A stretch of 64,000 bases of DNA from an uncultured Elusimicrobia bacterium (lineage in GTDB: Bacteria > Elusimicrobiota > Elusimicrobia > Elusimicrobiales > Elusimicrobiaceae). Both the position numbers and the translations under genes were made by a program. Positions within the stretch are counted from its first letter, which is position 1; each line of letters opens with the position of its first letter. Below the pieces are notes generated by a model. It worked only from the letters and a program-made list of their open reading frames with translations, was not told the DNA's origin and searched no databases. Location of the stretch: contig CAMZGO010000001.1 of NCBI GenBank assembly GCA_947306425.1, positions 186,001-250,000 of the forward strand, in the 5' to 3' direction. Positions 1 through 64,000 of the stretch are shown here, one piece after another.

Positions 1-192
1 AACTTCCATAGGATCTGCTTTGGTTTTTGCTTTAATAATATCTAAAGCATCAAAAACGATTTTTTCAGCAGTGGCTTTCTTCCCTTCAAAATTAATTTTA
101 TTAATGAACCTTGCCATCAGGACAGAATTATATTTATAATCTGCCGGGGGAAGCGGACGGCGGTCTCTTGGTCTTAAACCTTTTCTAGGCAT
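1..192 (-). CDS. rpsG: 30S ribosomal protein S7 (N-terminal part)
   Basis: S7 is a primary 16S rRNA-binding protein that nucleates assembly of the head of the 30S subunit. The visible 64 codons begin MPRKGLRPRDRRPLPP and include MARFINKINFEGKKATAE, the usual S7 N-terminal pattern. The gene runs off the left edge of the window, so about 60% of the protein is missing. It starts 14 bases after the rpsL stop, in the standard rpsL-rpsG (str operon) order, and is probably cotranscribed with rpoBC and rpsL. Confidence 0.95.
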   Translation of the reverse strand, partial: MPRKGLRPRDRRPLPPADYKYNSVLMARFINKINFEGKKATAEKIVFDALDIIKAKTKADPMEV

Positions 193-206
193 ACTAAGTT
201 AATCTC

Positions 207-587
207 CTATTTACCAGCTTTAGGCCTTTTTACACCGTAAAGTGAACGGCCTTGCTTTCTATTTTCTACGCCGCTTGCGTCTAAGGCGCCGCGGATAATG
301 TGATATCTTACACCCGGTAAGTCTTTAACACGTCCGCCGCGAACTAACACGATGGAGTGTTCTTGTAAGTTATGTCCTACACCCGGAATATAAGCGGTTA
401 CTTCCATTTTGGAGGTTAACTTCACACGGGCAACCTTTCTCAAAGCTGAGTTCGGCTTTTTAGGGGTTGTCGTATACACACGGGTGCAAACGCCACGTCT
501 TTGCGGGCAGCTGTTTAAAGCCGGAGCTTTTGTTTTAAACTCCGTTTTGCTTCTGCCGTGTTTGATTAATTGATTTACTGTCGGCAT
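207..587 (-). CDS. rpsL: 30S ribosomal protein S12
   Basis: S12 lies at the decoding centre of the 30S subunit and affects translational accuracy and streptomycin response. The 126-residue product has the family signatures [22 protein letters not shown] and [13 protein letters not shown]. Both lysines at which streptomycin-resistance substitutions usually occur (K43 in PKKPN, and the K of GRVKDLPG) are wild type, so the sequence predicts a drug-sensitive form. The gene follows rpoC by about 19 bases and precedes rpsG. Confidence 0.98.
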
Positions 588-606
588 TTATTTATTTTCT
601 CCTGTT

Positions 607-3600
607 TTATTTTGCTTTCTCTTCAAATTCTCGCTTGATATTTTTGGTAGCTATACCTGTTCCTGCGGGAATTAAATGGCCTACAATTACGTTTTCTTTG
701 AGGCCTTCTAAGTCGTCAACTTGCCCTTTGATAGCTGCATCTGTTAACACGCGGGTTGTTTCCTGGAAGCTGGCTGCTGAGATAAATGACTCAGACGCCA
801 AAGATGCTTTACTGATACCAAGTAAGATAGGTTTTGCAAAAGCAGGTTTTTTACCTTCTGCTTCTAAACGTTCATTTTCCTTTCTATACTCGGATTTGCT
901 AACAATTTGGCCTTTTAAGAAGGTTGAATCCCCAACTTCTTGGATCTTCACATTGCTTAACATTTGGCGAACGATAACTTCAATATGTTTATCGTTAATT
1001 GTAACACCCTGTAAGCGGTAAACCTCCTGAATGGCGTTAAGCAAGAATTCCTGCACTTCTTGAATATCCTTCACGCGCAGCACGTCGTGCGGATCTATAG
1101 CACCATCGGTTAAAGCATCACCTTTTGCAACTTTATCTCCGGTGTAAACTCTTAAGTGTTTACCTTGCGGAATCGGGTAATGCTTTTCTTGTTGAATTTC
1201 CTCATTACTAAGGACTACCTCAGTCAAGCCCTTAGAAGAGGTTTCTAAGCGAATCACACCTGCAAATTCTGCGATAATGGCGGGGTTTCTGGGCGTTCTG
1301 GCTTCAAACAATTCTGCAATACGCGGCAAACCGCCCGTGATATCTTTTGTACCGCCTGTTTCTTTAGCAATTTTTGCTAAAATATCACCCGCTTGAACTT
1401 CTTCACCTTCTTCAACTAATAAGATAGTATCAATAGTTAAAGGGTAAGGAACTTTATCTATAATAATGCGCGGGTTTTTGCGGCCCATTTTGCTGGCGGT
1501 AATTTTGCGTTCAATAATACCTGTAACTTTGTTGCGCTCTTCCTGAAGTGTGATACCTTCCACAACATCAAGGAGTTTAATTTTACCGTTTCTTTCAGCA
1601 ATCAAAGGTAATGAGTGAGGGTCCCATTCAGCCATAATGGTATCTTTGGTAACTTTTGATTTATCGTCAACCAAAATTTTTGCACCGTACGGGATTTTAT
1701 ACTCTTTAACATTGCCTTTTTCATCTTCTACAAAGATTGAGCCGTTTCTGGAAAGACAGAGTTTATTTTCAAATCTGTCTTCAATAATTTTAATATCTTT
1801 AAAGGTAACTTTACCGTTAATTTCTGCCATCGCTTGGGAACGGCTTAAAACACGTGATGCCGCACCACCGATGTGGAAGGTTCTCAAAGTTAACTGTGTA
1901 CCAGGTTCACCGATTGATTGCGCTGCAATAATACCTACCGTATCACCGACACGCGCAAGCATACCGGTTGCCAAACTGTTACCGTAACATTTCGCACAAA
2001 TACCATGTTTAGAGTTACAAGTCAATACGGAACGAACCCTTACAGATTCAACTTCATATTTCTTAACTAAATCACCTTGTGCGGCAGTAATGAGATCACC
2101 GGCTTTAATAATGGTAATTTCCTCATCACCTTTTTTAACTTTGACATCTTCCAAAGAAGTGCGGCCTACTATACGCTCGGAAAGCGGTTCAATAATTTCT
2201 TCACCGCTCTTTAAGTCGCGAAGAACAACACCTTCTGTTGTTCCGCAGTCATCTTCGGTAACTACTAAATTGTGACCAACGTCAATAAGACGTCTTGTCA
2301 AATAACCGGCATCAGCTGTTTTCAGAGCGGTATCTGATAAACCTTTACGACCACCGTGTGTTGAAATGAAGTATTCCAAAACTGACAAACCTTCACGGAA
2401 GTTTGCGGTAATCGGGTTTTCAATAATCTCACCAGCACCGCCGGTAAGTTTCTTTTGAGGTTTTGCCATCAAACCGCGCATACCGGCAAGCTGCCTAACC
2501 TGTTGCCTTGAACCGCGGGCCCCGGAATTAGCCATTAAGAAAACAGAGTTGAATTTTTGTTCCCCTTTCTTAACAGGTTTCTTTTCAACATCTGCCATTT
2601 CTTTAAAAAGTTCTTCGGCGATATCATCTGTAACTTTGGTCCAGATATCGATAACTTTATTGTACCTTTCACCTTCGGTGATAGTACCTGTTTCTGCTTG
2701 TTCCTGAATTGCTTTAACTTTCTTTTGTGCTTCTTTAACTTTCTTTTCTTTGCTGGCAGGAACAATCATATCTGCGATAGAAATTGAAAGGCCTGATTTG
2801 GTTGCATATTTATAACCTAAAGACATAATTCTGTCTAAAAATTGGACTGTTTCATAATGTCCGTATTTCGGGTCTTTATAGCAATCACTCACCATTTTGG
2901 CAAGTTCTTTCTTACCTATATCTTTGTTTAAGAAAGGCCAGCCTTTCGGTAAAATTTGGTTGAAGATGATGCGACCAACGGAAGTATAATCTGTCCACTT
3001 AGAAACATCTTTACCTTCATTTAAGTTCTTTGTGATACCACAAACTTTGATTTTTGCGTGTAAAGAAATTTTGCCGTATTCTAAGGCGGTCAAGGCATCT
3101 TCACTATCAGCGAACAAGGAACCTTCTCCCAAATCATTATCTTTGATTTTAGTGATATAGTTTACACCCAAAACCATATCATGTGAAGGGCTTGCAATAG
3201 GCCTGCCGGAAGCAGGAGATAAAATATTATTTGTTGCAAGCATTAAAGTTCTTGCTTCAATTTGTGCTTCAATCGTTAAAGGAACGTGAACAGCCATCTG
3301 GTCACCGTCAAAGTCAGCGTTAAAAGCAGCACAAGTTAAAGGATGTAACTGTATGGCCTTACCTTCAATTAAAACCGGCTCAAAAGCCTGAATACCCAAG
3401 CGGTGCAATGTCGGAGCACGGTTCAAAAGTACCGGGTGATTTTTGGTAACTTTTTCTAAAATATCCCAAATTTCAGGGCTTACTCTTTCAAGTTTCTTCT
3501 TAGCGGCTTTTAAAGTTACGCCTTCCTTCTTCATTAATTCCCCAATAATAAAGGGCTTAAAAAGTTCAAGAGCCATAAGTTTAGGTAAACCGCACTGATT

Positions 3601-4713
3601 AAGTTTTAAGTTAGGACCTACTACAATAACCGAACGTCCGGAATAGTCCACCCTTTTACCGAGGAGATTTTGGCGAAATCTACCATGTTTACCTTTGATA
3701 GAATCTGACAAAGATTTTAAAGGTCTGCCACCGGGTCCTAAAAATACCTTCCCACGGGCGCCATTTTCAATTAAAGCATCAACTGCTTCTTGCAGTAAGC
3801 GCATTTCGTTATAAACCATTACTTTCGGTGCTTGTAAAGATTTGATATGTTTTAAACGGTTATTTCTGTTAATAATGCGCCTATATAAATCGTTTAAATC
3901 GGAAGCGGCAAAACGGCCACCGTCAAGAGGAACCAAAGGTCTCAAATCAGGAGGAATAACAGGAAGAACAGATAAAACCATCCACTCCGGCCTATTACCT
4001 GAATCTCTAAATTCCTTCATCATTTTTATACGGCGGATAAGTTTTGTTCTTTCGGCTTCACTTTGTGTTTCTTTTAATTCTAATTCAAGAGCAGGAATCT
4101 CTTTATCGAAATCCAAACTTTCAAGAAGTGCTTTTACAGCAGGTGCACCAATATCTGCTTTAAGTTTAGAACCGTATTTTTTGCGGGCTTCACGGACTTG
4201 CTCTTCAGATAAAATATCACCTTTTTTAAAGTCAGTTCTGCCGGTAACGGAGTCAACTGCATCTTCAAGAACAACATAACTTGCATAATAGACAACCCTT
4301 TCAAGGTCAATGGTTCTCATATCAAGTAAAACACCTATTCTTGAAGGCGTCTTTTTTAAGAACCAAACGTGAGTAACGGGAACGGCAAGTTCAATATGCC
4401 CCATTCTTTCGCGGCGGACTTTTGATTCTGTAATTTCAACACCGCATCTGTCGCAGCACATACCTTTAAATTTTACCCAGCGGTATTTACCGCAGGCACA
4501 TTCATAATCTTTAGTAGGCCCAAAGATACGTTCACAGAATAAGCCGTCTCTCTCCGGTTTTAAAGTTCTGTAATTGATTGTTTCCGGTTTTTTTACCTCG
4601 CCATAAGACCAAGATAAAATTTGTTCCGGGCTTGCTATACCTAATTTAATAGCATCAAAATCAAAGAAGTTAAGTTCTCCTGCTTTTTTTGTTTTCTTAT
4701 TTGCTTCAAACAT
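607..4713 (-). CDS. rpoC: DNA-directed RNA polymerase beta' subunit
   Basis: This is the catalytic clamp subunit of RNA polymerase. The 1,368-residue product has the N-terminal zinc ribbon (CACGKYRW...[10 protein letters not shown], about residues 70-93), the active-site magnesium loop [15 protein letters not shown] and the second zinc site (CGTTEG followed by [13 protein letters not shown]). The bridge-helix and trigger-loop region around [20 protein letters not shown] is intact. Length is in the usual bacterial range. It lies 11 bases downstream of rpoB with the conserved rpoB-rpoC-rpsL order. Confidence 0.99.
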
Positions 4714-4724
4714 TTTATATGCTC

Positions 4725-7700
4725 CTATTTAGCCTTTTCTTCTTTTACTACGGCTGGGGTCTTAGGATTTTTTTGTATCCTTGGCAACTCCACGCTAAGC
4801 CCTAGGGCTTGTAGTTCTTTCACGAGAACCTTAAATGATTCCGGTACACCCGGCTGGGTCGGTAATTGTCCTTTAACGATGGCTTCATACATTTTTGTTC
4901 TTCCGTTGAAGTCATCAGACTTAACTGTTAAGAACTCTTGTAAAGTATATGTTGCCCCGTAACCCTCAATGGCCCAAACTTCCATTTCGCCGAATCTCTG
5001 CCCACCGAATTGTGCTTTACCGCCTAACGGTTGGCGTGTGATTAAGCTGTAAGGACCTGTTGAACGGCTATGTACTTTATCTTCTACCAAGTGAATAAGT
5101 TTCATAATGTACATATAGCCTATTGTAACCTTTTCCTCAAACGGCTCACCTGTGCGGCCGTCATATAAAGTGATACGGCAATAATCATCCGGTAAATATT
5201 GTTCCGGTACACCTTTTTTGCGTAAAACATCTTTTGCTTTTCTGATTTGTTCTTTAACTTCTTCTTCACTTGGTCCGTCAAATACAGGGGTTGCAGTATT
5301 TATGTTTAAGTGATGTGCTGCCCAACCAAGCATAACTTCTAAGAGCTGCCCTACGTTCATCCTTGACGGTATACCCAAAGGAGAAAGAACGACATCAAGA
5401 GGTGTGCCATCTGGTAAGAAAGGCATATCTTCTTCCGGTAAAATCTTGGCAACAATACCTTTGTTACCATGACGGCCGGAGAGTTTATCCCCAACCTGTA
5501 CTTTGCGTTTTGAAGCAATAAATACTTTTACGGATTTATTGACTACAACTGCCAAGTTTTCATCGCCTGCTTGTAAGAGTTTAATATTTGCGATGTATTT
5601 ATTTAAGGCTTTTTCTTCTAGTTCCTTATAGAGTTCATTTATGCTTTCTTCTGCCTTTTTCAACTCTGCTGCTTTAGAATATTTTTCTTTAGCTTCTTCT
5701 AAAGCAATAGATTTTGCTTCGCGTACGGCAGTAGTATCTGCGATATATTCATCGCGAATCTCTTTCAATTTCTTGACGAAATTAGACATCCTGTCACGTT
5801 TGGTTTTAACAATTTTTTCTAATTCCGTATCAATACTTGCAAGTGCTTCGCGTTTTTCTTTAGCAGAAATGGCTTCAACAACTCTTTTTGTAATTTTCTC
5901 AATCTTGTCATCATAGTTTTTTTCCATACGGACAAAAACTCTGGTACCGATAACTTTACCCGTTGTACCGGGTGGAACACGTAAAGAAGCATCAACTACA
6001 TCATCTGCTTTTTTACCGAAAATTACTTTAAGTAAACGTTCTTCCGGGGTTAGTTGTTGTTCTCCTTTCGGAGTAACTTTACCAACCAAAATATCACCCG
6101 GCCCCACAACCGTCGCCGGTAAAATTATACCGTCATTATCTAAATGGGCCAAAGTATCATTGGCGATATTTGGAATATCTTTTGTAATTTCTTCTGCGCC
6201 AAGTTTTGTGCTTCTGGCATCAATTGAAAACTCATGTAAGTGTATGGAAGTTAAAATATCTTCCTTTACCAAACGGTTTGAAATTAAGATAGCGTCTTCA
6301 TAGTTGTAACCTTCCCAACTCATAAAACCGACAAGCAAGTTGCGGCCTAAAGACAATATACCGTCTTTCATCGCCGGACCGTCAACTAAAGTTTGTCCTT
6401 CTTTTACGAAATCACCTGTTTTTACAAGCGGTTTGTGATTAATACAAGTATCTTGGTTAGAACGTTTATACTTTACAAGTTCATAAGTGTCATATTTACT
6501 TGCTTTCTTGTTTGTATCATTTGTTTCAATAACTATTAAGTCCGCTGAAGATAATACTACTTTACCCGCACGTTTTGCAACAATAGTTGTACCTGAGTCA
6601 TGCGCCACAATTTCTTCTATACCGGTACCGACCAAAGGTGCTTCCGTATTAAGTAAAGGTACACCCTGACGCTGCATGTTACAACCCATCAAGGCACGGT
6701 TTGCATCATCGTGCTCTAAGAAAGGAATTAAGGCAGCTGAAACACTAATAACTTGAAGAGGGGAAATATCCATATAGTCAACTTCCGTAGGTGTAACTAC
6801 AGGATAATCAGCCCTAACACGGCAAGCAACTTGGTCTGTAGCCAAATTACCTTTTGCATCTAAAGGTGTGTTTGACTGCGCTACCATATAATCATCTTCT
6901 ATATCAGCAGTTAAATAAGAAACTTCATCCGTTACTTTTCCGTTTTTAACTTTTCTGAAAGGGGATTCTAGCAAACCATATTCATTTACCTTGGAGTAGC
7001 AAGCCAAAGAAGTTATCAAACCGATATTCGGACCTTCCGGTGTTTCAATCGGACATAAACGACCGTAGTGTGTATAGTGAACGTCGCGAACCTCAAATCC
7101 TGCACGTTTTCTGTTTAAACCGCCGGGGCCCAAAGCAGATAGACGTCTTTTATGTGTAAGTTCTGAAAGAGGGTTAATTTGGTCCATAAACTGTGAAAGT
7201 TGATGGGTACCAAAAAATCTTCTTATACAAACGCGGATTTGTTGATCATTAACCAAAGTTCTGGGAGTAATTTTCTTGTTGCCATTTTCTTTAGTCATTT
7301 TATCGCGGACAATTTTTGCCATTTGCGATAAACCGATACGAACCTGGTTTTCCAAAAGTTCACCGATACCGCGCACACGCCTGTTACCTAAATGGTCAAT
7401 ATCGTCTAACTTGAAAGAAAAATCTTTATACATCTCCGCAGCAGATTCTTCACCGGCATTTAATGCCAAAAGATATTGCAAGGTAACTATTACATCTTGT
7501 GTTGATAAAGTCCTTGCATTATCGGAGGGTTTTGCATATTCTTTATTTTGTTTTTCAAGACGATTAAAGAAATAGTCAAATTTTTTATTGATTTTAAAAC
7601 GGCCTACAAAACTTAAATCGTACCTTTTGATATTTTTAAAAATCAAACTGTCCAAAAAGTGTTCTGCTTGTTCTTTGACAATAAAATCCTGGCCGCGCAT

Positions 7701-8669
7701 TTTTCTGTACACTTCATACTGTGCTTCACCTTTTGTTCTGGGTTCTTCTTTTTTGTTAGCTTCTAAAGTAACTAAAATACCCGGGTTATCTTGGCGGGGA
7801 TTACCGCTTAAGACCTTTATAGTCTTGATTTTGTTTTCTATTAAAATACCGAAGGTTTTATCATCTATCGGGGTTGCGGCTTTTTCATCTAAATTCCAGA
7901 GAACTTCACCTTGTTCATTAACTATATCTTCCGCAGCATAACGGCCGACAACATTATCAATATCACTTAATTTAACTTGCACGGTTTCAGTAGGGTAAAA
8001 CGCTTGCAAGATTTGTGCATTTGTTTCAAGGCCGCAGGCACGCAGGAAAGTGGTTGCGAGGAACTTTTTCTTTTTATCAATACGCACCCACAAAACGTTT
8101 GCGATATCAAATTGGAATTCAATCCATGCACCTCTGTAAGGAATAATACGGGCGACGTATAAACGTTTACCCAAGGTGCTTTGTTGTTTTTCCTCGTCTT
8201 CTTCAAAGATAATACCAGGGGATCTGTGAAGTTGGCTTACCACAACGCGTTCATCACCGTTATATACGAAGCAACCCGCTTCAGTCATAACAGGCAAATC
8301 ACAAAGGAGGATATCTTCTTCCTCTGCTTTAATAAAATCCCTTGTTTCTTTATCTTTTTTAACTTTATAAAAACTTAAACGCAAAGTGGCTTTTAAAGGA
8401 ACGCTGTAAGTGCCGTCCCTGTTTATTGCTTCTATCGGGGAAGCATATTTTTCTTCACCTATGGTATATTTTATAAATTCCAATTTCATGCTCCCGTCTG
8501 GAGCTTCTATCGGGAAAATATCTTCAAATACGCCTTGTAGACCGCGTGTTTCCCTTTTTTTAGGGTCTGTATATCTTTGCAAAAAATTGTTAAATGATTG
8601 ATGTTGCATCGCAAGTAAATGCGTCATTGCAACTTTTGTTTTAATTTTGCCGAAATTTAATTGTTCCAT
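4725..8669 (-). CDS. rpoB: DNA-directed RNA polymerase beta subunit
   Basis: This is the RNA polymerase subunit that forms the other half of the active-site cleft (1,314 residues). The rifampicin region reads [20 protein letters not shown] followed by LSALGPGGL. The residues equivalent to E. coli D516, H526 and S531 are unmutated, so the sequence predicts rifampicin sensitivity. The C-terminal [17 protein letters not shown] block is present. A lysine/glutamate-rich, coiled-coil-like insert of roughly 150 residues precedes the [19 protein letters not shown] motif. It follows rplL after a spacer holding two hairpins. Confidence 0.99.
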
Positions 8670-8690
8670 TTTTGGTCCCTACCTGTTTCG

Positions 8691-8747
8691 GTGCTCTCCC
8701 TGTTTAGAGCACAAAGTCCTAAACCTCTAAAAAGAGGTTTAGGACTT
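8691..8747 (-). promoter_or_regulatory. two tandem hairpins between rplL and rpoB (attenuator or processing site)
   Basis: Seen in sequence: a perfect 15-bp stem with an AAAA loop (arms 8714-8728 and 8733-8747) and, one base away, a 7-bp stem (8691-8697 with 8706-8712). In the transcript neither is followed by a clear U-run, so complete termination is unlikely. In E. coli the rplL-rpoB spacer holds a partial terminator and an RNase III site that lower rpoBC expression relative to rplJL. By analogy these hairpins probably do a similar job. The function is inferred. Confidence 0.6.
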
Positions 8748-8756
8748 AATATTTTA

Positions 8757-9143
8757 TTAGTTAAGTTCAACAACGCCGCCGGCTTCAGTAATTTTCTTTT
8801 TCATTTCTTCTGCTTCAGCTTTGGCAACGCCTTCTTTCACGGCTTTAGGTGCACCTTCAACTAAGTCTTTTGCTTCTTTAAGACCTAAACCGGTGATTTC
8901 GCGAACGATTTTGATTACTGCAATTTTCTTTGCAGCATCAACTGATTTGAGAACGACGTTAAATTCGTCCTTTTCTTCTGCGGCGGCAGCGGCACCGGCT
9001 GCAGGGGCTGCAGCAACTGCTACAGCGGCGGCTTGTGCCTTTACGCCGAATTTTTCTTCAACTGCTTTAACGAGCTCGGAAAGCTCAAGTACTGTCATTT
9101 CTGCAATAGCATTAAGAATTTCATCTTTTGTTAATTTTGCCAT
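8757..9143 (-). CDS. rplL: 50S ribosomal protein L7/L12
   Basis: This is the stalk protein that recruits translational GTPases to the ribosome (128 residues). The N-terminal dimerisation helix ([20 protein letters not shown]) is followed by an alanine/glycine-rich hinge and the C-terminal domain with [20 protein letters not shown] and the closing EAGGVVELN. It lies downstream of rplJ, as in nearly all bacteria. A GAAAGGAAAT ribosome-binding site precedes the ATG. Confidence 0.98.
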
Positions 9144-9180
9144 TTTTTATTTCCTTTCATTTCTTGAGTAGCTGCCTTCT

Positions 9181-9244
9181 GTTTAAGCCGAGCTTAAACC
9201 CGTGCATTTATCCTTTCGGACTACTACCGCTCTAAGGCGGGTTT
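9181..9244 (-). promoter_or_regulatory. structured rplJ-rplL spacer
   Basis: The spacer can fold into a 7-bp closing stem (9196-9202 with 9238-9244) around a small hairpin that reads TCCGAAAGGA in the transcript, with a GNRA loop (9211-9220). It can also form an 8-bp hairpin GTTTAAGC/GCTTAAAC (9181-9199) that overlaps and competes with the closing stem. It sits where translation of L12, which is needed in several copies per ribosome, must be uncoupled from L10. The regulatory role is inference. Confidence 0.35.
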
Positions 9245-9252
9245 GATTTCGC

Positions 9253-9783
9253 TTATTTTTTGCTGTTTTCAACAGCTTGAAGTACGTAAGCAAAATCTCT
9301 AATCGGGGCTTGAAGCACTTGCGCGGAACTTGCAACAATGCTGTATAAAGCATTGGCAAATTTGCCGATATTTTCTTCTTTACTACCAAGGGTAGCAAGA
9401 ACTTTAACCTGCGCTTCATCATACCAAGTACCGTCGGTAAAGCCAGCCCTGATTTTAAAGGCCGCATTGGTCTTTGCAAATTCGGTCAAACCTTTTGCAG
9501 AAAGGGCAACATCGCCGTCTTTTTTCAAGATGGCTACTGCTGTCGGCCCTTTCAAAAGGGAAGCATCAACACCTTCAATACCGGCTTGTTTCAAGGCATG
9601 CTCTAAGATAGAATTGCGTTCAACTCTAAATTTACATTTAGCGTCTGCAAGTTTACCTCTTAGATCAGCAAGTTCTGTGAACTTGCAACCCTGATAAGCG
9701 GTAAAGAAAATGCCCGCTGCTTCTTTAATGTCATTTGCTAGTCCAAGGGACCTTTCTTTTTTTTGTTCTTTTGTTAAGTTCAT
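9253..9783 (-). CDS. rplJ: 50S ribosomal protein L10
   Basis: L10 anchors L7/L12 dimers to 23S rRNA and in many bacteria represses its own operon by binding the mRNA leader. The 176-residue product has the typical start MNLTKEQKKERSLGLANDIK, the FRVERNSILEHALKQAG block and the LLKGPTAVAI motif (usually GPT). It is first in the operon; rplK and rplA are not adjacent here. A structured leader and promoter lie upstream. Confidence 0.95.
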   Translation of the reverse strand: MNLTKEQKKERSLGLANDIKEAAGIFFTAYQGCKFTELADLRGKLADAKCKFRVERNSILEHALKQAGIEGVDASLLKGPTAVAILKKDGDVALSAKGLTEFAKTNAAFKIRAGFTDGTWYDEAQVKVLATLGSKEENIGKFANALYSIVASSAQVLQAPIRDFAYVLQAVENSKK

Positions 9784-9845
9784 ACTTTTAACAATTTACT
9801 ACTTTACTGCTTTCGCCCTTATTTTTTGTTCTTAAAGTTTTCTTT

Positions 9846-9995
9846 AAACGCAAAAAACGCGGGCAGAAATCCCACTAACATACAGTTAAAACTGCTGTTT
9901 AAAATTTACCGTCGTAAAATACCTTTTTGGGCTTTACTTTTTTAAACGGAAAACGGGCATCTTAAAGCACCACTCCTATATAAAATTGCTTTAAG
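9846..9995 (-). promoter_or_regulatory. candidate ribosomal protein L10 leader RNA
   Basis: The transcript upstream of rplJ is about 215 nt and structured. It has complementary segments ACTTAAAGCA and TGCTTTAAGA. Near its end is a GUGGG-AUUUCUG-CCCGC hairpin (stem 9859-9863 with 9871-9875) followed by a U-run (9852-9857), which resembles an intrinsic terminator. Position, size and the late GGGAUUU-type hairpin fit the known L10 leader family, which senses free L10-L12. The family assignment is from memory of the motif and was not tested with a covariance model. Confidence 0.55.
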
Positions 9996-10007
9996 TAACC
10001 TTATAAT

Positions 10008-10036
10008 ATTATATCAATTTAAGCTGCCATTTGCAA
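10008..10036 (-). promoter_or_regulatory. promoter of rplJLrpoBC
   Basis: The minus strand reads TTGCAA (10031-10036), a 17-bp spacer and TATAAT (10008-10013). A TG one base before the -10 makes it an extended -10. A second TTGATATAAT lies about 60 bp upstream (near 10070) and could be another start. The promoter places transcription at about 10001, in front of the L10-leader-like RNA. Confidence 0.7.
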
Positions 10037-10083
10037 CAAGCAAAGATTATCCGCAAACTTCTAATTATATTATATCAAATTTT

Positions 10084-10917
10084 TTAATTATTTTGTGTGA
10101 TTTCTTCCAGGTTAATTGTTTCTCTTTCCTCTTTTTCTTCTTGCGGCTTTATACCTGCTAAAGATAAGTAAAATACAGTATAGAAACAGGTAGTAAATAC
10201 AGAAATAATAATCTGACAAATGAAGGAAAGTATATTTCCGACTATTGCCAAATTAATTTTAGATAAGGCATAAGCCACTGCCATAACAATTCCTGTTGCA
10301 ACAATTATTGAGATTGCTAACAAAAGAACATACCCTATTATTTTAAGCCAACTGCTGATAGCCAAAGTCCATGCTTCGGATAAAATTCCCCAAAATTTAC
10401 CTTCTTTGCATAAAATGCCATAAAAGGCAGTAAAGAAAAACGGCAAACAAAAAATTAAAACAGGAATTGTTATCAGGATGCCATATTTACCTAATAAAAT
10501 TGTAAAAAATGCAGAAATTACGATAATTGCCACAAAGATAAGTATGGAAAGAAATATTACTTTCCAAATTTTCTTTAAAGTTTCAAAAAAAGCTTCTTTA
10601 ACAAAACCTTGCCCGATAAGCATTGTATTCCTAACAATAAGAACAACCCAAAAACCTGTCATATAAAACAAGAAAGCAAAAGCAGTTGCGAGTATTCCCA
10701 AAACAATAATTTTCGGGAGCATTGCGCTTATAATATCCATATTTTCCGGTCCCATAGCAGCCAGGGCCATTATCTCCTGCCCGAAAAATAATGCCGACAT
10801 AATACCAAAAATAACTGCAAGAACTAACAAAGAGGCATAAATGCCCGTAATTTTCCAGAATGATTTTTTGAAAACATCTGTTGTGTTTTTAAGAATTACC
10901 CCAAAAGTATTGTTCAT
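10084..10917 (-). CDS. multi-pass membrane protein of unknown function
   Basis: I do not recognise this 277-residue protein. It has about six hydrophobic segments, starting near residues 25-45 (IYASLLVLAVIFGIMSALFF), 70-115, 118-145, 150-170, 190-215 and 225-255. The ends are short and polar and the tail is acidic. The layout resembles generic glycerophosphodiester phosphodiesterase-type or DUF membrane domains, without a visible catalytic motif. It is a single gene with a consensus promoter and a GGAGG ribosome-binding site. Confidence 0.7.
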   Translation of the reverse strand: MNNTFGVILKNTTDVFKKSFWKITGIYASLLVLAVIFGIMSALFFGQEIMALAAMGPENMDIISAMLPKIIVLGILATAFAFLFYMTGFWVVLIVRNTMLIGQGFVKEAFFETLKKIWKVIFLSILIFVAIIVISAFFTILLGKYGILITIPVLIFCLPFFFTAFYGILCKEGKFWGILSEAWTLAISSWLKIIGYVLLLAISIIVATGIVMAVAYALSKINLAIVGNILSFICQIIISVFTTCFYTVFYLSLAGIKPQEEKEERETINLEEITQNN

Positions 10918-10952
10918 AAACGAACCTCCGAATTTAACTTCCTAACGTAAGA

Positions 10953-10981
10953 ATTATAATAAAATTGTTTTGCCTTGTCAA
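10953..10981 (-). promoter_or_regulatory. consensus sigma-70 promoter for the membrane protein gene
   Basis: The minus strand carries TTGACA (10976-10981), exactly 17 bp, then TATAAT (10953-10958), matching the vegetative promoter consensus at every position. The start codon lies about 36 bp downstream of the -10 box, with a GGAGG site between. Confidence 0.8.
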
Positions 10982-11056
10982 TTACACATTGAAAAACCAA
11001 ACCGACACGATTATTCGGCAAATAATAATAATTGTAAATTTTCTATACTCACCCAC

Positions 11057-11085
11057 TTGAATTTTTTCTCTTAAACCGCTATACT
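11057..11085 (+). promoter_or_regulatory. promoter of the GH13 gene
   Basis: TTGAAT (11057-11062), a 17-bp spacer and TATACT (11080-11085) lie 19 bp before the ATG. A TAGGGG element just upstream of the start codon is the likely ribosome-binding site. Confidence 0.65.
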
Positions 11086-11104
11086 ATTATTTTAGGGGTA
11101 CAAA

Positions 11105-12580
11105 ATGCGCAAAAATCCACACATATTAGAAATCAACGCCCAAGTCTGGCTAAACAAATTTGCAATGGAGTTAAATAAACCGTTAACTCTTGCCGATATT
11201 CCGCAAAGTTATTTAGAGGAAATTAAATCTTTGGGCTTTGATGCTCTATGGTTAATGGGGGTTTGGCAACAAAGCCCTAAAAGTGCCGAAATTGCACGAA
11301 ACCACCCCGATATTTTGAATTATTTATCAAAAGTTAAACCGGATTTTGACCCGCAAGATATAGGGCCTTCCCTTTATGCAATTTATGACTATAAAGTAAA
11401 TCCGAATTTCGGCGGGGAAACAGCCTTATTAAAACTAAAAAAACGTTTAAATGATTTAGGTGTCAAACTTATTTTAGATTTTGCAGGAAATCACTTATCT
11501 TGTGATTCCCCCTACTTAACCAGCAATCCGGAATATTTTATCAGCAAACCCGGTATTATGCCGCAAGAAGAAGGTTTATTTTTTAAAGGACCTAACGGTC
11601 TTTATTTCGCGCATGGCAGGGATCCTCATTTCTACTCATGGAGTGATACTGCACAATTAAATCATTTTAATCCTAAAACGCGTGAATTTCTACTTGGTAT
11701 TTTGGATCATCTTTACACCTTATGCGACGGTTTACGTTGCGATATGGTCATGTTAATGTTGAATGATGTTTTTGCAAATACTTGGAATATGTATCTTGAC
11801 CTTCCAAAACCGCAAGAGGAATTTTGGCCTAAAGCAATTAAACATATAAAAGACAAAAACAATTATTTTATGTTTCTTGCTGAAGTTTATTGGGGCCTTG
11901 ATTGGGAAGTTCAGCAGTTAGGTTTTGATTTTACTTACGATAAAACCTTATATGACCGCCTTTTACTTTCAAACGCACAAGACATACAAGGCCATTTAAA
12001 TGCTGAGCACTTATATCAAATGAGGTCGCTCCGCTTTATTGCAAACCACGATGAAGAACCTCCGGTAAAAGCCTTTGGGGAAGAGAAATCTAAGGCAGCT
12101 GCTGCTGCTTGTTATACTTTAGAAGGTGCACGATTATTTACTTTAAGCCAAATCTACGGTGCAACGGTACGCTACCCAATACAATATATTCCTAAAAAAC
12201 AGGAAAGGAATGATAAAATCGTTTCCTTTTATGAAAAACTTTTAAGCATTATAAAGGACCCTTGCTTCCATGGCGGGCAATGGGCTTTAAAACCGGTTGG
12301 AGAAATCAGCAAAGAAGACCAAAGCCACAAAAATATTCTTGCTTGGATTTGGTGGCAAAGCACCTGTTGCAAAATGGTATTTATAAATTATAGTGATAAA
12401 CAGGCAAATTTCAAAATTAATGCCGACAAATTTCCTAAAACTGAAAAGGTTAATATAAAATTTACTGAAGAATTTTCAAATACTACTAAAGAGGTTCCTT
12501 TATCTTCTTTCAAGCAAGACGGCGGTTTACCGCTAACTTTACAACCTTTTGAAATCAGAATTTATTCTTTTGATTTTTAA
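11105..12580 (+). CDS. GH13-family (alpha-amylase superfamily) glycoside hydrolase
   Basis: This is a 491-residue alpha-glucan-active enzyme or related phosphorylase/transferase. The four GH13 regions are visible in order: region I LDFAGNH (near residue 125), region [10 protein letters not shown] with the nucleophile Asp (near 215), region [11 protein letters not shown] with the acid/base Glu (near 260) and region [11 protein letters not shown] (near 317). The catalytic triad is therefore intact. No signal peptide is visible, so it probably acts in the cytoplasm. Substrate cannot be read from the sequence. It has its own promoter, and its end overlaps the convergent pilin gene by four bases. 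Confidence 0.85.
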
Positions 12581-13092
12581 AATTTACAGGAATAATAGTA
12601 ATTTGAACCACTATTATGTAAGAAATTACAATTAAATACTTCAGAGCAAAAACCACTTTTTCCATGTTCATAACAAAATAATTTACCTGCATCTATATAT
12701 TCATTGCCTTGTGTTGTAAATCCAAAACCTGAACGCAAATATTTTCCTGTTTTACGAAGGGAAGATAGTCCTCCTCCTTTACTAGCATAAATAAGATTTT
12801 TATTATTGGATATACAATCTATTTTGTTAAAACCAGATAAAATTTCGCATCCTCCTCTTTGATACCCGCTGAAGTTAACATCCAGCTCATCAAAATTTGT
12901 TGCATATTTCTCATTTACTAAATAATATCTTTGCTGGGCATCATACAACGCTTTAATAGAAATTAATAATTGGCTGGCCTCCGCTTTTTCTTTTGCTTTA
13001 CGATATTGAGGTATCGCAATACCCGCTAAAATTCCAATAATTAAAATGACCACCAAAAGTTCTAAAAGCGTAAATCCTTTTTTACTTTTCAT
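12577..13092 (-). CDS. type IV pilin-like protein (prepilin)
   Basis: The 171-residue product begins MKSKKG followed by [20 protein letters not shown]. This is a class III/IV prepilin signal: PilD would cut after Gly6, methylate Phe7 and leave Glu at +5 for subunit assembly. The hydrophobic helix runs into a soluble domain with several cysteines ([29 protein letters not shown]), likely disulfide-bonded near the C-terminus. No other pilus machinery is nearby. It could be a major pilin or a pseudopilin. A stretch of 14 T residues precedes its -10 box. Confidence 0.9.
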
Positions 13093-13142
13093 ATGATACT
13101 CCTAAAATTAATGTATAAAGAGTTTTCATCCCTATATAGGTT

Positions 13143-13148
13143 ATTATA
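13143..13148 (-). promoter_or_regulatory. -10 box of the pilin gene, next to a 14-base homopolymer
   Basis: The minus strand has TATAAT at 13143-13148, preceded by CG and a run of 14 T (13151-13164), then TTGCG and TTGACT elements. No -35 hexamer sits at 17 bp in the present sequence: TTGCGT would be 15 bp away and TTGACT 20 bp. Tract-length change would alter the spacing. An AGGAG ribosome-binding site precedes the ATG. Confidence 0.5.
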
Positions 13149-13150
13149 CG

Positions 13151-13183
13151 AAAAAAAAAAAAAACGCAAGTCAAGTGCGTTTT
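13151..13183 (-). terminator. second terminator of the oxidative-stress operon
   Basis: On the minus strand an 8-bp stem (AAAACGCA, 7-nt loop, TGCGTTTT; plus-strand arms 13161-13168 and 13176-13183) runs straight into 14 T (13151-13164). This is a plausible backup intrinsic terminator behind the one at 13234-13266. It also explains the homopolymer without invoking pilin regulation. Confidence 0.5.
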
Positions 13184-13233
13184 GCGACGATAAATAAAGA
13201 AATAATTTTTAACAATAAAATGCCTTTTTAAAA

Positions 13234-13266
13234 TTTACCCTACACTTTTTTGAAGTGTAGGGTAAA
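13234..13266 (-). terminator. terminator after the flavin reductase-rubredoxin gene
   Basis: A perfect 14-bp stem (13234-13247 with 13253-13266, loop TTTTG) begins 22 bases after the stop codon. On the minus strand it is followed by a short AAATTTT tract. Confidence 0.7.
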
Positions 13267-13288
13267 ATTGTACGATTTTTTTATTTGC

Positions 13289-13987
13289 TTAATTTTCGGC
13301 ATTAAATTGGTCTTTGCCAACACCGCAAACCGGGCAAACCCAATCTTCCTTAACATCTTTCCAGGCAGTACCGGCAGGAATTCCGTGTTCAGGATCACCT
13401 AATTCTTCGTCATAAACATAACCGCAAACATTACAAACATATTTCATTTTCTTTTCTCCTTTTTTCGTTATTTCTTCTTTTTGATAAGTTACCGCCCCTT
13501 TAGGCGTTTTTCCTTTTAAATCATGATGATAGTACGCATAAGTCATCGGCGGGCAAGAATTATCTAAAAGTTCAGCTTCTTCCAAAGAACAAATAAACAT
13601 AGTATGTGTTTCTAAATCTACTTTACTGATTACCTTTAAAGTTAAATAAGAAGAAGTGTTTACTGTAACTATCGGCAAACCCTCTTTACTTAACTTATAG
13701 GGCATTTTAGCAAATTTATCAAACCCTCTGCCCGATCTAAACCCAAAATTACCTATAAATATCAAATCGGCTGATTCCGTCAAAGGCTGTACACAAATCA
13801 AACCCGTTTGTTGTATATACTCGTGGGTTAAACTTTCTTTATTTAAAGTAACTGCAATCCGGATAGGTTCTGCAGTAACTTGTGCAACGGAATTTGCAAT
13901 CAGCCCATTTATTTTGCCGTCTTTACTGACGGAAGAAACGATATAAAGCCCGTATCCCAAGGTAAAAAGGGTTTTTAAATTCAGCAT
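13289..13987 (-). CDS. hrb: flavin reductase-rubredoxin fusion (Hrb-like)
   Basis: About residues 1-155 are a flavin reductase-like FMN domain (TLGYGLYIVSS, GLIANSVAQVTAEP, FIGNFGFRSGRGFDKF). After a linker, the last ~53 residues are a rubredoxin with both iron-binding knuckles (CNVCGYVYDEE and CPVCGVGKDQF). This arrangement matches the high-molecular-weight rubredoxin of Moorella, which passes electrons from NADH to the flavodiiron protein FprA. Here fprA is the gene immediately upstream. I chose the ATG at 13985-13987, which overlaps the fprA stop as ATGCTGA, giving 232 residues. Confidence 0.88.
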   Translation of the reverse strand: MLNLKTLFTLGYGLYIVSSVSKDGKINGLIANSVAQVTAEPIRIAVTLNKESLTHEYIQQTGLICVQPLTESADLIFIGNFGFRSGRGFDKFAKMPYKLSKEGLPIVTVNTSSYLTLKVISKVDLETHTMFICSLEEAELLDNSCPPMTYAYYHHDLKGKTPKGAVTYQKEEITKKGEKKMKYVCNVCGYVYDEELGDPEHGIPAGTAWKDVKEDWVCPVCGVGKDQFNAEN

Positions 13988-15162
13988 AACTTTTCGCCTA
14001 CCGTTTTGCCGAAAGTAAAACACTCTTGTAAAACATTTTCTGTAGGAACAAATTTACTTTTGACAAGCGGGGCAACAATCTCCACCCCGATATTTTTTAC
14101 ATCTTCTTCAAATTTGTTTAAAGGGAAATCACTCCACCCGTATGAACCGAAAACTCCCCCTTTCAATCCCTGTTTACGAAGCCCTTTTAAATAACAAAGC
14201 AAATCCGCTAAAGAAGGATAAATTTCTTGGTTTAAGACGGGTGTTCCCATAATTAAAGCATCGCTGTCTAACAATTCTGCTACAACATCACTCCTGTGTG
14301 AAAAATGCAAAGACATTTGCTTTACCGTTACACCGGCGCTTTTTAGACCATCGGTAATTGAAGCCGCCATTTTATTGCAAGAACCCCACATAGTATCGTA
14401 AACGACAAGTGCTTTTTTAATGCTTTTTTGTGCTGCCCAATCAGCATAAAGTTCAACAATTCTTGCCGGATTTTTACGCCAAATTAAACCATGGTCAGGG
14501 CAAATAATTTTTGGATTAATCCCTAATTTTTTAACTTGGGCGAGAAAACTCGTAACAATTTTAGAGTAAGGCAAGATAATATTTGCATAATATTTCTTTG
14601 CTTGATACAGCCAAGTATTTTCTTCTAATTCATCGTCAAAGCGCTCTGTGCTGGCAAAATGCATTCCAAAAATATCATTACAAAAAAGAACATTTTCCTC
14701 CTCAAGCAAAGCAATCATACTATCCGGCCAATGTAACATTCGGGATTCAACAAATTTGAGTTTATCTTTTCCTATAATTATTTCTGAGCCGTTCCCTACT
14801 GCTTCAACGGGTAAATCCTGAACGAGATTTTCTTTTAAATTCTGTGCCCCCATTACCGAAGCATAAATCTTGCTTGGCTTGCATGCTGATATAGTTTGCA
14901 GTAAAGCACCGCTATGGTCAAGTTCAGAATGGTTTGATACTATAATATCAATTTTGCTTGGGTCTATAACACTTTTTATTCTAAGCATCATTTCATCAAA
15001 AAATTCTTTTTTGACGGTGTCAATTAAAATCACTTTTTCATCCAAAATTAAAAAAGCATTATAAGTGGTGCCTTTATCTGTTGAATAACCATGAAAATCC
15101 CTTATATTCCAATCAATAGCACCAACCCAATAAACTTTATCAGTTATCTTTATTGCTTGCAT
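13981..15162 (-). CDS. fprA: flavodiiron protein (A-type, O2 and/or NO reductase)
   Basis: This is a cytoplasmic enzyme that reduces oxygen to water (or NO to N2O) with electrons from rubredoxin. The N-terminal metallo-beta-lactamase-like diiron domain has NHSELDHSG (H78-x-E80-x-D82), a conserved histidine in MLHWPDS, an aspartate in NDIFGMHF and PDHGLIW. The C-terminal flavodoxin domain starts near residue 250 (ALVVYDTMWGSCNKMA) and has the family's MGTPVLNQE loop. The length (393) is typical of class A. It lies two bases after desulfoferrodoxin and overlaps the Hrb-like gene. Confidence 0.95.
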   Translation of the reverse strand: MQAIKITDKVYWVGAIDWNIRDFHGYSTDKGTTYNAFLILDEKVILIDTVKKEFFDEMMLRIKSVIDPSKIDIIVSNHSELDHSGALLQTISACKPSKIYASVMGAQNLKENLVQDLPVEAVGNGSEIIIGKDKLKFVESRMLHWPDSMIALLEEENVLFCNDIFGMHFASTERFDDELEENTWLYQAKKYYANIILPYSKIVTSFLAQVKKLGINPKIICPDHGLIWRKNPARIVELYADWAAQKSIKKALVVYDTMWGSCNKMAASITDGLKSAGVTVKQMSLHFSHRSDVVAELLDSDALIMGTPVLNQEIYPSLADLLCYLKGLRKQGLKGGVFGSYGWSDFPLNKFEEDVKNIGVEIVAPLVKSKFVPTENVLQECFTFGKTVGEKLC

Positions 15163-15163
15163 A

Positions 15164-15547
15164 TTATTTTTTATTACTCCAAAGTCCGTGAATATTACAA
15201 TATTCCCTTACTTCAATAATATTTCCGTCTGTTTTTGGAAAAAAGGCCTCCGGCTTAATACCGGGCCTTAAATTAGCACGCATAATTTTATTGTTATCAT
15301 AAATTGCTTCAATAAACTCTATAAAGTGAACATCTAACATTGGGTGTTCTGCCGAGCCGACTTTGACAAGATATCCCCCTTCAATTTCTTCTACAACGGG
15401 AATATGTTTTTCCGTTGCTGCTTCCTTGGTATTTGCTGTTTGTTTAACCATTTCTTTGCCGCAACAAGACAATACTCCTTTCCCTGCATGTGTAACTTCT
15501 AAAATATTACCGCAGATATCACATTTATATATTTCATTTGTTTCCAT
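15164..15547 (-). CDS. dfx: desulfoferrodoxin (superoxide reductase)
   Basis: This enzyme reduces superoxide to peroxide without producing oxygen. The N-terminal desulforedoxin centre (CDICGN...CCGK) precedes the catalytic centre, whose ligands appear in EKHIPVVE, HPMLDVHF and CNIHGLW. The Glu-Lys pair before HIPV, important for catalysis, is present. This is the two-iron class. An upstream in-frame ATG exists, but the ATG at 15545-15547 has an AAAGGGGGAAAG ribosome-binding site at good spacing, giving 127 residues. Confidence 0.95.
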   Translation of the reverse strand: METNEIYKCDICGNILEVTHAGKGVLSCCGKEMVKQTANTKEAATEKHIPVVEEIEGGYLVKVGSAEHPMLDVHFIEFIEAIYDNNKIMRANLRPGIKPEAFFPKTDGNIIEVREYCNIHGLWSNKK

Positions 15548-15569
15548 ACTTTCCCCCTTTGGTCGCAAA

Positions 15570-15597
15570 AAACGCGCCTTTAAAATAAGGCGCGTTT
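15570..15597 (-). terminator. hairpin with U-run between rubrerythrin and desulfoferrodoxin
   Basis: An 11-bp GC-rich stem (AAACGCGCCTT/AAGGCGCGTTT) with a 6-nt loop is followed on the minus strand by TTTTTT. This is a clear intrinsic terminator signature. Only about 22 bases remain before the dfx start codon, so dfx-fprA-hrb probably depend on read-through. Confidence 0.75.
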
Positions 15598-15623
15598 AAA
15601 TTATTTCTGCACCTACGGCAATT

Positions 15624-16199
15624 TTACCAATTTTCGCACAAAAGTTCAAAATAACTTTGTTCGTGCGCACAAGCGGGGCATTTTTTGGGTGCTTCTTTTC
15701 CTTCAAAAACAAAACCGCAGTTTATACATCTCCATTTAACAGTTTCGTCTTTTTTGAAAACTTTACCCTCGGTAATATTTTCGTATAATGCTTTATAACG
15801 CCTTGAGTGTTCCTTTTCCGCAACGGCAATATTTTCCATAACTACTGCAATTTCGTCAAAACCTTCTTCACGTGCAATTTTAGCAAAAGAAGGATACATG
15901 TGTTGCCACTCTTCATCTTCACCTGCGGCCGAAGCAGCCAAATTAGTTAATGTATCCCCGATAATTCCAGCGGGGAAAGCGGCTGTAACTTCAACTGCAC
16001 CGCCCTCTAAAAACTTGAACAAGCGTTTTGCATGTTCTTTTTCTTGATTAGCGGTTTCTTCAAAAATTTTGCTGATTTGAACATATCCTTCTTTCTTTGC
16101 TTTACTTGCAAAAAAAGTATAGCGGTTCCTTGCTTGGGATTCCCCTGCAAAAGCCGTTAAGATATTTTTTTCTGTTTGTGTTCCTTTTAAGGATTTCAT
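15624..16199 (-). CDS. rbr: rubrerythrin (peroxidase)
   Basis: Rubrerythrin reduces hydrogen peroxide in anaerobes. The N-terminal ferritin-like domain carries the diiron ligand motifs ESQARNRY, EETANQEKEHA and ENIAVAEKEHSRRY. The C-terminal rubredoxin domain has CINCGFVFEG and CPACAHEQSYF. The 191-residue length is standard. An AGGAGG ribosome-binding site precedes the ATG, which overlaps the agmatinase stop as ATGA. Confidence 0.96.
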   Translation of the reverse strand: MKSLKGTQTEKNILTAFAGESQARNRYTFFASKAKKEGYVQISKIFEETANQEKEHAKRLFKFLEGGAVEVTAAFPAGIIGDTLTNLAASAAGEDEEWQHMYPSFAKIAREEGFDEIAVVMENIAVAEKEHSRRYKALYENITEGKVFKKDETVKWRCINCGFVFEGKEAPKKCPACAHEQSYFELLCENW

Positions 16200-17086
16200 T
16201 TTAATTCCTCCTGATTTTTTAAAGTTAAATAACCCATTAAGCGGTATATAAGTTTTGCTGCATTAAATTCACTTATAGGATTGTCTTTCATCGGTGCTGT
16301 TTCCACAACATCTGCTGCGACAATATTTTTATGTTTTACAACTTCTCTAAATAGATTTAAGGCATCATACCACATAAAACCTCCCGGTTGAGGGGTACCG
16401 GTACCCGGTATTACGGAAGGGTCAAAACCATCCACATCAATGGTCATATAAACTGTGTCTGTTAAATTTTCAAGAACCTCTTTAATTAATTTTTTTTGGT
16501 CCAAATTCTCGTGCATTAAAAAGGTTTTTACATTACCGGTATTAACATTATCTTTCTCTTCTAGGCCGATAGAGCGGATACCTACTTGCACTACGCGAAC
16601 TTTTCTTGAAGCCGGATACAAAGCACACGCATGGGAGCGTTCATCTCCGTAATAGGATTTTCTTAAATCGGCATGGGCATCAAAATGTAAAACCGAAAGT
16701 TCCTTCCCGTATTTTTCAATATACGGGTCAATCAATGCCTGGGAAATTGAATGTTCACCCCCAAGATAAAAAGGAAATTGTTTGTAAGTATTGATATAAT
16801 TTTTTACAAAATTTTCAATACGAACAAAAACTTCTTCTTCACTGCCTTCACAATTTATGGGCTCAAAAGTTGCAATACCTTGACGGAAAGTTTCTGTTTT
16901 TGTTTCCTCGTCAAAAAATTCCACTTGGCTTGAGGCCTCTAAAATTGCGGAAGGCCCTAATTTTGTTCCGCCGAAATAAGAAACAGTTCTCTCATACGGA
17001 ACAGGTATAACGGCGAATTTCGCGGTTTTAATATCACAAAATTCGCCGTCTAATGCTAAAAAGTTGTTACTGCTTGGCTTTAACAT
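16196..17086 (-). CDS. speB: agmatinase (ureohydrolase family)
   Basis: It hydrolyses agmatine to putrescine and urea using two Mn ions. Metal-binding motifs are all present: GGEHSIS, HFDAHADLR and TIDVDGFDPSVIPGTGTP. The reading frame is open further upstream, but those codons lie inside the preceding decarboxylase gene, so I chose the ATG at 17084-17086 (MLKPSSNNF), giving 296 residues. It follows the arginine decarboxylase directly, and together they form the arginine-agmatine-putrescine route. Confidence 0.92.
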   Translation of the reverse strand: MLKPSSNNFLALDGEFCDIKTAKFAVIPVPYERTVSYFGGTKLGPSAILEASSQVEFFDEETKTETFRQGIATFEPINCEGSEEEVFVRIENFVKNYINTYKQFPFYLGGEHSISQALIDPYIEKYGKELSVLHFDAHADLRKSYYGDERSHACALYPASRKVRVVQVGIRSIGLEEKDNVNTGNVKTFLMHENLDQKKLIKEVLENLTDTVYMTIDVDGFDPSVIPGTGTPQPGGFMWYDALNLFREVVKHKNIVAADVVETAPMKDNPISEFNAAKLIYRLMGYLTLKNQEELK

Positions 17087-17097
17087 AAAAGGAGAAT

Positions 17098-17649
17098 TTA
17101 CCTCACAAAAACAGCCGCTGCTACGACAGTAGTCCAATATCCGTCAACACAAATTGCCGATTGGGTAATATTTGTTGTTTTAACAATTTTTCCGCTCATT
17201 TTCCAAATTTCTTCTTTTTGGTTCCAAGTTGTATTATTATCAAACTCAATACCCAAAGTTGTAGATAACATCATCGCTGCGAGGTCTTCGGCATAATCGC
17301 CGGCTTTTTGGTCTGCCTCACCGAAACTATGGTGTTCGGAAATATACCCGTGCGTATTTTTATCTTTCGGAATTGCAAGCCCGACCGAAGCAGAAATTAA
17401 ACGCCTGTTTTCGTTACTTGTATTGCGGCTGATAACGCAATGTAAAATTTGCCCTGCGGAAAGATGTTCTAAGCCCTTTGAAATGGACACGACTTTACAT
17501 CTCGGTGGGAAAATACTTGAAACAGGTACTAAATTAAATTTTGCAATTTTTGCGTCGCGTAATGCTTCTTCAAAACTTGCTAATTTTTCTTTATGTCTGC
17601 CAACACCTTTTGTTAAGAATATTTCTTTGGGAATAAACGGTTCGTACAT
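17098..17649 (-). CDS. pdaD: pyruvoyl-dependent arginine decarboxylase
   Basis: It decarboxylates arginine to agmatine using a pyruvoyl group made by self-cleavage. The cleavage site is visible as NLVPVSSIFPP, where the second Ser (S45 in the chosen frame) becomes the pyruvoyl of the alpha chain. The C-terminal half has SEHHSFGEADQKAGDYAEDLAA, typical of the family (last residues of this block shown only in part). The ATG at 17647-17649 has a GAGG site 8 nt upstream, giving 183 residues. The agmatinase is immediately downstream. Confidence 0.93.
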   Translation of the reverse strand: MYEPFIPKEIFLTKGVGRHKEKLASFEEALRDAKIAKFNLVPVSSIFPPRCKVVSISKGLEHLSAGQILHCVISRNTSNENRRLISASVGLAIPKDKNTHGYISEHHSFGEADQKAGDYAEDLAAMMLSTTLGIEFDNNTTWNQKEEIWKMSGKIVKTTNITQSAICVDGYWTTVVAAAVFVR

Positions 17650-17706
17650 TTTCTTTTCCTCTTTTTTCATTAAAATAGCCGCAAGCGGCAAATATTTTAT
17701 AAAATA

Positions 17707-17715
17707 ATTATAACA
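17707..17715 (-). promoter_or_regulatory. extended -10 promoter for the polyamine/oxidative-stress operon
   Basis: The minus strand reads TGTTATAAT (extended -10; TATAAT at 17707-17712), with no convincing -35. A short GCCGCAAGCGGC hairpin (17678-17689) lies in the leader. This AT-rich 70-bp region also has to drive the divergent peptidase gene. Confidence 0.5.
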
Positions 17716-17718
17716 AAT

Positions 17719-19770
17719 ATGTTAAGCAAAAGGTTAATTATTTTTTTACTAATATTATCAGCCCCTCTTTTTATAAGGGCTAAGGAGTTTGTTATGTACG
17801 ACGATAAAGGTCATCTTCATTTCAATTACAAGGCAAGTGAACTTGCCCCAAAAGAAAAAGAAGCAAGAAAAGTTTTGGAAGCCGCTCTAAATAAAATTGC
17901 TAATATTCCGGCTAATGACAGAACTTTTGAAAACACTTTACTTGCTTATGAAAATGCCCTTGATAATTACGGCGATGCATTAGGACAAGCAGGATTTTTA
18001 GCCTATGTTTCTACCGATGAAGAATTAAGAAACGCAGCTCTTGAGCAAGCACAAATTATAAGTGCATACATGGTAGAAGTAGCAACGCGGCGTGATATTT
18101 ATAAAGCTTTTAAAGAACTTGAAAAATTAAAACCTGAGTTGCCAAAAATTGAAGCGAAGATGCTTAAAGATACTATGATAGGTTTTAAAAAATCAGGCCT
18201 TGCTTTAGACGATAAAAAGTTGGAAATATTTAAAGATATTGCGAAACAAAAATCAGTAAACTCAATAAACTTTTCAAAAAATATTCGTGATTATAAAGAT
18301 TATTTAGATGTTACCGAAGAAGAACTTGAAGGTTTACCGGAAGATTACAAAAATAAACTTCAAAAAATAGACGGTAAATACCGTATAACTTTAGATTACC
18401 CCGACTATGTTCCTTTTATGACAAATGCCGTTAAAGATGAACCGCGCAAAATTTTGGAATATAAATATTCCCGCCGCGGCGGTAAAGAAAATGTAAAAAT
18501 TTTTGAAGACAATTTGATGTTGCGTTACAAAAGCGCTCGTTTGCTTGGCTATAAAAATCACGCTGAGAACCGCCTTGATATACGCATGGCAAAAAATGTT
18601 AAAACCGTAAATAATTTTTTGAAAGATTTAGAAAAGAAATTAAAACCTCTTGCTAAAAAAGAACAAAAAGAATTTTTGAAATTAAAAGAACAACGCACCG
18701 GTGTAAAATCAACAGTTTTACAACCTTGGGAAAGCGGTTATTGGGTAAATTTGCATAAAAAATTAAATTATGATATTGATCCGGAAATTTTAAAAGAATA
18801 TTTTCAAACAGATATTGTAATAAAAAATATGTTTGAAATTTTTGGTAATTTGTTCAGCGTAAAATTCAAAGAAGTAAAAATTCCCGTTTGGCATGAAAGC
18901 GTAAAAAGTTATGAAGTTACCGACGATGAAACAAAAAAAGTTATCGGCTATATTTATATGGATTTGTTCCCTCGCGACGGTAAATATAAACACGCCGCAT
19001 GTTTTGACTTAGTGGAAGGCAAACTTTTAAAAGACGGTACTTATCAAAAACCGTTTACCGCAATTGTCGCAAATTTAAATCCGCCGACGAAAGATACCCC
19101 CTCACTTTTAAAACATGGCGAAGTGGAAACTTTGTTTCATGAGTTCGGGCATGTCTTGCATAATGTTTTGACGGAAGCAAAATATTCATCAATTTCCGGC
19201 ACCGCGGTTAGCCAAGATTTTGTAGAAGTACCGTCTCAAATCCTAGAAAATTGGGCATGGGAACCTACCGTCTTAAAACAAATTTCAAAACATTATAAAA
19301 CAGGTAAATCTTTAGATGATGCAACCATACAAAAAATGCTTGCCGCAAAAAATCATGCTGCCGCAAATTTTTATATCAGGCAAAACTTTTTGGCACAAAT
19401 TGACATGAAATACCACACTTTAACAAAACCCGCCGATACGACGGAAATGTGGGAAAAATATGCAGCAAAAATCAAACTAACACCAATGACAAAAGATACA
19501 TACCCGCAAGCAAGTTTTGACCACCTTATGGGCGGTTACGACGCCGGCTATTACGGTTATTTGTGGGCGGAAGTTATTGCACAAGATTTTTTCTCGGAAT
19601 TTCAAAAACACGGTTTGTTTAATAAAGAAATAGGTAAAAAATTCCGCAAAGAAATTCTAGCGGTCGGCGGTTCTTATGATGAAGAAGAACTTGTTCAAAA
19701 TTTCTTGGGCCGCAAAATCTCAAATGAACCTTTCTTAAAACACATAGGTTTAAGCACTAATCAAAAATAG
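17719..19770 (+). CDS. secreted M3-family metallopeptidase (oligopeptidase / dipeptidyl carboxypeptidase type)
   Basis: This zinc oligopeptidase would trim short peptides outside the cytoplasm. An N-terminal signal peptide is clear (MLSKRLIIFLLILSAPLFIRA). The zinc site LFHEFGHVLHN (HExxH, near residue 475) and the downstream glutamate region VEVPSQILENW place it in the M3 family. The length (683) and the C-terminal MGGYDAGYYGYLWAEVIAQD motif agree. No ribosome-binding site precedes the ATG, and a TATAAC box lies 4 bases before it, so translation may be leaderless. Confidence 0.92.
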   Translation: MLSKRLIIFLLILSAPLFIRAKEFVMYDDKGHLHFNYKASELAPKEKEARKVLEAALNKIANIPANDRTFENTLLAYENALDNYGDALGQAGFLAYVSTDEELRNAALEQAQIISAYMVEVATRRDIYKAFKELEKLKPELPKIEAKMLKDTMIGFKKSGLALDDKKLEIFKDIAKQKSVNSINFSKNIRDYKDYLDVTEEELEGLPEDYKNKLQKIDGKYRITLDYPDYVPFMTNAVKDEPRKILEYKYSRRGGKENVKIFEDNLMLRYKSARLLGYKNHAENRLDIRMAKNVKTVNNFLKDLEKKLKPLAKKEQKEFLKLKEQRTGVKSTVLQPWESGYWVNLHKKLNYDIDPEILKEYFQTDIVIKNMFEIFGNLFSVKFKEVKIPVWHESVKSYEVTDDETKKVIGYIYMDLFPRDGKYKHAACFDLVEGKLLKDGTYQKPFTAIVANLNPPTKDTPSLLKHGEVETLFHEFGHVLHNVLTEAKYSSISGTAVSQDFVEVPSQILENWAWEPTVLKQISKHYKTGKSLDDATIQKMLAAKNHAAANFYIRQNFLAQIDMKYHTLTKPADTTEMWEKYAAKIKLTPMTKDTYPQASFDHLMGGYDAGYYGYLWAEVIAQDFFSEFQKHGLFNKEIGKKFRKEILAVGGSYDEEELVQNFLGRKISNEPFLKHIGLSTNQK

Positions 19771-19807
19771 TTAGCTGAAATACTTTTAAAATTTCCTTCA
19801 TCTTTTT

Positions 19808-19855
19808 CCCCTCCCTTTTGCTTGCAAAGGCGGAGGGGCTAGGGGTGGGGTATAA
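19808..19855 (-). repeat. reverse-oriented fragment of the C-rich repeat hairpin
   Basis: CCCCTCC (19808-19814) pairs with GGAGGGG (19832-19838), followed by CTAGGGGTGGGG. This is the reverse complement, with a shorter apical stem, of the AACCCCCACCCCTAACCCCT part of the 343-bp elements at 34.1 and 51.3 kb. It lies just after the peptidase stop and may also act as its terminator. The following stretch to about 20,030 is AT-rich and I see no gene in it. Confidence 0.55.
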
Positions 19856-20037
19856 AAATTAGGTGTTTTTTGCCAAAATATTGCTAAAAATAGCCTTTTT
19901 TAACCAAAACCGTGCCAAATTTTGATTTTTGTCTAATTTTAAAGCAGTTTTATGTTTTTGTAAAACAAATTAAAATTTCAACGGTTTTTATTTGATTTTG
20001 ATTTTTTACGACGAGGATTTTAATTATTCCTTATTGT

Positions 20038-20216
20038 CGCCACCCGTATGCCTTGTCATACGGGCGGGAGATGCTGAGCAAGGGCAGTTCTTGCGAAGCA
20101 GAGGGGGGATCAATAAGGAAATAAAATAGGAAAACCTTATCCCCCATCCGTCAAGCAAATAAAAAGCCATTTGCTTGCCACCCTCCGCCCGTCCACGACG
20201 GGTGAGGGCAATACGG
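20038..20216 (+). repeat. structured G-rich/C-rich repeat related to the interior of the 343-bp elements
   Basis: Successive hairpins are: CCCGTATG/CATACGGG (20043-20050, 20057-20064); GCT-GA-GCAAG with CTTGC-GA-AGC (20073-20099); CAAGCAAAT/ATTTGCTTG; and CCCGTC/GACGGG. The tract AGAGGGGGG can pair with the downstream CTTATCCCCC. The framing bases (CCACCC, GGGCGGGAGA, GAGCAA, TTGCGA, AGAGGGGGG) match the elements at 33,992-34,076 and 51,202-51,286, while the stem bases differ in compensating ways. Confidence 0.6.
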
Positions 20217-20245
20217 AAAAATTTTATAAATTTCTGCTTAAAATA

Positions 20246-20254
20246 TGGTATACT
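20246..20254 (+). promoter_or_regulatory. extended -10 promoter for the pilin leader RNA
   Basis: TGGTATACT at 20246-20254 is an extended -10 box (TG-N-TATACT). The -35 is poor. It would start transcription near 20261, about 20 bases before the first hairpin of the candidate RNA. Confidence 0.5.
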
Positions 20255-20283
20255 TTAAAAAACGAAAGGAGTTTTATTAATGT

Positions 20284-20488
20284 AAGCCGGAGACGGCTTA
20301 AAATAATTTAAATCTGTTTTTGGATCCGTAATGACGGAGAGTTAATAGAAATATTAATGCATATAGAAACCAAAAACAGTCGTATGGGCACAAAGCAAGA
20401 GGATTAATTACCCTCTTACTTTGTGCTTAATGTTTGTTATCGCAAGATAATAAACTACGACTGTTATGTTTTTGGTCTTTCTATATGC
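20284..20488 (+). ncRNA. candidate structured 5'-leader RNA with two exclusive folds, upstream of a pilin gene
   Basis: Local hairpins: AAGCCG-GAGA-CGGCTT (20284-20299), TCCGT/ACGGA (20325-20338), TTAATA-GAAA-TATTAA (20342-20357), GCACAAAG.AAGAGG/CCTCTT.CTTTGTGC (20388-20426) and a 10-bp stem with a GCAA loop (20432-20455). CCAAAAACAG (20370-20379) can pair perfectly with CTGTTTTTGG (20314-20323), closing a three-way junction. Alternatively it joins a longer stem in which 20359-20384 pairs with 20456-20488, closing a different three-way junction. Three loops are GNRA. Promoter in front and pilin ribosome-binding site behind suggest a cis-regulatory RNA. It matches no family I know. Confidence 0.55.
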
Positions 20489-20530
20489 CCAAAATATAAC
20501 GGCCGTTTTTTATTTATAAAAGGAGAAATT

Positions 20531-21032
20531 ATGAAAATAAACAAACAAAAAAATTACAGACAAAAAATTCACTAAAGGTTTTACTTTATTGGAACTTTTA
20601 GTCGTCGTATTAATTATTGGTATTTTAGCCACTATCGCCTTACCACAATATAAAAAAGTAACAGATAAAGCACGCTTTGCCGAAGTAATAACAGCAAGTA
20701 AAAGTTTAGCACAATCAATAGAAATGTATTATATGGTAAATAATAATTATCCGTACTTTTGGAAACAATTGGATATTGAAATACAAGGTTGTACGGAAAC
20801 AAGTACCTCAAGAGCTGATTTAATGTGTAAAAATTTTACAGTTGATTTAAATGAAAATAGCTTTAGTGCTTTTTTAGGTCCACGCAACAAAAATTTACCT
20901 TATAATATAAATTTGAACTATTTTTTCAAAATGGGAAATTTATTTGCAGGGCGTTTTCAATGTAGGAGTTCCGATACTCGCGGTAAGAATGTTTGTAAAT
21001 CAGTATGCGGCGCCGAAGTTTGTTATTTCTGA
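20531..21032 (+). CDS. type IV pilin-like protein with a +1 frameshift in its leader
   Basis: The frame from about 20541 encodes KFTKG then [20 protein letters not shown], a perfect prepilin motif, and continues to a cysteine-rich C-terminus (CRSSD, VCKSVCGAEVCYF) at 21032. The only well-placed start is the ATG at 20531 with an AAAAGGAG site, but it is in another frame and stops at 20575. One base fewer in the A7 run (20547-20553), or in the A6 run at 20562-20567, would restore MKINKQKITDKKFTKG joined to FTLLE, a 166-residue pilin. Phase variation, pseudogene or sequencing error are all possible. Confidence 0.75.
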
Positions 21033-21056
21033 AAAAAGCCCCGATTTTTCGGGGCT
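21033..21056. terminator. bidirectional terminator between the pilin and parB
   Basis: AGCCCCGA-TTTT-TCGGGGCT, flanked by a run of A on the left and a run of T on the right, directly follows the pilin stop codon. It would also terminate parAB transcription from the other side. Confidence 0.9.
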
Positions 21057-21090
21057 TTTTTGTGTATAAAAACATTTTAAGAACAATTTG

Positions 21091-21969
21091 TTAAACTAAG
21101 GTTTTTAGTTTATCTCCCAATACATTTAATTCTTCATAAGAATTAAAATGCAGGGTTAAAGTGCCTTTTCCTTTGCCGTTTTCCTTAACTTCAACCTTTG
21201 TGCCAAGATGTTCTTGTAAACTTTGCTCAAAGGCAATTGTATTTGGGTCTTTAGTATTTTTTTGGGGTGTAGTTTTACCTTCCAAAATATTCTTTGCAGC
21301 CGTTTCCGCTTGGCGGACGGACATTTTTGAACTGATTATTTTTTTGAATAAAACAGCTCTTTTTCCCTCGTCACCCACCATTAAAAGTGCGCGGCCGTGG
21401 CCCTCTGAAATTGTACCGTCTTGCAAAGCATTTTGTATTTCTTCTGACAAATTAAGCAAGCGTAAAGAGTTTGATACCGCCGCTTTTGATTTGCCGCAAT
21501 ATTCCGCAAGTTCCACTTGGGAAACCAAAAACTTTTGCATCAAATTTTTATAACCTTGAGCAGTTTCAATGGGGTTTAAATCTTCCCTCTGAATATTTTC
21601 TATTAAAGCCAAAGCGCAAAGTTGTTTGTCATCAAGTTTGCTATGTACAATACAATCAATTTCCTTAAAGCCTGCCATTTCGCTTGCTCTGAAACGACGC
21701 TCACCCACTACCAATTCATATTTATCAAGCCCTGCATCATATACAACAACTACCGGCTGTGTTAAACCATGTTGTTTTATTGATTGAGCCAAATCTTTTA
21801 AACTTTCTTCATTAAAATTCTTTCTGGGCTGATATCTGTTAGGAATAATTTTATCAATAGAAATTTTTTGTATATTCAGTTTACCTTCTATTCCCTTATT
21901 AATTTCTTGCTCCATTTCAAATGAGGAGCCAAGCAAAGCATCTAAACCTTTTCCTAAAGCTTTTCTCAT
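21091..21969 (-). CDS. parB: chromosome-partitioning protein ParB
   Basis: ParB is a CTP-dependent clamp that loads at parS and spreads to mark the origin region. The 292-residue product starts RKALGKGLDALLG and has the CTP/arginine patch GERRFRA (near residue 90), ENIQREDLNPIE, a helix-turn-helix (VSQVELAEYCGKSKAAVSNS) and a C-terminal dimerisation tail. It lies three bases after parA. The parS-like palindromes are just upstream of parA. Confidence 0.97.
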   Translation of the reverse strand: MRKALGKGLDALLGSSFEMEQEINKGIEGKLNIQKISIDKIIPNRYQPRKNFNEESLKDLAQSIKQHGLTQPVVVVYDAGLDKYELVVGERRFRASEMAGFKEIDCIVHSKLDDKQLCALALIENIQREDLNPIETAQGYKNLMQKFLVSQVELAEYCGKSKAAVSNSLRLLNLSEEIQNALQDGTISEGHGRALLMVGDEGKRAVLFKKIISSKMSVRQAETAAKNILEGKTTPQKNTKDPNTIAFEQSLQEHLGTKVEVKENGKGKGTLTLHFNSYEELNVLGDKLKTLV

Positions 21970-21972
21970 AGA

Positions 21973-22806
21973 TTAACCTCCAAAATCAAAATCATTATTC
22001 TTATTTACAGAGGTTTTAAAACTTTCATAATCCTCTGCTTTTGCACCGCGGCGGGTTAAAAACTCTATTGCCAAATCAAGATAAGCACGGGCACCACGGC
22101 AAGTAGGGTCATATTCAAAAATACTTTGCCCAAAGCCCGGGGCTTCTGCCAAACGAATATTACGCGGAATAGGATTTGTATAAACTTTTTGCCCGTAATA
22201 TTTTATAACTTCTTCTTTAACCTGTTTTGCTAAATTCATACGAGCATCAAACATAGTTAAAATACCGCCGTCTACTTTTAAATTAGGGCTTAAAAATTGT
22301 TTTACCTTTCCTGTTGTATTTATAAAATTTGCTAAACCCTCCATGGCATAATACTCACATTGTATTGGAGTTATGACACTGTCTGCAGCCACAAGAGCAT
22401 TTATAGTTAATAAACTTAAAGAGGGGGGACAATCAATTATTATAAAATTATACATCCTTTTAATAGGGTCAAGGGCATTTCTTAAAAATTTCTCTCTTTG
22501 GGGAGTATTTACAAGTTCAACCTCTGCTCCCGCTAAGTTTTTATTAGCAGGTAAAAGGTCTAATAATTCATTAGAGGTCTGCTTTACTACTTCTTCAAAA
22601 GGAGCTGTCTTTGTAAGGAAATTATATACTGACTTTTCTTCTTCCTTTAAATTGACACCTAATCCGGAACTAGCATTGCTCTGAGGATCAAAATCAACCA
22701 AAAGAACTTCCTGTCCCAAATATGCTAATGCATAGGCCAAATTTACGGAAGTTGTTGTCTTACCAACGCCTCCCTTTTGATTTGCTACACAAACAATTTC
22801 ACTCAT
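21973..22806 (-). CDS. parA: chromosome-partitioning ATPase ParA (Soj)
   Basis: It binds DNA non-specifically with ATP and moves ParB-parS complexes during origin segregation. The 277-residue protein has the deviant Walker A NQKGGVGKTTTSVNLA at its start, LLVDFDPQSNASSGLG and the Walker B FIIIDCPPSLSLLTINAL. There is no N-terminal helix-turn-helix, as expected for the chromosomal type rather than plasmid type Ia. It has its own promoter. Confidence 0.97.
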   Translation of the reverse strand: MSEIVCVANQKGGVGKTTTSVNLAYALAYLGQEVLLVDFDPQSNASSGLGVNLKEEEKSVYNFLTKTAPFEEVVKQTSNELLDLLPANKNLAGAEVELVNTPQREKFLRNALDPIKRMYNFIIIDCPPSLSLLTINALVAADSVITPIQCEYYAMEGLANFINTTGKVKQFLSPNLKVDGGILTMFDARMNLAKQVKEEVIKYYGQKVYTNPIPRNIRLAEAPGFGQSIFEYDPTCRGARAYLDLAIEFLTRRGAKAEDYESFKTSVNKNNDFDFGG

Positions 22807-22843
22807 ATATTCTCCTTACTTATGCTATTACCTTATATATATT

Positions 22844-22872
22844 ATTGTATATAAAATCAAAAAAAGTGTCAA
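22844..22872 (-). promoter_or_regulatory. promoter of parAB
   Basis: On the minus strand TTGACA (22867-22872), a 17-bp spacer and TACAAT (22844-22849) precede an AAGGAGAATAT ribosome-binding site. The first parS-like site begins 10 bp upstream of the -35, so ParB spreading could affect this promoter. Confidence 0.75.
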
Positions 22873-22881
22873 ATTTTTTAG

Positions 22882-22895
22882 TTTTCACGTGAAAA
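22882..22895. other. parS-like site 1
   Basis: TTTTCACGTGAAAA is a perfect palindrome sharing the TTTCACGTGAAA core of bacterial parS (consensus TGTTTCACGTGAAACA). It lies between parA and lepB, close to oriC, where parS sites cluster. Confidence 0.75.
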
Positions 22896-22918
22896 TTTTT
22901 TAAGTTTTTAATACTTTT

Positions 22919-22934
22919 GTTTTCACGTGAAAAC
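22919..22934. other. parS-like site 2
   Basis: GTTTTCACGTGAAAAC is a perfect 16-bp palindrome. Compared with the general parS consensus, the G and C near the two ends are symmetrically replaced by T and A. It touches the lepB stop codon and is 37 bp from site 1. Confidence 0.8.
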
Positions 22935-23903
22935 TTATTTAATAATTTTAAATCTACTTAAAGGCCAATGTAATAACCAAGCTTTACCTTTAATATTTTC
23001 TTTAGGAACAGGTCCCCAAAAACGGGAATCGCAAGAAAAATCTCTATTATCTCCCATAGCAAAATATTGGTCTTCTGGCACTATTACAGGACCAAAACTA
23101 TCTCTTAAAGATATTCCAAAATATTTTTCCAATTTCCTATTTTCCCATAATTTTTGATATTCTTCTTGTGTTAATGTATTAACAATATTTTGTTTTTCGT
23201 GTTCTGAAAACACAGCATATTTTTGGGGGGGTAATTCCTTTCCGTTTATGTATATTGTTTTATTTTTGACTTCAACTGTCTCACCGGGCAGAGCAATAAC
23301 TCTTTTAACAAAATCACGCCCGTATTGAGGTTCTCCGCAATTTGACTGCTTTTTATCTTTTGCAGGAAATCTAAATATAATTATGTCTCCCCTATTAATA
23401 TCATTAAAATTTACAATATTATTTTTAGTGAAAGGTAAACGAATTCCGTAATATGCTTTATTAACAAAAAGGTTGTCTCCTTCAAGTAAAGTATTTCTCA
23501 TAGAGGCCGAAGGTATTCTAAAAGCCTGTAAAAAAAAGAACATAACTACGGAAGCAAAAAAAGCCGCAAAATATACAGTTTGAGCCCAATCTAAATTAAA
23601 GGCAATAATTTTTTCTTTTTCTGTATTTTCTGCTTTTTTTGCCCTAAAATATTTTAAACAAACATAACCTAAAGTAATTAGTAAAATAGAAAAAAATGTC
23701 TTTTTAGGTAGCCCGTTGGAACTCCCATTTTCTGCCATAAAATTCAAAATATAAAAAACCAATATACCGGCAATTAAAGCAAAAGAGGAATTCCATAAAG
23801 TAAAAATATTTTTGTTTTTTAAATATTTTTTCTTTATGAAATACTTAGAGAATTTATCAAAAATAAAAGCAACTGTTGCTGTTATGAATAAATGTTGTTC
23901 CAT
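22935..23903 (-). CDS. lepB: signal peptidase I
   Basis: It cleaves Sec/Tat signal peptides on the outer face of the cytoplasmic membrane. The catalytic Ser is in FRIPSASMRNTLLEGD, the general-base Lys in GRDFVKRVIALPGE, and box E is MGDNRDFSCDSRFWGPV. Several hydrophobic segments occupy the first ~140 residues, giving an unusually long N-terminal membrane anchor (322 residues in all). A strong promoter ends only 8 bp before the ATG. Confidence 0.95.
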   Translation of the reverse strand: MEQHLFITATVAFIFDKFSKYFIKKKYLKNKNIFTLWNSSFALIAGILVFYILNFMAENGSSNGLPKKTFFSILLITLGYVCLKYFRAKKAENTEKEKIIAFNLDWAQTVYFAAFFASVVMFFFLQAFRIPSASMRNTLLEGDNLFVNKAYYGIRLPFTKNNIVNFNDINRGDIIIFRFPAKDKKQSNCGEPQYGRDFVKRVIALPGETVEVKNKTIYINGKELPPQKYAVFSEHEKQNIVNTLTQEEYQKLWENRKLEKYFGISLRDSFGPVIVPEDQYFAMGDNRDFSCDSRFWGPVPKENIKGKAWLLHWPLSRFKIIK

Positions 23904-23911
23904 TTATAAAT

Positions 23912-23940
23912 ATTATAACATTTATGTTGTCCTTTTACAA
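23912..23940 (-). promoter_or_regulatory. promoter of lepB, very close to the start codon
   Basis: On the minus strand TTGTAA (23935-23940), a 17-bp spacer and TATAAT (23912-23917) with an extended TG. Transcription would begin about two bases before the ATG, and no ribosome-binding site is visible, so the mRNA looks leaderless. Confidence 0.65.
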
Positions 23941-24038
23941 TTTAAAACTTTAACAAAAAACTGTACTTTTTGCCAAAAAACTGCTAAAATTTAACTGTAT
24001 TTAATTTTTATATAAAAAATGAACAGTAGGTTATATTT

Positions 24039-25397
24039 GTGGAAAACAGTAATATAAACGAAATTTGGGCAAATTTACTAAAAAAGTTAGAAATAACTTT
24101 GGGTAAAGATATTTGTGATATGTGGTTAAAACCCATGAAAATTTTAGAATTTGACCAAGGTACGTTTAAAATAGAAGTACCAAACGAAGTATGGTTAAAG
24201 ACGATTAAAGAAAGGTATGAGGCTCCTATTTTAAATGCTTTAACGGAAATTACTAACATTCCCTTTTCTGTGGATTATGTATTTCAAAAGCAAGAAGAAA
24301 TTACTCCTTTTCAAGCACCTCCTGTTGTGCATTATCATAACTATATAAAGCAATCTACAAGGGAAGAAACAAAACTTGACCCTCATTTTACTTTTCAGGG
24401 TTTCATTGAAGGCCCTTCAAACCGTTTTGCATATAAAGCATCAGAAGCTGTTGTAAAGAAAATAGGAAACAGGGCTAATAATCCTTTTGTAATTTTCAGT
24501 GCACCGGGGCTTGGTAAAACACATTTATTACATGCTATAGGAAATGATATTTTAAAAAATAATCCTTCATCAAAGGTTTTATATATGTCCGGTGAAGATT
24601 TTTTTACTCAATGTATTGATTATTTGGCTACAAAATCAACTACTGCTTTCCATAAAAAATATGAAAATATTGATTGTTTATTAATTGACGATATACAGTT
24701 TTTAGTTGGTAAAAATCGTTCCGAAGAAGAATTTTTTTATACTTTTAATTCTTTATTTAATAATCAAAAGCAAATTGTACTGACTTGTGATAAAACCCCT
24801 AATCAATTAAATTTTAGCGAACGTTTATCTTCACGTTTATTAAGTGGTATAGTTGCTGAAATTAAAAGACCTGATTTAGAAACAAGAATTGCAATTCTAC
24901 GTCATAAAAGAGATATTAATAATTATGATATATCTGATGATGTTTTATCTTTTATAGCACAAGGTGTTCAAGCAAATATAAGGGAACTTGAGGGTTGTTT
25001 ATATCGTCTTACAAGTTATGTAAGTATTCATGGTATAACCGCAACTGTTAATATTGCAAAAGAAGTTTTGGCAGATATTATAAATTTAGAACAACAAAAG
25101 TATAGTATAAGTATAACAAAGATAAAAGAAGTTGTTTGTAAACATTTTAAGGTAAACTTAGAAGATTTAAATTCTAAAAAGAAAAATACTTCAATTGCTT
25201 GGCCAAGGCAGATTGCTATGTATTTAGCAACGGAACTTACTTCTCTTTCTTTACCTGAAATCGGGAGGGAATTTAATAGGGACCATACCACTGTTATTCA
25301 TGCTAAAGAAAAAGTAAAAGAGGAAATAAAAAATAATACTTTTTTTATACCTGTGATTAATTTAATAACAGAAGAAATAAAAGCTGTGGATAACTAA
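24039..25397 (+). CDS. dnaA: replication initiator DnaA
   Basis: The 452-residue initiator has an N-terminal DnaB-interaction domain, the AAA+ module with Walker A APGLGKTHLLHAIG (near residue 165), Walker B CLLIDDIQFL, and the C-terminal DNA-binding signature REFNRDHTTVIHAKEKV. It starts with GTG at 24039. A DnaA-box variant (TTTTCCACA on the minus strand, 24038-24046) overlaps the start codon and could give autoregulation. dnaN follows after the likely origin. Confidence 0.98.
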   Translation: MENSNINEIWANLLKKLEITLGKDICDMWLKPMKILEFDQGTFKIEVPNEVWLKTIKERYEAPILNALTEITNIPFSVDYVFQKQEEITPFQAPPVVHYHNYIKQSTREETKLDPHFTFQGFIEGPSNRFAYKASEAVVKKIGNRANNPFVIFSAPGLGKTHLLHAIGNDILKNNPSSKVLYMSGEDFFTQCIDYLATKSTTAFHKKYENIDCLLIDDIQFLVGKNRSEEEFFYTFNSLFNNQKQIVLTCDKTPNQLNFSERLSSRLLSGIVAEIKRPDLETRIAILRHKRDINNYDISDDVLSFIAQGVQANIRELEGCLYRLTSYVSIHGITATVNIAKEVLADIINLEQQKYSISITKIKEVVCKHFKVNLEDLNSKKKNTSIAWPRQIAMYLATELTSLSLPEIGREFNRDHTTVIHAKEKVKEEIKNNTFFIPVINLITEEIKAVDN

Positions 25398-25541
25398 ATA
25401 TTTTTTGTGTACAAAATTTTAAACTGTGGAAATTGTGGATAAACTATAAAATCAATTAACAATATTAAAAACTTTATTGTATAGTAAATTAACATTTTTC
25501 CACTAAATTCACAGGATAATATAATAATAAGGATAATAATT
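25385..25541. other. probable replication origin (oriC) between dnaA and dnaN
   Basis: Two perfect DnaA boxes (TTATCCACA on the minus strand) lie at 25385-25393, inside the end of dnaA, and at 25434-25442. A weaker TGTGGAAAT is at 25425-25433 and TTTTCCACT at 25496-25504. Between them (about 25443-25495) is a very AT-rich stretch suitable for unwinding. Gene orientation switches around dnaA, and parABS is adjacent. A TATAAT at 25520-25525 probably belongs to the dnaN promoter. Confidence 0.75.
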
Positions 25542-26651
25542 ATGAAAATTAATATTACTAAAGAAAAAATATCAGAAGGAATACAAATATTACAATCATC
25601 TGTTGCTGGAAGAACTACCCTACCTATATTATTTAACTTTTTAATAGAAGCACAGGACGGTATTATAAAATTAACACGTACTGATATGGAAATGGCTATT
25701 ATACACACTTTTAAAGCAGAGGTAGTTGAAAATGGTTCATTAACAGTTTCATTAAGGGATTTTTATGAAATATTAAAAAATTTACCATCCGGTAAAGAAA
25801 TTATTTTAGAAAGTGATGAAGATAATAAATTACATATAAAAAGCGGCCGTTCTAAATTTTGGCTTATAGGAACACCAAAATCAGAGTATCCTATTATTCC
25901 CGAAATTGAAAGAAATGAATCTTTTACTATGAATCCTAAAACATTAAAAGATATGATAGAAAAGACAATATTTTCTGCTTCTACACAAGAAACACGTTAT
26001 ATATTAAACGGATTACTTTGGAATAATACAAAGGAACATTTTGAAGTTGTATCAACTGATGGGCGCCGTTTGGCACTTTGTATTAATCCTGTTTTAGAAG
26101 GTGTTAAAGAATTTAAAATTATTGTACCTAGTAAGATTTTAAATGAGGTATTAAAATTAATTAATTCAAATAAATTTAAAGAGGATGAAGTTATTAATAT
26201 TACAACTTCTTCAAATCAAATAAGTTTTAAAGTTAAAGATACAGTTTTAATTTCTCGTTTAATAGAAGGTAATTTTCCTAATTATGAACAAGTTATACCC
26301 GCTAAGAAAAATATTACTTTTTTGGCAGATACTTTAAATATACTTTCTTCAACAAAAAGTGCTTCGGTTTGTGCAGGGGACTTAGGTGGTACTGTTAAAT
26401 ATCAATTAACGGAAAATAATATTTTAATTACTGCTAACTCGTCAAAAATGTCTTTTTCCGATGAAGTTAAAATTGATTATAGTGGGGAAGATTTTGAAAC
26501 ATCTTTTAATCCACAATACTTAATAGATGTCTTAAAAAATATTAATACGGATAAGGTTAGTTTCTCTTTTGTAAATACAACACAACCCGTTTTAATAGAA
26601 CCGGAAGGAAAAACAAACTATAAATACATTATAATGCCTGTAAGGGTTTAA
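25542..26651 (+). CDS. dnaN: DNA polymerase III beta sliding clamp
   Basis: This ring-shaped processivity factor tethers polymerases to DNA. The 369-residue product has the three-fold repeated clamp architecture with recognisable blocks (GRTTLPILFNFLIEA, STDGRRLAL, LIEGNFPNYEQVIP) and the closing YIIMPVRV, which forms part of the peptide-binding pocket. An AAGGATAATAATT ribosome-binding site precedes the ATG. It directly abuts the DUF721-like gene. Confidence 0.97.
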   Translation: MKINITKEKISEGIQILQSSVAGRTTLPILFNFLIEAQDGIIKLTRTDMEMAIIHTFKAEVVENGSLTVSLRDFYEILKNLPSGKEIILESDEDNKLHIKSGRSKFWLIGTPKSEYPIIPEIERNESFTMNPKTLKDMIEKTIFSASTQETRYILNGLLWNNTKEHFEVVSTDGRRLALCINPVLEGVKEFKIIVPSKILNEVLKLINSNKFKEDEVINITTSSNQISFKVKDTVLISRLIEGNFPNYEQVIPAKKNITFLADTLNILSSTKSASVCAGDLGGTVKYQLTENNILITANSSKMSFSDEVKIDYSGEDFETSFNPQYLIDVLKNINTDKVSFSFVNTTQPVLIEPEGKTNYKYIIMPVRV

Positions 26652-26942
26652 ATGAAAATAAAGAGGGAATTTAATTGGCATAATTCTTCAGAATTAACCA
26701 AGAATTATTGTCGTTTAAATTTAAAGTTAAATTATTTAATTTTGCTTGAAAATTTATGGCCTTTGATTTTAAAAAACAGGGCAAAATTTTGGGAGTTGGA
26801 TTCAGTAAAAGGAGGGACGGTTTTTGTAAAAGTAAAATCATCCCCGGCAAGGCATGAACTTTTATTGAAGGAAAAGGAAATAATAAAAGAGTTAAATAAA
26901 AAATTTGAAAAGCCTTGGATAAAAAAGATTTCAATAATATAA
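26652..26942 (+). CDS. DUF721/DciA-like protein
   Basis: This is a small basic protein (96 residues). The region LENLWPLILKNRAKFWELDSV then GGTVFVKVKSSPARHELLLKEKEII matches the DUF721 pattern: W...G..., a short beta element giving V.V.S...HEL, then I..LN. DUF721 proteins include DciA, a loader of the replicative helicase. The usual neighbour recF is absent, and this gene fills the space between dnaN and gyrB. The assignment rests on pattern and position. Confidence 0.7.
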   Translation: MKIKREFNWHNSSELTKNYCRLNLKLNYLILLENLWPLILKNRAKFWELDSVKGGTVFVKVKSSPARHELLLKEKEIIKELNKKFEKPWIKKISII

Positions 26943-29423
<2,481 letters not shown>

Positions 29424-29431
29424 GAGTTTTT

Positions 29432-31948
29432 ATGACAGATAATAATAATCAAACAAGTTCCGTAGAATTATTTGACAATATTCATCAACGCGATATTGGC
29501 GAGGAGATGCGCAATTCCTATATTGATTATGCCATGAGTGTTATCATAGGGCGTGCATTACCCGATGCCAGAGACGGTTTAAAACCTGTCCACCGCCGTA
29601 TTTTGTATGCCATGCAGGAAATGGGTTTAAAATATAATAAACCTTTTAAGAAATCAGCGCGTGTAGTCGGTGATGTTTTGGGTAAATATCACCCGCACGG
29701 GGACAGTTCAGTTTATGATGCTTTAGTTCGTATGGCGCAAAACTTTTCAATAAGAAATACTCTTGTTAACGGGCAAGGAAACTTCGGTTCTATTGACGGT
29801 GACAGTCCGGCTGCTATGCGTTATACCGAAGTCCGCTTAAACCATATTGCTGATGAGCTTTTGGAAGATTTAGATAAAGATACAGTTAAATTTGTTCCAA
29901 ATTATGATGGTTCTTTAATGGAACCGGCAGTTTTGCCGGCCAAAATGCCGCAGCTTTTAGTAAACGGTTCAAATGGTATCGCAGTCGGTATGGCGACAAA
30001 TATACCTACTCATAATTTAGCGGAAATTTGCGACGGCATTATTGCTTTGATTAAAAACCCTGCAATTTCTACTAAAGAAATGATGCAAATTGTTAAAGGG
30101 CCGGATTTCCCTACCGGCGGTATTTTACGCGGAACAAAAGGCGTTTACGATTATTTTGAATCGGGCAGAGGTTCTTTAAAAATTCAAGCCCGCGCCGAAA
30201 TTGAGGAAATGAAAGGCGGACGCGAAGCTATTATAGTTACGGAAATTCCTTATCAAGTAAACAAAACGGTTTTAATAGAAACTATTGCCGGCCTTGTTAA
30301 AGATAAAAAGATTACTGAAATTTCCGATATACGTGATGAATCTGACCGCCGCGGTATGCGCCTTGTAATTGAACTTAAACGTGAAGCAACCGGTCAGGTT
30401 GTTTTAAACCAATTATTTAAGCACACGCAACTTCAAACTTCCTTTGGTGTAAATATGCTTGCCATTGTTGACGGTAAACCGCGTGTTTTAAGTATGAAAG
30501 AAGCAATGCGCCAATATATCAGGCACCGTCAGGAAGTTATTACAAACAGAACACGTTTTGATTTAAATAAGGCTTTAAAACGTTCACATATCTTAGACGG
30601 TTTACTTTTGGCAATTGCGAATTTAGATGAAGTTGTTGCAATTATCCGCAAATCTAAAGATGCGGCTGAAGCCCGTACTAATTTAATGGCGCGTTTTAAA
30701 TTTACGGAACCTCAATCTCAGGCTATTTTAGATATGCGCTTGCACCAATTAACGCAGCTTTCTTCTATCGCTATTGAACAAGAGCAAAAAGATTTGAAAG
30801 CTTTAATTGCCGAACTTCAAGATATTTTGGGCAACCCTCAAAAGATTTTAGACATCATTGTTGATGAACTTACCAAAATGAAAAAAGATTACGGTGATGA
30901 ACGCCGTACAGAGATTTCTACTGATGTTTCCGATTTTTCTATAGAAGATTTTATTGAAGAAGAGGAAGTCGTTATCACTCTTTCCCACGGCGGTTATGCA
31001 AAAAGAATTCCGCTTGATACATACCGCTCGCAAAACCGCGGCGGCAAAGGTATAATCGGCGGTAAAACAAAAGAGGAAGATTTTATTGAACATCTCTTTG
31101 TAACCTCAAGCCATGCAACGATTTTGATGTTTACAAACCGCGGCAGAGTTTTTGCTTTAAAGGCTTATGAAATACCTGAAGGAAACCGCCAAGGAAAAGG
31201 TAAAGCAATAGTAAATATGCTCCAAATTTCCGGGGAAGAAAAGGTTACTTCTGCCGTCGCTTTTAAAGACTTTGACCCTAAGAATGCGGGCGAAACTTAC
31301 CTTACAATGTGTACACGCTTCGGCACAATGAAACGTGTCAGTTTGGAAAGTTTTGCCAATATACGCCGCAGCGGTATTATTGCAATAGGTTTAGATGAGG
31401 GTGATGTCTTAGTTTCCGTACAAGAAACACATGGTAAATCAGATATTATTGTTGCAACAAGGAACGGAAAATCAATCCGTTTTGATGAAAACCAAGTCCG
31501 TTCTATGGGGCGTACTGCTCATGGTGTCAGAGCCATTAAACTTGCATCAGGTGATGTCGTAATCGGTATGGAACAAGGCCAAAGGGAAGGCGAGCAGCCG
31601 GATGTTCTGTCCGTATGTGAAAACGGTTACGGTAAACGTACGGAATTTAGCGAATATAGAACACAACACCGCGGCGGAATGGGTGTTATCACTATTAAGA
31701 CGAGTGAAAGAAACGGCAAAGTTGTCGGTATAAAATTAGTTGATGAAACTAAGGACTTGATGGTTATTACCGAAAAAGGTATGGCAATCCGCTTACGCTG
31801 TGAACAAATCCGCTCAGTTGGCAGAAATGCACAAGGTGTACGTTTAGTAAAACTTGATGAAGGTGATAAGATTGCTAAAGTAACCCCCGTTGTAAAAGAA
31901 GAGGAAGAGAAAGAAAAAGAAGAACTTTCTTTAGAAGAAAATAAATAA
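29432..31948 (+). CDS. gyrA: DNA gyrase subunit A
   Basis: This subunit breaks and rejoins DNA. The active Tyr lies in [10 protein letters not shown], and the quinolone-resistance region reads [21 protein letters not shown] in part, with the positions equivalent to E. coli S83 and D87 unmutated. The C-terminal half shows beta-pinwheel repeats including the GyrA-box [12 protein letters not shown] (E. coli QRRGGKG). The length (838) is normal and the tail is acidic. Confidence 0.98.
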
Positions 31949-31957
31949 GAATAATTG

Positions 31958-31981
31958 CGCCGCTCTTTTTAAAGAGCGGCG
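31958..31981 (+). other. hairpin between gyrA and the NifU-like gene
   Basis: CGCCGCTCTTT pairs with AAAGAGCGGCG, almost without a loop. There is no U-run after it, so I read it as an RNA-stability or intercistronic element rather than a terminator. Confidence 0.5.
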
Positions 31982-32001
31982 TAAATGAAAAGGAAAAATT
32001 T

Positions 32002-32226
32002 ATGGAAAAACAAATTATTGCTTTAATTCAAAAAATCCGCCCTGCTTTGCAAGCAGACGGTGGGGATGTAGAGTTTGTTTCTTTTGACGAAAAAACCGGT
32101 ATCGTAAAAGTTAAATTGCAAGGTGCTTGCGCCGGTTGCCCTATGGCTACGATGACAATAAAAAACGGCATAGAAGCATATTTAAAAGAAAGTATACCCC
32201 AAGTAACTGCAGTTGAAAGGGTTTAA
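32002..32226 (+). CDS. NifU-like C-terminal domain protein (Fe-S scaffold)
   Basis: The 74-residue protein consists of one NifU C-terminal (Nfu) domain. IRPALQADGGDVEFVSFDE precedes GACAGCPMATMTIKNGIE, whose CxxC binds or transfers a 4Fe-4S cluster. It is the stand-alone size seen in many bacteria. Its stop overlaps the start of the PHP gene as TAATG. Confidence 0.92.
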   Translation: MEKQIIALIQKIRPALQADGGDVEFVSFDEKTGIVKVKLQGACAGCPMATMTIKNGIEAYLKESIPQVTAVERV

Positions 32227-33035
32227 TGCCGGTAATTGATTTGCATTCCCATTCAAGATATTCAGACGGTACGGTAAGTATCTCTGAACTTTTATACACT
32301 TTTAGTAAAGCGGGAGTGGAAATAATGTCCCTGACGGACCACGACTGTATTTTGGGAATTGAAGAAGCCCGTCTTAAGGCTGCAAGATATAATATTCTTT
32401 TTGTTAATGGTGTAGAAATCAGCACATGTGACCATGATAATTTGCATTTTGTAGGGTATAATTTTGATCCGCAAAATGCTGCCTTAAAAAAATTGCTTGA
32501 AAAAAATGCACAATTAAGGCTTGAAAGAGTAAAAAAAACAATTAAACTTTTGCAGGAAAACAAAATAAAAATTACCGAAGAAGAAGTTTTAAAAATAGCA
32601 AAGGGTGTTTCTTCCCGTGCGCATGTTGCAGATTGTCTGCGCCGAAGGCATCTTGGATATATGCGTTCTGATATTTTCAAGAAATATTTAGGTAAAGACT
32701 GCCCTGCTTATGTTCCGCCTATGGCGGCAACAGTTAAGGAAACTATCAATATAATAAAACAAGCCGGCGGTAAATGTTTTATTGCACATCCCGGGCTTGT
32801 TAAAGAATATTGGGAATTTGAAAAATGGGTTTCTTGGGGTTTAGACGGTATAGAAATATATTATCCTTCCCATCGTGAAGCTATGAGGGAAGAACTTTTG
32901 CAGATTGCGAAAAAATATAATTTGCTTGTTTCCGGCGGGTCTGATTTCCACGGTAATATCGCCGGCCGCACTCTTGTACCGGGGCGTGAAGTTCCGCAAG
33001 AAGTTTACGATAAATTATATTCTGTTTTCTTTTAA
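32226..33035 (+). CDS. PHP-domain metal-dependent phosphoesterase
   Basis: The PHP motifs are complete over 269 residues: IDLHSHSRYSDGT, LTDHD, NGVEIST, FIAHPG and GSDFHG. They supply the trinuclear metal site. The layout matches the YciV/RNase AM group, which degrades 3',5'-nucleoside bisphosphates or short RNA 5' ends. No polymerase or histidinol-phosphatase context is present, so the exact substrate is uncertain. Confidence 0.88.
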   Translation: MPVIDLHSHSRYSDGTVSISELLYTFSKAGVEIMSLTDHDCILGIEEARLKAARYNILFVNGVEISTCDHDNLHFVGYNFDPQNAALKKLLEKNAQLRLERVKKTIKLLQENKIKITEEEVLKIAKGVSSRAHVADCLRRRHLGYMRSDIFKKYLGKDCPAYVPPMAATVKETINIIKQAGGKCFIAHPGLVKEYWEFEKWVSWGLDGIEIYYPSHREAMREELLQIAKKYNLLVSGGSDFHGNIAGRTLVPGREVPQEVYDKLYSVFF

Positions 33036-33037
33036 TT

Positions 33038-33715
33038 ATGTTGGTAATTGCACACCGCGGGGCAAGCGCCTTCGCACAAGAAAATACTTTAAAAGCTTTT
33101 GTTTTAGCCTTTAAATTAGGTTCTTCTTGGCTTGAAACAGATATTCAGCGCAGTGCCGACGGTGTTTTGATTTTATATCACGATTATGTTTTAAAAAACG
33201 GCAAAAAAATTAAAGATTTAACTTATAAAGAACTTGCTAAAAATAATGTTCCTAAACTTTACGATTTACTGGAAATTACACCCAAAAATTTTACTTTAAA
33301 TTTGGAAATTAAAAATGATGATAATATTTATCCGAATATTGAAAAAGAAATTTTAAAGGAAATAGAAAGAGCAAAAAACATTAACAAAAATCAAATTTTA
33401 ATTTCCTCATTTTCTGCGGAAAGTTTAAAGAAAATCCGTGTGCTTGATAAAAAAATAAATATTGGTGTTTTAACCCGTAATTTTGAAATTAAAACGCCGT
33501 TATCGTTAAAAGCAAAAAGCGTAAATATAAGTGTAAAAAGAGTAACAAAAAAAATTGTGGAAACTTGCCACAAAAACAATTTAAAAGTTTTGGTTTATAC
33601 AGTTAATGATTTACAAACTTATCAAAAATTACAGGCTTGGGGTACAGACGGAATTTTCAGCGATAATCCCGTTTTAAATTTACCGCATTTTTTTACCCTC
33701 GGCGGCACCTTATAA
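33038..33715 (+). CDS. glycerophosphodiester phosphodiesterase
   Basis: It hydrolyses glycerophosphodiesters to glycerol-3-phosphate and an alcohol. The TIM-barrel signatures are IAHRGASAFAQENT, LETDIQRSADGVLILYHD and LNLEIK, followed near the end by VYTVND and GTDGIFSDNP. At 225 residues it is a short cytoplasmic UgpQ-type enzyme without a signal peptide. It lies two bases after the PHP gene. Confidence 0.92.
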   Translation: MLVIAHRGASAFAQENTLKAFVLAFKLGSSWLETDIQRSADGVLILYHDYVLKNGKKIKDLTYKELAKNNVPKLYDLLEITPKNFTLNLEIKNDDNIYPNIEKEILKEIERAKNINKNQILISSFSAESLKKIRVLDKKINIGVLTRNFEIKTPLSLKAKSVNISVKRVTKKIVETCHKNNLKVLVYTVNDLQTYQKLQAWGTDGIFSDNPVLNLPHFFTLGGTL

Positions 33716-33914
33716 TTTTAATAACAGGTATTGATGTCTTTTAAAAATATCATATAGGACAAAAGAGCTATTTTAAAATAGGTCTAATGCTCTTGCGGTC
33801 GTTTTTTTAAAAACAATTATAGTGTAGGAACTTAATACAAGGAGATACAAAAATTCTATATTAAAGAATTATCAAAAGCAAGCAAGTAAGACAGACTTCG
33901 GCGTCGTAACTTTA
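33716..33914. other. non-coding stretch left of the first MITE-like element
   Basis: I see no gene here. AAGAGC...GCTCTT could form a hairpin around a CTATTTTAAAATAG palindrome (about 33764-33796), followed by GCGGTCG and seven T (33800-33811), a possible terminator for the upstream operon. An AAGGAGAT element at about 33839 has no good start codon behind it. Confidence 0.4.
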
Positions 33915-34257
33915 GGCCTAATGGTCAAAAATGTTGCTAATACCGTATCAAAAATGATGAAATGTTATTTTTTTGCTTTCTCTTTTATTTTCGCCACCCA
34001 TTTTTTACGGTCTTTATCTATGTAAAAAATGGGCGGGAGAAAGCCGAGCAAATTTTATTTGCGAGGCAAGAGGGGGGTACCTTATTAGTAAACTTCAGAG
34101 ACGTAAAATGTATTAATGGGCAACCCCCACCCCTAACCCCTCCGCCCTTTCTTATTTTTGCTAAGGCAAAAATAAAACGGCAAAGGGGGAGGAAAATAAA
34201 AGAGCAACAATTTTAAGGAAAAGATACTTAATCAGCAACATTTTTGACCATTAGACC
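33915..34257. mobile_element. 343-bp MITE-like element, copy A
   Basis: The ends are inverted repeats: GGCCTAATGGTCAAAAATGT on the left and GGTCTAATGGTCAAAAATGT reading in from the right, continuing as TGCT with further partial matching. Flanks are TAACTTTA and GAACTTTA, a 7-of-8 target duplication. It differs from copy B at one base (33960). The interior holds a 12-bp stem (33997-34008 with 34022-34033), a GCC-GA-GCAAAT hairpin (34043-34067), a G-run facing a C-run, and a 10-bp stem (34152-34175). The 84-codon ORF inside is probably not a gene. Confidence 0.85.
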
Positions 34258-34292
34258 GAACTTTATAAATAATTAACTTAGCAATAAAAGAA

Positions 34293-34331
34293 AAAATACC
34301 CCGTTTGATTCAAACTCAACCGGGGTATTTT
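34293..34331 (-). terminator. terminator after the lipoprotein gene
   Basis: AAAATACCCCG (34293-34303) pairs with CGGGGTATTTT (34321-34331). On the minus strand the stem is followed by TTTTTTCTTTT. It ends the folD-lipoprotein transcript. Confidence 0.85.
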
Positions 34332-34353
34332 AATATAAAATTAAACAATAAAA

Positions 34354-34878
34354 TTATTCGTAATATGAATCACTGTCTCCGGCAGCGCTTTGTTCGGTAT
34401 TGGAAGCAGCTTCTTCGGCAGCGGCTATGGCTTCTTCCGTTACGGCGCCGTCATCGGGGATGCCTGTATAATCAGCAGGTGCAATTTTCTTTGGTTTTTC
34501 CCAAAGACGTTTAGTTTCTTTATAAGCATTTTTCGGGTAAGCATCGGACCAAACCTCATTATATTGATTATAAGAATAAGTTCCTTTTTTGTCCGGATAA
34601 ACTTCAAAGAAATAATTTGATGCTACAACTTTATTTGCGGCGCGTCTTTCTTGTTGTGCTTCTATTTGCACTGCAGCAAAACGGTCCCCTTCAGTCATAA
34701 ATCTTTTATCATCAACTGCTTTTTTGTTTTCTTCATAGTAATCTTTTGAGGTATAATCCTCTGTCTCTTTTTCTAATATTCTATATTGGTTTTCAAAGGA
34801 AGAATCACTGTTATAAGTACAACCGTTAATGATGAGTATGCTAAAAACCAAAAGATTTAAATACAAAAGTTTTTTCAT
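34354..34878 (-). CDS. lipoprotein of unknown function
   Basis: MKKLLYLNLLVFSILIINGC ends in a lipobox, predicting lipid attachment at Cys20. The rest of the 174 residues is acidic, with many Tyr/Glu/Asp, and has an alanine/glutamate-rich low-complexity tail (GAVTEEAIAAAEEAASN). I recognise no domain. It overlaps the folD stop by four bases (ATGA), so the two are probably cotranscribed. Confidence 0.75.
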   Translation of the reverse strand: MKKLLYLNLLVFSILIINGCTYNSDSSFENQYRILEKETEDYTSKDYYEENKKAVDDKRFMTEGDRFAAVQIEAQQERRAANKVVASNYFFEVYPDKKGTYSYNQYNEVWSDAYPKNAYKETKRLWEKPKKIAPADYTGIPDDGAVTEEAIAAAEEAASNTEQSAAGDSDSYYE

Positions 34879-35747
34879 TTTATTTTCCTCTCAGCAGAAA
34901 TAATAATATTTTCAAGCAAACATGCAAGAGTTACGGGGCCCACTCCCCCGGGTACCGGTGAAATGGGGCAAAAATCTTTTAAATTTTCAAAATCCATATC
35001 TCCCACACATTTTCCTTCTTCGTTTACAACTGTTGCAACATCTATAAGTATTGTACCTTTTTTTACGAAATCTTTTTTAATTAAATTTATTTTCCCTACA
35101 GCAGAAATAACAATATCGTTGTTTAAGGTTATTTCTTTCAAGTTCTTAGTTTTGCTATGGCAAAGGGTTACGGTAGCATTTTTTGCCGTTAACATTTTTG
35201 CCAAAGGCGAACCGACGGTATTGCTTCTGCCTATAACTGCAACTTTGGTGCCTTCTAAATTTATCTTGTGGAATTCAAGCAAACGTATTACCGCCTTTGG
35301 ACAACAAGGGATAAAAGTTTTCAAATTCTCTATTTCTGCCCATGTTTTGCACATAAACAGGCGTCCCATACTGATAAGGCCGGCGCCGTCAATATCTTGC
35401 GCAGGGTTAATGTTTGCGGCAATATCTAAACCGTTTAATTGAGGAGGCAATGGTTTTGCAATTAAAATAGCATCAATGGTATTTTTTGAAAAAACTGCAT
35501 CCAATAAAGTAAACAGTTGTTTGGGCTGTGTGCTTTCTTCCAGCAAAACGATATCAGCGTCTATGCCGGTTTTCCGTGCCGCTTCAACTTCTTTGTTTAA
35601 ATAATAAAAACCGGCTGCATCGCCTTTCCATCCAAAACCTATTAAAGAAGCTCTTCTTCCGATTTTCTTATAAATTTCGTAAGCCCGTTGCTTCAATGGT
35701 TCCTTAATTTTGTTTGCGAGGGTTCTCCCTTCAAGTATTGTTGTCAT
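34875..35747 (-). CDS. folD: bifunctional methylenetetrahydrofolate dehydrogenase/cyclohydrolase
   Basis: It interconverts methylene-, methenyl- and formyl-tetrahydrofolate. The 290-residue product has the catalytic YYLNKEVEAA (Tyr-x3-Lys), the AKPLPPQLNG substrate loop, the NAD(P)-binding VIGRSNTVGSPLAKML and the closing PVPGGVGPVTLACLL. No ribosome-binding site is obvious. The plus-strand tpiA gene is divergent from it across a short AT-rich gap. Confidence 0.95.
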   Translation of the reverse strand: MTTILEGRTLANKIKEPLKQRAYEIYKKIGRRASLIGFGWKGDAAGFYYLNKEVEAARKTGIDADIVLLEESTQPKQLFTLLDAVFSKNTIDAILIAKPLPPQLNGLDIAANINPAQDIDGAGLISMGRLFMCKTWAEIENLKTFIPCCPKAVIRLLEFHKINLEGTKVAVIGRSNTVGSPLAKMLTAKNATVTLCHSKTKNLKEITLNNDIVISAVGKINLIKKDFVKKGTILIDVATVVNEEGKCVGDMDFENLKDFCPISPVPGGVGPVTLACLLENIIISAERKIK

Positions 35748-35864
35748 ATATAGAGATTTTATAAAATTTAAAAAACTTTTGCCATGTTATTGTATAAAAT
35801 GTTAATATATATTATAGCGCTTTGGCGCAGAATAATAATAAATTATAAAAAAAGAGGTATGTTT

Positions 35865-36617
35865 ATGTCAAGGAAACCTTTTATAGCAGGTAATTGGAAA
35901 ATGAATAATACTATTGAGCAAGGGGTAAATTTGGTTAATGCTCTTAAAAATGCAAAAAATAAAAATAATGCCGATATTATGGTAGCCCCTAGTTTTACGG
36001 CAATAAATGCCGTGTCAAATGCTTTAAAAGGAACAGGTTTTATCGTCGCAGCCCAAGATTGTTATTTTGAGGAAAAGGGTGCTTTCACATCACAAGTTTC
36101 ACCGGAACAAATTAAAGAAGCAGGCGCTACTGCCGTCATCTTAGGGCACAGCGAACGCCGCGCCTTATTTGGTGATACAAATGAAATTTTAAATAAAAAA
36201 ATTGCCGCTGCTTTAAGGCATGGTTTACAGGTAATTTATTGTGTGGGGGAAACTCTCTCCGAGCGCGAAGCGAATAAAATAGAACAAGTTATAACTTCCC
36301 AGCTTGAAGAAGGATTAAAAGGTTTTTCTGCTGACGAATTAAAAAATATGGTTATTGCTTATGAACCGGTTTGGGCTATCGGCACAGGCAAAACCGCTAC
36401 ACCGGAACAAGCAGAAGAAGTTCATGCTTTAATCAGGCAAGTTTTAACCAAAATATTAGGGGCTGATTTTGCAAATAATATACGCATTTTATACGGCGGT
36501 AGTGTTAAAGCGGAAAATGTAGATTCAATTATGGCTAAAGAAAATGTGGATGGGGTATTAGTCGGCGGACAAGCCTTAATAGCTGAAAAGTTTATAAGGA
36601 TTATTGACTATGAATAA
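35865..36617 (+). CDS. tpiA: triosephosphate isomerase
   Basis: This glycolytic enzyme interconverts DHAP and glyceraldehyde-3-phosphate. Catalytic residues are visible: Lys in GNWKMN, His in LGHSERR and Glu in [15 protein letters not shown], plus the phosphate-binding YGGSVK and [10 protein letters not shown] use the ATG at 35865 ([14 protein letters not shown]), which has an AGAGG site 7 nt upstream, giving 250 residues. deoC overlaps its stop. Confidence 0.97.
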
Positions 36618-37245
36618 TTTAGCAGCTTATATAGACCATACTTTATTAAAACCTACGGCCACAAAAGCAGATATTTTACAGCTTTGTGAAGAAGCAAAAC
36701 AATATCATTTTGCTTCCGTTTGTGTTAATCCCTGTTGGGTTGCCCTTTGTGCGGAAACATTAAAAGATACGGGCGTTAATGTCTGTACGGTAATAGGTTT
36801 CCCTCTAGGCGCAAATACAAGCGAAATTAAAGCCGCGGAAGCGGCCCAAGCAATAAAGCAGGGTGCAACAGAAGTTGATATGGTCATCAATATAGGTGCT
36901 TTACGGGGGGGAAATACGGAGTATGTTTACCAAGATATTTTAGCAGTTCGTAAAGCAAGCGAAGGTAAAATCTTGAAAGTTATTATTGAAACCTCGTATC
37001 TGACAAATGAAGAAAAGAAAAAAGCTTGTGAACTTTCTGCCAAAGCCGGTGCAGATTTTGTTAAGACATCTACAGGTTTCTCAAATGCAGGAGCTACGGT
37101 AGAAGACGTTAAATTAATGAAAGAAGCAAGCGGAATAAAAGTTAAAGCATCCGGCGGTGTACGCACCAAGGAAGATGCTTTAAGGATGATAGAGGCAGGG
37201 GCATCACGTCTTGGCGCAAGTGCAGGTATAAAAATAGTTTCTTAA
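36610..37245 (+). CDS. deoC: deoxyribose-phosphate aldolase
   Basis: It cleaves 2-deoxyribose-5-phosphate to acetaldehyde and glyceraldehyde-3-phosphate, feeding deoxynucleoside carbon into glycolysis next to tpi[12 protein letters not shown] opens the protein. The Schiff-base lysine is in [15 protein letters not shown], with a second lysine in [10 protein letters not shown] use the ATG at 36610 inside the end of tpiA, giving 211 residues. Confidence 0.96.
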
Positions 37246-37268
37246 AGAAATAAAGGGGAAAGGAAGAA

Positions 37269-40200
37269 ATGATAAGCGGGTATGATATAAGGGAAAATTC
37301 TTTAACACAAAATTCTGTTTTTTTACTTTTATTAAAAGCGGATGAAGAAGGTTGTAAACTTGTCTTAAGGGAACTTTCAGCTTTCTGTAAATTGCTGGAA
37401 GTAAAAGTCAAGGATTTTGATTATGTTTTTGAACTTTCAGGTATAACAGATGATACTATGCTTGAAAAACTTCGCGGGAAAATTGATTTTCTTTCCTCCC
37501 CCGTTCAAGAAGTACCGGGGAGTTTCAGCAATCCGAATGAAACTTCAACAATAACCGTTGCAAGCAATGGTAATATGTTGCCTAAAATTGAAAAAAATAC
37601 CGTTGTTTTTGATAAAGAAGAACTAGGACAGATTAATTTAGATGATAAAATTATTTCTCTTCCTGGATTAGACAGTCCAGGTGAAGATATTCCTTCTTTA
37701 AAAATAGCAGCAAGTGAGACCTCTCCTTCTTTAAAAATTGCTAAAGGAGAAGCTACTATAAAAGAAAATAGTATTTTTAAAACTCAAAAAAGAGAAATAT
37801 TTCAAGGCATTGATAATTTGTCAGGTAAAAAGGAAGATATTGTAGAGGAAGAAGGAATAAAAATGCCTCGGTTACCTAAGCAAGAGATTGTATCTCAGGT
37901 AGAAATAAAAAAAGAGATGCCAACAGCAGAGAAAAAAGAAGAACCTGTTGTAAAAGAAGATAATAATGTTGTCATTGATATTAAGGAGGAAATAAAAGAT
38001 ATCTCCGTAAATACAGAAGAAAAGAAAGAAAAAGGCAGTTTTTTGAGTAAGTTTCTAGGTAAATTTAAGGCATCCTTTAAGTCAAAAAAGAAAGAAGATG
38101 CCCCAAAACAAAACGTAGAAGAAGAAAAAGAAGAAAAATCAGAAAAGAAAGAAAATATTTTCTTTAAAAAAGCACAAGATATAAAAGAAAAAATTTCTTC
38201 TTCAAATATTATTAAGCAAGCAAAAGAGATTAAACAGGAACTGGAAAAAGAAATTAAAGAAGAACAACCTGTGATAGAAGAAAAAGTTCCCAATCCTTTC
38301 CAAAATTTAGGCAGCGGTATTATAGTAAAAAAAGGATTGTTGGACGCTGAACCAATAGATGAAATAGTAAAGAAAGAAAAAGAAGATTTACACTCTAATC
38401 CTTTAGAAGCAAGATTACAGGTAGATGATATCTTTGATGCTCAAACAGTTTGTGATTTTTACGCAAATCCGCAAGAAGAAAAAAATATAGATTTTGATGT
38501 CTTTGAATCTAAGAATGAAAGTTCTGCAGAAAAATCAACAAAAGTAGAAAAAAAAGAAAGTTTTGTTGATTTAAAATTACAAGAAAAAGAGGACTCCTTT
38601 AAAGCTCTTAGACAGGAAAAAAAAGAAAACAGTGAAGCAAAAACAGATAGCATAGTTATAGCTAAGCCGGGTCTTTTTTCCCAAGAAGATTTAAAGAAAC
38701 AAGAAGATAATGAGGTTCTAAAACAAGAGAAAGAACAACAAAAAGAGATAGAGCCAAAAAAAGAGGAACAACAACAAAAAGAAATTCAGCCGGAAACTGA
38801 AGAAATCCCTCCTTTATTAGTTGGTGATAATAAAAAACAGGAAAAAACAGAAGCATCGGCATCACCTTCTAATAAAAAGGAAGAAGAACAAAAAATAAAG
38901 GAAGAAGTAGCAGAAAAAAAGGTTACTGTATCCCCTCCGCTTGAGAATAAGAAAAAGAGTTCCCAAGAGACTATTAAGGAAACCAAACCTTTAAACCAAA
39001 ATGTTGTAAAAAAGGAAATTAACAAAGAGGAAAGTAAAACAAAAGAAAGTAAAAAAGAAGAAATTAAAAAAGAGGAAACAGGTATTAAAATAGAAAAAGA
39101 AGTCAATAAAGAAGGAATGAGTAAAGAAACAAAAAAGGAACAAATTTCAGAAAAAAGGATAACAACTAAAAAGGAGAAGAAAGTCATGCAAGAAAATAAT
39201 CAAGAAGAACTTAAATCTAAACAAGAAAAGCCAGCAACGGTTTCAAACCCGACAGCAAGACCTAGTTCATTAAAAAGAACGGCTAGTGTCGCTAATGGAA
39301 ATATAGACCATACTTTACATATAGCTTCTTCTTCCGGCAGTATAAAAAATAGGAATTATCCTATTGAAATGCCTTTAATACCTACTTATACTTTTGCAAA
39401 TATGGATATTTCCCCTATTCGTTTTGCTCATGCTATGGGTATGGCTACTTTGGATAGTTTAGGTGTAGCAAACAATCCTTTGTTATTGCAAGGTGTAAGC
39501 GGTACCGGTAAAACACACTTTTTATCTGCAATGGGTTATGAAATTTCAAAGAAGATACCTCAAGATAAAATTTTATTTACAAACGGGGTGCGTTTTTCAA
39601 GGGGTATACAATATTTCTTGGAGCGCGGAGAACAAGAAAAATTAGATACTTTTTTTAATAATGCACAAGTTCTAATTATAGACGATATACATTTGACGGC
39701 GGTTAATGAACATAACAGAGAGTATATTTCCAAAGTCTTAAATGATTTTCTAAAAAACAAGAAGCAAATATTGCTATCTTCTAAATATCCGCCGGAAAGT
39801 TTAAAGAGATTTGAAGAATTAGTTAATTTTAAATTTTCTCTTGGTACTATTTCGGAACTCAAGGTGCCGAATCAAACGCATTTTGCCAGATTAACTAAAA
39901 AAATCCTTACGGGTGCTTCTCTTAATTTATCTGAAAAAGAGCAGGAGGAATATTTTGTAAACAGGAATAATTCCTTAGGAGATGTTGCACGGGATGTAAA
40001 AAGAGTAAAAGTATTAAACAGACGTATTGAAAGCAGCGGTCTTAAAAAACTTACGTATAAAGAAATACTAAAAGAAATGACGGGTATTAAAGGAGAAAAT
40101 CAAAATAGTGAAATAGTCAAAAAAACTTTTGGAGATATTACTTCCCTTACAAAGAATCCGGAGGCTAATTGGGGAAATTTTGGTTTTTTCTTTCCTAATT

Positions 40201-40544
40201 CACAGATAGATAAATTCCGTTGGGTTGCTTTTGCCTCTCAAGAAACAGCAAAAGAAATTGGCATAAAAGGTGGTTTTAATTATGCTTTAAAGTCAGCTTA
40301 TTCTACGGAACATATTATTTCTGCTGCTTTTAAAATTGCAAATATTTGTGATTTAAAAGGACTGAAAGGGGCAGTTATCTTGGGGCCTTCCTTAGAGGAT
40401 TGTAAAGACCCAATAAGGGAAAATTTCTATGATATACTGACCCACATGTTAGAGGTCATGATGATACGCTGCGGAACAATTAATTTTGAAGATATTAAGA
40501 AACCAAGCGCCTATGTCAAGATGCTCGGAGATATCTTAAAATAA
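37269..40544 (+). CDS. large protein with a DnaA-like AAA+ domain and a long charged linker
   Basis: The 1,091 residues divide into a small N-terminal domain (about 1-80), a low-complexity Lys/Glu-rich region (about 150-690), a DnaA/Hda-type AAA+ domain and an extra C-terminal domain (about 930-1091). The AAA+ part has Walker A GVSGTGKTHFLSAMG (near 742), Walker B VLIIDDIHL (near 800) and an arginine-rich lid. The region before it (FANMDISPIRFAHAMGMA) resembles the DnaA FVVGxxNxxA element in position. There is no DnaA-type DNA-binding domain IV. The gene is followed 10 bases later by a lipoprotein, then comM, dprA, topA and xerC/D. The function is unknown. Confidence 0.8.
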   Translation: MISGYDIRENSLTQNSVFLLLLKADEEGCKLVLRELSAFCKLLEVKVKDFDYVFELSGITDDTMLEKLRGKIDFLSSPVQEVPGSFSNPNETSTITVASNGNMLPKIEKNTVVFDKEELGQINLDDKIISLPGLDSPGEDIPSLKIAASETSPSLKIAKGEATIKENSIFKTQKREIFQGIDNLSGKKEDIVEEEGIKMPRLPKQEIVSQVEIKKEMPTAEKKEEPVVKEDNNVVIDIKEEIKDISVNTEEKKEKGSFLSKFLGKFKASFKSKKKEDAPKQNVEEEKEEKSEKKENIFFKKAQDIKEKISSSNIIKQAKEIKQELEKEIKEEQPVIEEKVPNPFQNLGSGIIVKKGLLDAEPIDEIVKKEKEDLHSNPLEARLQVDDIFDAQTVCDFYANPQEEKNIDFDVFESKNESSAEKSTKVEKKESFVDLKLQEKEDSFKALRQEKKENSEAKTDSIVIAKPGLFSQEDLKKQEDNEVLKQEKEQQKEIEPKKEEQQQKEIQPETEEIPPLLVGDNKKQEKTEASASPSNKKEEEQKIKEEVAEKKVTVSPPLENKKKSSQETIKETKPLNQNVVKKEINKEESKTKESKKEEIKKEETGIKIEKEVNKEGMSKETKKEQISEKRITTKKEKKVMQENNQEELKSKQEKPATVSNPTARPSSLKRTASVANGNIDHTLHIASSSGSIKNRNYPIEMPLIPTYTFANMDISPIRFAHAMGMATLDSLGVANNPLLLQGVSGTGKTHFLSAMGYEISKKIPQDKILFTNGVRFSRGIQYFLERGEQEKLDTFFNNAQVLIIDDIHLTAVNEHNREYISKVLNDFLKNKKQILLSSKYPPESLKRFEELVNFKFSLGTISELKVPNQTHFARLTKKILTGASLNLSEKEQEEYFVNRNNSLGDVARDVKRVKVLNRRIESSGLKKLTYKEILKEMTGIKGENQNSEIVKKTFGDITSLTKNPEANWGNFGFFFPNSQIDKFRWVAFASQETAKEIGIKGGFNYALKSAYSTEHIISAAFKIANICDLKGLKGAVILGPSLEDCKDPIRENFYDILTHMLEVMMIRCGTINFEDIKKPSAYVKMLGDILK

Positions 40545-40553
40545 GGAGAAGAA

Positions 40554-41657
40554 ATGAAAAAGTTCCTATTTTTATTTTTGATATGTATTGTCTTTAGTGC
40601 ATGTCAAAGGTTTAACCTTGGTCCTAAAGGTGAAGGGGAATATGTAATGGCAAGTGTGGAAGTCCCTTATGTAGAGGGTGCCGTTTCCGGAATGAAAAAA
40701 GAGGGGCTGATTCTTATAGAAAAAGCTGCAGTAGAAAAGGCTGCCAGAGTCTTTTTATCTTCCAACAGTTTGCTAGAATATCCGGAAAGAGTTAAGACAG
40801 ATATCTTGGATAATTATAAAAATTATGTCAGACGCTCTTATATAGGAACTTCCTTCCGTAAAGGAGATAAATTTTACATGGAAGGCCGTGTGATGATTTT
40901 GGTAAGCAATCTCGCTACAAAGATTAAAGAAATTGAAGATAGTTCTTATGTTCGTAAAACTAATATTTTAGTCGCTTCAAGGGAAATTACAAGCGGGGAA
41001 GTTTCTTTAAAACAATATTGCCGCCAAGGTGTTTACAAAGCACTTAAAAATTTTCCTTATACATTGATTGATGGTGGAACTTTAAGTGAAAATAATCTCA
41101 CAGATTTAACTTCTTTCATTGATAAAGCCAAAAAAGAAGGCGCCCGTTTCGTAATAGTCGCGGAAGCAGAGGCCGCCCCCCTTGAAAGCGCGGCCGCTTT
41201 AACTACAACTTTCAAACCAATTAGGGCAAAGATAAATTTAAAAGTTATGGCAACAAGCAATTATCAACTTATTGCACAAGTGGCGGAAAGTGCCAGCGGG
41301 CTTGATGCCGTACAGAATTTAGCGGAGCAAAAAGCGCTAACTTCTGCTTGTCAAACGGCCACGGAACAAGTTGAGAATGCTATTACGCAAGCAATAAATT
41401 CCGCTAAAACATTTAGTTTTATAGTTACAAATGTAAATACTCTTGAACGTCTTGAGAAACTTCAAAATATAATGCGTTCGCAAAGAGATGTTGAGGACTT
41501 TGCTTTGGTTAAGTACAGAAATTCTACTGCTACTTTTACAGTGCAGGCAAAGGTTTCTACTGCAGAAGAATTTTCCGCTAAAATCTTGCGCCAGAATATA
41601 GCCAATTTTACAGTATTAAATACTTCTGCTGATATTATAACTATGGTATTTATTTAA
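40554..41657 (+). CDS. lipoprotein of unknown function in the comM-dprA operon
   Basis: MKKFLFLFLICIVFSAC gives a clear lipobox with Cys17. The 367-residue protein has an N-terminal region resembling LPP20/FlgT-like domains (EKAARVFLSSN, GDKFYMEGRVMIL), a middle domain with GARFVIVAEAEA, and a C-terminal domain around residues 280-367. I cannot name it with confidence. Its stop overlaps the comM start as TAATG, so the two are translationally coupled. Confidence 0.75.
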   Translation: MKKFLFLFLICIVFSACQRFNLGPKGEGEYVMASVEVPYVEGAVSGMKKEGLILIEKAAVEKAARVFLSSNSLLEYPERVKTDILDNYKNYVRRSYIGTSFRKGDKFYMEGRVMILVSNLATKIKEIEDSSYVRKTNILVASREITSGEVSLKQYCRQGVYKALKNFPYTLIDGGTLSENNLTDLTSFIDKAKKEGARFVIVAEAEAAPLESAAALTTTFKPIRAKINLKVMATSNYQLIAQVAESASGLDAVQNLAEQKALTSACQTATEQVENAITQAINSAKTFSFIVTNVNTLERLEKLQNIMRSQRDVEDFALVKYRNSTATFTVQAKVSTAEEFSAKILRQNIANFTVLNTSADIITMVFI

Positions 41658-43201
41658 TGCTTTCAAGTGTGCTTTCTTTAGAGGTAAAGGCTTTAGAAGG
41701 GTTTATCGTCAAAGTGGAAGTTGATATTGCCGGCGGTGCCCCTACTTTTGCTATTGTCGGATTACCGGAACAAGAAGTTAAAGAAGCCAAAGACCGTGTT
41801 CAAGCAGCCATAAGAAACAGCGGTTTTGATTTTCCTTTAAGAAAGATAACAGTTAATTTAGTTCCTGCCGAACTTAAAAAAACAGGTACGCATTTTGATT
41901 TACCGATAGCATTAGGTATTTTAGCTGCAAGCGGTGCCCTAAGTAATCAAGCACAAAACAAATTAAACGAAATGGTTTTTATAGGGGAACTTGGTTTAAA
42001 CGGTAAAATTCACTCTTGTGCCGGGGTATTGCCTATGCTTATTTCTTTAAGGAAAACCGGCAATAAAAAAGCAGTAATTCCTTTGGTTAATAAAGAAGAA
42101 GGGGAATTTGCCGATGTTCAAAATTTTGGTGCAAGTTCCTTAAAGGAAGTTGTAGATTTACTTGAAGGCAAAATTTTATTTCATCAGGAATATCAGTCTC
42201 CGAAAATTGAAAATAATTTAGAGAAATATGAACTTAAAGAGGATTTTAGTGAAGTTAAAGGCCAAGCATTAGCAAAACGTGCTTTGGAAATAGCCGCTGC
42301 TGGCGGGCACAATGTTTTGATGATTGGTACTCCCGGCACAGGGAAAAGTATGCTTGCCAAACGTTTTTCAAGTATTTTGCCTCCTTTAACTAAAGATGAA
42401 ATGCTTGAAATTTTACAAATTTATTCTGTTTGCAGAATGATTGGCAAAGGTAAAAAAGTTTTTCAAAGACCTTTTAGAGAGCCGCATCATACAATTTCAA
42501 ATATTGCGCTTATCGGCGGGGGAACAAATCCAAAACCGGGTGAAGCAAGTTTAGCACATAATGGTATTTTATTTTTAGATGAGTTTGCAGAGTTTTCCCG
42601 TAATTCCTTGGAAGTTCTGCGAGAGCCTTTGGAAACATTTAAAGTTACTATTGCCCGCGCTAAAGATACTTTAACTTTCCCGGCAAAATTTACTTTGATT
42701 GCGGCAATGAATCCTTGTCCTTGCGGATATCACGGTCATCCTGTAAAAACATGTAATTGTACTCCGGTGCAAATAAGCAGATATAAGTCAAAAGTTTCCG
42801 GTCCTTTACTTGACAGAATAGATTTAACAGTTAATTTAAACCCCGTAAATTATAAAGATTGGCAAGCAAAAAGTGAAGGTGAAACCAGCGCACAAATTCG
42901 TGAACGTGTAATCAAAGCTCGTAAGATTCAAGAAGAAAGATTTAAAAATTCCAAAACAACAGCCAATGCTTTTATGACTGTTTCCGAAATAAAAAAATAT
43001 TGTCCTTTACCGGAAGGCGGCGGTGAAATTTTGGAACTTGCCATGAAAAAGTTAGGCCTTTCTGCCAGAAGTTTAGATAAAATTTTAAAAACAGCCCGAA
43101 CTATCGCTGATTTAGAAGGCAGCACAAATATCAAAAAAGAGCATATAATAGAGGTTATGCAGTATAGGCCTTTAGATAGAAAAGGAGTTAGTGATATTTA
43201 A
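41657..43201 (+). CDS. comM: ComM/YifB-family AAA+ helicase (Mg-chelatase-like)
   Basis: This family promotes branch migration during integration of transforming DNA. The N-terminal ChlI-like domain (GGAPTFAIVGLPEQEVKEAK) is followed by Walker A MIGTPGTGKSMLAKRF, Walker B GILFLDEFAEF, the sensor region AMNPCPCGYHG with conserved cysteines (CPCG...CNC) and the arginine motif GPLLDRIDL. The length (514) is typical. It overlaps its neighbours on both sides as TAATG. Confidence 0.95.
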   Translation: MLSSVLSLEVKALEGFIVKVEVDIAGGAPTFAIVGLPEQEVKEAKDRVQAAIRNSGFDFPLRKITVNLVPAELKKTGTHFDLPIALGILAASGALSNQAQNKLNEMVFIGELGLNGKIHSCAGVLPMLISLRKTGNKKAVIPLVNKEEGEFADVQNFGASSLKEVVDLLEGKILFHQEYQSPKIENNLEKYELKEDFSEVKGQALAKRALEIAAAGGHNVLMIGTPGTGKSMLAKRFSSILPPLTKDEMLEILQIYSVCRMIGKGKKVFQRPFREPHHTISNIALIGGGTNPKPGEASLAHNGILFLDEFAEFSRNSLEVLREPLETFKVTIARAKDTLTFPAKFTLIAAMNPCPCGYHGHPVKTCNCTPVQISRYKSKVSGPLLDRIDLTVNLNPVNYKDWQAKSEGETSAQIRERVIKARKIQEERFKNSKTTANAFMTVSEIKKYCPLPEGGGEILELAMKKLGLSARSLDKILKTARTIADLEGSTNIKKEHIIEVMQYRPLDRKGVSDI

Positions 43202-44313
43202 TGAAAACGGAAGAAAAATTAGCACTAATCAAAATAAATGCCTTCAAGTATTTAAGGGCAGATTGGCTTGAACGTTTACTTGGAATTTTTGGAAGCGGTC
43301 AAGAAATTCTAAAACAAAACCCTCAAACATTAAGTGAGGAAGGTAAAATTTCCCTTGAGACTTCGGAATATTTTTTAAAATCAGCATTAGAATTAGATGC
43401 GGAAAAGGAAATAGAAAACACCGCAAAAGTGGGCGGACACATTTATATTAAAGGGGAGGAAGGTTATCCCGAAGAATTTTTAAATATTAAAGAGCCGCCA
43501 TTGGTTATTTATGTGCGCGGGGAATTAAATACAAAGTTAGCACCAACGGTTGCTATTGTCGGTACACGTAAAATTACACCTTACGGCAGACGCGCTACAA
43601 TAAAACTCGCCGGTGATTTAGCAGATGCCGGTATTGTAATAGTCAGCGGTCTTGCAAGGGGAATAGACAGCGTAGCCCACACAGAAGCCGTTAAACGCAA
43701 AAAACCTACTTGGGCCTTAATCGGTACTGGTATTGGTAGATGCTATCCTGCCGAAAATAAGGAACTTGCCTTAGGTATTATTGAAACGGGCGGTGCTTTA
43801 ATTTCTGAATATCCTTTTGCCACCCCTCCATTAGCGCAGCATTTTCCAAGAAGAAACAGGTTAATAGCGGCTTTATCAAGGGTAGCTGTTATAATTGAGG
43901 GGGAAGTTAAATCAGGCGCTTTAATAACCGCCAAAATGGCTTTAGAACAAGGAATAGATGTCTTTGCTGTTCCCGGTCCTATTGATTCCCCTACCAGCGG
44001 TGGCCCGAATAAATTGATAAAAGAAGGAGCCGGCATTTGTTTGGATGCACGCGATATTATTGATGCTTTACCTGTTAATATAAAAAGCACTTTAGTAACA
44101 AAAGAATTGTATAATAACAAGGAAGAAATACCTGATTTATCCCCTGAAGAATCAAAAATAATGGAAGCTATTGATGAGGGGGAAAGCACAGTTGATGAAC
44201 TTTCAGTTAAATTAAATATGGATGTTCCAAGCTTATCAACAGTTTTATTTTCGCTTGAAATAAGCGGTTATTTAAGATGCGAAGATGGCAAATATTCAAA
44301 AGTAAAAATTTAG
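43201..44313 (+). CDS. dprA: DNA-processing protein DprA
   Basis: DprA loads RecA on incoming single-stranded DNA during natural transformation. The Rossmann-like DprA domain shows VAIVGTRKITPYGRR, VSGLARGIDSVAH, GTGIGRCYPAENKEL and FPRRNRLIAALS. A C-terminal winged-helix region (about 300-370) follows. Coupling to comM points to a competence function, although no DNA-uptake machinery other than pilins is in the window. Confidence 0.96.
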   Translation: MKTEEKLALIKINAFKYLRADWLERLLGIFGSGQEILKQNPQTLSEEGKISLETSEYFLKSALELDAEKEIENTAKVGGHIYIKGEEGYPEEFLNIKEPPLVIYVRGELNTKLAPTVAIVGTRKITPYGRRATIKLAGDLADAGIVIVSGLARGIDSVAHTEAVKRKKPTWALIGTGIGRCYPAENKELALGIIETGGALISEYPFATPPLAQHFPRRNRLIAALSRVAVIIEGEVKSGALITAKMALEQGIDVFAVPGPIDSPTSGGPNKLIKEGAGICLDARDIIDALPVNIKSTLVTKELYNNKEEIPDLSPEESKIMEAIDEGESTVDELSVKLNMDVPSLSTVLFSLEISGYLRCEDGKYSKVKI

Positions 44314-44338
44314 ATTTATTTAATTTAGAGGTGTGACC

Positions 44339-46615
44339 ATGACATTACAAAAATCTACTATAGGCAAAGCGCTTGTTATTGTGGAATCTCCCACAAAACA
44401 ACGCACTATAAGCAAAATTTTAGGTCCTAATTATATTGTTAAAAGTTCTTTCGGGCATGTTAGGGATTTACCTTCAAAAGAAATCGGTGTTGATGAGCAG
44501 CATGATTTTAAACCTACTTATGTAGTAAGCGGCAAACCCCGCATTATCGCAGATTTAAAAGAAGCAGTTAAAAAAGCCGCAATAGTTTATCTTGCCACAG
44601 ACCCTGATAGAGAAGGGGAGGCTATCGCTTGGCACTTGGAGCAGCTTTTAAAACTTAAACCGGAAAATACACGCCGTATTTTCTTCCATGAAATTACGGA
44701 TACCGCAATTAAAGAAAGTTTTGATAATGCCCGTGCAATTGACCATAATTTGGTTGATGCCCAACAGGCAAGGCGTGTGTTGGACCGTCTTGTAGGTTAT
44801 AAAATTTCCCCGCTTTTATGGCGTAAAATTACAAGTGGTTTAAGTGCTGGGCGTGTACAGTCCGTAGCAGTTCGTTTGCTTGCTGAAAGAGCGAAAGAAA
44901 TTGCAGATTTCAAAAGCAAAGTTTATTGGACTTTGCGTGCTAAACTTGAAAAGAAAGATACAAAACCGCAATTTTTTGCCCGTGTTTTAAAATGGCAAGG
45001 CAAAAATGTTGAAAGCACGACAACTTATAAACTTTTTGCGGAAGATTATAAAGTTAAATCTACTGTTTTTGATACCAATGAAAGTTTAGCAGTAGTAAAT
45101 GAAGCTTTACGTAAAGGCCCTTTAACCGTAGAAAAAGTTGAAAAGAAGGAAGTAAAACAACATCCTAAACCTCCTTTCATTACAAGCACTTTACAGCAAG
45201 ATGCTTATAATAAACTTGGGTTTTCCCCTCAAAAAACAATGCAAACGGCACAATCTTTATACGAAGGTGTGGAAATTGCCGGTAAAAATGTCGGTTTGAT
45301 TACTTATATGAGAACGGATTCTTTTAATGTTTCCAAACTCCTTCAAACCCAGACAAATAAATTTATTAAAGAAAAATACGGTCCGCAATTTTCCCCCGCA
45401 AAAGCACCTGTTTATAAAGGTAAAGTAAAAGGTGCGCAAGAAGCACATGAGGCTATTCACCCTACTGATGTTTTTAAAACACCTCAAAGTATAAAAAATT
45501 CTTTGACGGCAGACCAATATAAACTTTATGAACTTATATGGCTTCGCTTTGTAGCTTCACAAATGGCTGATGCAATATTTAATACCGTAAGTATAGATAT
45601 TTCCGCCGGAAGTAAAGAAAATTGTTTGCTTCGTGCAAACGGGAGAACAGTCAAATTTGAGGGTTATCTCTCTGTTTACAAAGATGATGAACCGGAAGAA
45701 AATGAAAAAGAAGATTCCCAAACTGCACTTTTGCCCGCTTTGGAAGAAGGGAACACTCTTAATTTAGTTGATATTGAAACTAAAGATCATAAAACCGCAC
45801 CTCCGCCAAATTATAATGAGGCAAGTTTGATTAAAACATTGGAAAAGCACGGTATCGGCCGTCCGTCTACTTATGCGCCGACGATAAAAACAATTATGGA
45901 CAGAAAGTATATTGAGAAACTTCCTAAATCTACTAAACTTACGGCAACACCATTGGGAATAAGAGTAACAGAACATCTTAAAGAATTTTTTAAAGATATC
46001 ATGGACCTTTCTTATACCGCCGGAGTTGAGGAAAAACTTGATGATATCGCCGAAGGTAATAAGAAATGGGTGGATGTTTTATCTAATTTTTACAACGGTT
46101 TTTCAAGAGATTTAAAAAATGCTTCACAGAATATGATTTCTTCCGAACCTGTTAAAACAGATGAAAAATGCCCGATTTGTCAAAAACCGATGCTTTTAAA
46201 GCATAGCAGGTACGGGGAATATTTGGTTTGTTCTGATTATCCTAAGTGTAAAGGTAAGAAGAATTTGAATGGAAAGACTTCAGTCCCTGTACAACAAACG
46301 AATGAAATATGCGAAAAATGCGGTTCGCCCATGGTTATTAGAACAGGCCGCCGAGGGCAATTTATGGCTTGTTCGGCATATCCGAAATGTAAAAACACTT
46401 ATTCCATAAACGCAGAAGGTCAAAAAATTGCTGCAAAAATTGCCTTAGATTCCGGTAAAAAATGCCCAAAATGTGGTAAAGCGATGTTACTCCGACACTC
46501 TGCACGCGGTGCGTTTTTAGGATGTTCGGGATATCCTAAATGTAAGACCATTATACAGGTTTCGCCGGAGGAGATTAAAGAAATAGAATCTAAAAATGCA
46601 ACAGCAGATAAATAA
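44339..46615 (+). CDS. topA: DNA topoisomerase I
   Basis: This type IA topoisomerase relaxes negative supercoils. The TOPRIM domain (ALVIVESPTKQRTISKIL and ATDPDREGEAIAWHL) precedes the catalytic Tyr in GLITYMRTDS. Three C4 zinc-finger-like units close the protein: CPICQKPM, CEKCGSPM and CPKCGKAM, each paired with a C...YPKC motif. I use the ATG at 44339, 7 nt after GAGG, rather than the GTG two codons earlier. This gives 758 residues. Confidence 0.97.
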   Translation: MTLQKSTIGKALVIVESPTKQRTISKILGPNYIVKSSFGHVRDLPSKEIGVDEQHDFKPTYVVSGKPRIIADLKEAVKKAAIVYLATDPDREGEAIAWHLEQLLKLKPENTRRIFFHEITDTAIKESFDNARAIDHNLVDAQQARRVLDRLVGYKISPLLWRKITSGLSAGRVQSVAVRLLAERAKEIADFKSKVYWTLRAKLEKKDTKPQFFARVLKWQGKNVESTTTYKLFAEDYKVKSTVFDTNESLAVVNEALRKGPLTVEKVEKKEVKQHPKPPFITSTLQQDAYNKLGFSPQKTMQTAQSLYEGVEIAGKNVGLITYMRTDSFNVSKLLQTQTNKFIKEKYGPQFSPAKAPVYKGKVKGAQEAHEAIHPTDVFKTPQSIKNSLTADQYKLYELIWLRFVASQMADAIFNTVSIDISAGSKENCLLRANGRTVKFEGYLSVYKDDEPEENEKEDSQTALLPALEEGNTLNLVDIETKDHKTAPPPNYNEASLIKTLEKHGIGRPSTYAPTIKTIMDRKYIEKLPKSTKLTATPLGIRVTEHLKEFFKDIMDLSYTAGVEEKLDDIAEGNKKWVDVLSNFYNGFSRDLKNASQNMISSEPVKTDEKCPICQKPMLLKHSRYGEYLVCSDYPKCKGKKNLNGKTSVPVQQTNEICEKCGSPMVIRTGRRGQFMACSAYPKCKNTYSINAEGQKIAAKIALDSGKKCPKCGKAMLLRHSARGAFLGCSGYPKCKTIIQVSPEEIKEIESKNATADK

Positions 46616-47483
46616 TTTTTTGCAAGGACTTAGGGTGCGAAACATGTCACCCCATACTTTAAGGGCCTATAGTAAGGACTTAGAGGCTGCTTATACTTTT
46701 TTTGCAAAAAATAATTTAACCCAAATAAAAGATTTTAATATTAGAAATATTCGTTCTTATCTTTCTGTAGAAAATAATAGTCAAATAAAGCGCAATACTA
46801 TGCTTCGTAAAATCAGTTCGCTAAGGAGTTTCGCTAAATTTTTGGAAACACGCGGCCTCATTAAATTAAATCCTTTTAAACTTTTTGATGCTCCTAAACG
46901 GGAGAAATTATTACCGAAATTTTTGACGGAAGAAGAAGCATCAAATTTAATGGAAGCACAACCTAGCAAATTGCATGCTTTAAGGAATAAAGCCATTTTA
47001 GAATTATTATACTCAAGCGGCCTTAGGCGAAGTGAATTGACAAATTTAAATATTTGCGATATAAATTTCCAACAAGGTTATGCAAAAGTTTTGGGTAAGG
47101 GCTCAAAAGAGAGGTTGGTTCCGATAACCGATATCGCTATTGAAAGTATACAAAATTATCTTTTAACCCGCCCGAAATATTTACCTGCTGACCCTTTATT
47201 TTTAAGCAGTTATCAACGTCGTATCAGCGGCGAAGGTATAAGGCAAATTATTAAACAAAGTGCAATAAATACAAAACTTGCCCGCCGTATAACACCGCAT
47301 AGTTTAAGGCATAGTTTTGCCACACATTTGTTAAGCAACGGATGTGATTTAAAGACCTTGCAAGAAATGCTTGGTCATAAAAGCTTGAGTGCAACGCAGG
47401 TCTACACACATGTTTCTCTTGAACGTATAAAAAATGTTTATAATCATAGTCATCCGAAAAGTAAAATAGGAGGGCAAAAATGA
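46596..47483 (+). CDS. xerC: tyrosine recombinase, XerC/XerD type
   Basis: It resolves chromosome dimers at dif, or otherwise acts as a site-specific recombinase. The 295-residue product has the SAM-like N-terminal domain (NMSPHTLRAYSKDL) and all catalytic residues: Arg in SGLRRSEL, Lys in GKGSKERLVPI, HSLRHSFATHLL, His in LGHKSLS and the Tyr nucleophile in TQVYTHV. The start lies inside the end of topA. Housekeeping position and length favour Xer over a phage integrase. XerC versus XerD cannot be decided here. Confidence 0.88.
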   Translation: MQQQINNFLQGLRVRNMSPHTLRAYSKDLEAAYTFFAKNNLTQIKDFNIRNIRSYLSVENNSQIKRNTMLRKISSLRSFAKFLETRGLIKLNPFKLFDAPKREKLLPKFLTEEEASNLMEAQPSKLHALRNKAILELLYSSGLRRSELTNLNICDINFQQGYAKVLGKGSKERLVPITDIAIESIQNYLLTRPKYLPADPLFLSSYQRRISGEGIRQIIKQSAINTKLARRITPHSLRHSFATHLLSNGCDLKTLQEMLGHKSLSATQVYTHVSLERIKNVYNHSHPKSKIGGQK

Positions 47484-48430
47484 TTTCTTTTGGTATTGAT
47501 ATCGGCGGTACTTTTGTGAAAATGGTTACTGTAAACGCACAGGGTAAAATATTAAGGCAGGATAAATTTAAAACACCTACACATTTATCTTCTAAAGATT
47601 TTTTAAAATTTCTGGCAGATAAAATTAATACTTGGGTTCAGAAATTAAAAATAAAAAAAGCAGTTATAGGTGTAGGAATTGCCGGGGATACTGACCATAA
47701 AAAAGGTATATTGCGTTTTGCGCCTAATATTCCTTGGAAAAATTTAAAAATTACTTCAGGATTAGAAAATTTGACAGGCTTTAAAAGTTTTGCTTCTAAT
47801 GATGCGAATATGGCAGCTTTTGGAGTATATAAAAAAGAAATAAAAAGCAAATATAAAAATGTTTTGGTTTTAACGCTTGGTACAGGCATAGGCGGCGGTA
47901 TAATTATTGACGGTAAACTATACCAAGGTGCAACAGGTACTGCGGGGGAATTCGGCCACATAAAAATCGGGGATACGCAAAAAGGAAACATTTGTGGGTG
48001 TGGTGCTCGCGGATGTTTGGAAGGTTATATAGGTACAAATAATTTGCATAGATTAACTTTAAAAGCTGTAAAAGAAAATAAAGAAAGCGTGCTTTCCCTT
48101 TTGCTTAAAAAGGAGAGTTTTAATGTTAAAATATTATCTATTGCAGCAAAACAAAAAGATAAATCCGCCCTTTTAATCTGGGAGTATTTTGCACTCTATT
48201 TAGGTCTAGGCATAGCAAATCTGATTTTATCTTTTAATCCGGAAGCAATAGTGTTGAGCGGCGGCGTTGCAGGCGGTTCAAAATATTTTATGCCTCATCT
48301 AAAGAGTATTTTAAAAGAACAAAAAATTAAAGAACCTTTTAGAAATGTTAAAGTGATGCTTTCTAAAATGAAAGATATAGGCGCCGTAGGTGCAGCTTTA
48401 TATGCTTTGAGTGAAATGAATGAAAAATAA
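47480..48430 (+). CDS. ROK-family sugar kinase (glucokinase-like)
   Basis: The ATP-binding GIDIGGTFVKMV opens the 316-residue protein. The glycine-rich GTGIGGGIIIDG, the GEFGHIKIG motif and the zinc-binding CGCGARGCLEGYIG are those of ROK glucokinases. VLSGGVAGG is the adenosine motif. It overlaps xerC by four bases. Glucose is the likeliest substrate, but mannose or N-acetyl sugars are possible. Confidence 0.92.
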   Translation: MISFGIDIGGTFVKMVTVNAQGKILRQDKFKTPTHLSSKDFLKFLADKINTWVQKLKIKKAVIGVGIAGDTDHKKGILRFAPNIPWKNLKITSGLENLTGFKSFASNDANMAAFGVYKKEIKSKYKNVLVLTLGTGIGGGIIIDGKLYQGATGTAGEFGHIKIGDTQKGNICGCGARGCLEGYIGTNNLHRLTLKAVKENKESVLSLLLKKESFNVKILSIAAKQKDKSALLIWEYFALYLGLGIANLILSFNPEAIVLSGGVAGGSKYFMPHLKSILKEQKIKEPFRNVKVMLSKMKDIGAVGAALYALSEMNEK

Positions 48431-50525
48431 GATATTATCCTTATTCGTTTTAATATTTATAAGTACTTTTGCTTTTTGCCAAAGTTCCGCATTACCTGCG
48501 CCGGATAAAGAAGATTTTGTTTATTTTGATGCTGATGAAGTCTATTATAATAATGAAACCGGTGAGGCACAACTAAAGGGTTCGGCACATATTTCCTTAA
48601 GTAAAGAAGGGGATGAATATCATATTTATGGCAGTGAATTTGATATTTACCCCAAGGAACAAAAGATAATTTCAAACAGTTCCGTTACTATTCAAAATAA
48701 AAACGGAACTTTCACTTTAGCTAATTTAAAATATGATACTCAAGACAAAAACCTGATGATTAATGACTTTTCCGCACAATATGGATCATTAAAAATAATT
48801 TCAGCTGACCAGTTTACCGGTGATCAAAGCAAATATATATTAAAGGATGCAGTTCTTACTTGTTGTGATATAGAACCTCCCCACTACACAATGACTATTG
48901 GGAAAGCAAAGTTAATTCCCGATGTTCGTATTTCCGGAACAAATGCAGTTGCACGTATCGGTAAAATCCCCGTTTTATATTTACCTTATTTTTACCGTTC
49001 TTTAAGAACTGACCGTCTTTTCACTACTTACTTGGACTTTGGGCAAAGCAGAAATACCGGCTTTGCTTTTCTAACATCAACAGTTTATTCTAACGGTAAT
49101 TTTGCCGCTACCGGTAACCTGGACTATTACACTAAAGCCGGGCTTGGATATGGACTAACCTTTGGTTATGATGATCCTAAAAAGTTTAGAGGGAATATTC
49201 AAACCTATACTATTAAAGACAGGGTATTAAACGAACAGCGCTGGGGTATTAACGGCGGTTTTTGGTGGGAAATGTATGATAATTCTGATTCCTTAAATAA
49301 TGAGGACGGCGCAATTTATTTTGCACAATTTAAAACCCGTACGGTATCAGACCCTGATTTTAATAATGACTTTTTCAGAAGCAATCCCTATGTCATTTCT
49401 CCTGATAAATTAGTGCAGACTTCTTTAGTCCGCCAAAGCCGTGTCAGTAATTTTCGTTTAAGTTATTATGATATAAGTAAATTAAATGAAGCACAAAAAG
49501 AATTTTATAATTATAGAACAGATTTACCGGAAATTGCATGGAATTTTACCCCTTTTGTTCTTCCTAAAACAGGCGGTATAGTAAATAATTTGAATTTATC
49601 TTTCAGTAATACCAAAGTTGAAAACTCAGATTTTTTACAATACTTTAAAGGAACTTGGAAAAGCTCTAAAAATTTTCGTTTGTTTCGTAATTTAACATTA
49701 ACGCCAAGTGCTTTTTATGATCAGGAAATAGCTTTCAGGGATCCTCTTACACAAAAGAAAGATAACTATGTCGGACGTTATGGTGCTGAGGTTAATTTGC
49801 GTACAGACTTGCCAACCGGCATGCTTGATTTCGGTTATCGTTATAAACGGCGTACTACTGATAAAGTATTGGTTAGTGATGACTTTCGGGATATTTTCAA
49901 TCGTGAAGAACAAAATGTTTTTTATCTTCAAAACTATTATTTGACCGCGCAAAATCTTTATTTTAAAGTTGCCAGCGGTGTAAATATTAACAACAATACC
50001 GATGTTTCTTGGGAAATAAAGAATCGTTTGGAACCATTACTTGCGGAAATCGGCTTTTTTAATCAAATAACCGGTACAAATTTTTATTTACAGAATTTAT
50101 ATGATTTTGCAAGCGGAAATCAGGCCTTTGTGTTAAATACAACTTTTCATAACCCGCGGGATCCCGACAATAGTTATATAACCTTAGGTGTTACTAATTA
50201 TAAAACTGACCGTAATAGTTTTTTATTTACTACTAAATTTGCTTTGGCACCAAAAAATAGCACTTGGCGTGCGGATATGGGTATTGATTTTGAAATAAAA
50301 GATTCTTCCGTACATGGTTATTCAAAACATATTTTGGTGTATAAAGATTTTCACGATTTCAATTTAATGTTAGGGGTTCGTGATAGAAGCCAAAATCTGT
50401 CTTTCAATTTTATGATAAATGTTCGTTGCGGCGGTGTTAAACAAGAAACACCGGCACAACAGCGTATAAATGAGTATTGGTATCCTTGGCAGCAGGGCTA
50501 TAATGCCAATGGTCCTACTTTATAG
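48420..50525 (+). CDS. lptD: LPS-assembly protein LptD (OstA family)
   Basis: LptD is the outer-membrane barrel that inserts lipopolysaccharide into the outer leaflet, so its presence argues for a diderm LPS-type envelope. After a signal peptide (MKNKILSLFVLIFISTFAFC) comes an OstA/LptA-like beta-jellyroll (YFDADEVYYNNETGEAQLKG) and a C-terminal barrel rich in aromatic beta-strands. Cys148-Cys149 and a Cys near residue 687 could form the family's disulfides. The signal peptide ends in FAFC, so lipidation cannot be ruled out. The start overlaps the ROK gene. Confidence 0.88.
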   Translation: MKNKILSLFVLIFISTFAFCQSSALPAPDKEDFVYFDADEVYYNNETGEAQLKGSAHISLSKEGDEYHIYGSEFDIYPKEQKIISNSSVTIQNKNGTFTLANLKYDTQDKNLMINDFSAQYGSLKIISADQFTGDQSKYILKDAVLTCCDIEPPHYTMTIGKAKLIPDVRISGTNAVARIGKIPVLYLPYFYRSLRTDRLFTTYLDFGQSRNTGFAFLTSTVYSNGNFAATGNLDYYTKAGLGYGLTFGYDDPKKFRGNIQTYTIKDRVLNEQRWGINGGFWWEMYDNSDSLNNEDGAIYFAQFKTRTVSDPDFNNDFFRSNPYVISPDKLVQTSLVRQSRVSNFRLSYYDISKLNEAQKEFYNYRTDLPEIAWNFTPFVLPKTGGIVNNLNLSFSNTKVENSDFLQYFKGTWKSSKNFRLFRNLTLTPSAFYDQEIAFRDPLTQKKDNYVGRYGAEVNLRTDLPTGMLDFGYRYKRRTTDKVLVSDDFRDIFNREEQNVFYLQNYYLTAQNLYFKVASGVNINNNTDVSWEIKNRLEPLLAEIGFFNQITGTNFYLQNLYDFASGNQAFVLNTTFHNPRDPDNSYITLGVTNYKTDRNSFLFTTKFALAPKNSTWRADMGIDFEIKDSSVHGYSKHILVYKDFHDFNLMLGVRDRSQNLSFNFMINVRCGGVKQETPAQQRINEYWYPWQQGYNANGPTL

Positions 50526-50535
50526 AGGTGTTATT

Positions 50536-51099
50536 ATGATGGCAAAAGTAAAAGTTCCTTACGGACGTATAGAAGTTGTTTGCGGATGTATGTTTTCAGG
50601 CAAAAGTACAGAACTTATCAGGCGTATAGAAGTAGCGCGTCACGCAGGTCAAAAAGTTCAGGTTTTTAATTCTACTTTAGATAAACGCTATGCTCGCAAG
50701 GGTATAGCCACGCACGATTTGGTTAAAATAGATGCAACCCCTATATCAAAAGCCGAAGAAATTTTAGCCTTGGTAGAAAAAGATACTGAAGTTATTGCCT
50801 TAGATGAAGTTAATTTTTTTACGGAAGATATTGTTAATGTTGCTGTAACTTTAGCCCAACAGGGTAAACGTGTTATTTGTTGTGGGCTTGATATGGACTA
50901 TCAAGGTGTTCCGTTTGGCAGTACGGCCAAACTTTTGGCAGTTGCCGATAGTGTTTTGAAATTATCTGCACGTTGCGTAGTCTGCGGTAAACCGGCACGC
51001 CGTACACAAAGAACGGCAAAGGTTAAAAGCCGTATCTACGTAGGCGGAGCGGATGATTACGAAGCCCGTTGCGCTGATTGTCATGAACCTAATGTTTAG
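50536..51099 (+). CDS. tdk: thymidine kinase
   Basis: It salvages thymidine to dTMP. The type II kinase signatures are a P-loop GCMFSGKSTELIRRI, the Walker B-like ALDEVNFF, GLDMDYQGVPFGS and four zinc cysteines (CVVCGKP and CADCHE). The frame is open upstream into lptD, but the ATG at 50536, 7 nt after GAGG, matches the usual N-terminus and gives 187 residues. It is the last gene before MITE copy B. Confidence 0.96.
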   Translation: MMAKVKVPYGRIEVVCGCMFSGKSTELIRRIEVARHAGQKVQVFNSTLDKRYARKGIATHDLVKIDATPISKAEEILALVEKDTEVIALDEVNFFTEDIVNVAVTLAQQGKRVICCGLDMDYQGVPFGSTAKLLAVADSVLKLSARCVVCGKPARRTQRTAKVKSRIYVGGADDYEARCADCHEPNV

Positions 51100-51124
51100 A
51101 GCGTGTCTTATTATTCAATATTGC

Positions 51125-51467
51125 GGCCTAATGGTCAAAAATGTTGCTAATACCGTATCAAAAATGATGGAATGTTATTTTTTTGCTTTCTCTTTTATTT
51201 TCGCCACCCATTTTTTACGGTCTTTATCTATGTAAAAAATGGGCGGGAGAAAGCCGAGCAAATTTTATTTGCGAGGCAAGAGGGGGGTACCTTATTAGTA
51301 AACTTCAGAGACGTAAAATGTATTAATGGGCAACCCCCACCCCTAACCCCTCCGCCCTTTCTTATTTTTGCTAAGGCAAAAATAAAACGGCAAAGGGGGA
51401 GGAAAATAAAAGAGCAACAATTTTAAGGAAAAGATACTTAATCAGCAACATTTTTGACCATTAGACC
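51125..51467. mobile_element. 343-bp MITE-like element, copy B
   Basis: It is the same as copy A except for one base (51170), in the same orientation. Ends are GGCCTAATGGTC...GACCATTAGACC. The flanking AATATTGC occurs on both sides (51117-51124 and 51468-51475), a perfect 8-bp target-site duplication, which fixes the element boundaries. It has no transposase; an 8-bp duplication with GG-starting ends suggests mobilisation by an ISL3- or IS1595-like enzyme, which is inference only. Confidence 0.9.
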
Positions 51468-51487
51468 AATATTGCTGTTAAATAAAA

Positions 51488-51516
51488 AACCCCTGCTTAT
51501 TTTAAAAACAGGGGTT
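51488..51516 (-). terminator. recA terminator
   Basis: AACCCCTG (51488-51495) pairs with CAGGGGTT (51509-51516). On the minus strand the stem runs into TTTTTTATTT. It starts about 20 bases after the recA stop. Confidence 0.85.
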
Positions 51517-51536
51517 AAATTAATAAATGAAATAAA

Positions 51537-52580
51537 TTATTTCTTTTTACCGGTAGGTACAGGTGTACCTGTGCCAAGGTAAATTTCCTTTAATTTATCT
51601 TCTATTTGTTGTGCTAATTCCGGGTTGTCCTTTAAGTATTGACGGGCATTTTCGGCACCTTGACCTAATTTTTCACCGTTATAAATAAACCAAGTGCCGC
51701 TCTTTTCAATAACTTTACTGTCAACACCCATTGTGATTAGGCAAGATTCGCGGGAAATACCTTCGCCGTGGAGCATAGTAAATTCCGCTTGTCTATATGG
51801 GGGCGCAACTTTGTTTTTAACAACTTTTGCGCGCACACGTGTACCTATAACTTGTTCCCCTTGTTTAATATTTTCAATTTTTCTTACATCAATTCTGACT
51901 GATGAATAAAATTTTAAAGCAAGACCGCCAGGGGTAGTTTCAGGGTTGCCGAACATAATTCCAATTTTTTGGCGTAATTGGTTTATAAAAATAATACTCG
52001 TTTTTGTTTTATTAAGTAAACTTGTTAATTTGCGGAGAGCTTGGGACATTAATCTTGCTTGTAAACCGACATGAGAGTCCCCCATTTCACCTTCAATTTC
52101 TGCTTGCGGAACAAGGGCTGCAACGGAATCAACAATAATCAAATCTACTGCACCGGATGATACCAATTTTTCTGCAATTTCAAGGGCTTGTTCACCGCTA
52201 TCGGGTTGTGAAATTAAGAGTTCATCGGTATTAACACCGATTTTGCTTGCATAAGCAGGGTCTAAAGCATGTTCTGCGTCAATAAAAGCAACTATACCGC
52301 CGTTTTTTTGTGCTTGCGCGGCAATATGTAAACTTAAGGTTGTTTTACCTCCCGCTTCCGGCCCGTAAATTTCAATAACACGCCCGCGCGGAATACCGCC
52401 GATACCAAGTGCTAAATCTAAAGAAAGTGCTCCTGTAGGGATGCATTCCACTTTTTTTATTACATTATCGCCAAGTTTTGAAATGGCGGTTTTCCCAAAG
52501 GACTTTTCAATCTGGCTGATTGCAAGTTCCAGGGCTTTTGCCTTATCTAAAGATGCTTTTTTTTCTTTATCTTCTGCCAT
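51537..52580 (-). CDS. recA: recombinase RecA
   Basis: This strand-exchange ATPase also triggers the SOS response. The 347 residues include Walker [16 protein letters not shown] (slightly different from the common GPESSGKTT), Walker [15 protein letters not shown], the L2 loop [22 protein letters not shown] and [12 protein letters not shown]. The lysine-rich tail ends at PTGKKK. It lies 8 bases after clpC. No SOS-box-like operator is evident immediately upstream because clpC is contiguous. Confidence 0.98.
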
Positions 52581-52588
52581 ATAATCTC

Positions 52589-55087
52589 CTATTTCTTATG
52601 GGGCTTTTGGGCCTTAAAGATTAATTTTTGTTTTGTGTCATCAAAGTCCACAGAAAGCATTGTTCCTGACGGATATTGTCCTACTAAAATAAATTCAGCC
52701 AGCGGGTCTTCTAGTTCACGTTGTAAGGTTCGTAACAAAGGACGTGCACCGTATTTTGGTTCATATCCGTTTTTTGCTAAAAATGATTTTGCTTCCTTAG
52801 TATACTTTATTTTTAAGTCTTGTGCTACAAGTTTTTTAGCGATATTTTCAAGGTTTAAGTCCAAAATATTAAGAACATTTTCTTCCGTTAAAGAGTGAAA
52901 AACAATAATTTCGTCAAGACGGTTAATAAATTCCGGATTAAATGTTTTACGTACTTGTTCCATAACATTAACTTTCATATCACTGTACTCGGCCTGTTCA
53001 TTTTGTTCTGCGGAAAACCCTAAATGTGAACCCTTATTTGTTATTTCCCTTGCACCGATATTTGATGTCATGATAATAATTGTATTTTTAAAATTTACTT
53101 TGTGGCCTAAATTATCGGTCAACTGTCCTTCATCTAAGACCTGAAGCAAAATATTATAAATATCAGGGTGTGCTTTTTCAAATTCATCTAAAACAACAAC
53201 ACTGTAAGGACGGCGGCGTACTGCTTCCGTTAATTGTCCGCCTTCTTCATATCCCACATAGCCGGGAGGGGCGCCGATTAGACGTGAAACAGTAAACTTT
53301 TCCATATATTCAGACATATCAAGGCGAATCATCGCTTCCTCATCACCAAATAAGAAGGTTGCAAGTGTTTTAGCAAGTTCTGTTTTACCTACACCCGTAG
53401 GTCCTAAAAATAAGAATCCGCCGATAGGCCTGTTTGGATTTGAAAGGCCTGTTCTGGAACGCCTTAAGGCTTTTGCAATAACTTTAACGGCTTCTTCTTG
53501 CCCGATAATGCGTTTGTGTAAATATTCTTCGGCTTTCAAAATCTTCTCAGTTTCACTTTGTGTTAAACGGGTTACAGGGATACCTGTCCATTTTGAAGCA
53601 ACCAAAGCGATATCCTCTTCAGTAACTTTGATATTTTTTTTGTCGCGTTTATTTTTCCAAGCGGTTTTTAAATCATCTAATTCCTTTTGCGAAGCATCTA
53701 TACTTTTTCCTAAGGAAGTAACTTCCTCATAGTTTTTTTGTTCCAAAAGTTCTTGTTTTTTTGCAAGCAAATTTTTTAATTCTTGTTCCTTTTCTTTTAT
53801 TTCCGGAGGTAATAAAGAATTTTTTAAACGTGCTCGTGAACCTGCTTCATCAAGTAAGTCAATTGCTTTGTCCGGCATTGCTCTGTCCGTAATATATCGG
53901 TCTGCTATACGGGCAGCCGCTTCTAAAGCGTCATCGGTAAATTTTACTTTATGATGCTCCTCATAATTTTTGCGGATACCTTTTAAAATTTCTATGGTTT
54001 GTGCGATAGTGCTCTGTTCTGTAGTAATTGGTTGGAAACGGCGTTCTAAAGCAGGGTCCGTTTCCACATATTTACGATATTCATCAAAAGTAGTTGCGCC
54101 GACACATTGTATTTCCCCTCGTGCCAAAGCGGGTTTTAACATATTAGAAGCATCTGTTGAACCTTCTGCCGCACCGGCCCCTACAATTAAGTGAAATTCA
54201 TCTATAAACAAAATAATATCTCTTGATTGCTCAAGTTCCTTTATAATATCTTTGACCCTTTGTTCAAATTCTCCGCGGTATTTTGTACCTGCAACCAGAG
54301 AGCCTATATCTAAAGATACAAGACGTTTATTATTCAACACATCGGTAATATCACCGGAAGCCATTTTTTGTGCCAGCCCTTCTACTATGGCTGTTTTACC
54401 GACCCCTGCCTCCCCAATTAAAATAGGGTTATTTTTTGTTCTGCGTGCAAGAATTTGGGTTATTCTTTCAATTTCATCTTCACGTCCTATAACAGGGTCA
54501 AGTTTTCCTTCCTTGGCAAGCAAAGTTAAATCCCTTGAATGTTCATCAAGTACCGGGGTTTTTGATTTTGTTTCTACGGTTGTTTGGGGTTGTATAACCA
54601 CACCTTCAACGGATAAAATAGTACTGTTTAAATTTTGATTTTCCTGAATTTTTTTACTGATATATTTAAAAACCAATGTCCTTATTAAATCTTGCGGGAC
54701 TTGTAAATTTTCCAAAATCTTTGCGGCAAGGCCCTCCTGTTCCATAGTTAAGGCAAGTAATAAGTGTTCCGTTTCAACAGTAGGGCTTGATATCTGAAGG
54801 GCTTCTTCAAAAGAGCGTTCTAAGATGTTTTTAGCGCGCGGAGTAAACGGTATGGGCCCTGAGGTCAGCAAATTATCGCCAAGGCCGACAAGTTTTTCTA
54901 TTTCCTTTTTTATTTTTGATACTGTTATGTTGATTTCTTTAAAAATTTGGGCGCAAACCTCTCCCTTACAAGAAACCATAGCTAAAAGAAGATGTTCCGT
55001 ACCAACATAATCATGATGGAAATTTCTTGCTTCTTCTTGTGCATCCAAGACAACTTTTTGAGAACCTGCACTAAACCTTAAAGCCAT
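52589..55087 (-). CDS. clpC: ATP-dependent Clp protease ATP-binding subunit ClpC
   Basis: This Hsp100 unfoldase feeds substrates to ClpP. The 832-residue product has a double Clp-N domain ([29 protein letters not shown]), D1 with Walker [16 protein letters not shown], a short UVR-like middle segment ([18 protein letters not shown]) and D2 with [15 protein letters not shown]. The short middle region distinguishes it from ClpB. clpP is not nearby. Confidence 0.95.
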
Positions 55088-55109
55088 ACTTTACCTCTTA
55101 AAAATTATA

Positions 55110-55760
55110 CTATTTTTTATTTTCCCGTTTTGCTTTTATAAACTCATAAACAGCAGGCAATACGGAAATAATAATTATTGCAACTATTACATAATGAAAA
55201 TGTTTTTGGACAACTTCCGTTGAACCGAAATAATATCCCCCTAAACAGAAAGTGCAAACCCATAAAATTGCACCAGTAACATTGTACAATGCGAAATGTA
55301 AATAAGACATTTTGCCTATTCCCGCGACAAAAGGGGCAAAGGTTCTGATTATAGGAATAAAGCGTGCTAAAATTATTGTTTTACCGCCATGTTTTTCATA
55401 AAAAGCATGTGCGGCAAGCAAATGTTTCTTATTTAAAAGTTTGCCTGTATCTTTTGTAAAAACTTTAGGGCCTATAAATTTGCCGATGCTGTAATTAACC
55501 GCGTCCCCTAAAACAGCGGCAATTATTAAAAGTATCACTACTGAAGGGAGATTTATAACACTGTTCTTTATACTTGCTAATGTTCCTACGGCAAAAATTA
55601 AACTGTCCCCTGGTAAAAAAGGCGTAATGACAAGACCGGTTTCACAAAAAATTACAATGAACAACACAATATAAAGCCAAGGTCCCAAAGTAGCCGCAAG
55701 GGCATTGAGATGAATATCCAGATGTAAAAAAATATCAATAACTTGTGTTATTATTTCCAT
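55110..55760 (-). CDS. DedA-family membrane protein
   Basis: The 216 residues contain about five hydrophobic segments and the DedA/VTT signature FVLxRFIPxxRTxxxxxAGxxxM, seen here as ILARFIPIIRTFAPFVAGIGKM. PFLPGDSLIFAVG near residue 50 is also typical. DedA proteins are proposed phospholipid (undecaprenyl-phosphate or PE) flippases that need proton motive force. It abuts metG. Confidence 0.9.
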   Translation of the reverse strand: MEIITQVIDIFLHLDIHLNALAATLGPWLYIVLFIVIFCETGLVITPFLPGDSLIFAVGTLASIKNSVINLPSVVILLIIAAVLGDAVNYSIGKFIGPKVFTKDTGKLLNKKHLLAAHAFYEKHGGKTIILARFIPIIRTFAPFVAGIGKMSYLHFALYNVTGAILWVCTFCLGGYYFGSTEVVQKHFHYVIVAIIIISVLPAVYEFIKAKRENKK

Positions 55761-57244
55761 TATTTTTTATTCTCTTCAATACGGGGGAAAAGCGGTGGAT
55801 ATTTTTGAATTTCCCCTGCTGCTAAACGTTTGCTGATTTCCGCTGAAGTATTTGGCATAAAAGGGGCTATCCAATTTGCAACATAGCGTAAAGCAAAAAT
55901 AAGTTCAAGCAAAATGTTTTTTGCTCTTTCTAAATCTGTTTTGGCAAGAGACCATGGTTTTGTTTCGTCAATATAACGGTTCATTTTACCGATTAAACCC
56001 CAAGTAATATCAAGTGCTTTATCAAAAGCAAGTTCTTCCATTTCTTTATCATATTTTTTGTCTAGTTCCTCGGCTTCTTTTATCAAGACACTTACACTTT
56101 CGAAATTTTGAGGAATAATACCGATATTTTTTGCTGCCATATTTAAAACACGGGAAAGTAAATTTCCCAAATCATTTGCTAAGTCGGAATTAAAACGTTT
56201 TTTAAATTGTTCTACGCTAAAATCTCCGTCGCCTCCGAAAGGAACTTCGCGGAAAATAAAATAGCGTAAAGGCTCAACACCGTATTTAGCGGTAATATCG
56301 CGCGGGTCAATAAAATTACCAAGAGATTTTGACATCTTTTCCCCTTCAACAGTCCACCAACCATGTGCAAAAACTTTTTTAGGTAAAGGCAGGCCAAGTG
56401 CCATTAAAACAGCCGGCCAAATAACCGCGTGAAAACGGAAAATTTCTTTTCCTATCAAATGAACATCAGCCGGCCAATAATCTTCCATATTATGCGGGTA
56501 ATTTTCATAACCTGTTATACCCAATTTTTTACTGTAACCGATAGCAGAAATATAATTTATTAAAGCATCAAACCAGACATAGATTGTATGATTCGGCGCA
56601 CTTGGAACTGTTACTCCCCACTTAACTTTTGTACGGGAAACAGATAAATCCTTAAGCCCGCCTTTAACAAAATTTACAATTTCAGCAGCTCTGAATTTCG
56701 GGCTTAAGAAATCAGGATTATCTTGATAAAATTTAAGTAATTTATCTTGATAAGCGGAAAGTTTAAAGAAATATGTTTCTTCCGAAATTAATTGCGGCTC
56801 TTTTTTATGTACAGGGCATTTACCGTCAACAAGTTCGCTTTCATCAAGGTATGCCTCACAAGACATACAATATTTACCGGTATAGGAACCTTTATAAATA
56901 TCGCCGCTTTGCAAAAGTTTTTCAAAAATTGCCTGAACAACAACTTCATGGCGCGGCTCAGTGGTTCTAATTAAGTCGTCATATTTAATATTTAAATCTT
57001 TCCACATTTCCTTAAATTTTGCAGCCATATTATTGGTCCATTCAATCGGGGTAACACCGGCACTAGCAGCAGATTTTTCAATATTTGCACCGTGTTCATC
57101 TGTACCCGTTAAGAAGTAAGAATTAACTCCTTTTTGTTTTTTATAGCGATTAATAATATCTGCAGCCAAAGTTGTGTATGCATGGCCTATATGAGGTACA
57201 GAATTTAAATAATAAATTGGGGTAGTAATATAAAACTTTTTCAT
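55760..57244 (-). CDS. metG: methionyl-tRNA synthetase
   Basis: This class I synthetase (494 residues) charges tRNA-Met. The HIGH motif is SVPHIGHAYTTLAAD near the N-terminus and the KMSKS loop is GEKMSKSLGNFIDP. The connective peptide keeps a zinc knuckle (CMSCEAY and CPVHKK). There is no C-terminal tRNA-binding (Trbp111-like) extension. It overlaps holB by four bases. Confidence 0.97.
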   Translation of the reverse strand: MKKFYITTPIYYLNSVPHIGHAYTTLAADIINRYKKQKGVNSYFLTGTDEHGANIEKSAASAGVTPIEWTNNMAAKFKEMWKDLNIKYDDLIRTTEPRHEVVVQAIFEKLLQSGDIYKGSYTGKYCMSCEAYLDESELVDGKCPVHKKEPQLISEETYFFKLSAYQDKLLKFYQDNPDFLSPKFRAAEIVNFVKGGLKDLSVSRTKVKWGVTVPSAPNHTIYVWFDALINYISAIGYSKKLGITGYENYPHNMEDYWPADVHLIGKEIFRFHAVIWPAVLMALGLPLPKKVFAHGWWTVEGEKMSKSLGNFIDPRDITAKYGVEPLRYFIFREVPFGGDGDFSVEQFKKRFNSDLANDLGNLLSRVLNMAAKNIGIIPQNFESVSVLIKEAEELDKKYDKEMEELAFDKALDITWGLIGKMNRYIDETKPWSLAKTDLERAKNILLELIFALRYVANWIAPFMPNTSAEISKRLAAGEIQKYPPLFPRIEENKK

Positions 57245-58203
57245 AAAATCTCCTCTATTTTAATATTTGAAATTGATGCTTTTACCAAAGCGGTTTCCGC
57301 AACCATTTGCGGGGCAACATTTTGTTTAAGCGCTTTTTTATAAAAAACAAAATCTTGTATAAGTTTGGCTAATTTCTCTTTATTTTTATCATCTTTTTCT
57401 TTAAGCCAATTCTGATGCGCTTTCTGAAGTAACATGTCCAATATTATATTAACTTTCGGGCGTGCTTGCGCTAAAGTTCTAGGTAAAGTTAAAGACACCT
57501 GCGTTGCAAACGAAGCATCACGGTCAAGGGATGCAAAATCTTCAAGCAGGCCGGCAATTAAAAAAGCGTTCTCCGTTGAACCTTCGGCATATTGTGCCGC
57601 TTTTTGTGCCAAATCATTTTCAATAAAGTTATCTTTTAAAATTTCTGTAATAATTTGCGTGCTCAACGGCGCAAAAGATATACTTTGGCAACGGGATTTT
57701 ATAGTAGAAAGCATAGTTTCCCGTTTTGAAGAAACTAAAATCCATACTGTATTTTGCGGAGGTTCTTCTATAAATTTAAGTAAAGCATTTGCTGCTGCCG
57801 GTACAAGACGTTCGGCTTTGTCAATTATAAAGACTTTCCATTTTGCTGCTGCCGCTTTTTGTTGTGAAGCATTGGTTAAAGACCGTACTGTTTCAATTTT
57901 AATATTTTGTTGGTCCTCAATTTCTTCTTTTAAAAGGGAGGCCTGATAGGCATAATCGGCAAAAATTATATCGGGATGAGTTTTTATATCAATTTGTTTA
58001 CAATTTTGGCAAAGATCACAAGGTTCAAAGTCCGGCCCTAAATTTTGGCAATTAAGGGCTTTGGCAAGAGCAATAGCCGCCTTTGCTTTCCCGACACCTG
58101 CTGGCCCGTAAAAAATCATTGCAGGAGGAATTTTGCCTGTTTTAATAAAATTTTTTAAGTTAGAAACGGCAAAATTCTGCCCTTTTATTTGTGTAAAACT
58201 CAT
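57241..58203 (-). CDS. holB: DNA polymerase III clamp-loader subunit delta'
   Basis: This AAA+ clamp-loader subunit (320 residues) has the P-loop-like FYGPAGVGKAKAA, in which Thr is replaced, so ATP is probably not bound productively. A four-cysteine zinc module (CQN, CDLCQNC) follows, then the SRC motif (STIKSRCQSI) that supplies an arginine to the neighbouring subunit. Position between tmk and metG is the common bacterial arrangement. Confidence 0.88.
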   Translation of the reverse strand: MSFTQIKGQNFAVSNLKNFIKTGKIPPAMIFYGPAGVGKAKAAIALAKALNCQNLGPDFEPCDLCQNCKQIDIKTHPDIIFADYAYQASLLKEEIEDQQNIKIETVRSLTNASQQKAAAAKWKVFIIDKAERLVPAAANALLKFIEEPPQNTVWILVSSKRETMLSTIKSRCQSISFAPLSTQIITEILKDNFIENDLAQKAAQYAEGSTENAFLIAGLLEDFASLDRDASFATQVSLTLPRTLAQARPKVNIILDMLLQKAHQNWLKEKDDKNKEKLAKLIQDFVFYKKALKQNVAPQMVAETALVKASISNIKIEEIL

Positions 58204-58844
58204 ATAATTTTATATTTTTTTATTTCCTTTAAAACGGCTTCTTGCACTGTTTTTATATCATTATCGGCATCAATTATAACAGTGTTTTTTTGCTTTGCTG
58301 CAATTTCCCTGTAACCGCGGCGCATTTTATGACGGAAGGCTTCTTCTTCCCTTTCTAAACGGTCGGAAAATAAATATTCACCGCGCTCTTTGAAATATTT
58401 ATCTGACATTAAAAAAACCAAAGTCAAATCCGGTATTAGGCCTTGCGTTGCGATATTGTTTAGATGTTCTATAGTTCCCATATCTATATCACGCCCATAA
58501 CCTTGATAAGCACAAGTGGACATTGTATATCTTTCGCAAATAACGATTTTGCCTTCTTTTAAAGCCGGTAATACTTTTTGTTCCGTATGTTGTGCACGGG
58601 CAGCCTCATAAAGTAAAAGTTCAGTCATTGGTGTTACCACATTATCTGGATTAAGCAAAATTTCGCGGATATCTTCCGCAACTTTATTTCCGCCCGGTTC
58701 GCGGGTAATAACAACATTTTTGCCTAAGTCAGAAAAATACTTTTCAAGCATAAGTGCCTGGGTGCTTTTACCGCACCTGTCAGGACCTTCAAAGACAATA
58801 AATTTACCTTTATAAGAGGGTTTTATATATGCTTTTTGGGGCAC
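58200..58844 (-). CDS. tmk: thymidylate kinase
   Basis: It phosphorylates dTMP to dTDP. The 214 residues include the P-loop FEGPDRCGKSTQALML, the DRX-type VITREPGGNKVAEDIR, CERYTMSTCAYQGYGR and the lid SDRLEREEEAFRHKMR. It starts with GTG at 58844, 5 nt after an AAAGGAG site. It overlaps holB by four bases. Confidence 0.96.
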   Translation of the reverse strand: MPQKAYIKPSYKGKFIVFEGPDRCGKSTQALMLEKYFSDLGKNVVITREPGGNKVAEDIREILLNPDNVVTPMTELLLYEAARAQHTEQKVLPALKEGKIVICERYTMSTCAYQGYGRDIDMGTIEHLNNIATQGLIPDLTLVFLMSDKYFKERGEYLFSDRLEREEEAFRHKMRRGYREIAAKQKNTVIIDADNDIKTVQEAVLKEIKKYKII

Positions 58845-58943
58845 AAGAACTCCTTTAATGTTTATATAAATTTTAGCAATTTTTTGCCCTGCTTTGCTTG
58901 AGTTCTTTTAATAGAAAAATATCAAAAATTTTTTATGTCAAAT

Positions 58944-60713
58944 TTATTTTTCAATTTTAGCTTCATCTAGTAATACTGCAAGGTCATCAAGTTGTTGCTT
59001 ATCTACTACGTTAGGGCTTTCCGTTAAGGGGCAGAAAGCTGCTGTAGTCTTGGGAAAGGCAATAACTTCTTTGATTGATTCTTCCCCGCAAAGTAAAGCA
59101 ACTAAGCGGTCAAAGCCGAGCCCAAAACCGCCGTGCGGCGGTGCACCGCATTCTAAAGCATTTAAAAGCATACCGAAACGGCGCGCGCTTTCTTCTTTGG
59201 AATATTTCATTAAATTCAGAATCTTTTCCTGTAAAGCTCGGTTATGGTTTCTAATTGAACCGGATGCAAGTTCCACACCGTTTAACACCAAGTCAAACTG
59301 TTGGGAATTTACTTTTAAGGGTTCACTGTCAAGCAAAGGAATATCTTCTTTTACCGGTGCAGTAAAAGGGTTATGTGCTGCGTCATATCGTTGTTCTTCT
59401 TCCACATATTCAAGTAAAGGAAAATTAAGAACAAATAAAGGAGCCCACTTTTTTGTAGGTTTTAAATTTAAAACTTTTATAAGTTCCTTTCTTAAAGCAC
59501 CCATAAAAAGTGCACAAGTATGTTCATTATCGCTTCCTATAAAAACAGTATCGTTTTCCTGAACTTTTAAAGTATCTGCCAAAGTTTTAAGTTCTATTTC
59601 ATTAAGAAATTTTGCACTCGGGCCTTCAAATTTACCTGCTTTGAATTTAAGCCAAACAAGGCCTTTTGCGCCATTCTTTTTTGCAAGTTCGGTTAATTTG
59701 TCAATTGCACCGCGGGACAATACTGCAGCGGAATTTTCTGCCTTAATTGCACGGATAACACCGCCATTTGCCAAAATATCTGCAAAAACTTTAAACCCGG
59801 TATTTTTAAAGATTGCGGAAATATCTTCAATAAGCATATCATACCGCATATCAGGCTTATCTGAACCGTATTTTAAAAGGGCCTCTTTATAGGGCATACG
59901 GATAAAAGGGGTATTAATTTTTTCATTTGCAGCGGTAAAAACGTTTATCATTAAACCTTCAATAATTTTGAAAATATCATCAAGCTCGACAAAAGACATT
60001 TCCACATCAATTTGTGTATGTTCGGGTTGGCGGTCTGCACGTAAATCTTCATCGCGGAAAGCGCGTGCAAGCTGGAAATATCTGTCTATACCGCTTGCCA
60101 TTAGTGTCTGTTTAAACATTTGCGGACTTTGCGGTAAAGCGTAAAATTTACCTTTATGTACTCTTGAAGGAACCAAATAATCGCGGGCGCCTTCAGGGGT
60201 TGAACGGGTTAAAATAGGTGTTTCAATTTCCAAAAAACCGTTTTCATCAAAATACCTTCTGGCAATTTGCGCGGCTTTATGTCGCATTTTTAAATTACGT
60301 ATCATGCGTGCGTTACGCAAATCAAGATAGCGGTATTTTAAGCGTACATCTTCAGTAATATTTTTTTCTGTTTCTATATCAAACGGAAGAGGTATTGAAG
60401 TATTTAAAATTTCTATTTCATCAACAATAATTTCTACTTCACCGGTGGGAATATTTTTGTTAACATAACCCTCTTTTCTCGCTGTTACCGTTCCTGTTGC
60501 ACAAATAACATATTCCTGTCGTAAAGTTTGGGCAATTTCAAAAGCAGTTTTATTTGAAGGGTCTATGACAAGTTGTACAAAACCTTCTCTGTCGCGAAGG
60601 TCAATAAACAAAACCCCGCCGTGATTTCTGTAACTGTGCACCCAACCGCAAAGGGTTTGTTTAGTACCCGTCATTTTAGAATTGATAAGCCCCGCATAAG
60701 ATGTTCTTTTCAT
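58944..60713 (-). CDS. aspS: aspartyl-tRNA synthetase
   Basis: This class IIb synthetase (589 residues) has an N-terminal OB-fold anticodon-binding domain (CGWVHSYRNHGGVLFIDLRD) and the bacterial GAD insertion domain. Motif 2 is FRDEDLRADRQPEHTQID and motif 3 includes GFGLGFDRLVALL. The bacterial size and insertion separate it from archaeal-type AspRS. It lies one base after hisS. The tail of the gene is followed by a 99-bp AT-rich gap before tmk. Confidence 0.97.
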   Translation of the reverse strand: MKRTSYAGLINSKMTGTKQTLCGWVHSYRNHGGVLFIDLRDREGFVQLVIDPSNKTAFEIAQTLRQEYVICATGTVTARKEGYVNKNIPTGEVEIIVDEIEILNTSIPLPFDIETEKNITEDVRLKYRYLDLRNARMIRNLKMRHKAAQIARRYFDENGFLEIETPILTRSTPEGARDYLVPSRVHKGKFYALPQSPQMFKQTLMASGIDRYFQLARAFRDEDLRADRQPEHTQIDVEMSFVELDDIFKIIEGLMINVFTAANEKINTPFIRMPYKEALLKYGSDKPDMRYDMLIEDISAIFKNTGFKVFADILANGGVIRAIKAENSAAVLSRGAIDKLTELAKKNGAKGLVWLKFKAGKFEGPSAKFLNEIELKTLADTLKVQENDTVFIGSDNEHTCALFMGALRKELIKVLNLKPTKKWAPLFVLNFPLLEYVEEEQRYDAAHNPFTAPVKEDIPLLDSEPLKVNSQQFDLVLNGVELASGSIRNHNRALQEKILNLMKYSKEESARRFGMLLNALECGAPPHGGFGLGFDRLVALLCGEESIKEVIAFPKTTAAFCPLTESPNVVDKQQLDDLAVLLDEAKIEK

Positions 60714-60714
60714 A

Positions 60715-61941
60715 TTATTTTTCCTCTTTTAAGGCAGTAAATAAATCTTGGTAAACAATTTCTTTTTGCTTTCCGGAATTTAAGTTTTTTAATAATAATG
60801 TATTTTTTGCGACTTCATTGCCGCCGATAATAATTGCAAAATCTGCGCCGATTTTATTTGCCTGTTTCATTTGCGCTTTTAGGTTTTTATCAAACAAACC
60901 GCCTTCGGCAGTAAAACCGTTATCACGTAAATCTTGAAGCAAATTAAAGGCGTAACTATTTGAACTTTCTTCAACGGAAACAACAAAAACTTTTTTTGTT
61001 TTAATTTCTTCAAAAGTGCTGGCAAGCGCAACGCGTTCAGCACCTAAAGCCCAACCGACTGCAGGAACTTTCGGCCCGCCCATAGAAGCAATTAAATCGT
61101 CATATCTTCCGCCGGCTGCTAAAGCATTTTGTGCACCCGCAATATCTGCCTGAAATTCAAAAACGGTTTTTGTATAATAATCAAGCCCGCGTACTAAACA
61201 AGGGTCAACTTCAAAAGGAACTTTGCCTTCCAAATACTTTTTAACTTCGTCAAAGTGTTTTTGGCAAGAGGGGCATAAAACTTGCTTTGGTGCGCTTTGC
61301 GTAAATTTGGGCCCGTCAATTTTACAATCTAAAACGCGCAAAGGGTTAACTTCAAGGCGCGTTTGGCATTTTTCGCAAAGGCTGTCTTTTTGTAAGGTGA
61401 AAAATTTAATTAAATCTTCTCTAAATTTTGGGCGGCACTCTTTACATCCGATAGAGTTTATTTTAACTTTGTAATTTTTTACACCGAGTTTATCAAAAAT
61501 TGCTTTTAGCATCAGAATTACTTCTGCATCTGCTGCCGGTGAAGCGTTACCTATATATTCCACGCCTATTTGTTCAAATTCGCGGTAACGGCCTGCTTGG
61601 GGGCGTTCTGCCCTAAACATATTGCCGATATAAAAAAATTTCTGTACGGGGTTTGCCTGAAAATTGTTTTCAATATAAGCACGTGCTACACCCGGCGTAC
61701 CTTCCGGGCGCATAGCAACAAGGCGTCCTCCGCCGTCTTCAAAAGCATACATTTCTTTTTGAACAATATCTGTTGTTTGTCCTGTAGCCTTAATAAAGAT
61801 TTCTTTAAGTTCCAAAGTGGGTAAACGAAGTTCATTAACACCGTAAATTTTAAATATATCACGTGATATTCGTTCTACTTTGGTCAATTTTTGGGCTTCT
61901 GTCTCAAATAAATCGCGGAAGCCGCGTAATAGTTTCGCCAT
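60715..61941 (-). CDS. hisS: histidyl-tRNA synthetase
   Basis: This class IIa synthetase (408 residues) has motif 1 in MRPEGTPGVARAYIEN, motif 2 in FRAERPQAGRYREFEQIGVEY and the histidine-binding LVRGLDYYTKTVFEF. A zinc-like cysteine cluster (CKECRPKF, CEKC, CPSC) is inserted in the middle, as in several bacterial HisRS. Motif 3 is GWALGAERVAL. No ribosome-binding site precedes the ATG, and the promoter is only two bases away. Confidence 0.97.
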   Translation of the reverse strand: MAKLLRGFRDLFETEAQKLTKVERISRDIFKIYGVNELRLPTLELKEIFIKATGQTTDIVQKEMYAFEDGGGRLVAMRPEGTPGVARAYIENNFQANPVQKFFYIGNMFRAERPQAGRYREFEQIGVEYIGNASPAADAEVILMLKAIFDKLGVKNYKVKINSIGCKECRPKFREDLIKFFTLQKDSLCEKCQTRLEVNPLRVLDCKIDGPKFTQSAPKQVLCPSCQKHFDEVKKYLEGKVPFEVDPCLVRGLDYYTKTVFEFQADIAGAQNALAAGGRYDDLIASMGGPKVPAVGWALGAERVALASTFEEIKTKKVFVVSVEESSNSYAFNLLQDLRDNGFTAEGGLFDKNLKAQMKQANKIGADFAIIIGGNEVAKNTLLLKNLNSGKQKEIVYQDLFTALKEEK

Positions 61942-61943
61942 AT

Positions 61944-61972
61944 GATATATTTTAGCATTTTAAGAGAGTCAA
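61944..61972 (-). promoter_or_regulatory. promoter of hisS, two bases before its start codon
   Basis: On the minus strand TTGACT (61967-61972), a 17-bp spacer and TATATC (61944-61949). The start codon occupies 61939-61941, so transcription would begin at or inside it. The rest of the intergenic stretch to 62,150 is AT-rich with no gene that I can see. Confidence 0.55.
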
Positions 61973-62152
61973 TTAAAAACACCCGTTTTTAAAAGATCAT
62001 TTTCGTGAAAATATAGGAGAATTTCATTTAAAAGATATTTACAATTATTACCATCGCTATAAGAGTTTTTAAAAAAGTAAAATATGTTTGTGTTTTATAT
62101 TTCCATAATAAATTGAATAAAGTACCTTTCAACAAGAGTAGTAAAAAATTGC

Positions 62153-62158
62153 TATAAT
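62153..62158 (+). promoter_or_regulatory. -10 box for tRNA-Arg
   Basis: TATAAT lies 8 bp before the tRNA 5' end. No good -35 is present at 17 bp, only partial TTTCAA-like sequence slightly farther upstream. Confidence 0.5.
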
Positions 62159-62166
62159 TTAAATAT

Positions 62167-62239
62167 GCCCCAGTAGCTCAATTGGAAGAGCAGATCCGTC
62201 CTAAGGATAAGGTTGTAGGTTCAAGTCCTATCTGGGGTG
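62167..62239 (+). tRNA. tRNA-Arg (anticodon CCU)
   Basis: A full cloverleaf folds: acceptor GCCCCAG/CTGGGGT, D arm GCTC-GAGC, anticodon arm with loop GTCCTAA (anticodon CCT after the universal T33), variable loop AGGTT and T arm GTAGG-TTCAAGT-CCTAT. It has discriminator G and no encoded CCA. One anticodon-stem pair (27-43) is mismatched G/A. It decodes the AGG arginine codon. Its last 19 bases overlap the 3' end of the opposite-strand GGDEF-EAL gene. Confidence 0.93.
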
Positions 62240-64000
62240 TTTTCCTTTTCAAACAAATGTTTAAAGTTCTCTGTTGTTAAAGGTTTATAGTATAAAAACC
62301 CTTGTGCCAAATCACATTTAAGAGTAGTTAGAAATTTCGCCTGTTCCTCTGTTTCTACACCTTCTGCTACAACACATGTATTCATATTTTTCAGCATCGT
62401 TATTATTCCTTCAAGAACTCCTAGAGTACGCGGATTTTTGCCAAAATCTCTCAAAAATTCTTTGTCAATTTTCAGAGTATCAAAAGGTAAATCTTTTAAA
62501 ACATTTAGGGATGAATATCCTGCACCAAAGTCATCCATAGCGACTGAAATCCCCATATCGTGTAACCCTTGTAGGAACTTTTTTGCTTCGGGGGTATTAT
62601 TCATAACGGCACTTTCGGTTATTTCAAGTTCTATTAAGTTTGCCGGCACTTTATAAAAGTCCAAAAGGATTTTTATTTTTGGTAAAGTTAATTCATCTTT
62701 TAAATGCAAGCGCGAAAAATTAATTGATAACTTACAAGGTTTTAAACCTTCATCTAACCAAGAGCGAAGTGTTTTTAAAGCTTTTTCAAGCACATAGAAA
62801 TCAAGTTTTGTGATAAAGCCATTATGCTCAAAAATGGGTATAAATTGGTCCGGCCCGATTAATCCCCGTTTTTTGTTTTCCCAACGTATCAAAACTTCGG
62901 CACTGCAAATATCCTTTTTGTTAAAAGCACATTTTGGTTGAAAATAAAGTTTAAATTCCTCCTCTTTGAGTGCTTGCTGCATAGCATTTTCAATTTCTTT
63001 TCTATATAAAACATTTTTTAGAGAGGTGTCATCATAAAAAACATATTTTTTATTTACGCTTTCTTTCGCATTTTTCTTGGCCAAACTGGCCCTGTCAAGC
63101 ATTAAGTAAAAAGGTAAATCATCAGTTATTTTATAGACACCGAAATAGGTAGAAATAGTGTAATATGTATCGGTAACGGCATAACAATTTTGTATTGCAT
63201 TATAAATTTTATCCAAGCGGGTTTTTATATCTTTTTCCTCCCTGTAGTTAATTAATAGAAGGAAAGTATCCCCGATTAAACGCCCGAAAATTTCCCCATT
63301 ACTCCGGTTTGTATTTTCCTGTAAGACATTTATTATATGGTTTAAAACTAAATCCCCTTGCCTGAAACCATATAAGTCATTTATGAGTTTAAACTTATCA
63401 ATATCAAGAACAACAAGGGCAAAATCTTGATCCTTTCTATTTTTTAGAATATGTTTTAATTCCATACGAAAGCGCGGCATATTAAAAGCTCCTGTTACGG
63501 GGTCTTTAAAAGCGGTATTATAAATTTCCATTCTTTGAATATGTTCTCTTTTTTCAATGAATGCTAAAATTAATGCAAAAGAAATTATAATAGCTATGCA
63601 AAATATCAGAGAACCCAAAAAAATTTCTCTCTGTAAAGAAGAAATAGTGTTTGAAGGAATAACAAAAAGTAAGTGCCAATCTTCAAGGCCTAAAACAGAA
63701 ATTTTTACAAAAGAAATTAAGTGAAGTTCACCGCTGCGTTGTATAGTATAATCAATTAAACCGGTTTTATTTTTGTCTAGGGCAGAAATCAAATATCTGT
63801 AAAATTTTTGGCCTTCTTCGCCTGTTAAAGATAAAATATTTTTTAAATCATCGGTAAATGAGGGGGAACTTTCCTCCGTGTCAATTATTACCTGATCTTT
63901 TTTATTTAAAACAACAATAAAACCATCGCCGGAAATTTTATAATTTCCAAGTATTTTTTTAAGATCTGCTACGGTTTGCGTCGCAAAAAGAACGGCCTCC
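62221..64000 (-). CDS. dCACHE-GGDEF-EAL protein, c-di-GMP turnover (partial)
   Basis: The frame stays open to the right edge, so the N-terminus is missing; about 592 residues are visible. The order is the end of a periplasmic CACHE-like sensor, a transmembrane segment ([21 protein letters not shown]), a GGDEF domain and an EAL domain. The GGDEF motif is degenerate (RLIGDTF instead of GGDEF). The EAL domain keeps [37 protein letters not shown] and QGFLYYKPL, so it is probably an active phosphodiesterase. The last six codons overlap the tRNA-Arg gene in antisense. Confidence 0.9.

Follow-up and report, generated by a model that had tools for sequence, protein, structure and literature searches.

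PyrR leaders, SAM-I and other transcriptional riboswitches place three mutually exclusive stems ahead of a gene, with an intrinsic terminator just before it. In plasmid attenuators of the pT181 type, which are governed by an antisense RNA, the choice between terminator and antiterminator can be made by loop contacts between RNAs. In multi-copy T-box and riboswitch regulons, one RNA architecture is repeated before many transcription units. The DIS of HIV-1, located in the 5′ leader, has a 9-nt apical loop in which two bases precede, and one base follows, a palindrome of 6 nt (PMC4066764, PMC7357161). Homodimers of bacterial regulatory RNAs have rarely been documented (PMC7357161). Here, we describe a leader RNA in front of a pilin gene of an uncultured Elusimicrobia bacterium. 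Its stems follow the same order and logic as those of the PyrR and SAM-I leaders, and it very probably belongs to a large family of transcription attenuators that act in cis.

Layout of the leader in front of the pilin gene

Within the window (i.e., the whole 64,000-nt stretch of DNA that was analysed), the sequence CCAAAAACAG at 20370–20379 has two possible partners. With CTGTTTTTGG (20314–20323), it makes a 10-bp stem, P1, that closes hairpins P2 and P3. Its downstream partner is 20456–20487; this alternative stem comprises 26 pairs in all and encloses hairpins P5 and P6. A preliminary description of this locus had proposed two mutually exclusive folds, and the pairs are exact. The region from 20284 to 20530 folds at −85.7 kcal/mol, whereas its dinucleotide shuffles average −44.9 ± 4.5 kcal/mol (z = −9.0; none of 200 as stable). 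The GNRA loops named in that description also appear in the fold, as GAGA on P0, GAAA on P3 and GCAA on P6.

Two features had been overlooked. One is an intrinsic terminator, in which 20457–20475 pairs with 20488–20506, followed by T6 at 20506–20511; the same 20457–20475 segment is used by the long stem with CCAAAAACAG. A simple terminator scan of the window did not detect the terminator at 20457–20506, its loop of more than 8 nt being too long for the scan; the best fold of 20258–20514 with P1 forced does contain it. The other is a perfect 10-nt pairing between a “private tag”, CATATAGAAA (20360–20369), and its complement, TTTCTATATG (20478–20487), which sits within the terminator loop. The leader can be summarized as four strands in the order 1 (20314–20323), 2 (20370–20386), 3 (20456–20475) and 4 (20488–20506). 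Stem 2:3, the antiterminator, competes with stems 1:2 and 3:4 (the terminator) and is mutually exclusive with them. These alternative stems, together with the terminator, support the earlier view of a switch-like leader RNA. The extended −10 element and pilin ribosome-binding site placed on either side of it are both there by eye, although a simple promoter scan found no site on the leader strand. The features are as follows:

20246–20254, + strand: extended −10 promoter element TGGTATACT, seen by eye in the sequence and unsupported by the simple scan
near 20261, + strand: predicted transcription start, from the position of TGGTATACT
20265–20285, + strand: Shine-Dalgarno-like AAAGGAG, then an ATG-TAA start-stop at 20280–20285 (sequence)
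20283–20300, + strand: hairpin P0 with a GAGA loop (folds)
20314–20323, + strand: strand 1, CTGTTTTTGG, the 5′ arm of P1 (anti-antiterminator; sequence, with P1 formed at transcript end 20380)
20325–20338, + strand: hairpin P2 (fold; GNR(N)A pentaloops are frequent in relatives)
20342–20357, + strand: hairpin P3 with a GAAA loop (fold; with 50 of 145, GAAA is the most frequent loop on P3)
20360–20369, + strand: private tag CATATAGAAA (self-pairing far better than cross-pairing; covariation)
20370–20386, + strand: strand 2, common to P1 and the antiterminator (folds, covariation)
20388–20426, + strand: hairpin P5, with loop ATTAATTAC at 20403–20411 and palindrome TAATTA at 20405–20410 (covariation, palindrome statistics)
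20432–20455, + strand: hairpin P6 with a GCAA loop (covariation)
20456–20475, + strand: strand 3, common to antiterminator and terminator (covariation, folds)
20478–20487, + strand: tag complement TTTCTATATG in the terminator loop (sequence, tag pairing)
20488–20511, + strand: strand 4 and T-run of the intrinsic terminator (P1-forced fold; 3:4 covariation in 80 copies)
20518–20525, + strand: pilin ribosome-binding site (sequence, by eye)
20531–21032, + strand: pilin gene, with an open frame from 20589; the first ATG is out of the pilin reading frame

Several other details of the locus are worth recording. At the start of the pilin gene (20531–20590), the first ATG does not share the reading frame of the pilin signal sequence, owing to an A-run near the 5′ end; the gene may be a pseudogene, the tract may be phase-variable, or the assembly may be in error. 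The frame behind a related leader from another species (L065) is intact. A Shine-Dalgarno sequence followed by an ATG and an immediate stop codon (TAA or TAG) lies just before P0 in 46 of the 67 leaders that have an SD-ATG. C-rich/G-rich repeat blocks of the CTCCCCGCC...GGCGGGGAG type occur upstream of the window leader, at 19800–19860 and 20037–20215, and between terminator and gene in at least six other copies (L031, L036, L037, L042, L047 and L089).

Copies, target genes and covariation

A blastn search of the genome to which the window belongs (G000; 1.44 Mb in 21 contigs) recovered numerous diverged leader copies. A covariance model (R1) built from a 16-sequence alignment of copies (A1) identifies 46 copies in G000 at E < 1e-7, dispersed and single, 28 in each of two congeners, and 20 in one genome of a distant family. 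Across the phylum, R1 matches at least 91 of 341 Elusimicrobiota genomes; with no more than 8 candidates per genome scored, copy numbers from this search are lower bounds and absences from other families are provisional. A model-independent exact pattern, TACGGCTGTTATA-N22-45-AGCCGTTTTT, occurs in 39 stretches among 84,980 bacterial and archaeal species, all of them in Elusimicrobiota, and several of these stretches are from rumen or other gut MAGs according to their titles. A phage origin is rejected, as blastn gave no phage match and viral contigs yielded no copy. Rfam 15 at the gathering score returned only tRNAs for the window and 20 related loci, and a permissive search of the leader gave only sub-threshold noise. 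The T-box, c-di-GMP and SAM classes are rejected by their lack of a match, in agreement with the preliminary description, which had recognized no known class. Searches of open papers on Elusimicrobia riboswitches, pilins and leaders turned up no description of the element (subscription papers lay mostly outside this search).

The genes behind the leaders are diverse. The G000 genome has an unusually large stock of pilins, with 108 N_methyl matches of pilin type that pass the cut-off in 1.44 Mb. Nearly all of its 46 leader copies have a same-strand gene next. In 24 of them a pilin lies within 900 nt, and the remaining 22 have no pilin at that distance; the original placement in front of a pilin gene is correct at this locus and too narrow for the family. 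Other targets encode TPR proteins, SNase-type nucleases, LicD, glycosyltransferase 2, MptE-like, subtilase, PLD-domain and zinc-ribbon membrane proteins, which have no common pathway. In the larger set of 172 leaders, a pilin follows about half, and the gene begins a median of 37 nt after the terminator. In several copies, the gene start is 100–280 nt further on. From the side of the pilins, 84 of the 108 N_methyl matches have no detectable leader within 900 nt. Two leaders in G000, L057 and L096, differ in subtype and tag, and the TPR gene behind them is the same (no differences over the 150 aa inspected by eye); leaders and genes have therefore recombined.

Homologous leaders with compensatory changes, the evidence that had been proposed as a check of the two folds, are found in large numbers. 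Among the 16 paralogues, the antiterminator, tag, P5 and P6 together have 146 doubly changed cells vs 45 after shuffling, and a score of 0.530 vs 0.215, with slid registers all far lower. Considered separately, P5 has 95% paired cells and double changes in 12 of 15 pairs, and P6 has 96% paired cells and double changes in 7 of 10 pairs. For 44 pattern-found sequences, there are 468 vs 129 doubly changed cells, with a score of 0.589 vs 0.189 (0 of 500 shuffles), in an alignment that was fitted to R1 and is somewhat favourable to the model. The terminator stem, 3:4, has 51 doubly changed cells in 80 copies vs 14.4 after shuffling. P1 adds little covariation because it is nearly invariant; its own-pair energy (−11.1 kcal/mol) is barely better than that of cross pairs (−9.7 kcal/mol). 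Such invariance would be expected if strand 2 has to match two partners, and P1 is supported mainly by conservation. Together, sequence and covariation show the antiterminator, the terminator, the tags, P5 and P6. In 166 of 172 copies, the transcribed strand is the more stable of the two; its mean advantage over the complement is 9.9 kcal/mol, whereas the difference in downstream control DNA is 1.4 kcal/mol. An RNA structure is therefore favoured over a DNA structure.

Private tags and the P5 loop

The private tag consists of the ~10 nucleotides just 5′ of strand 2, and its pairing partner lies in the terminator loop. Across 47 G000 leaders, tags pair with their own partners at a mean of −15.8 kcal/mol, vs −7.1 kcal/mol with the partners of other leaders. 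A leader's own partner is the best one for its tag in 41 of these 47 leaders, and in 19 of 20 leaders from the distant family. The clear failure is L091 (904–1055, − strand), the 3′ half of which is almost identical to that of L056, with the tag mismatched to its own terminator loop; it looks like a recent chimera and a natural tag-mismatch mutant.

The distribution of tags depends on the relationship between the leaders. Between species, most reciprocal-best leader pairs above ~0.8 identity have 91–100% of the tag in common; the remaining reciprocal-best pairs, with tags at chance level, are probably not true orthologues. Paralogues have tags near chance even when their leader bodies are 86–99% identical, and the mean tag identity over all paralogue pairs is 0.41, vs 0.39 for random. 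Orthologues share tags and paralogues are near chance, so a leader's own tag tends to stay with the locus. We reject the idea that tags are hypervariable sequence because clear orthologues retain them. A trans partner for the tags is unnecessary, since slow compensatory drift under pairing, combined with the exchange of leader bodies between paralogues, could account for the pattern. Selection keeping tags separate is possible.

The loop of P5 is typically palindromic. Loops include ACTAATTAC, AGTTATAAA, AAGTCATGAG, AATTGCAAG, ATTCTAGAC, ACCTTCGAAAC, GAACACGTGAT and AGTGCACA. Of 36 distinct P5 loops of at least 6 nt, 33 contain a palindromic tetramer (15.9 after shuffling) and 28 a palindromic hexamer (3.2 after shuffling, maximum 9); the distinct loops are partly related by descent, and these counts were made without a tree. 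For 9-nt loops, the hexamer is in a 2+6+1 register in 15 of 17 distinct loops (column shuffle 2.3, maximum 7). Loops of at least 6 nt on P2, P3 and P6 have no palindromic hexamer, though few are long enough to count. The two central bases of the palindrome are adjacent and unable to pair inside one hairpin, so their covariation points to intermolecular pairing. Palindromes richer in G+C tend to be shorter (AGCT, GATC, GGCC). There are exceptions: the loops TCGCT, CTCGCTA and CTCATTA are non-palindromic (with a C-T mismatch in place of an A-T pair and the central pair retained), as is the GACG-loop subfamily. In a subfamily comprising L022, L023, L089, L090, L092, L093 and L096, which precedes TPR proteins and pilins, P5 is replaced by CCGACGGG (CCGCCGGG in L089), without the usual palindromic loop.

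Further occurrences of the loop hexamer are no commoner in its own leader than in leaders with a different type of loop. The frequencies are 0.27 vs 0.24 for TAATTA, 0.47 vs 0.50 for TTATAA and 0 for TCATGA; the value for ATTAAT (0.40 vs 0.12, 5 leaders) reflects mere overlap with the TAATTA type. An intramolecular partner for the loop is rejected on the grounds of these background levels. Judged by the palindromes, we lean slightly toward P5 being a homotypic kissing site. The flanking purines of the DIS type are not conserved (5′ flanks include AC, CC and CT, and the 3′ flank includes C), and kissing through loops made up of A and U, such as TAATTA, would be weak by itself.

Proposed switching and comparison with known systems

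Regulation very probably acts at termination, by a predicted sequence of events as follows. Transcription would start ~250 nt ahead of the T-run, and P1 (1:2) would form first. Once strand 3 is made, strand 2 may leave P1 for strand 3, whereupon the private tag and its complement would contribute ~10 extra pairs to the antiterminator. In the ON state, the antiterminator, a three-way junction with P5 and P6, would block the terminator and the gene would be transcribed; in the OFF state, P1 would hold, strand 3 would take strand 4, and RNA polymerase would halt ahead of the gene. When folding of the growing transcript was simulated for the window leader, P1 was complete at 20380 and lasted to 20455, had been displaced by strand 3 by 20465, and the tag was paired by 20490, before strand 4 exists. 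The ON and OFF folds of this leader have energies of −89.2 and −82.8 kcal/mol, respectively, and over 47 leaders the mean difference is 0.4 kcal/mol, with ON favoured in 24; these values come from an equilibrium nearest-neighbour model without kinetics, tertiary contacts or protein, and are a rough guide. On these calculations the set appears poised near zero, as a switch would require. We infer that a signal sets the ON/OFF balance, and the best lead for part of it would be a second leader RNA kissing at a P5 loop of the same type.

The nature of the signal is where the readings of this element diverge. That the RNA itself is the signal is a tentative proposal, which we consider rather improbable as it stands. 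We would put no more weight on its extended form, in which leaders recognize one another via P5 and the private tag confines strand exchange or antitermination to RNA of the same gene. If true, it would mean genome-wide barcoded self-sensing attenuators acting singly on pilins and other surface genes, e.g., with the short terminated leader exerting feedback. Alternatively, the switch could be set through the GNRA-type loops or P5 by a small RNA acting in trans or by an RNA-binding protein, as in PyrR or LicT-type systems. This is a possibility, albeit a doubtful one. GAAA, frequent on P3, and the GNR(N)A pentaloops of P2 would suit protein binding, and one common factor would account for a regulon of unrelated genes; however, a sequence-specific protein fits poorly with palindromic loops of changing sequence, and a search of the genome for a specialised NusG paralogue of the RfaH/LoaP kind found a single NusG only, on which ground RfaH/LoaP processive antitermination is also rejected. 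A metabolite riboswitch with transcriptional output, in which ligand binding to a P1-P2-P3 aptamer stabilizes P1 and turns genes off, would share the overall 1:2, 2:3, 3:4 logic, and P1 does enclose a small junction in which P2 and P3 carry conserved loops of the GNRA type. Such a riboswitch is unlikely: the 5′ domain has few conserved unpaired bases, unlike most aptamers, the element has no Rfam match, its targets lack a common pathway, and the palindromic loops would be incidental and left unexplained.

Two further readings place the function outside transcription termination. The repeats might act as DNA, e.g., as integron-like or other recombination sites that move cassettes, with the hairpins important in their folded DNA form and the RNA switch incidental. 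The palindromic P5 centres and the way in which leaders and genes have been mixed as modules (L057 and L096 with the same gene, and the chimera-like L091) would suit such sites, whereas the dispersed, single copies, the G-U pairs favouring the transcribed strand, the terminator directly ahead of the gene in each copy, and covariation that fits the switch design make this very unlikely. A thermosensor or translational switch that conceals the pilin ribosome-binding site, as the preliminary description had also entertained, gains from the strong structure near that site, but there is evidence against it: the pilin Shine-Dalgarno sequence is unpaired in the computed minimum-energy fold of 20284–20530, the conserved output element is a transcription terminator, and in several copies the start of the gene is 100–280 nt further on. 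We regard it as extremely improbable.

In this gut bacterium, whose genome measures 1.44 Mb, one undescribed attenuator family would apparently run at least 46 transcription units. At least 46 units under one RNA class is a very large number for one genome. The family offers a first way into the question of how the unusual pilin stock of Elusimicrobiota is controlled, and the private tags offer a natural system for how many near-identical RNA switches remain separate in one cell.

Compared with attenuators of the PyrR and SAM-I type, the leaders differ in having no Rfam match, targets without a common pathway, a palindromic P5 loop, and a per-copy private tag that extends the antiterminator into the terminator loop. 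Unlike T-box and riboswitch regulons, the family has at least 46 copies in 1.44 Mb, is confined to one phylum, and has no T-box match. Integron attC sites are similar in being multi-copy near accessory genes, with variable sequence and conserved pairing; in contrast, the leaders are dispersed rather than arrayed, are more stable as the transcribed RNA strand, and include a promoter and terminator. Unlike in the pT181 type, an antisense transcript would be unnecessary, since the complementary partner would be another leader copy. The HIV-1 DIS resembles P5 in its 9-nt loop, its 2+6+1 palindrome and its position in a 5′ leader, with the dimer here predicted; P5 differs in belonging to a bacterial attenuator and in having many palindromes, mostly AU-rich, with flanks that are not strictly purine. 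The palindromic P5 loops are a direct, testable case for homodimers of bacterial regulatory RNAs.

What the first reader, a model, noticed from the sequence alone, without database searches (positions are those of the whole stretch)
37269..40544. 1,091-residue protein with a DnaA-like AAA+ module embedded in a competence/topology operon
Its ATPase core (GVSGTGKTHFLS, LIIDDIHL) resembles the true DnaA of this window, but it lacks the DnaA-box-binding domain. It carries about 500 residues of Lys/Glu-rich, probably disordered sequence, plus unfamiliar N- and C-terminal domains. It sits at the head of lipoprotein-comM-dprA-topA-xer, which suggests a DNA-related or cell-pole/envelope-linked role. 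I know no described family with this build.
Basis: partly seen in the sequence, partly recalled or inferred. Interest (0 to 1): 0.7.

Follow-up and report, generated by a model that had tools for sequence, protein, structure and literature searches.

The report
DnaA-derived ATPase with Argonaute-MID-like tail
This is a real, phylum-wide protein of the bacterial group Elusimicrobiota, made from a copy of the replication initiator DnaA whose DNA-binding end was replaced by a domain folded like the guide-gripping part of Argonaute, and its gene usually sits beside the motor gene for pilus retraction, so it probably works in pilus control or DNA uptake rather than in starting replication.

Summary
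The ORF is real (1091 aa, window 37269-40544). It belongs to a single-origin DnaA paralog family found in 49 of 77 sampled Elusimicrobiota genomes. Architecture: small N-domain (1-80), disordered K/E-rich linker (606 residues here, about 40-300 in most other families), DnaA-type AAA+ core (about 698-925), C-domain (964-1091). The C-domain model (pLDDT 92.7) has all of its 50 best structural matches in Argonaute/Piwi MID domains (Z 14.2, 2.7 Å over 118 of 128 residues), yet lacks the lysine of the 5'-phosphate motif in all 72 relatives and has no PIWI partner. DnaA's box-binding domain IV and ssDNA-contacting lysine are gone. In most other families the gene order is deoC - pilT - partner (same C-domain) - this gene - GAF histidine kinase - comM - dprA - topA; the window's family has lost the pilT linkage and the partner. 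Best explanation: an ATP-binding, DnaA-derived switch or scaffold of type IV pilus / DNA-uptake control. Identity and architecture are well supported; function is inferred from context only. I found no described family with this build.

The parts
37269..40544 (+). DnaA-derived AAA+ / MID-like protein, 1091 aa (the finding)
   Evidence: ORF and translation; one ortholog in the own genome; dN/dS well below 1 in the AAA+ and C-domains
37269..37508 (+). N-domain, residues 1-80, strand-strand-helix-strand-strand-helix; conserved across the phylum, no known family
   Evidence: Alignment A2 of 44 sequences; AF2 pLDDT 86; no clear fold match, best Z 5.5; no Pfam match
37521..39338 (+). Disordered Lys/Glu-rich linker, residues 85-690; greatly expanded in Elusimicrobiaceae
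   Evidence: 18.2% K, 16.8% E, 0% W; relaxed constraint (dN/dS about 0.4); about 40-300 residues in most other families
39360..40043 (+). DnaA-type AAA+ core, residues about 698-925; Walker A 742-750 (39492-39518), Walker B 802-809 (39672-39695)
   Evidence: Pfam Bac_DnaA E 3e-24 at 706-861; PDB DnaA chains E 6e-21; motif table
40158..40541 (+). C-domain, residues 964-1091, Rossmannoid Argonaute-MID-like fold
   Evidence: AF2 pLDDT 92.7; all 50 best VIA-align rows are Argonaute/Piwi MID, Z 11.5-14.2; 5'-phosphate motif absent
35784..37245 (+). tpiA and deoC, same strand, immediately upstream
   Evidence: ORFs; deoC is also conserved upstream of the pilT-linked version in other families
40554..41657 (+). 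Conserved lipoprotein gene directly downstream
   Evidence: ORF, LPAM_1 weak, conserved neighbour
41657..47483 (+). comM, dprA, topA, xerC (overlapping or nearly overlapping ORFs, likely one transcript)
   Evidence: ORF coordinates and conserved order across Elusimicrobiaceae and, in part, other Elusimicrobiia; gene names by recognition of the sequences
24039..25397 (+). The true DnaA of the genome, for comparison
   Evidence: TIGR00362 473.8 bits, over cut-off 343.9; domains I, III and IV present

Best explanation
SHOWN: the protein is a member of a single-origin DnaA paralog family of Elusimicrobiota in which DnaA domain I was replaced by a new small alpha/beta domain and domain IV (the DnaA-box HTH) by a MID-like Rossmannoid domain. 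The ancestral gene context, still seen in most families, is pilT - partner gene carrying the same C-domain - this gene - GAF histidine kinase. The window's family has lost the partner and the pilT linkage. INFERRED: it is an ATP-dependent cytoplasmic switch or scaffold of the type IV pilus / DNA-uptake apparatus. The DnaA-type AAA+ core binds ATP and, in basal members that keep the arginine finger and sensor II, assembles into DnaA-like oligomers. The MID-like domain and N-domain pair with the partner protein and dock on the pilus motor or its regulators, and the sensor kinase feeds in a signal. In the window's family the trans-acting arginine finger and sensor II are gone, so it most likely works as an ATP-bound adaptor without DnaA-like filament assembly, tethered through a very long flexible linker. 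It does not act as a replication initiator.
For: AAA+ tree splits DnaA from this family 100/100. Walker A Lys is present in 31/31 DnaA, 14/14 basal and 49/49 Elusimicrobiia members; the box VII Arg and sensor II Arg are kept in all DnaA and basal members but lost in the window; the ssDNA-contact Lys of DnaA is present in 27/31 DnaA and 0/63 members. C-domain model pLDDT 92.7 and MID fold Z 14.2. pilT lies within three genes upstream on the same strand in 27 of 44 loci and a partner gene with the same C-domain in 31 of 44; partner and target C-domains are homologous (hhalign prob 97.5, E 8e-12). GAF-HisKA-HATPase kinase immediately downstream in many loci. All 49 family-positive genomes of the 77-genome sample also have strong PilT-family matches. 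dN/dS 0.04-0.09 in the AAA+ and C-domains.
Against: Function rests on gene neighbourhood and motif reading only; no experiment exists. In the window's own family neither pilT nor the partner is nearby, and the partner is absent from all 10 family genomes checked, so the ancestral role may have changed. 14 sampled genomes have PilT without this gene, so it is not a core pilus part. The co-occurrence with PilT is not phylogenetically independent. DNA-processing genes (comM, dprA, topA; recJ in some basal loci) are as close as the pilus gene in several lineages.
Confidence: 0.45

Rival explanations
1. It is a DNA-processing factor of natural transformation: it meets incoming single strands at the pilus/ComEC entry point, the MID-like domain holds a strand end or nucleotide, and the AAA+ core passes the strand to DprA, ComM and recombination.
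For: comM, dprA and topA follow directly in Elusimicrobiaceae and many other Elusimicrobiia; recJ (ssDNA exonuclease) follows directly in three basal loci; pilT lies upstream. The MID fold is a nucleic-acid-end-binding fold in Argonautes.
Against: The lysine of the 5'-phosphate motif is absent in 72/72 C-domains and the DnaA ssDNA-contact Lys in 63/63 members. ComEC is present in all 43 genomes tested, including those without this gene, so it is not required for DNA import.
Confidence: 0.22
2. It is a replication regulator like Hda or a modified helicase loader: a DnaA-like AAA+ that contacts true DnaA on ATP-DnaA or at the replisome.
For: The AAA+ core is clearly DnaA-derived, and basal members exceed the DnaA equivalog cut-off. 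Domain-IV-less DnaA relatives such as Hda exist (general knowledge).
Against: Hda model score 31.6 against cut-off 194.8. The gene neighbourhood is pilus, signalling and competence, not replication. The distance to dnaA is not conserved (about 15 kb here, 190 kb in G007). The window member lacks the arginine finger and sensor II used in DnaA-DnaA contacts. DciA, the usual bacterial loader, is reported in the phylum (PMC5109545).
Confidence: 0.15
3. It is a genuine guide-using, Argonaute-like system in which the MID domain anchors short nucleic acids and the AAA+ core replaces PIWI as effector.
For: The C-domain's best structural matches are all MID domains; it resembles Argonaute MID in fold over its full length.
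Against: No PIWI in the own genome. YKQK motif not met: the second-position Lys is absent in 72/72 and the Gln is present only in some basal members. Profile-profile similarity to short-pAgo MID is insignificant (prob 7.4). The neighbourhood is housekeeping rather than defence.
Confidence: 0.04

Closest known systems
Bacterial DnaA (TIGR00362, Pfam Bac_DnaA PF00308)
   Same: AAA+ core with Walker A/B; basal members also keep sensor I, arginine finger (box VII) and sensor II; same overall order of an N-domain, flexible linker and AAA+ core
   Different: No DnaA_N and no DnaA-box HTH; ssDNA-contact Lys lost; in the window's family arginine finger and sensor II lost; new N- and C-domains; linked to pilT / kinase / comM / dprA rather than to the replication operon
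Hda / DnaC / DnaI / IstB (domain-IV-less DnaA relatives)
   Same: DnaA-like AAA+ without a DnaA-box domain
   Different: Scores far below their NCBIfam cut-offs; those are AAA+ cores or AAA+ with a helicase- or clamp-binding N-terminus, none with a MID-like C-domain (general knowledge)
Argonaute / Piwi MID domain
   Same: Rossmannoid fold, Z up to 14.2 over 118 of 128 residues
   Different: No PIWI partner, lysine of the 5'-phosphate motif absent, insignificant profile-profile score, fused to a DnaA-type AAA+
pPIWI-RE and MED13 modules (PMC3702460)
   Same: Divergent MID-containing modules outside classical Argonautes, MED13 with long disordered inserts
   Different: Both keep a PIWI/RNase H domain and conserved 5'-end pocket residues; this protein has neither

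Membership tests
DnaA (replication initiator) | DnaA-type AAA+ ATPase core | tested here: met
   Bac_DnaA E 3e-24; PDB DnaA chains down to E 6e-21
DnaA (replication initiator) | Domain IV, DnaA-box-binding HTH (PF08299) | tested here: not met
   No match in this protein, 100.6 bits in the true DnaA; the position is held by the MID-like domain
DnaA (replication initiator) | Equivalog score over TIGR00362 cut-off 343.9 | tested here: not met
   109.4 bits for the window protein; nine basal relatives exceed it although they lack domain IV
DnaA (replication initiator) | ssDNA-contacting basic residue of the initiator-specific motif (Aquifex K188 position; identification from own knowledge) | tested here: not met
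   K in 27/31 DnaA, 0/14 basal and 0/49 other members
DnaA (replication initiator) | Arginine finger (box VII) and sensor II Arg | tested here: not met
   Box VII is K in the window protein and the sensor II column is not aligned there; both Arg are present in all DnaA and all 14 basal members
Hda | NCBIfam TIGR03420 cut-off 194.8 | tested here: not met
   31.6 bits
Hda | Clamp-binding motif and stimulation of DnaA-ATP hydrolysis | not testable with these tools
   Biochemical
IstB / DnaC helicase loaders | NCBIfam cut-offs (NF038214 and others) | tested here: not met
   41.1 against 200 and lower; Pfam IstB_IS21 31.9 against 24.1 passes, but Bac_DnaA is far better (86.4)
Argonaute MID domain | MID Rossmannoid fold | tested here: met
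   All 50 listed best matches are Argonaute/Piwi MID, Z 11.5-14.2; Foldseek top hit MjAgo E 8e-5
Argonaute MID domain | 5'-phosphate motif (Y/H/R)-K-Q-K | tested here: not met
   Second-position Lys 0/72; Gln 9/72, all in basal members; the terminal Lys could not be placed with certainty (motif from PMC6299218)
Argonaute MID domain | Followed by a PIWI domain | tested here: not met
   The domain ends the protein; no Piwi match in the own genome
Argonaute MID domain | Significant profile-profile similarity to pAgo MID | tested here: inconclusive
   hhalign prob 7.4, P 0.005, in the expected register, against 11 short pAgos
Type IV pilus core machinery | Present wherever the pilus is | tested here: not met
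   14 of 77 genomes have PilT without this gene; an accessory link by pilT adjacency in 27/44 loci

The most novel reading that the evidence does not exclude
A nucleic-acid-handling machine not yet described: a DnaA-derived AAA+ ATPase and a partner that both carry an Argonaute-MID-type domain work at the type IV pilus, where the MID-like domains recognise a strand end or nucleotide and the AAA+ core acts on imported DNA or gates pilus retraction, with a sensor kinase as input.
Probability: 0.15. Interest if true: 0.85.

Novelty: new variant of a known kind. Interest (0 to 1): 0.6.

Why it matters
DnaA is among the most conserved bacterial proteins. A phylum-wide copy that swapped its origin-binding domain for an Argonaute-MID-type fold, and moved next to the pilus retraction motor, shows the initiator ATPase recruited to a job apparently unrelated to replication. 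It also appears to place a MID-type domain in a protein without PIWI, which bears on what that fold did before or outside guide binding. Practically, nine basal members exceed the DnaA equivalog cut-off although they lack the DNA-binding domain, so they may be misnamed DnaA. The pilT - partner - this gene - kinase module makes its role directly testable.

Tried and rejected
Pfam and NCBIfam for the N- and C-domains gave no significant match. PDB sequence search with the C-domain alone or its profile gave nothing credible. The N-domain fold search gave no clear match (best Z 5.5, Foldseek best E 0.2), so it is left as an unassigned small alpha/beta domain. Profile comparison of the C-domain with eleven real short-pAgo MID domains was not significant, so homology to MID is not claimed, only fold. 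Proximity to dnaA is incidental: 15 kb here, not conserved. Phyletic co-occurrence with ComEC is uninformative because ComEC is universal. Co-occurrence with PilT holds (49/49) but is not phylogenetically independent. Plasmids gave no match for the C-domain, and the viral scan could not run with the alignment. An E. coli-style helicase-loader role was considered and set aside, since DciA is reported for the phylum.

Full report
WHAT WAS CHECKED. The ORF at 37269-40544 exists as described: ATG start, 1091 aa, an RBS-like purine stretch, Walker A at residues 742-750 and Walker B at 802-809. Among DnaA domains, Pfam finds only the ATPase domain (706-861, E 3e-24), while the window's true DnaA at 24039-25397 shows domains I, III and IV. 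The NCBIfam DnaA score is 109.4 against a cut-off of 343.9. The linker has 606 residues with 18.2% K and 16.8% E. tpiA and deoC precede it on the same strand, so it does not head the operon.

DISTRIBUTION. The window comes from an Elusimicrobiaceae genome; named relatives are mostly rumen and gut Elusimicrobiaceae MAGs. A search of 247 genomes of the phylum with residues 700-1091 gave, in most genomes outside one family (f12), two matches: true DnaA and this paralog. With the C-domain profile, 49 of 77 sampled genomes have the paralog. It is absent from all 22 f12 genomes, all three f5 genomes, two f4 genomes of one genus and the one f11 genome. I extracted orthologs from about 60 loci.

ARCHITECTURE. 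Three folded parts recur: an N-domain of about 80 residues (A2, 44 sequences), the AAA+ core, and a C-domain of about 128 residues (A1, 72 sequences). The linker between N-domain and AAA+ is about 40-300 residues in most families but about 430-1150 in complete copies from the window's genus. dN/dS against four close relatives is 0.04-0.09 for the AAA+ and C-domains, about 0.4 for the linker and 0.2-0.6 for the N-domain.

ATPase CORE. The AAA+ tree puts 31 DnaA and 30 paralogs on opposite sides of one branch with 100/100 support, consistent with a single origin of the paralog. Nine basal members score 345-373 bits on the DnaA model, over the cut-off, and basal members keep Walker A/B, sensor I Asp, box VII Arg and sensor II Arg. 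The Elusimicrobiia members, the window included, keep Walker A/B; box VII Arg and sensor II Arg are mostly lost there, and both are lost in the window protein. The position of DnaA's ssDNA-contacting lysine is K in 27/31 DnaA and never K in 63 paralogs. So ATP binding is probably ancestral and retained, origin unwinding is unlikely, and DnaA-style inter-subunit contact is probably lost in the window's lineage. Residue roles come from general knowledge of DnaA; the counts are measured.

C-DOMAIN. AlphaFold2 gives pLDDT 92.7 with four strands alternating with four helices. Foldseek's top PDB hit is M. jannaschii Argonaute (E 8e-5), followed by a mix of Rossmannoids and MID domains. VIA-align ranks Argonaute/Piwi MID domains in all 50 listed rows, Z 14.2 to 11.5, best 2.7 Å over 118 of 128 residues. 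Profile-profile comparison with eleven genuine short-pAgo MID domains is not significant (prob 7.4). The 5'-phosphate motif (Y/H/R)-K-Q-K (PMC6299218) is not kept: the second residue is never K in 72 sequences, and Q occurs in 9, all basal. The own genome has no PIWI. So it is MID-like by fold, not shown to be MID by descent or by function.

N-DOMAIN. pLDDT 86, strand-strand-helix-strand-strand-helix; no convincing structural match (best Z 5.5).

NEIGHBOURHOOD. Of 44 loci with enough flank, 27 have a pilT homolog within three genes upstream on the same strand, and 31 have a partner gene carrying the same C-domain, directly upstream in most cases. Partner and target C-domains match at hhalign prob 97.5, E 8e-12. 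Some partners also carry the N-domain. A GAF-HisKA-HATPase histidine kinase follows within four genes in 25 loci, then lipoprotein and CsgG-type genes and comM, dprA, topA in Elusimicrobiia; recJ follows in three basal loci. With roughly 7-10 PilT-family genes per genome, chance adjacency would be of the order of 1%. The window's family keeps deoC - this gene - lipoprotein - comM - dprA - topA - xerC, and the partner is absent from all ten genomes of that family tested.

READING. The most economical account is a DnaA copy recruited into a pilT-linked module with a partner and a sensor kinase, acting as an ATP-binding switch or scaffold for pilus retraction or DNA uptake, later slimmed in the window's family to a long-linkered adaptor beside comM-dprA-topA. 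Rivals are a DNA-processing factor of transformation, a Hda-like replication regulator, and a guide-using Argonaute-like system, in falling order of likelihood. The pilus link is by context only. All 49 gene-positive genomes also have PilT, but 14 genomes without the gene have PilT too, so it is accessory, and the co-occurrence is not phylogenetically independent.

NOVELTY. In the held papers I found no description of a DnaA-type AAA+ joined to a MID-like domain, nor of this module. The search for homologs outside the phylum was limited, so confinement to Elusimicrobiota is not claimed. I file it as a new variant of the DnaA-derived AAA+ kind: the core is known, the build and setting are not.

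Noticed in passing
L096:1033-2430 (-), genome G114, same family as the window: A genuine short prokaryotic Argonaute (465 aa, E 2e-123 to PDB chain 8in8_C) with an adjacent upstream ORF; the only Piwi match over the curated cut-off in 247 genomes of the phylum.
   Followed up: partly
G000:C1:70314-70745 (-), outside the window: A second ComEC N-terminal match with two in-frame TAA stops lies about 1.3 kb from the intact comEC match at 72094-72612, probably a broken copy.
   Followed up: no
Basal orthologs such as G041:C14:40449-41327 and G077:C23:32119-33045: Nine domain-IV-less paralogs exceed the TIGR00362 DnaA equivalog cut-off and may be misnamed DnaA by automatic annotation.
   Followed up: partly
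L081:4039-5481 (+): A third protein with the N-domain (about 480 aa) lies upstream of pilT in this locus, so the N-domain is a reusable part of the module.
   Followed up: no
G168:C10:68166-68516 (-): A stand-alone copy of the C-domain in a 258-aa open frame away from the main locus (E 6e-23).
   Followed up: no
Window 24039-25397: The true DnaA of this genome sits on a long branch (1.1 changes per column) among Elusimicrobiota DnaA, i.e. it evolves fast in this lineage.
   Followed up: no
G008:C5:2688-4037 (-): An f12 genome holds a second full DnaA match (458 bits) inside a 709-aa open frame, a possible DnaA fusion or duplicate.
   Followed up: no
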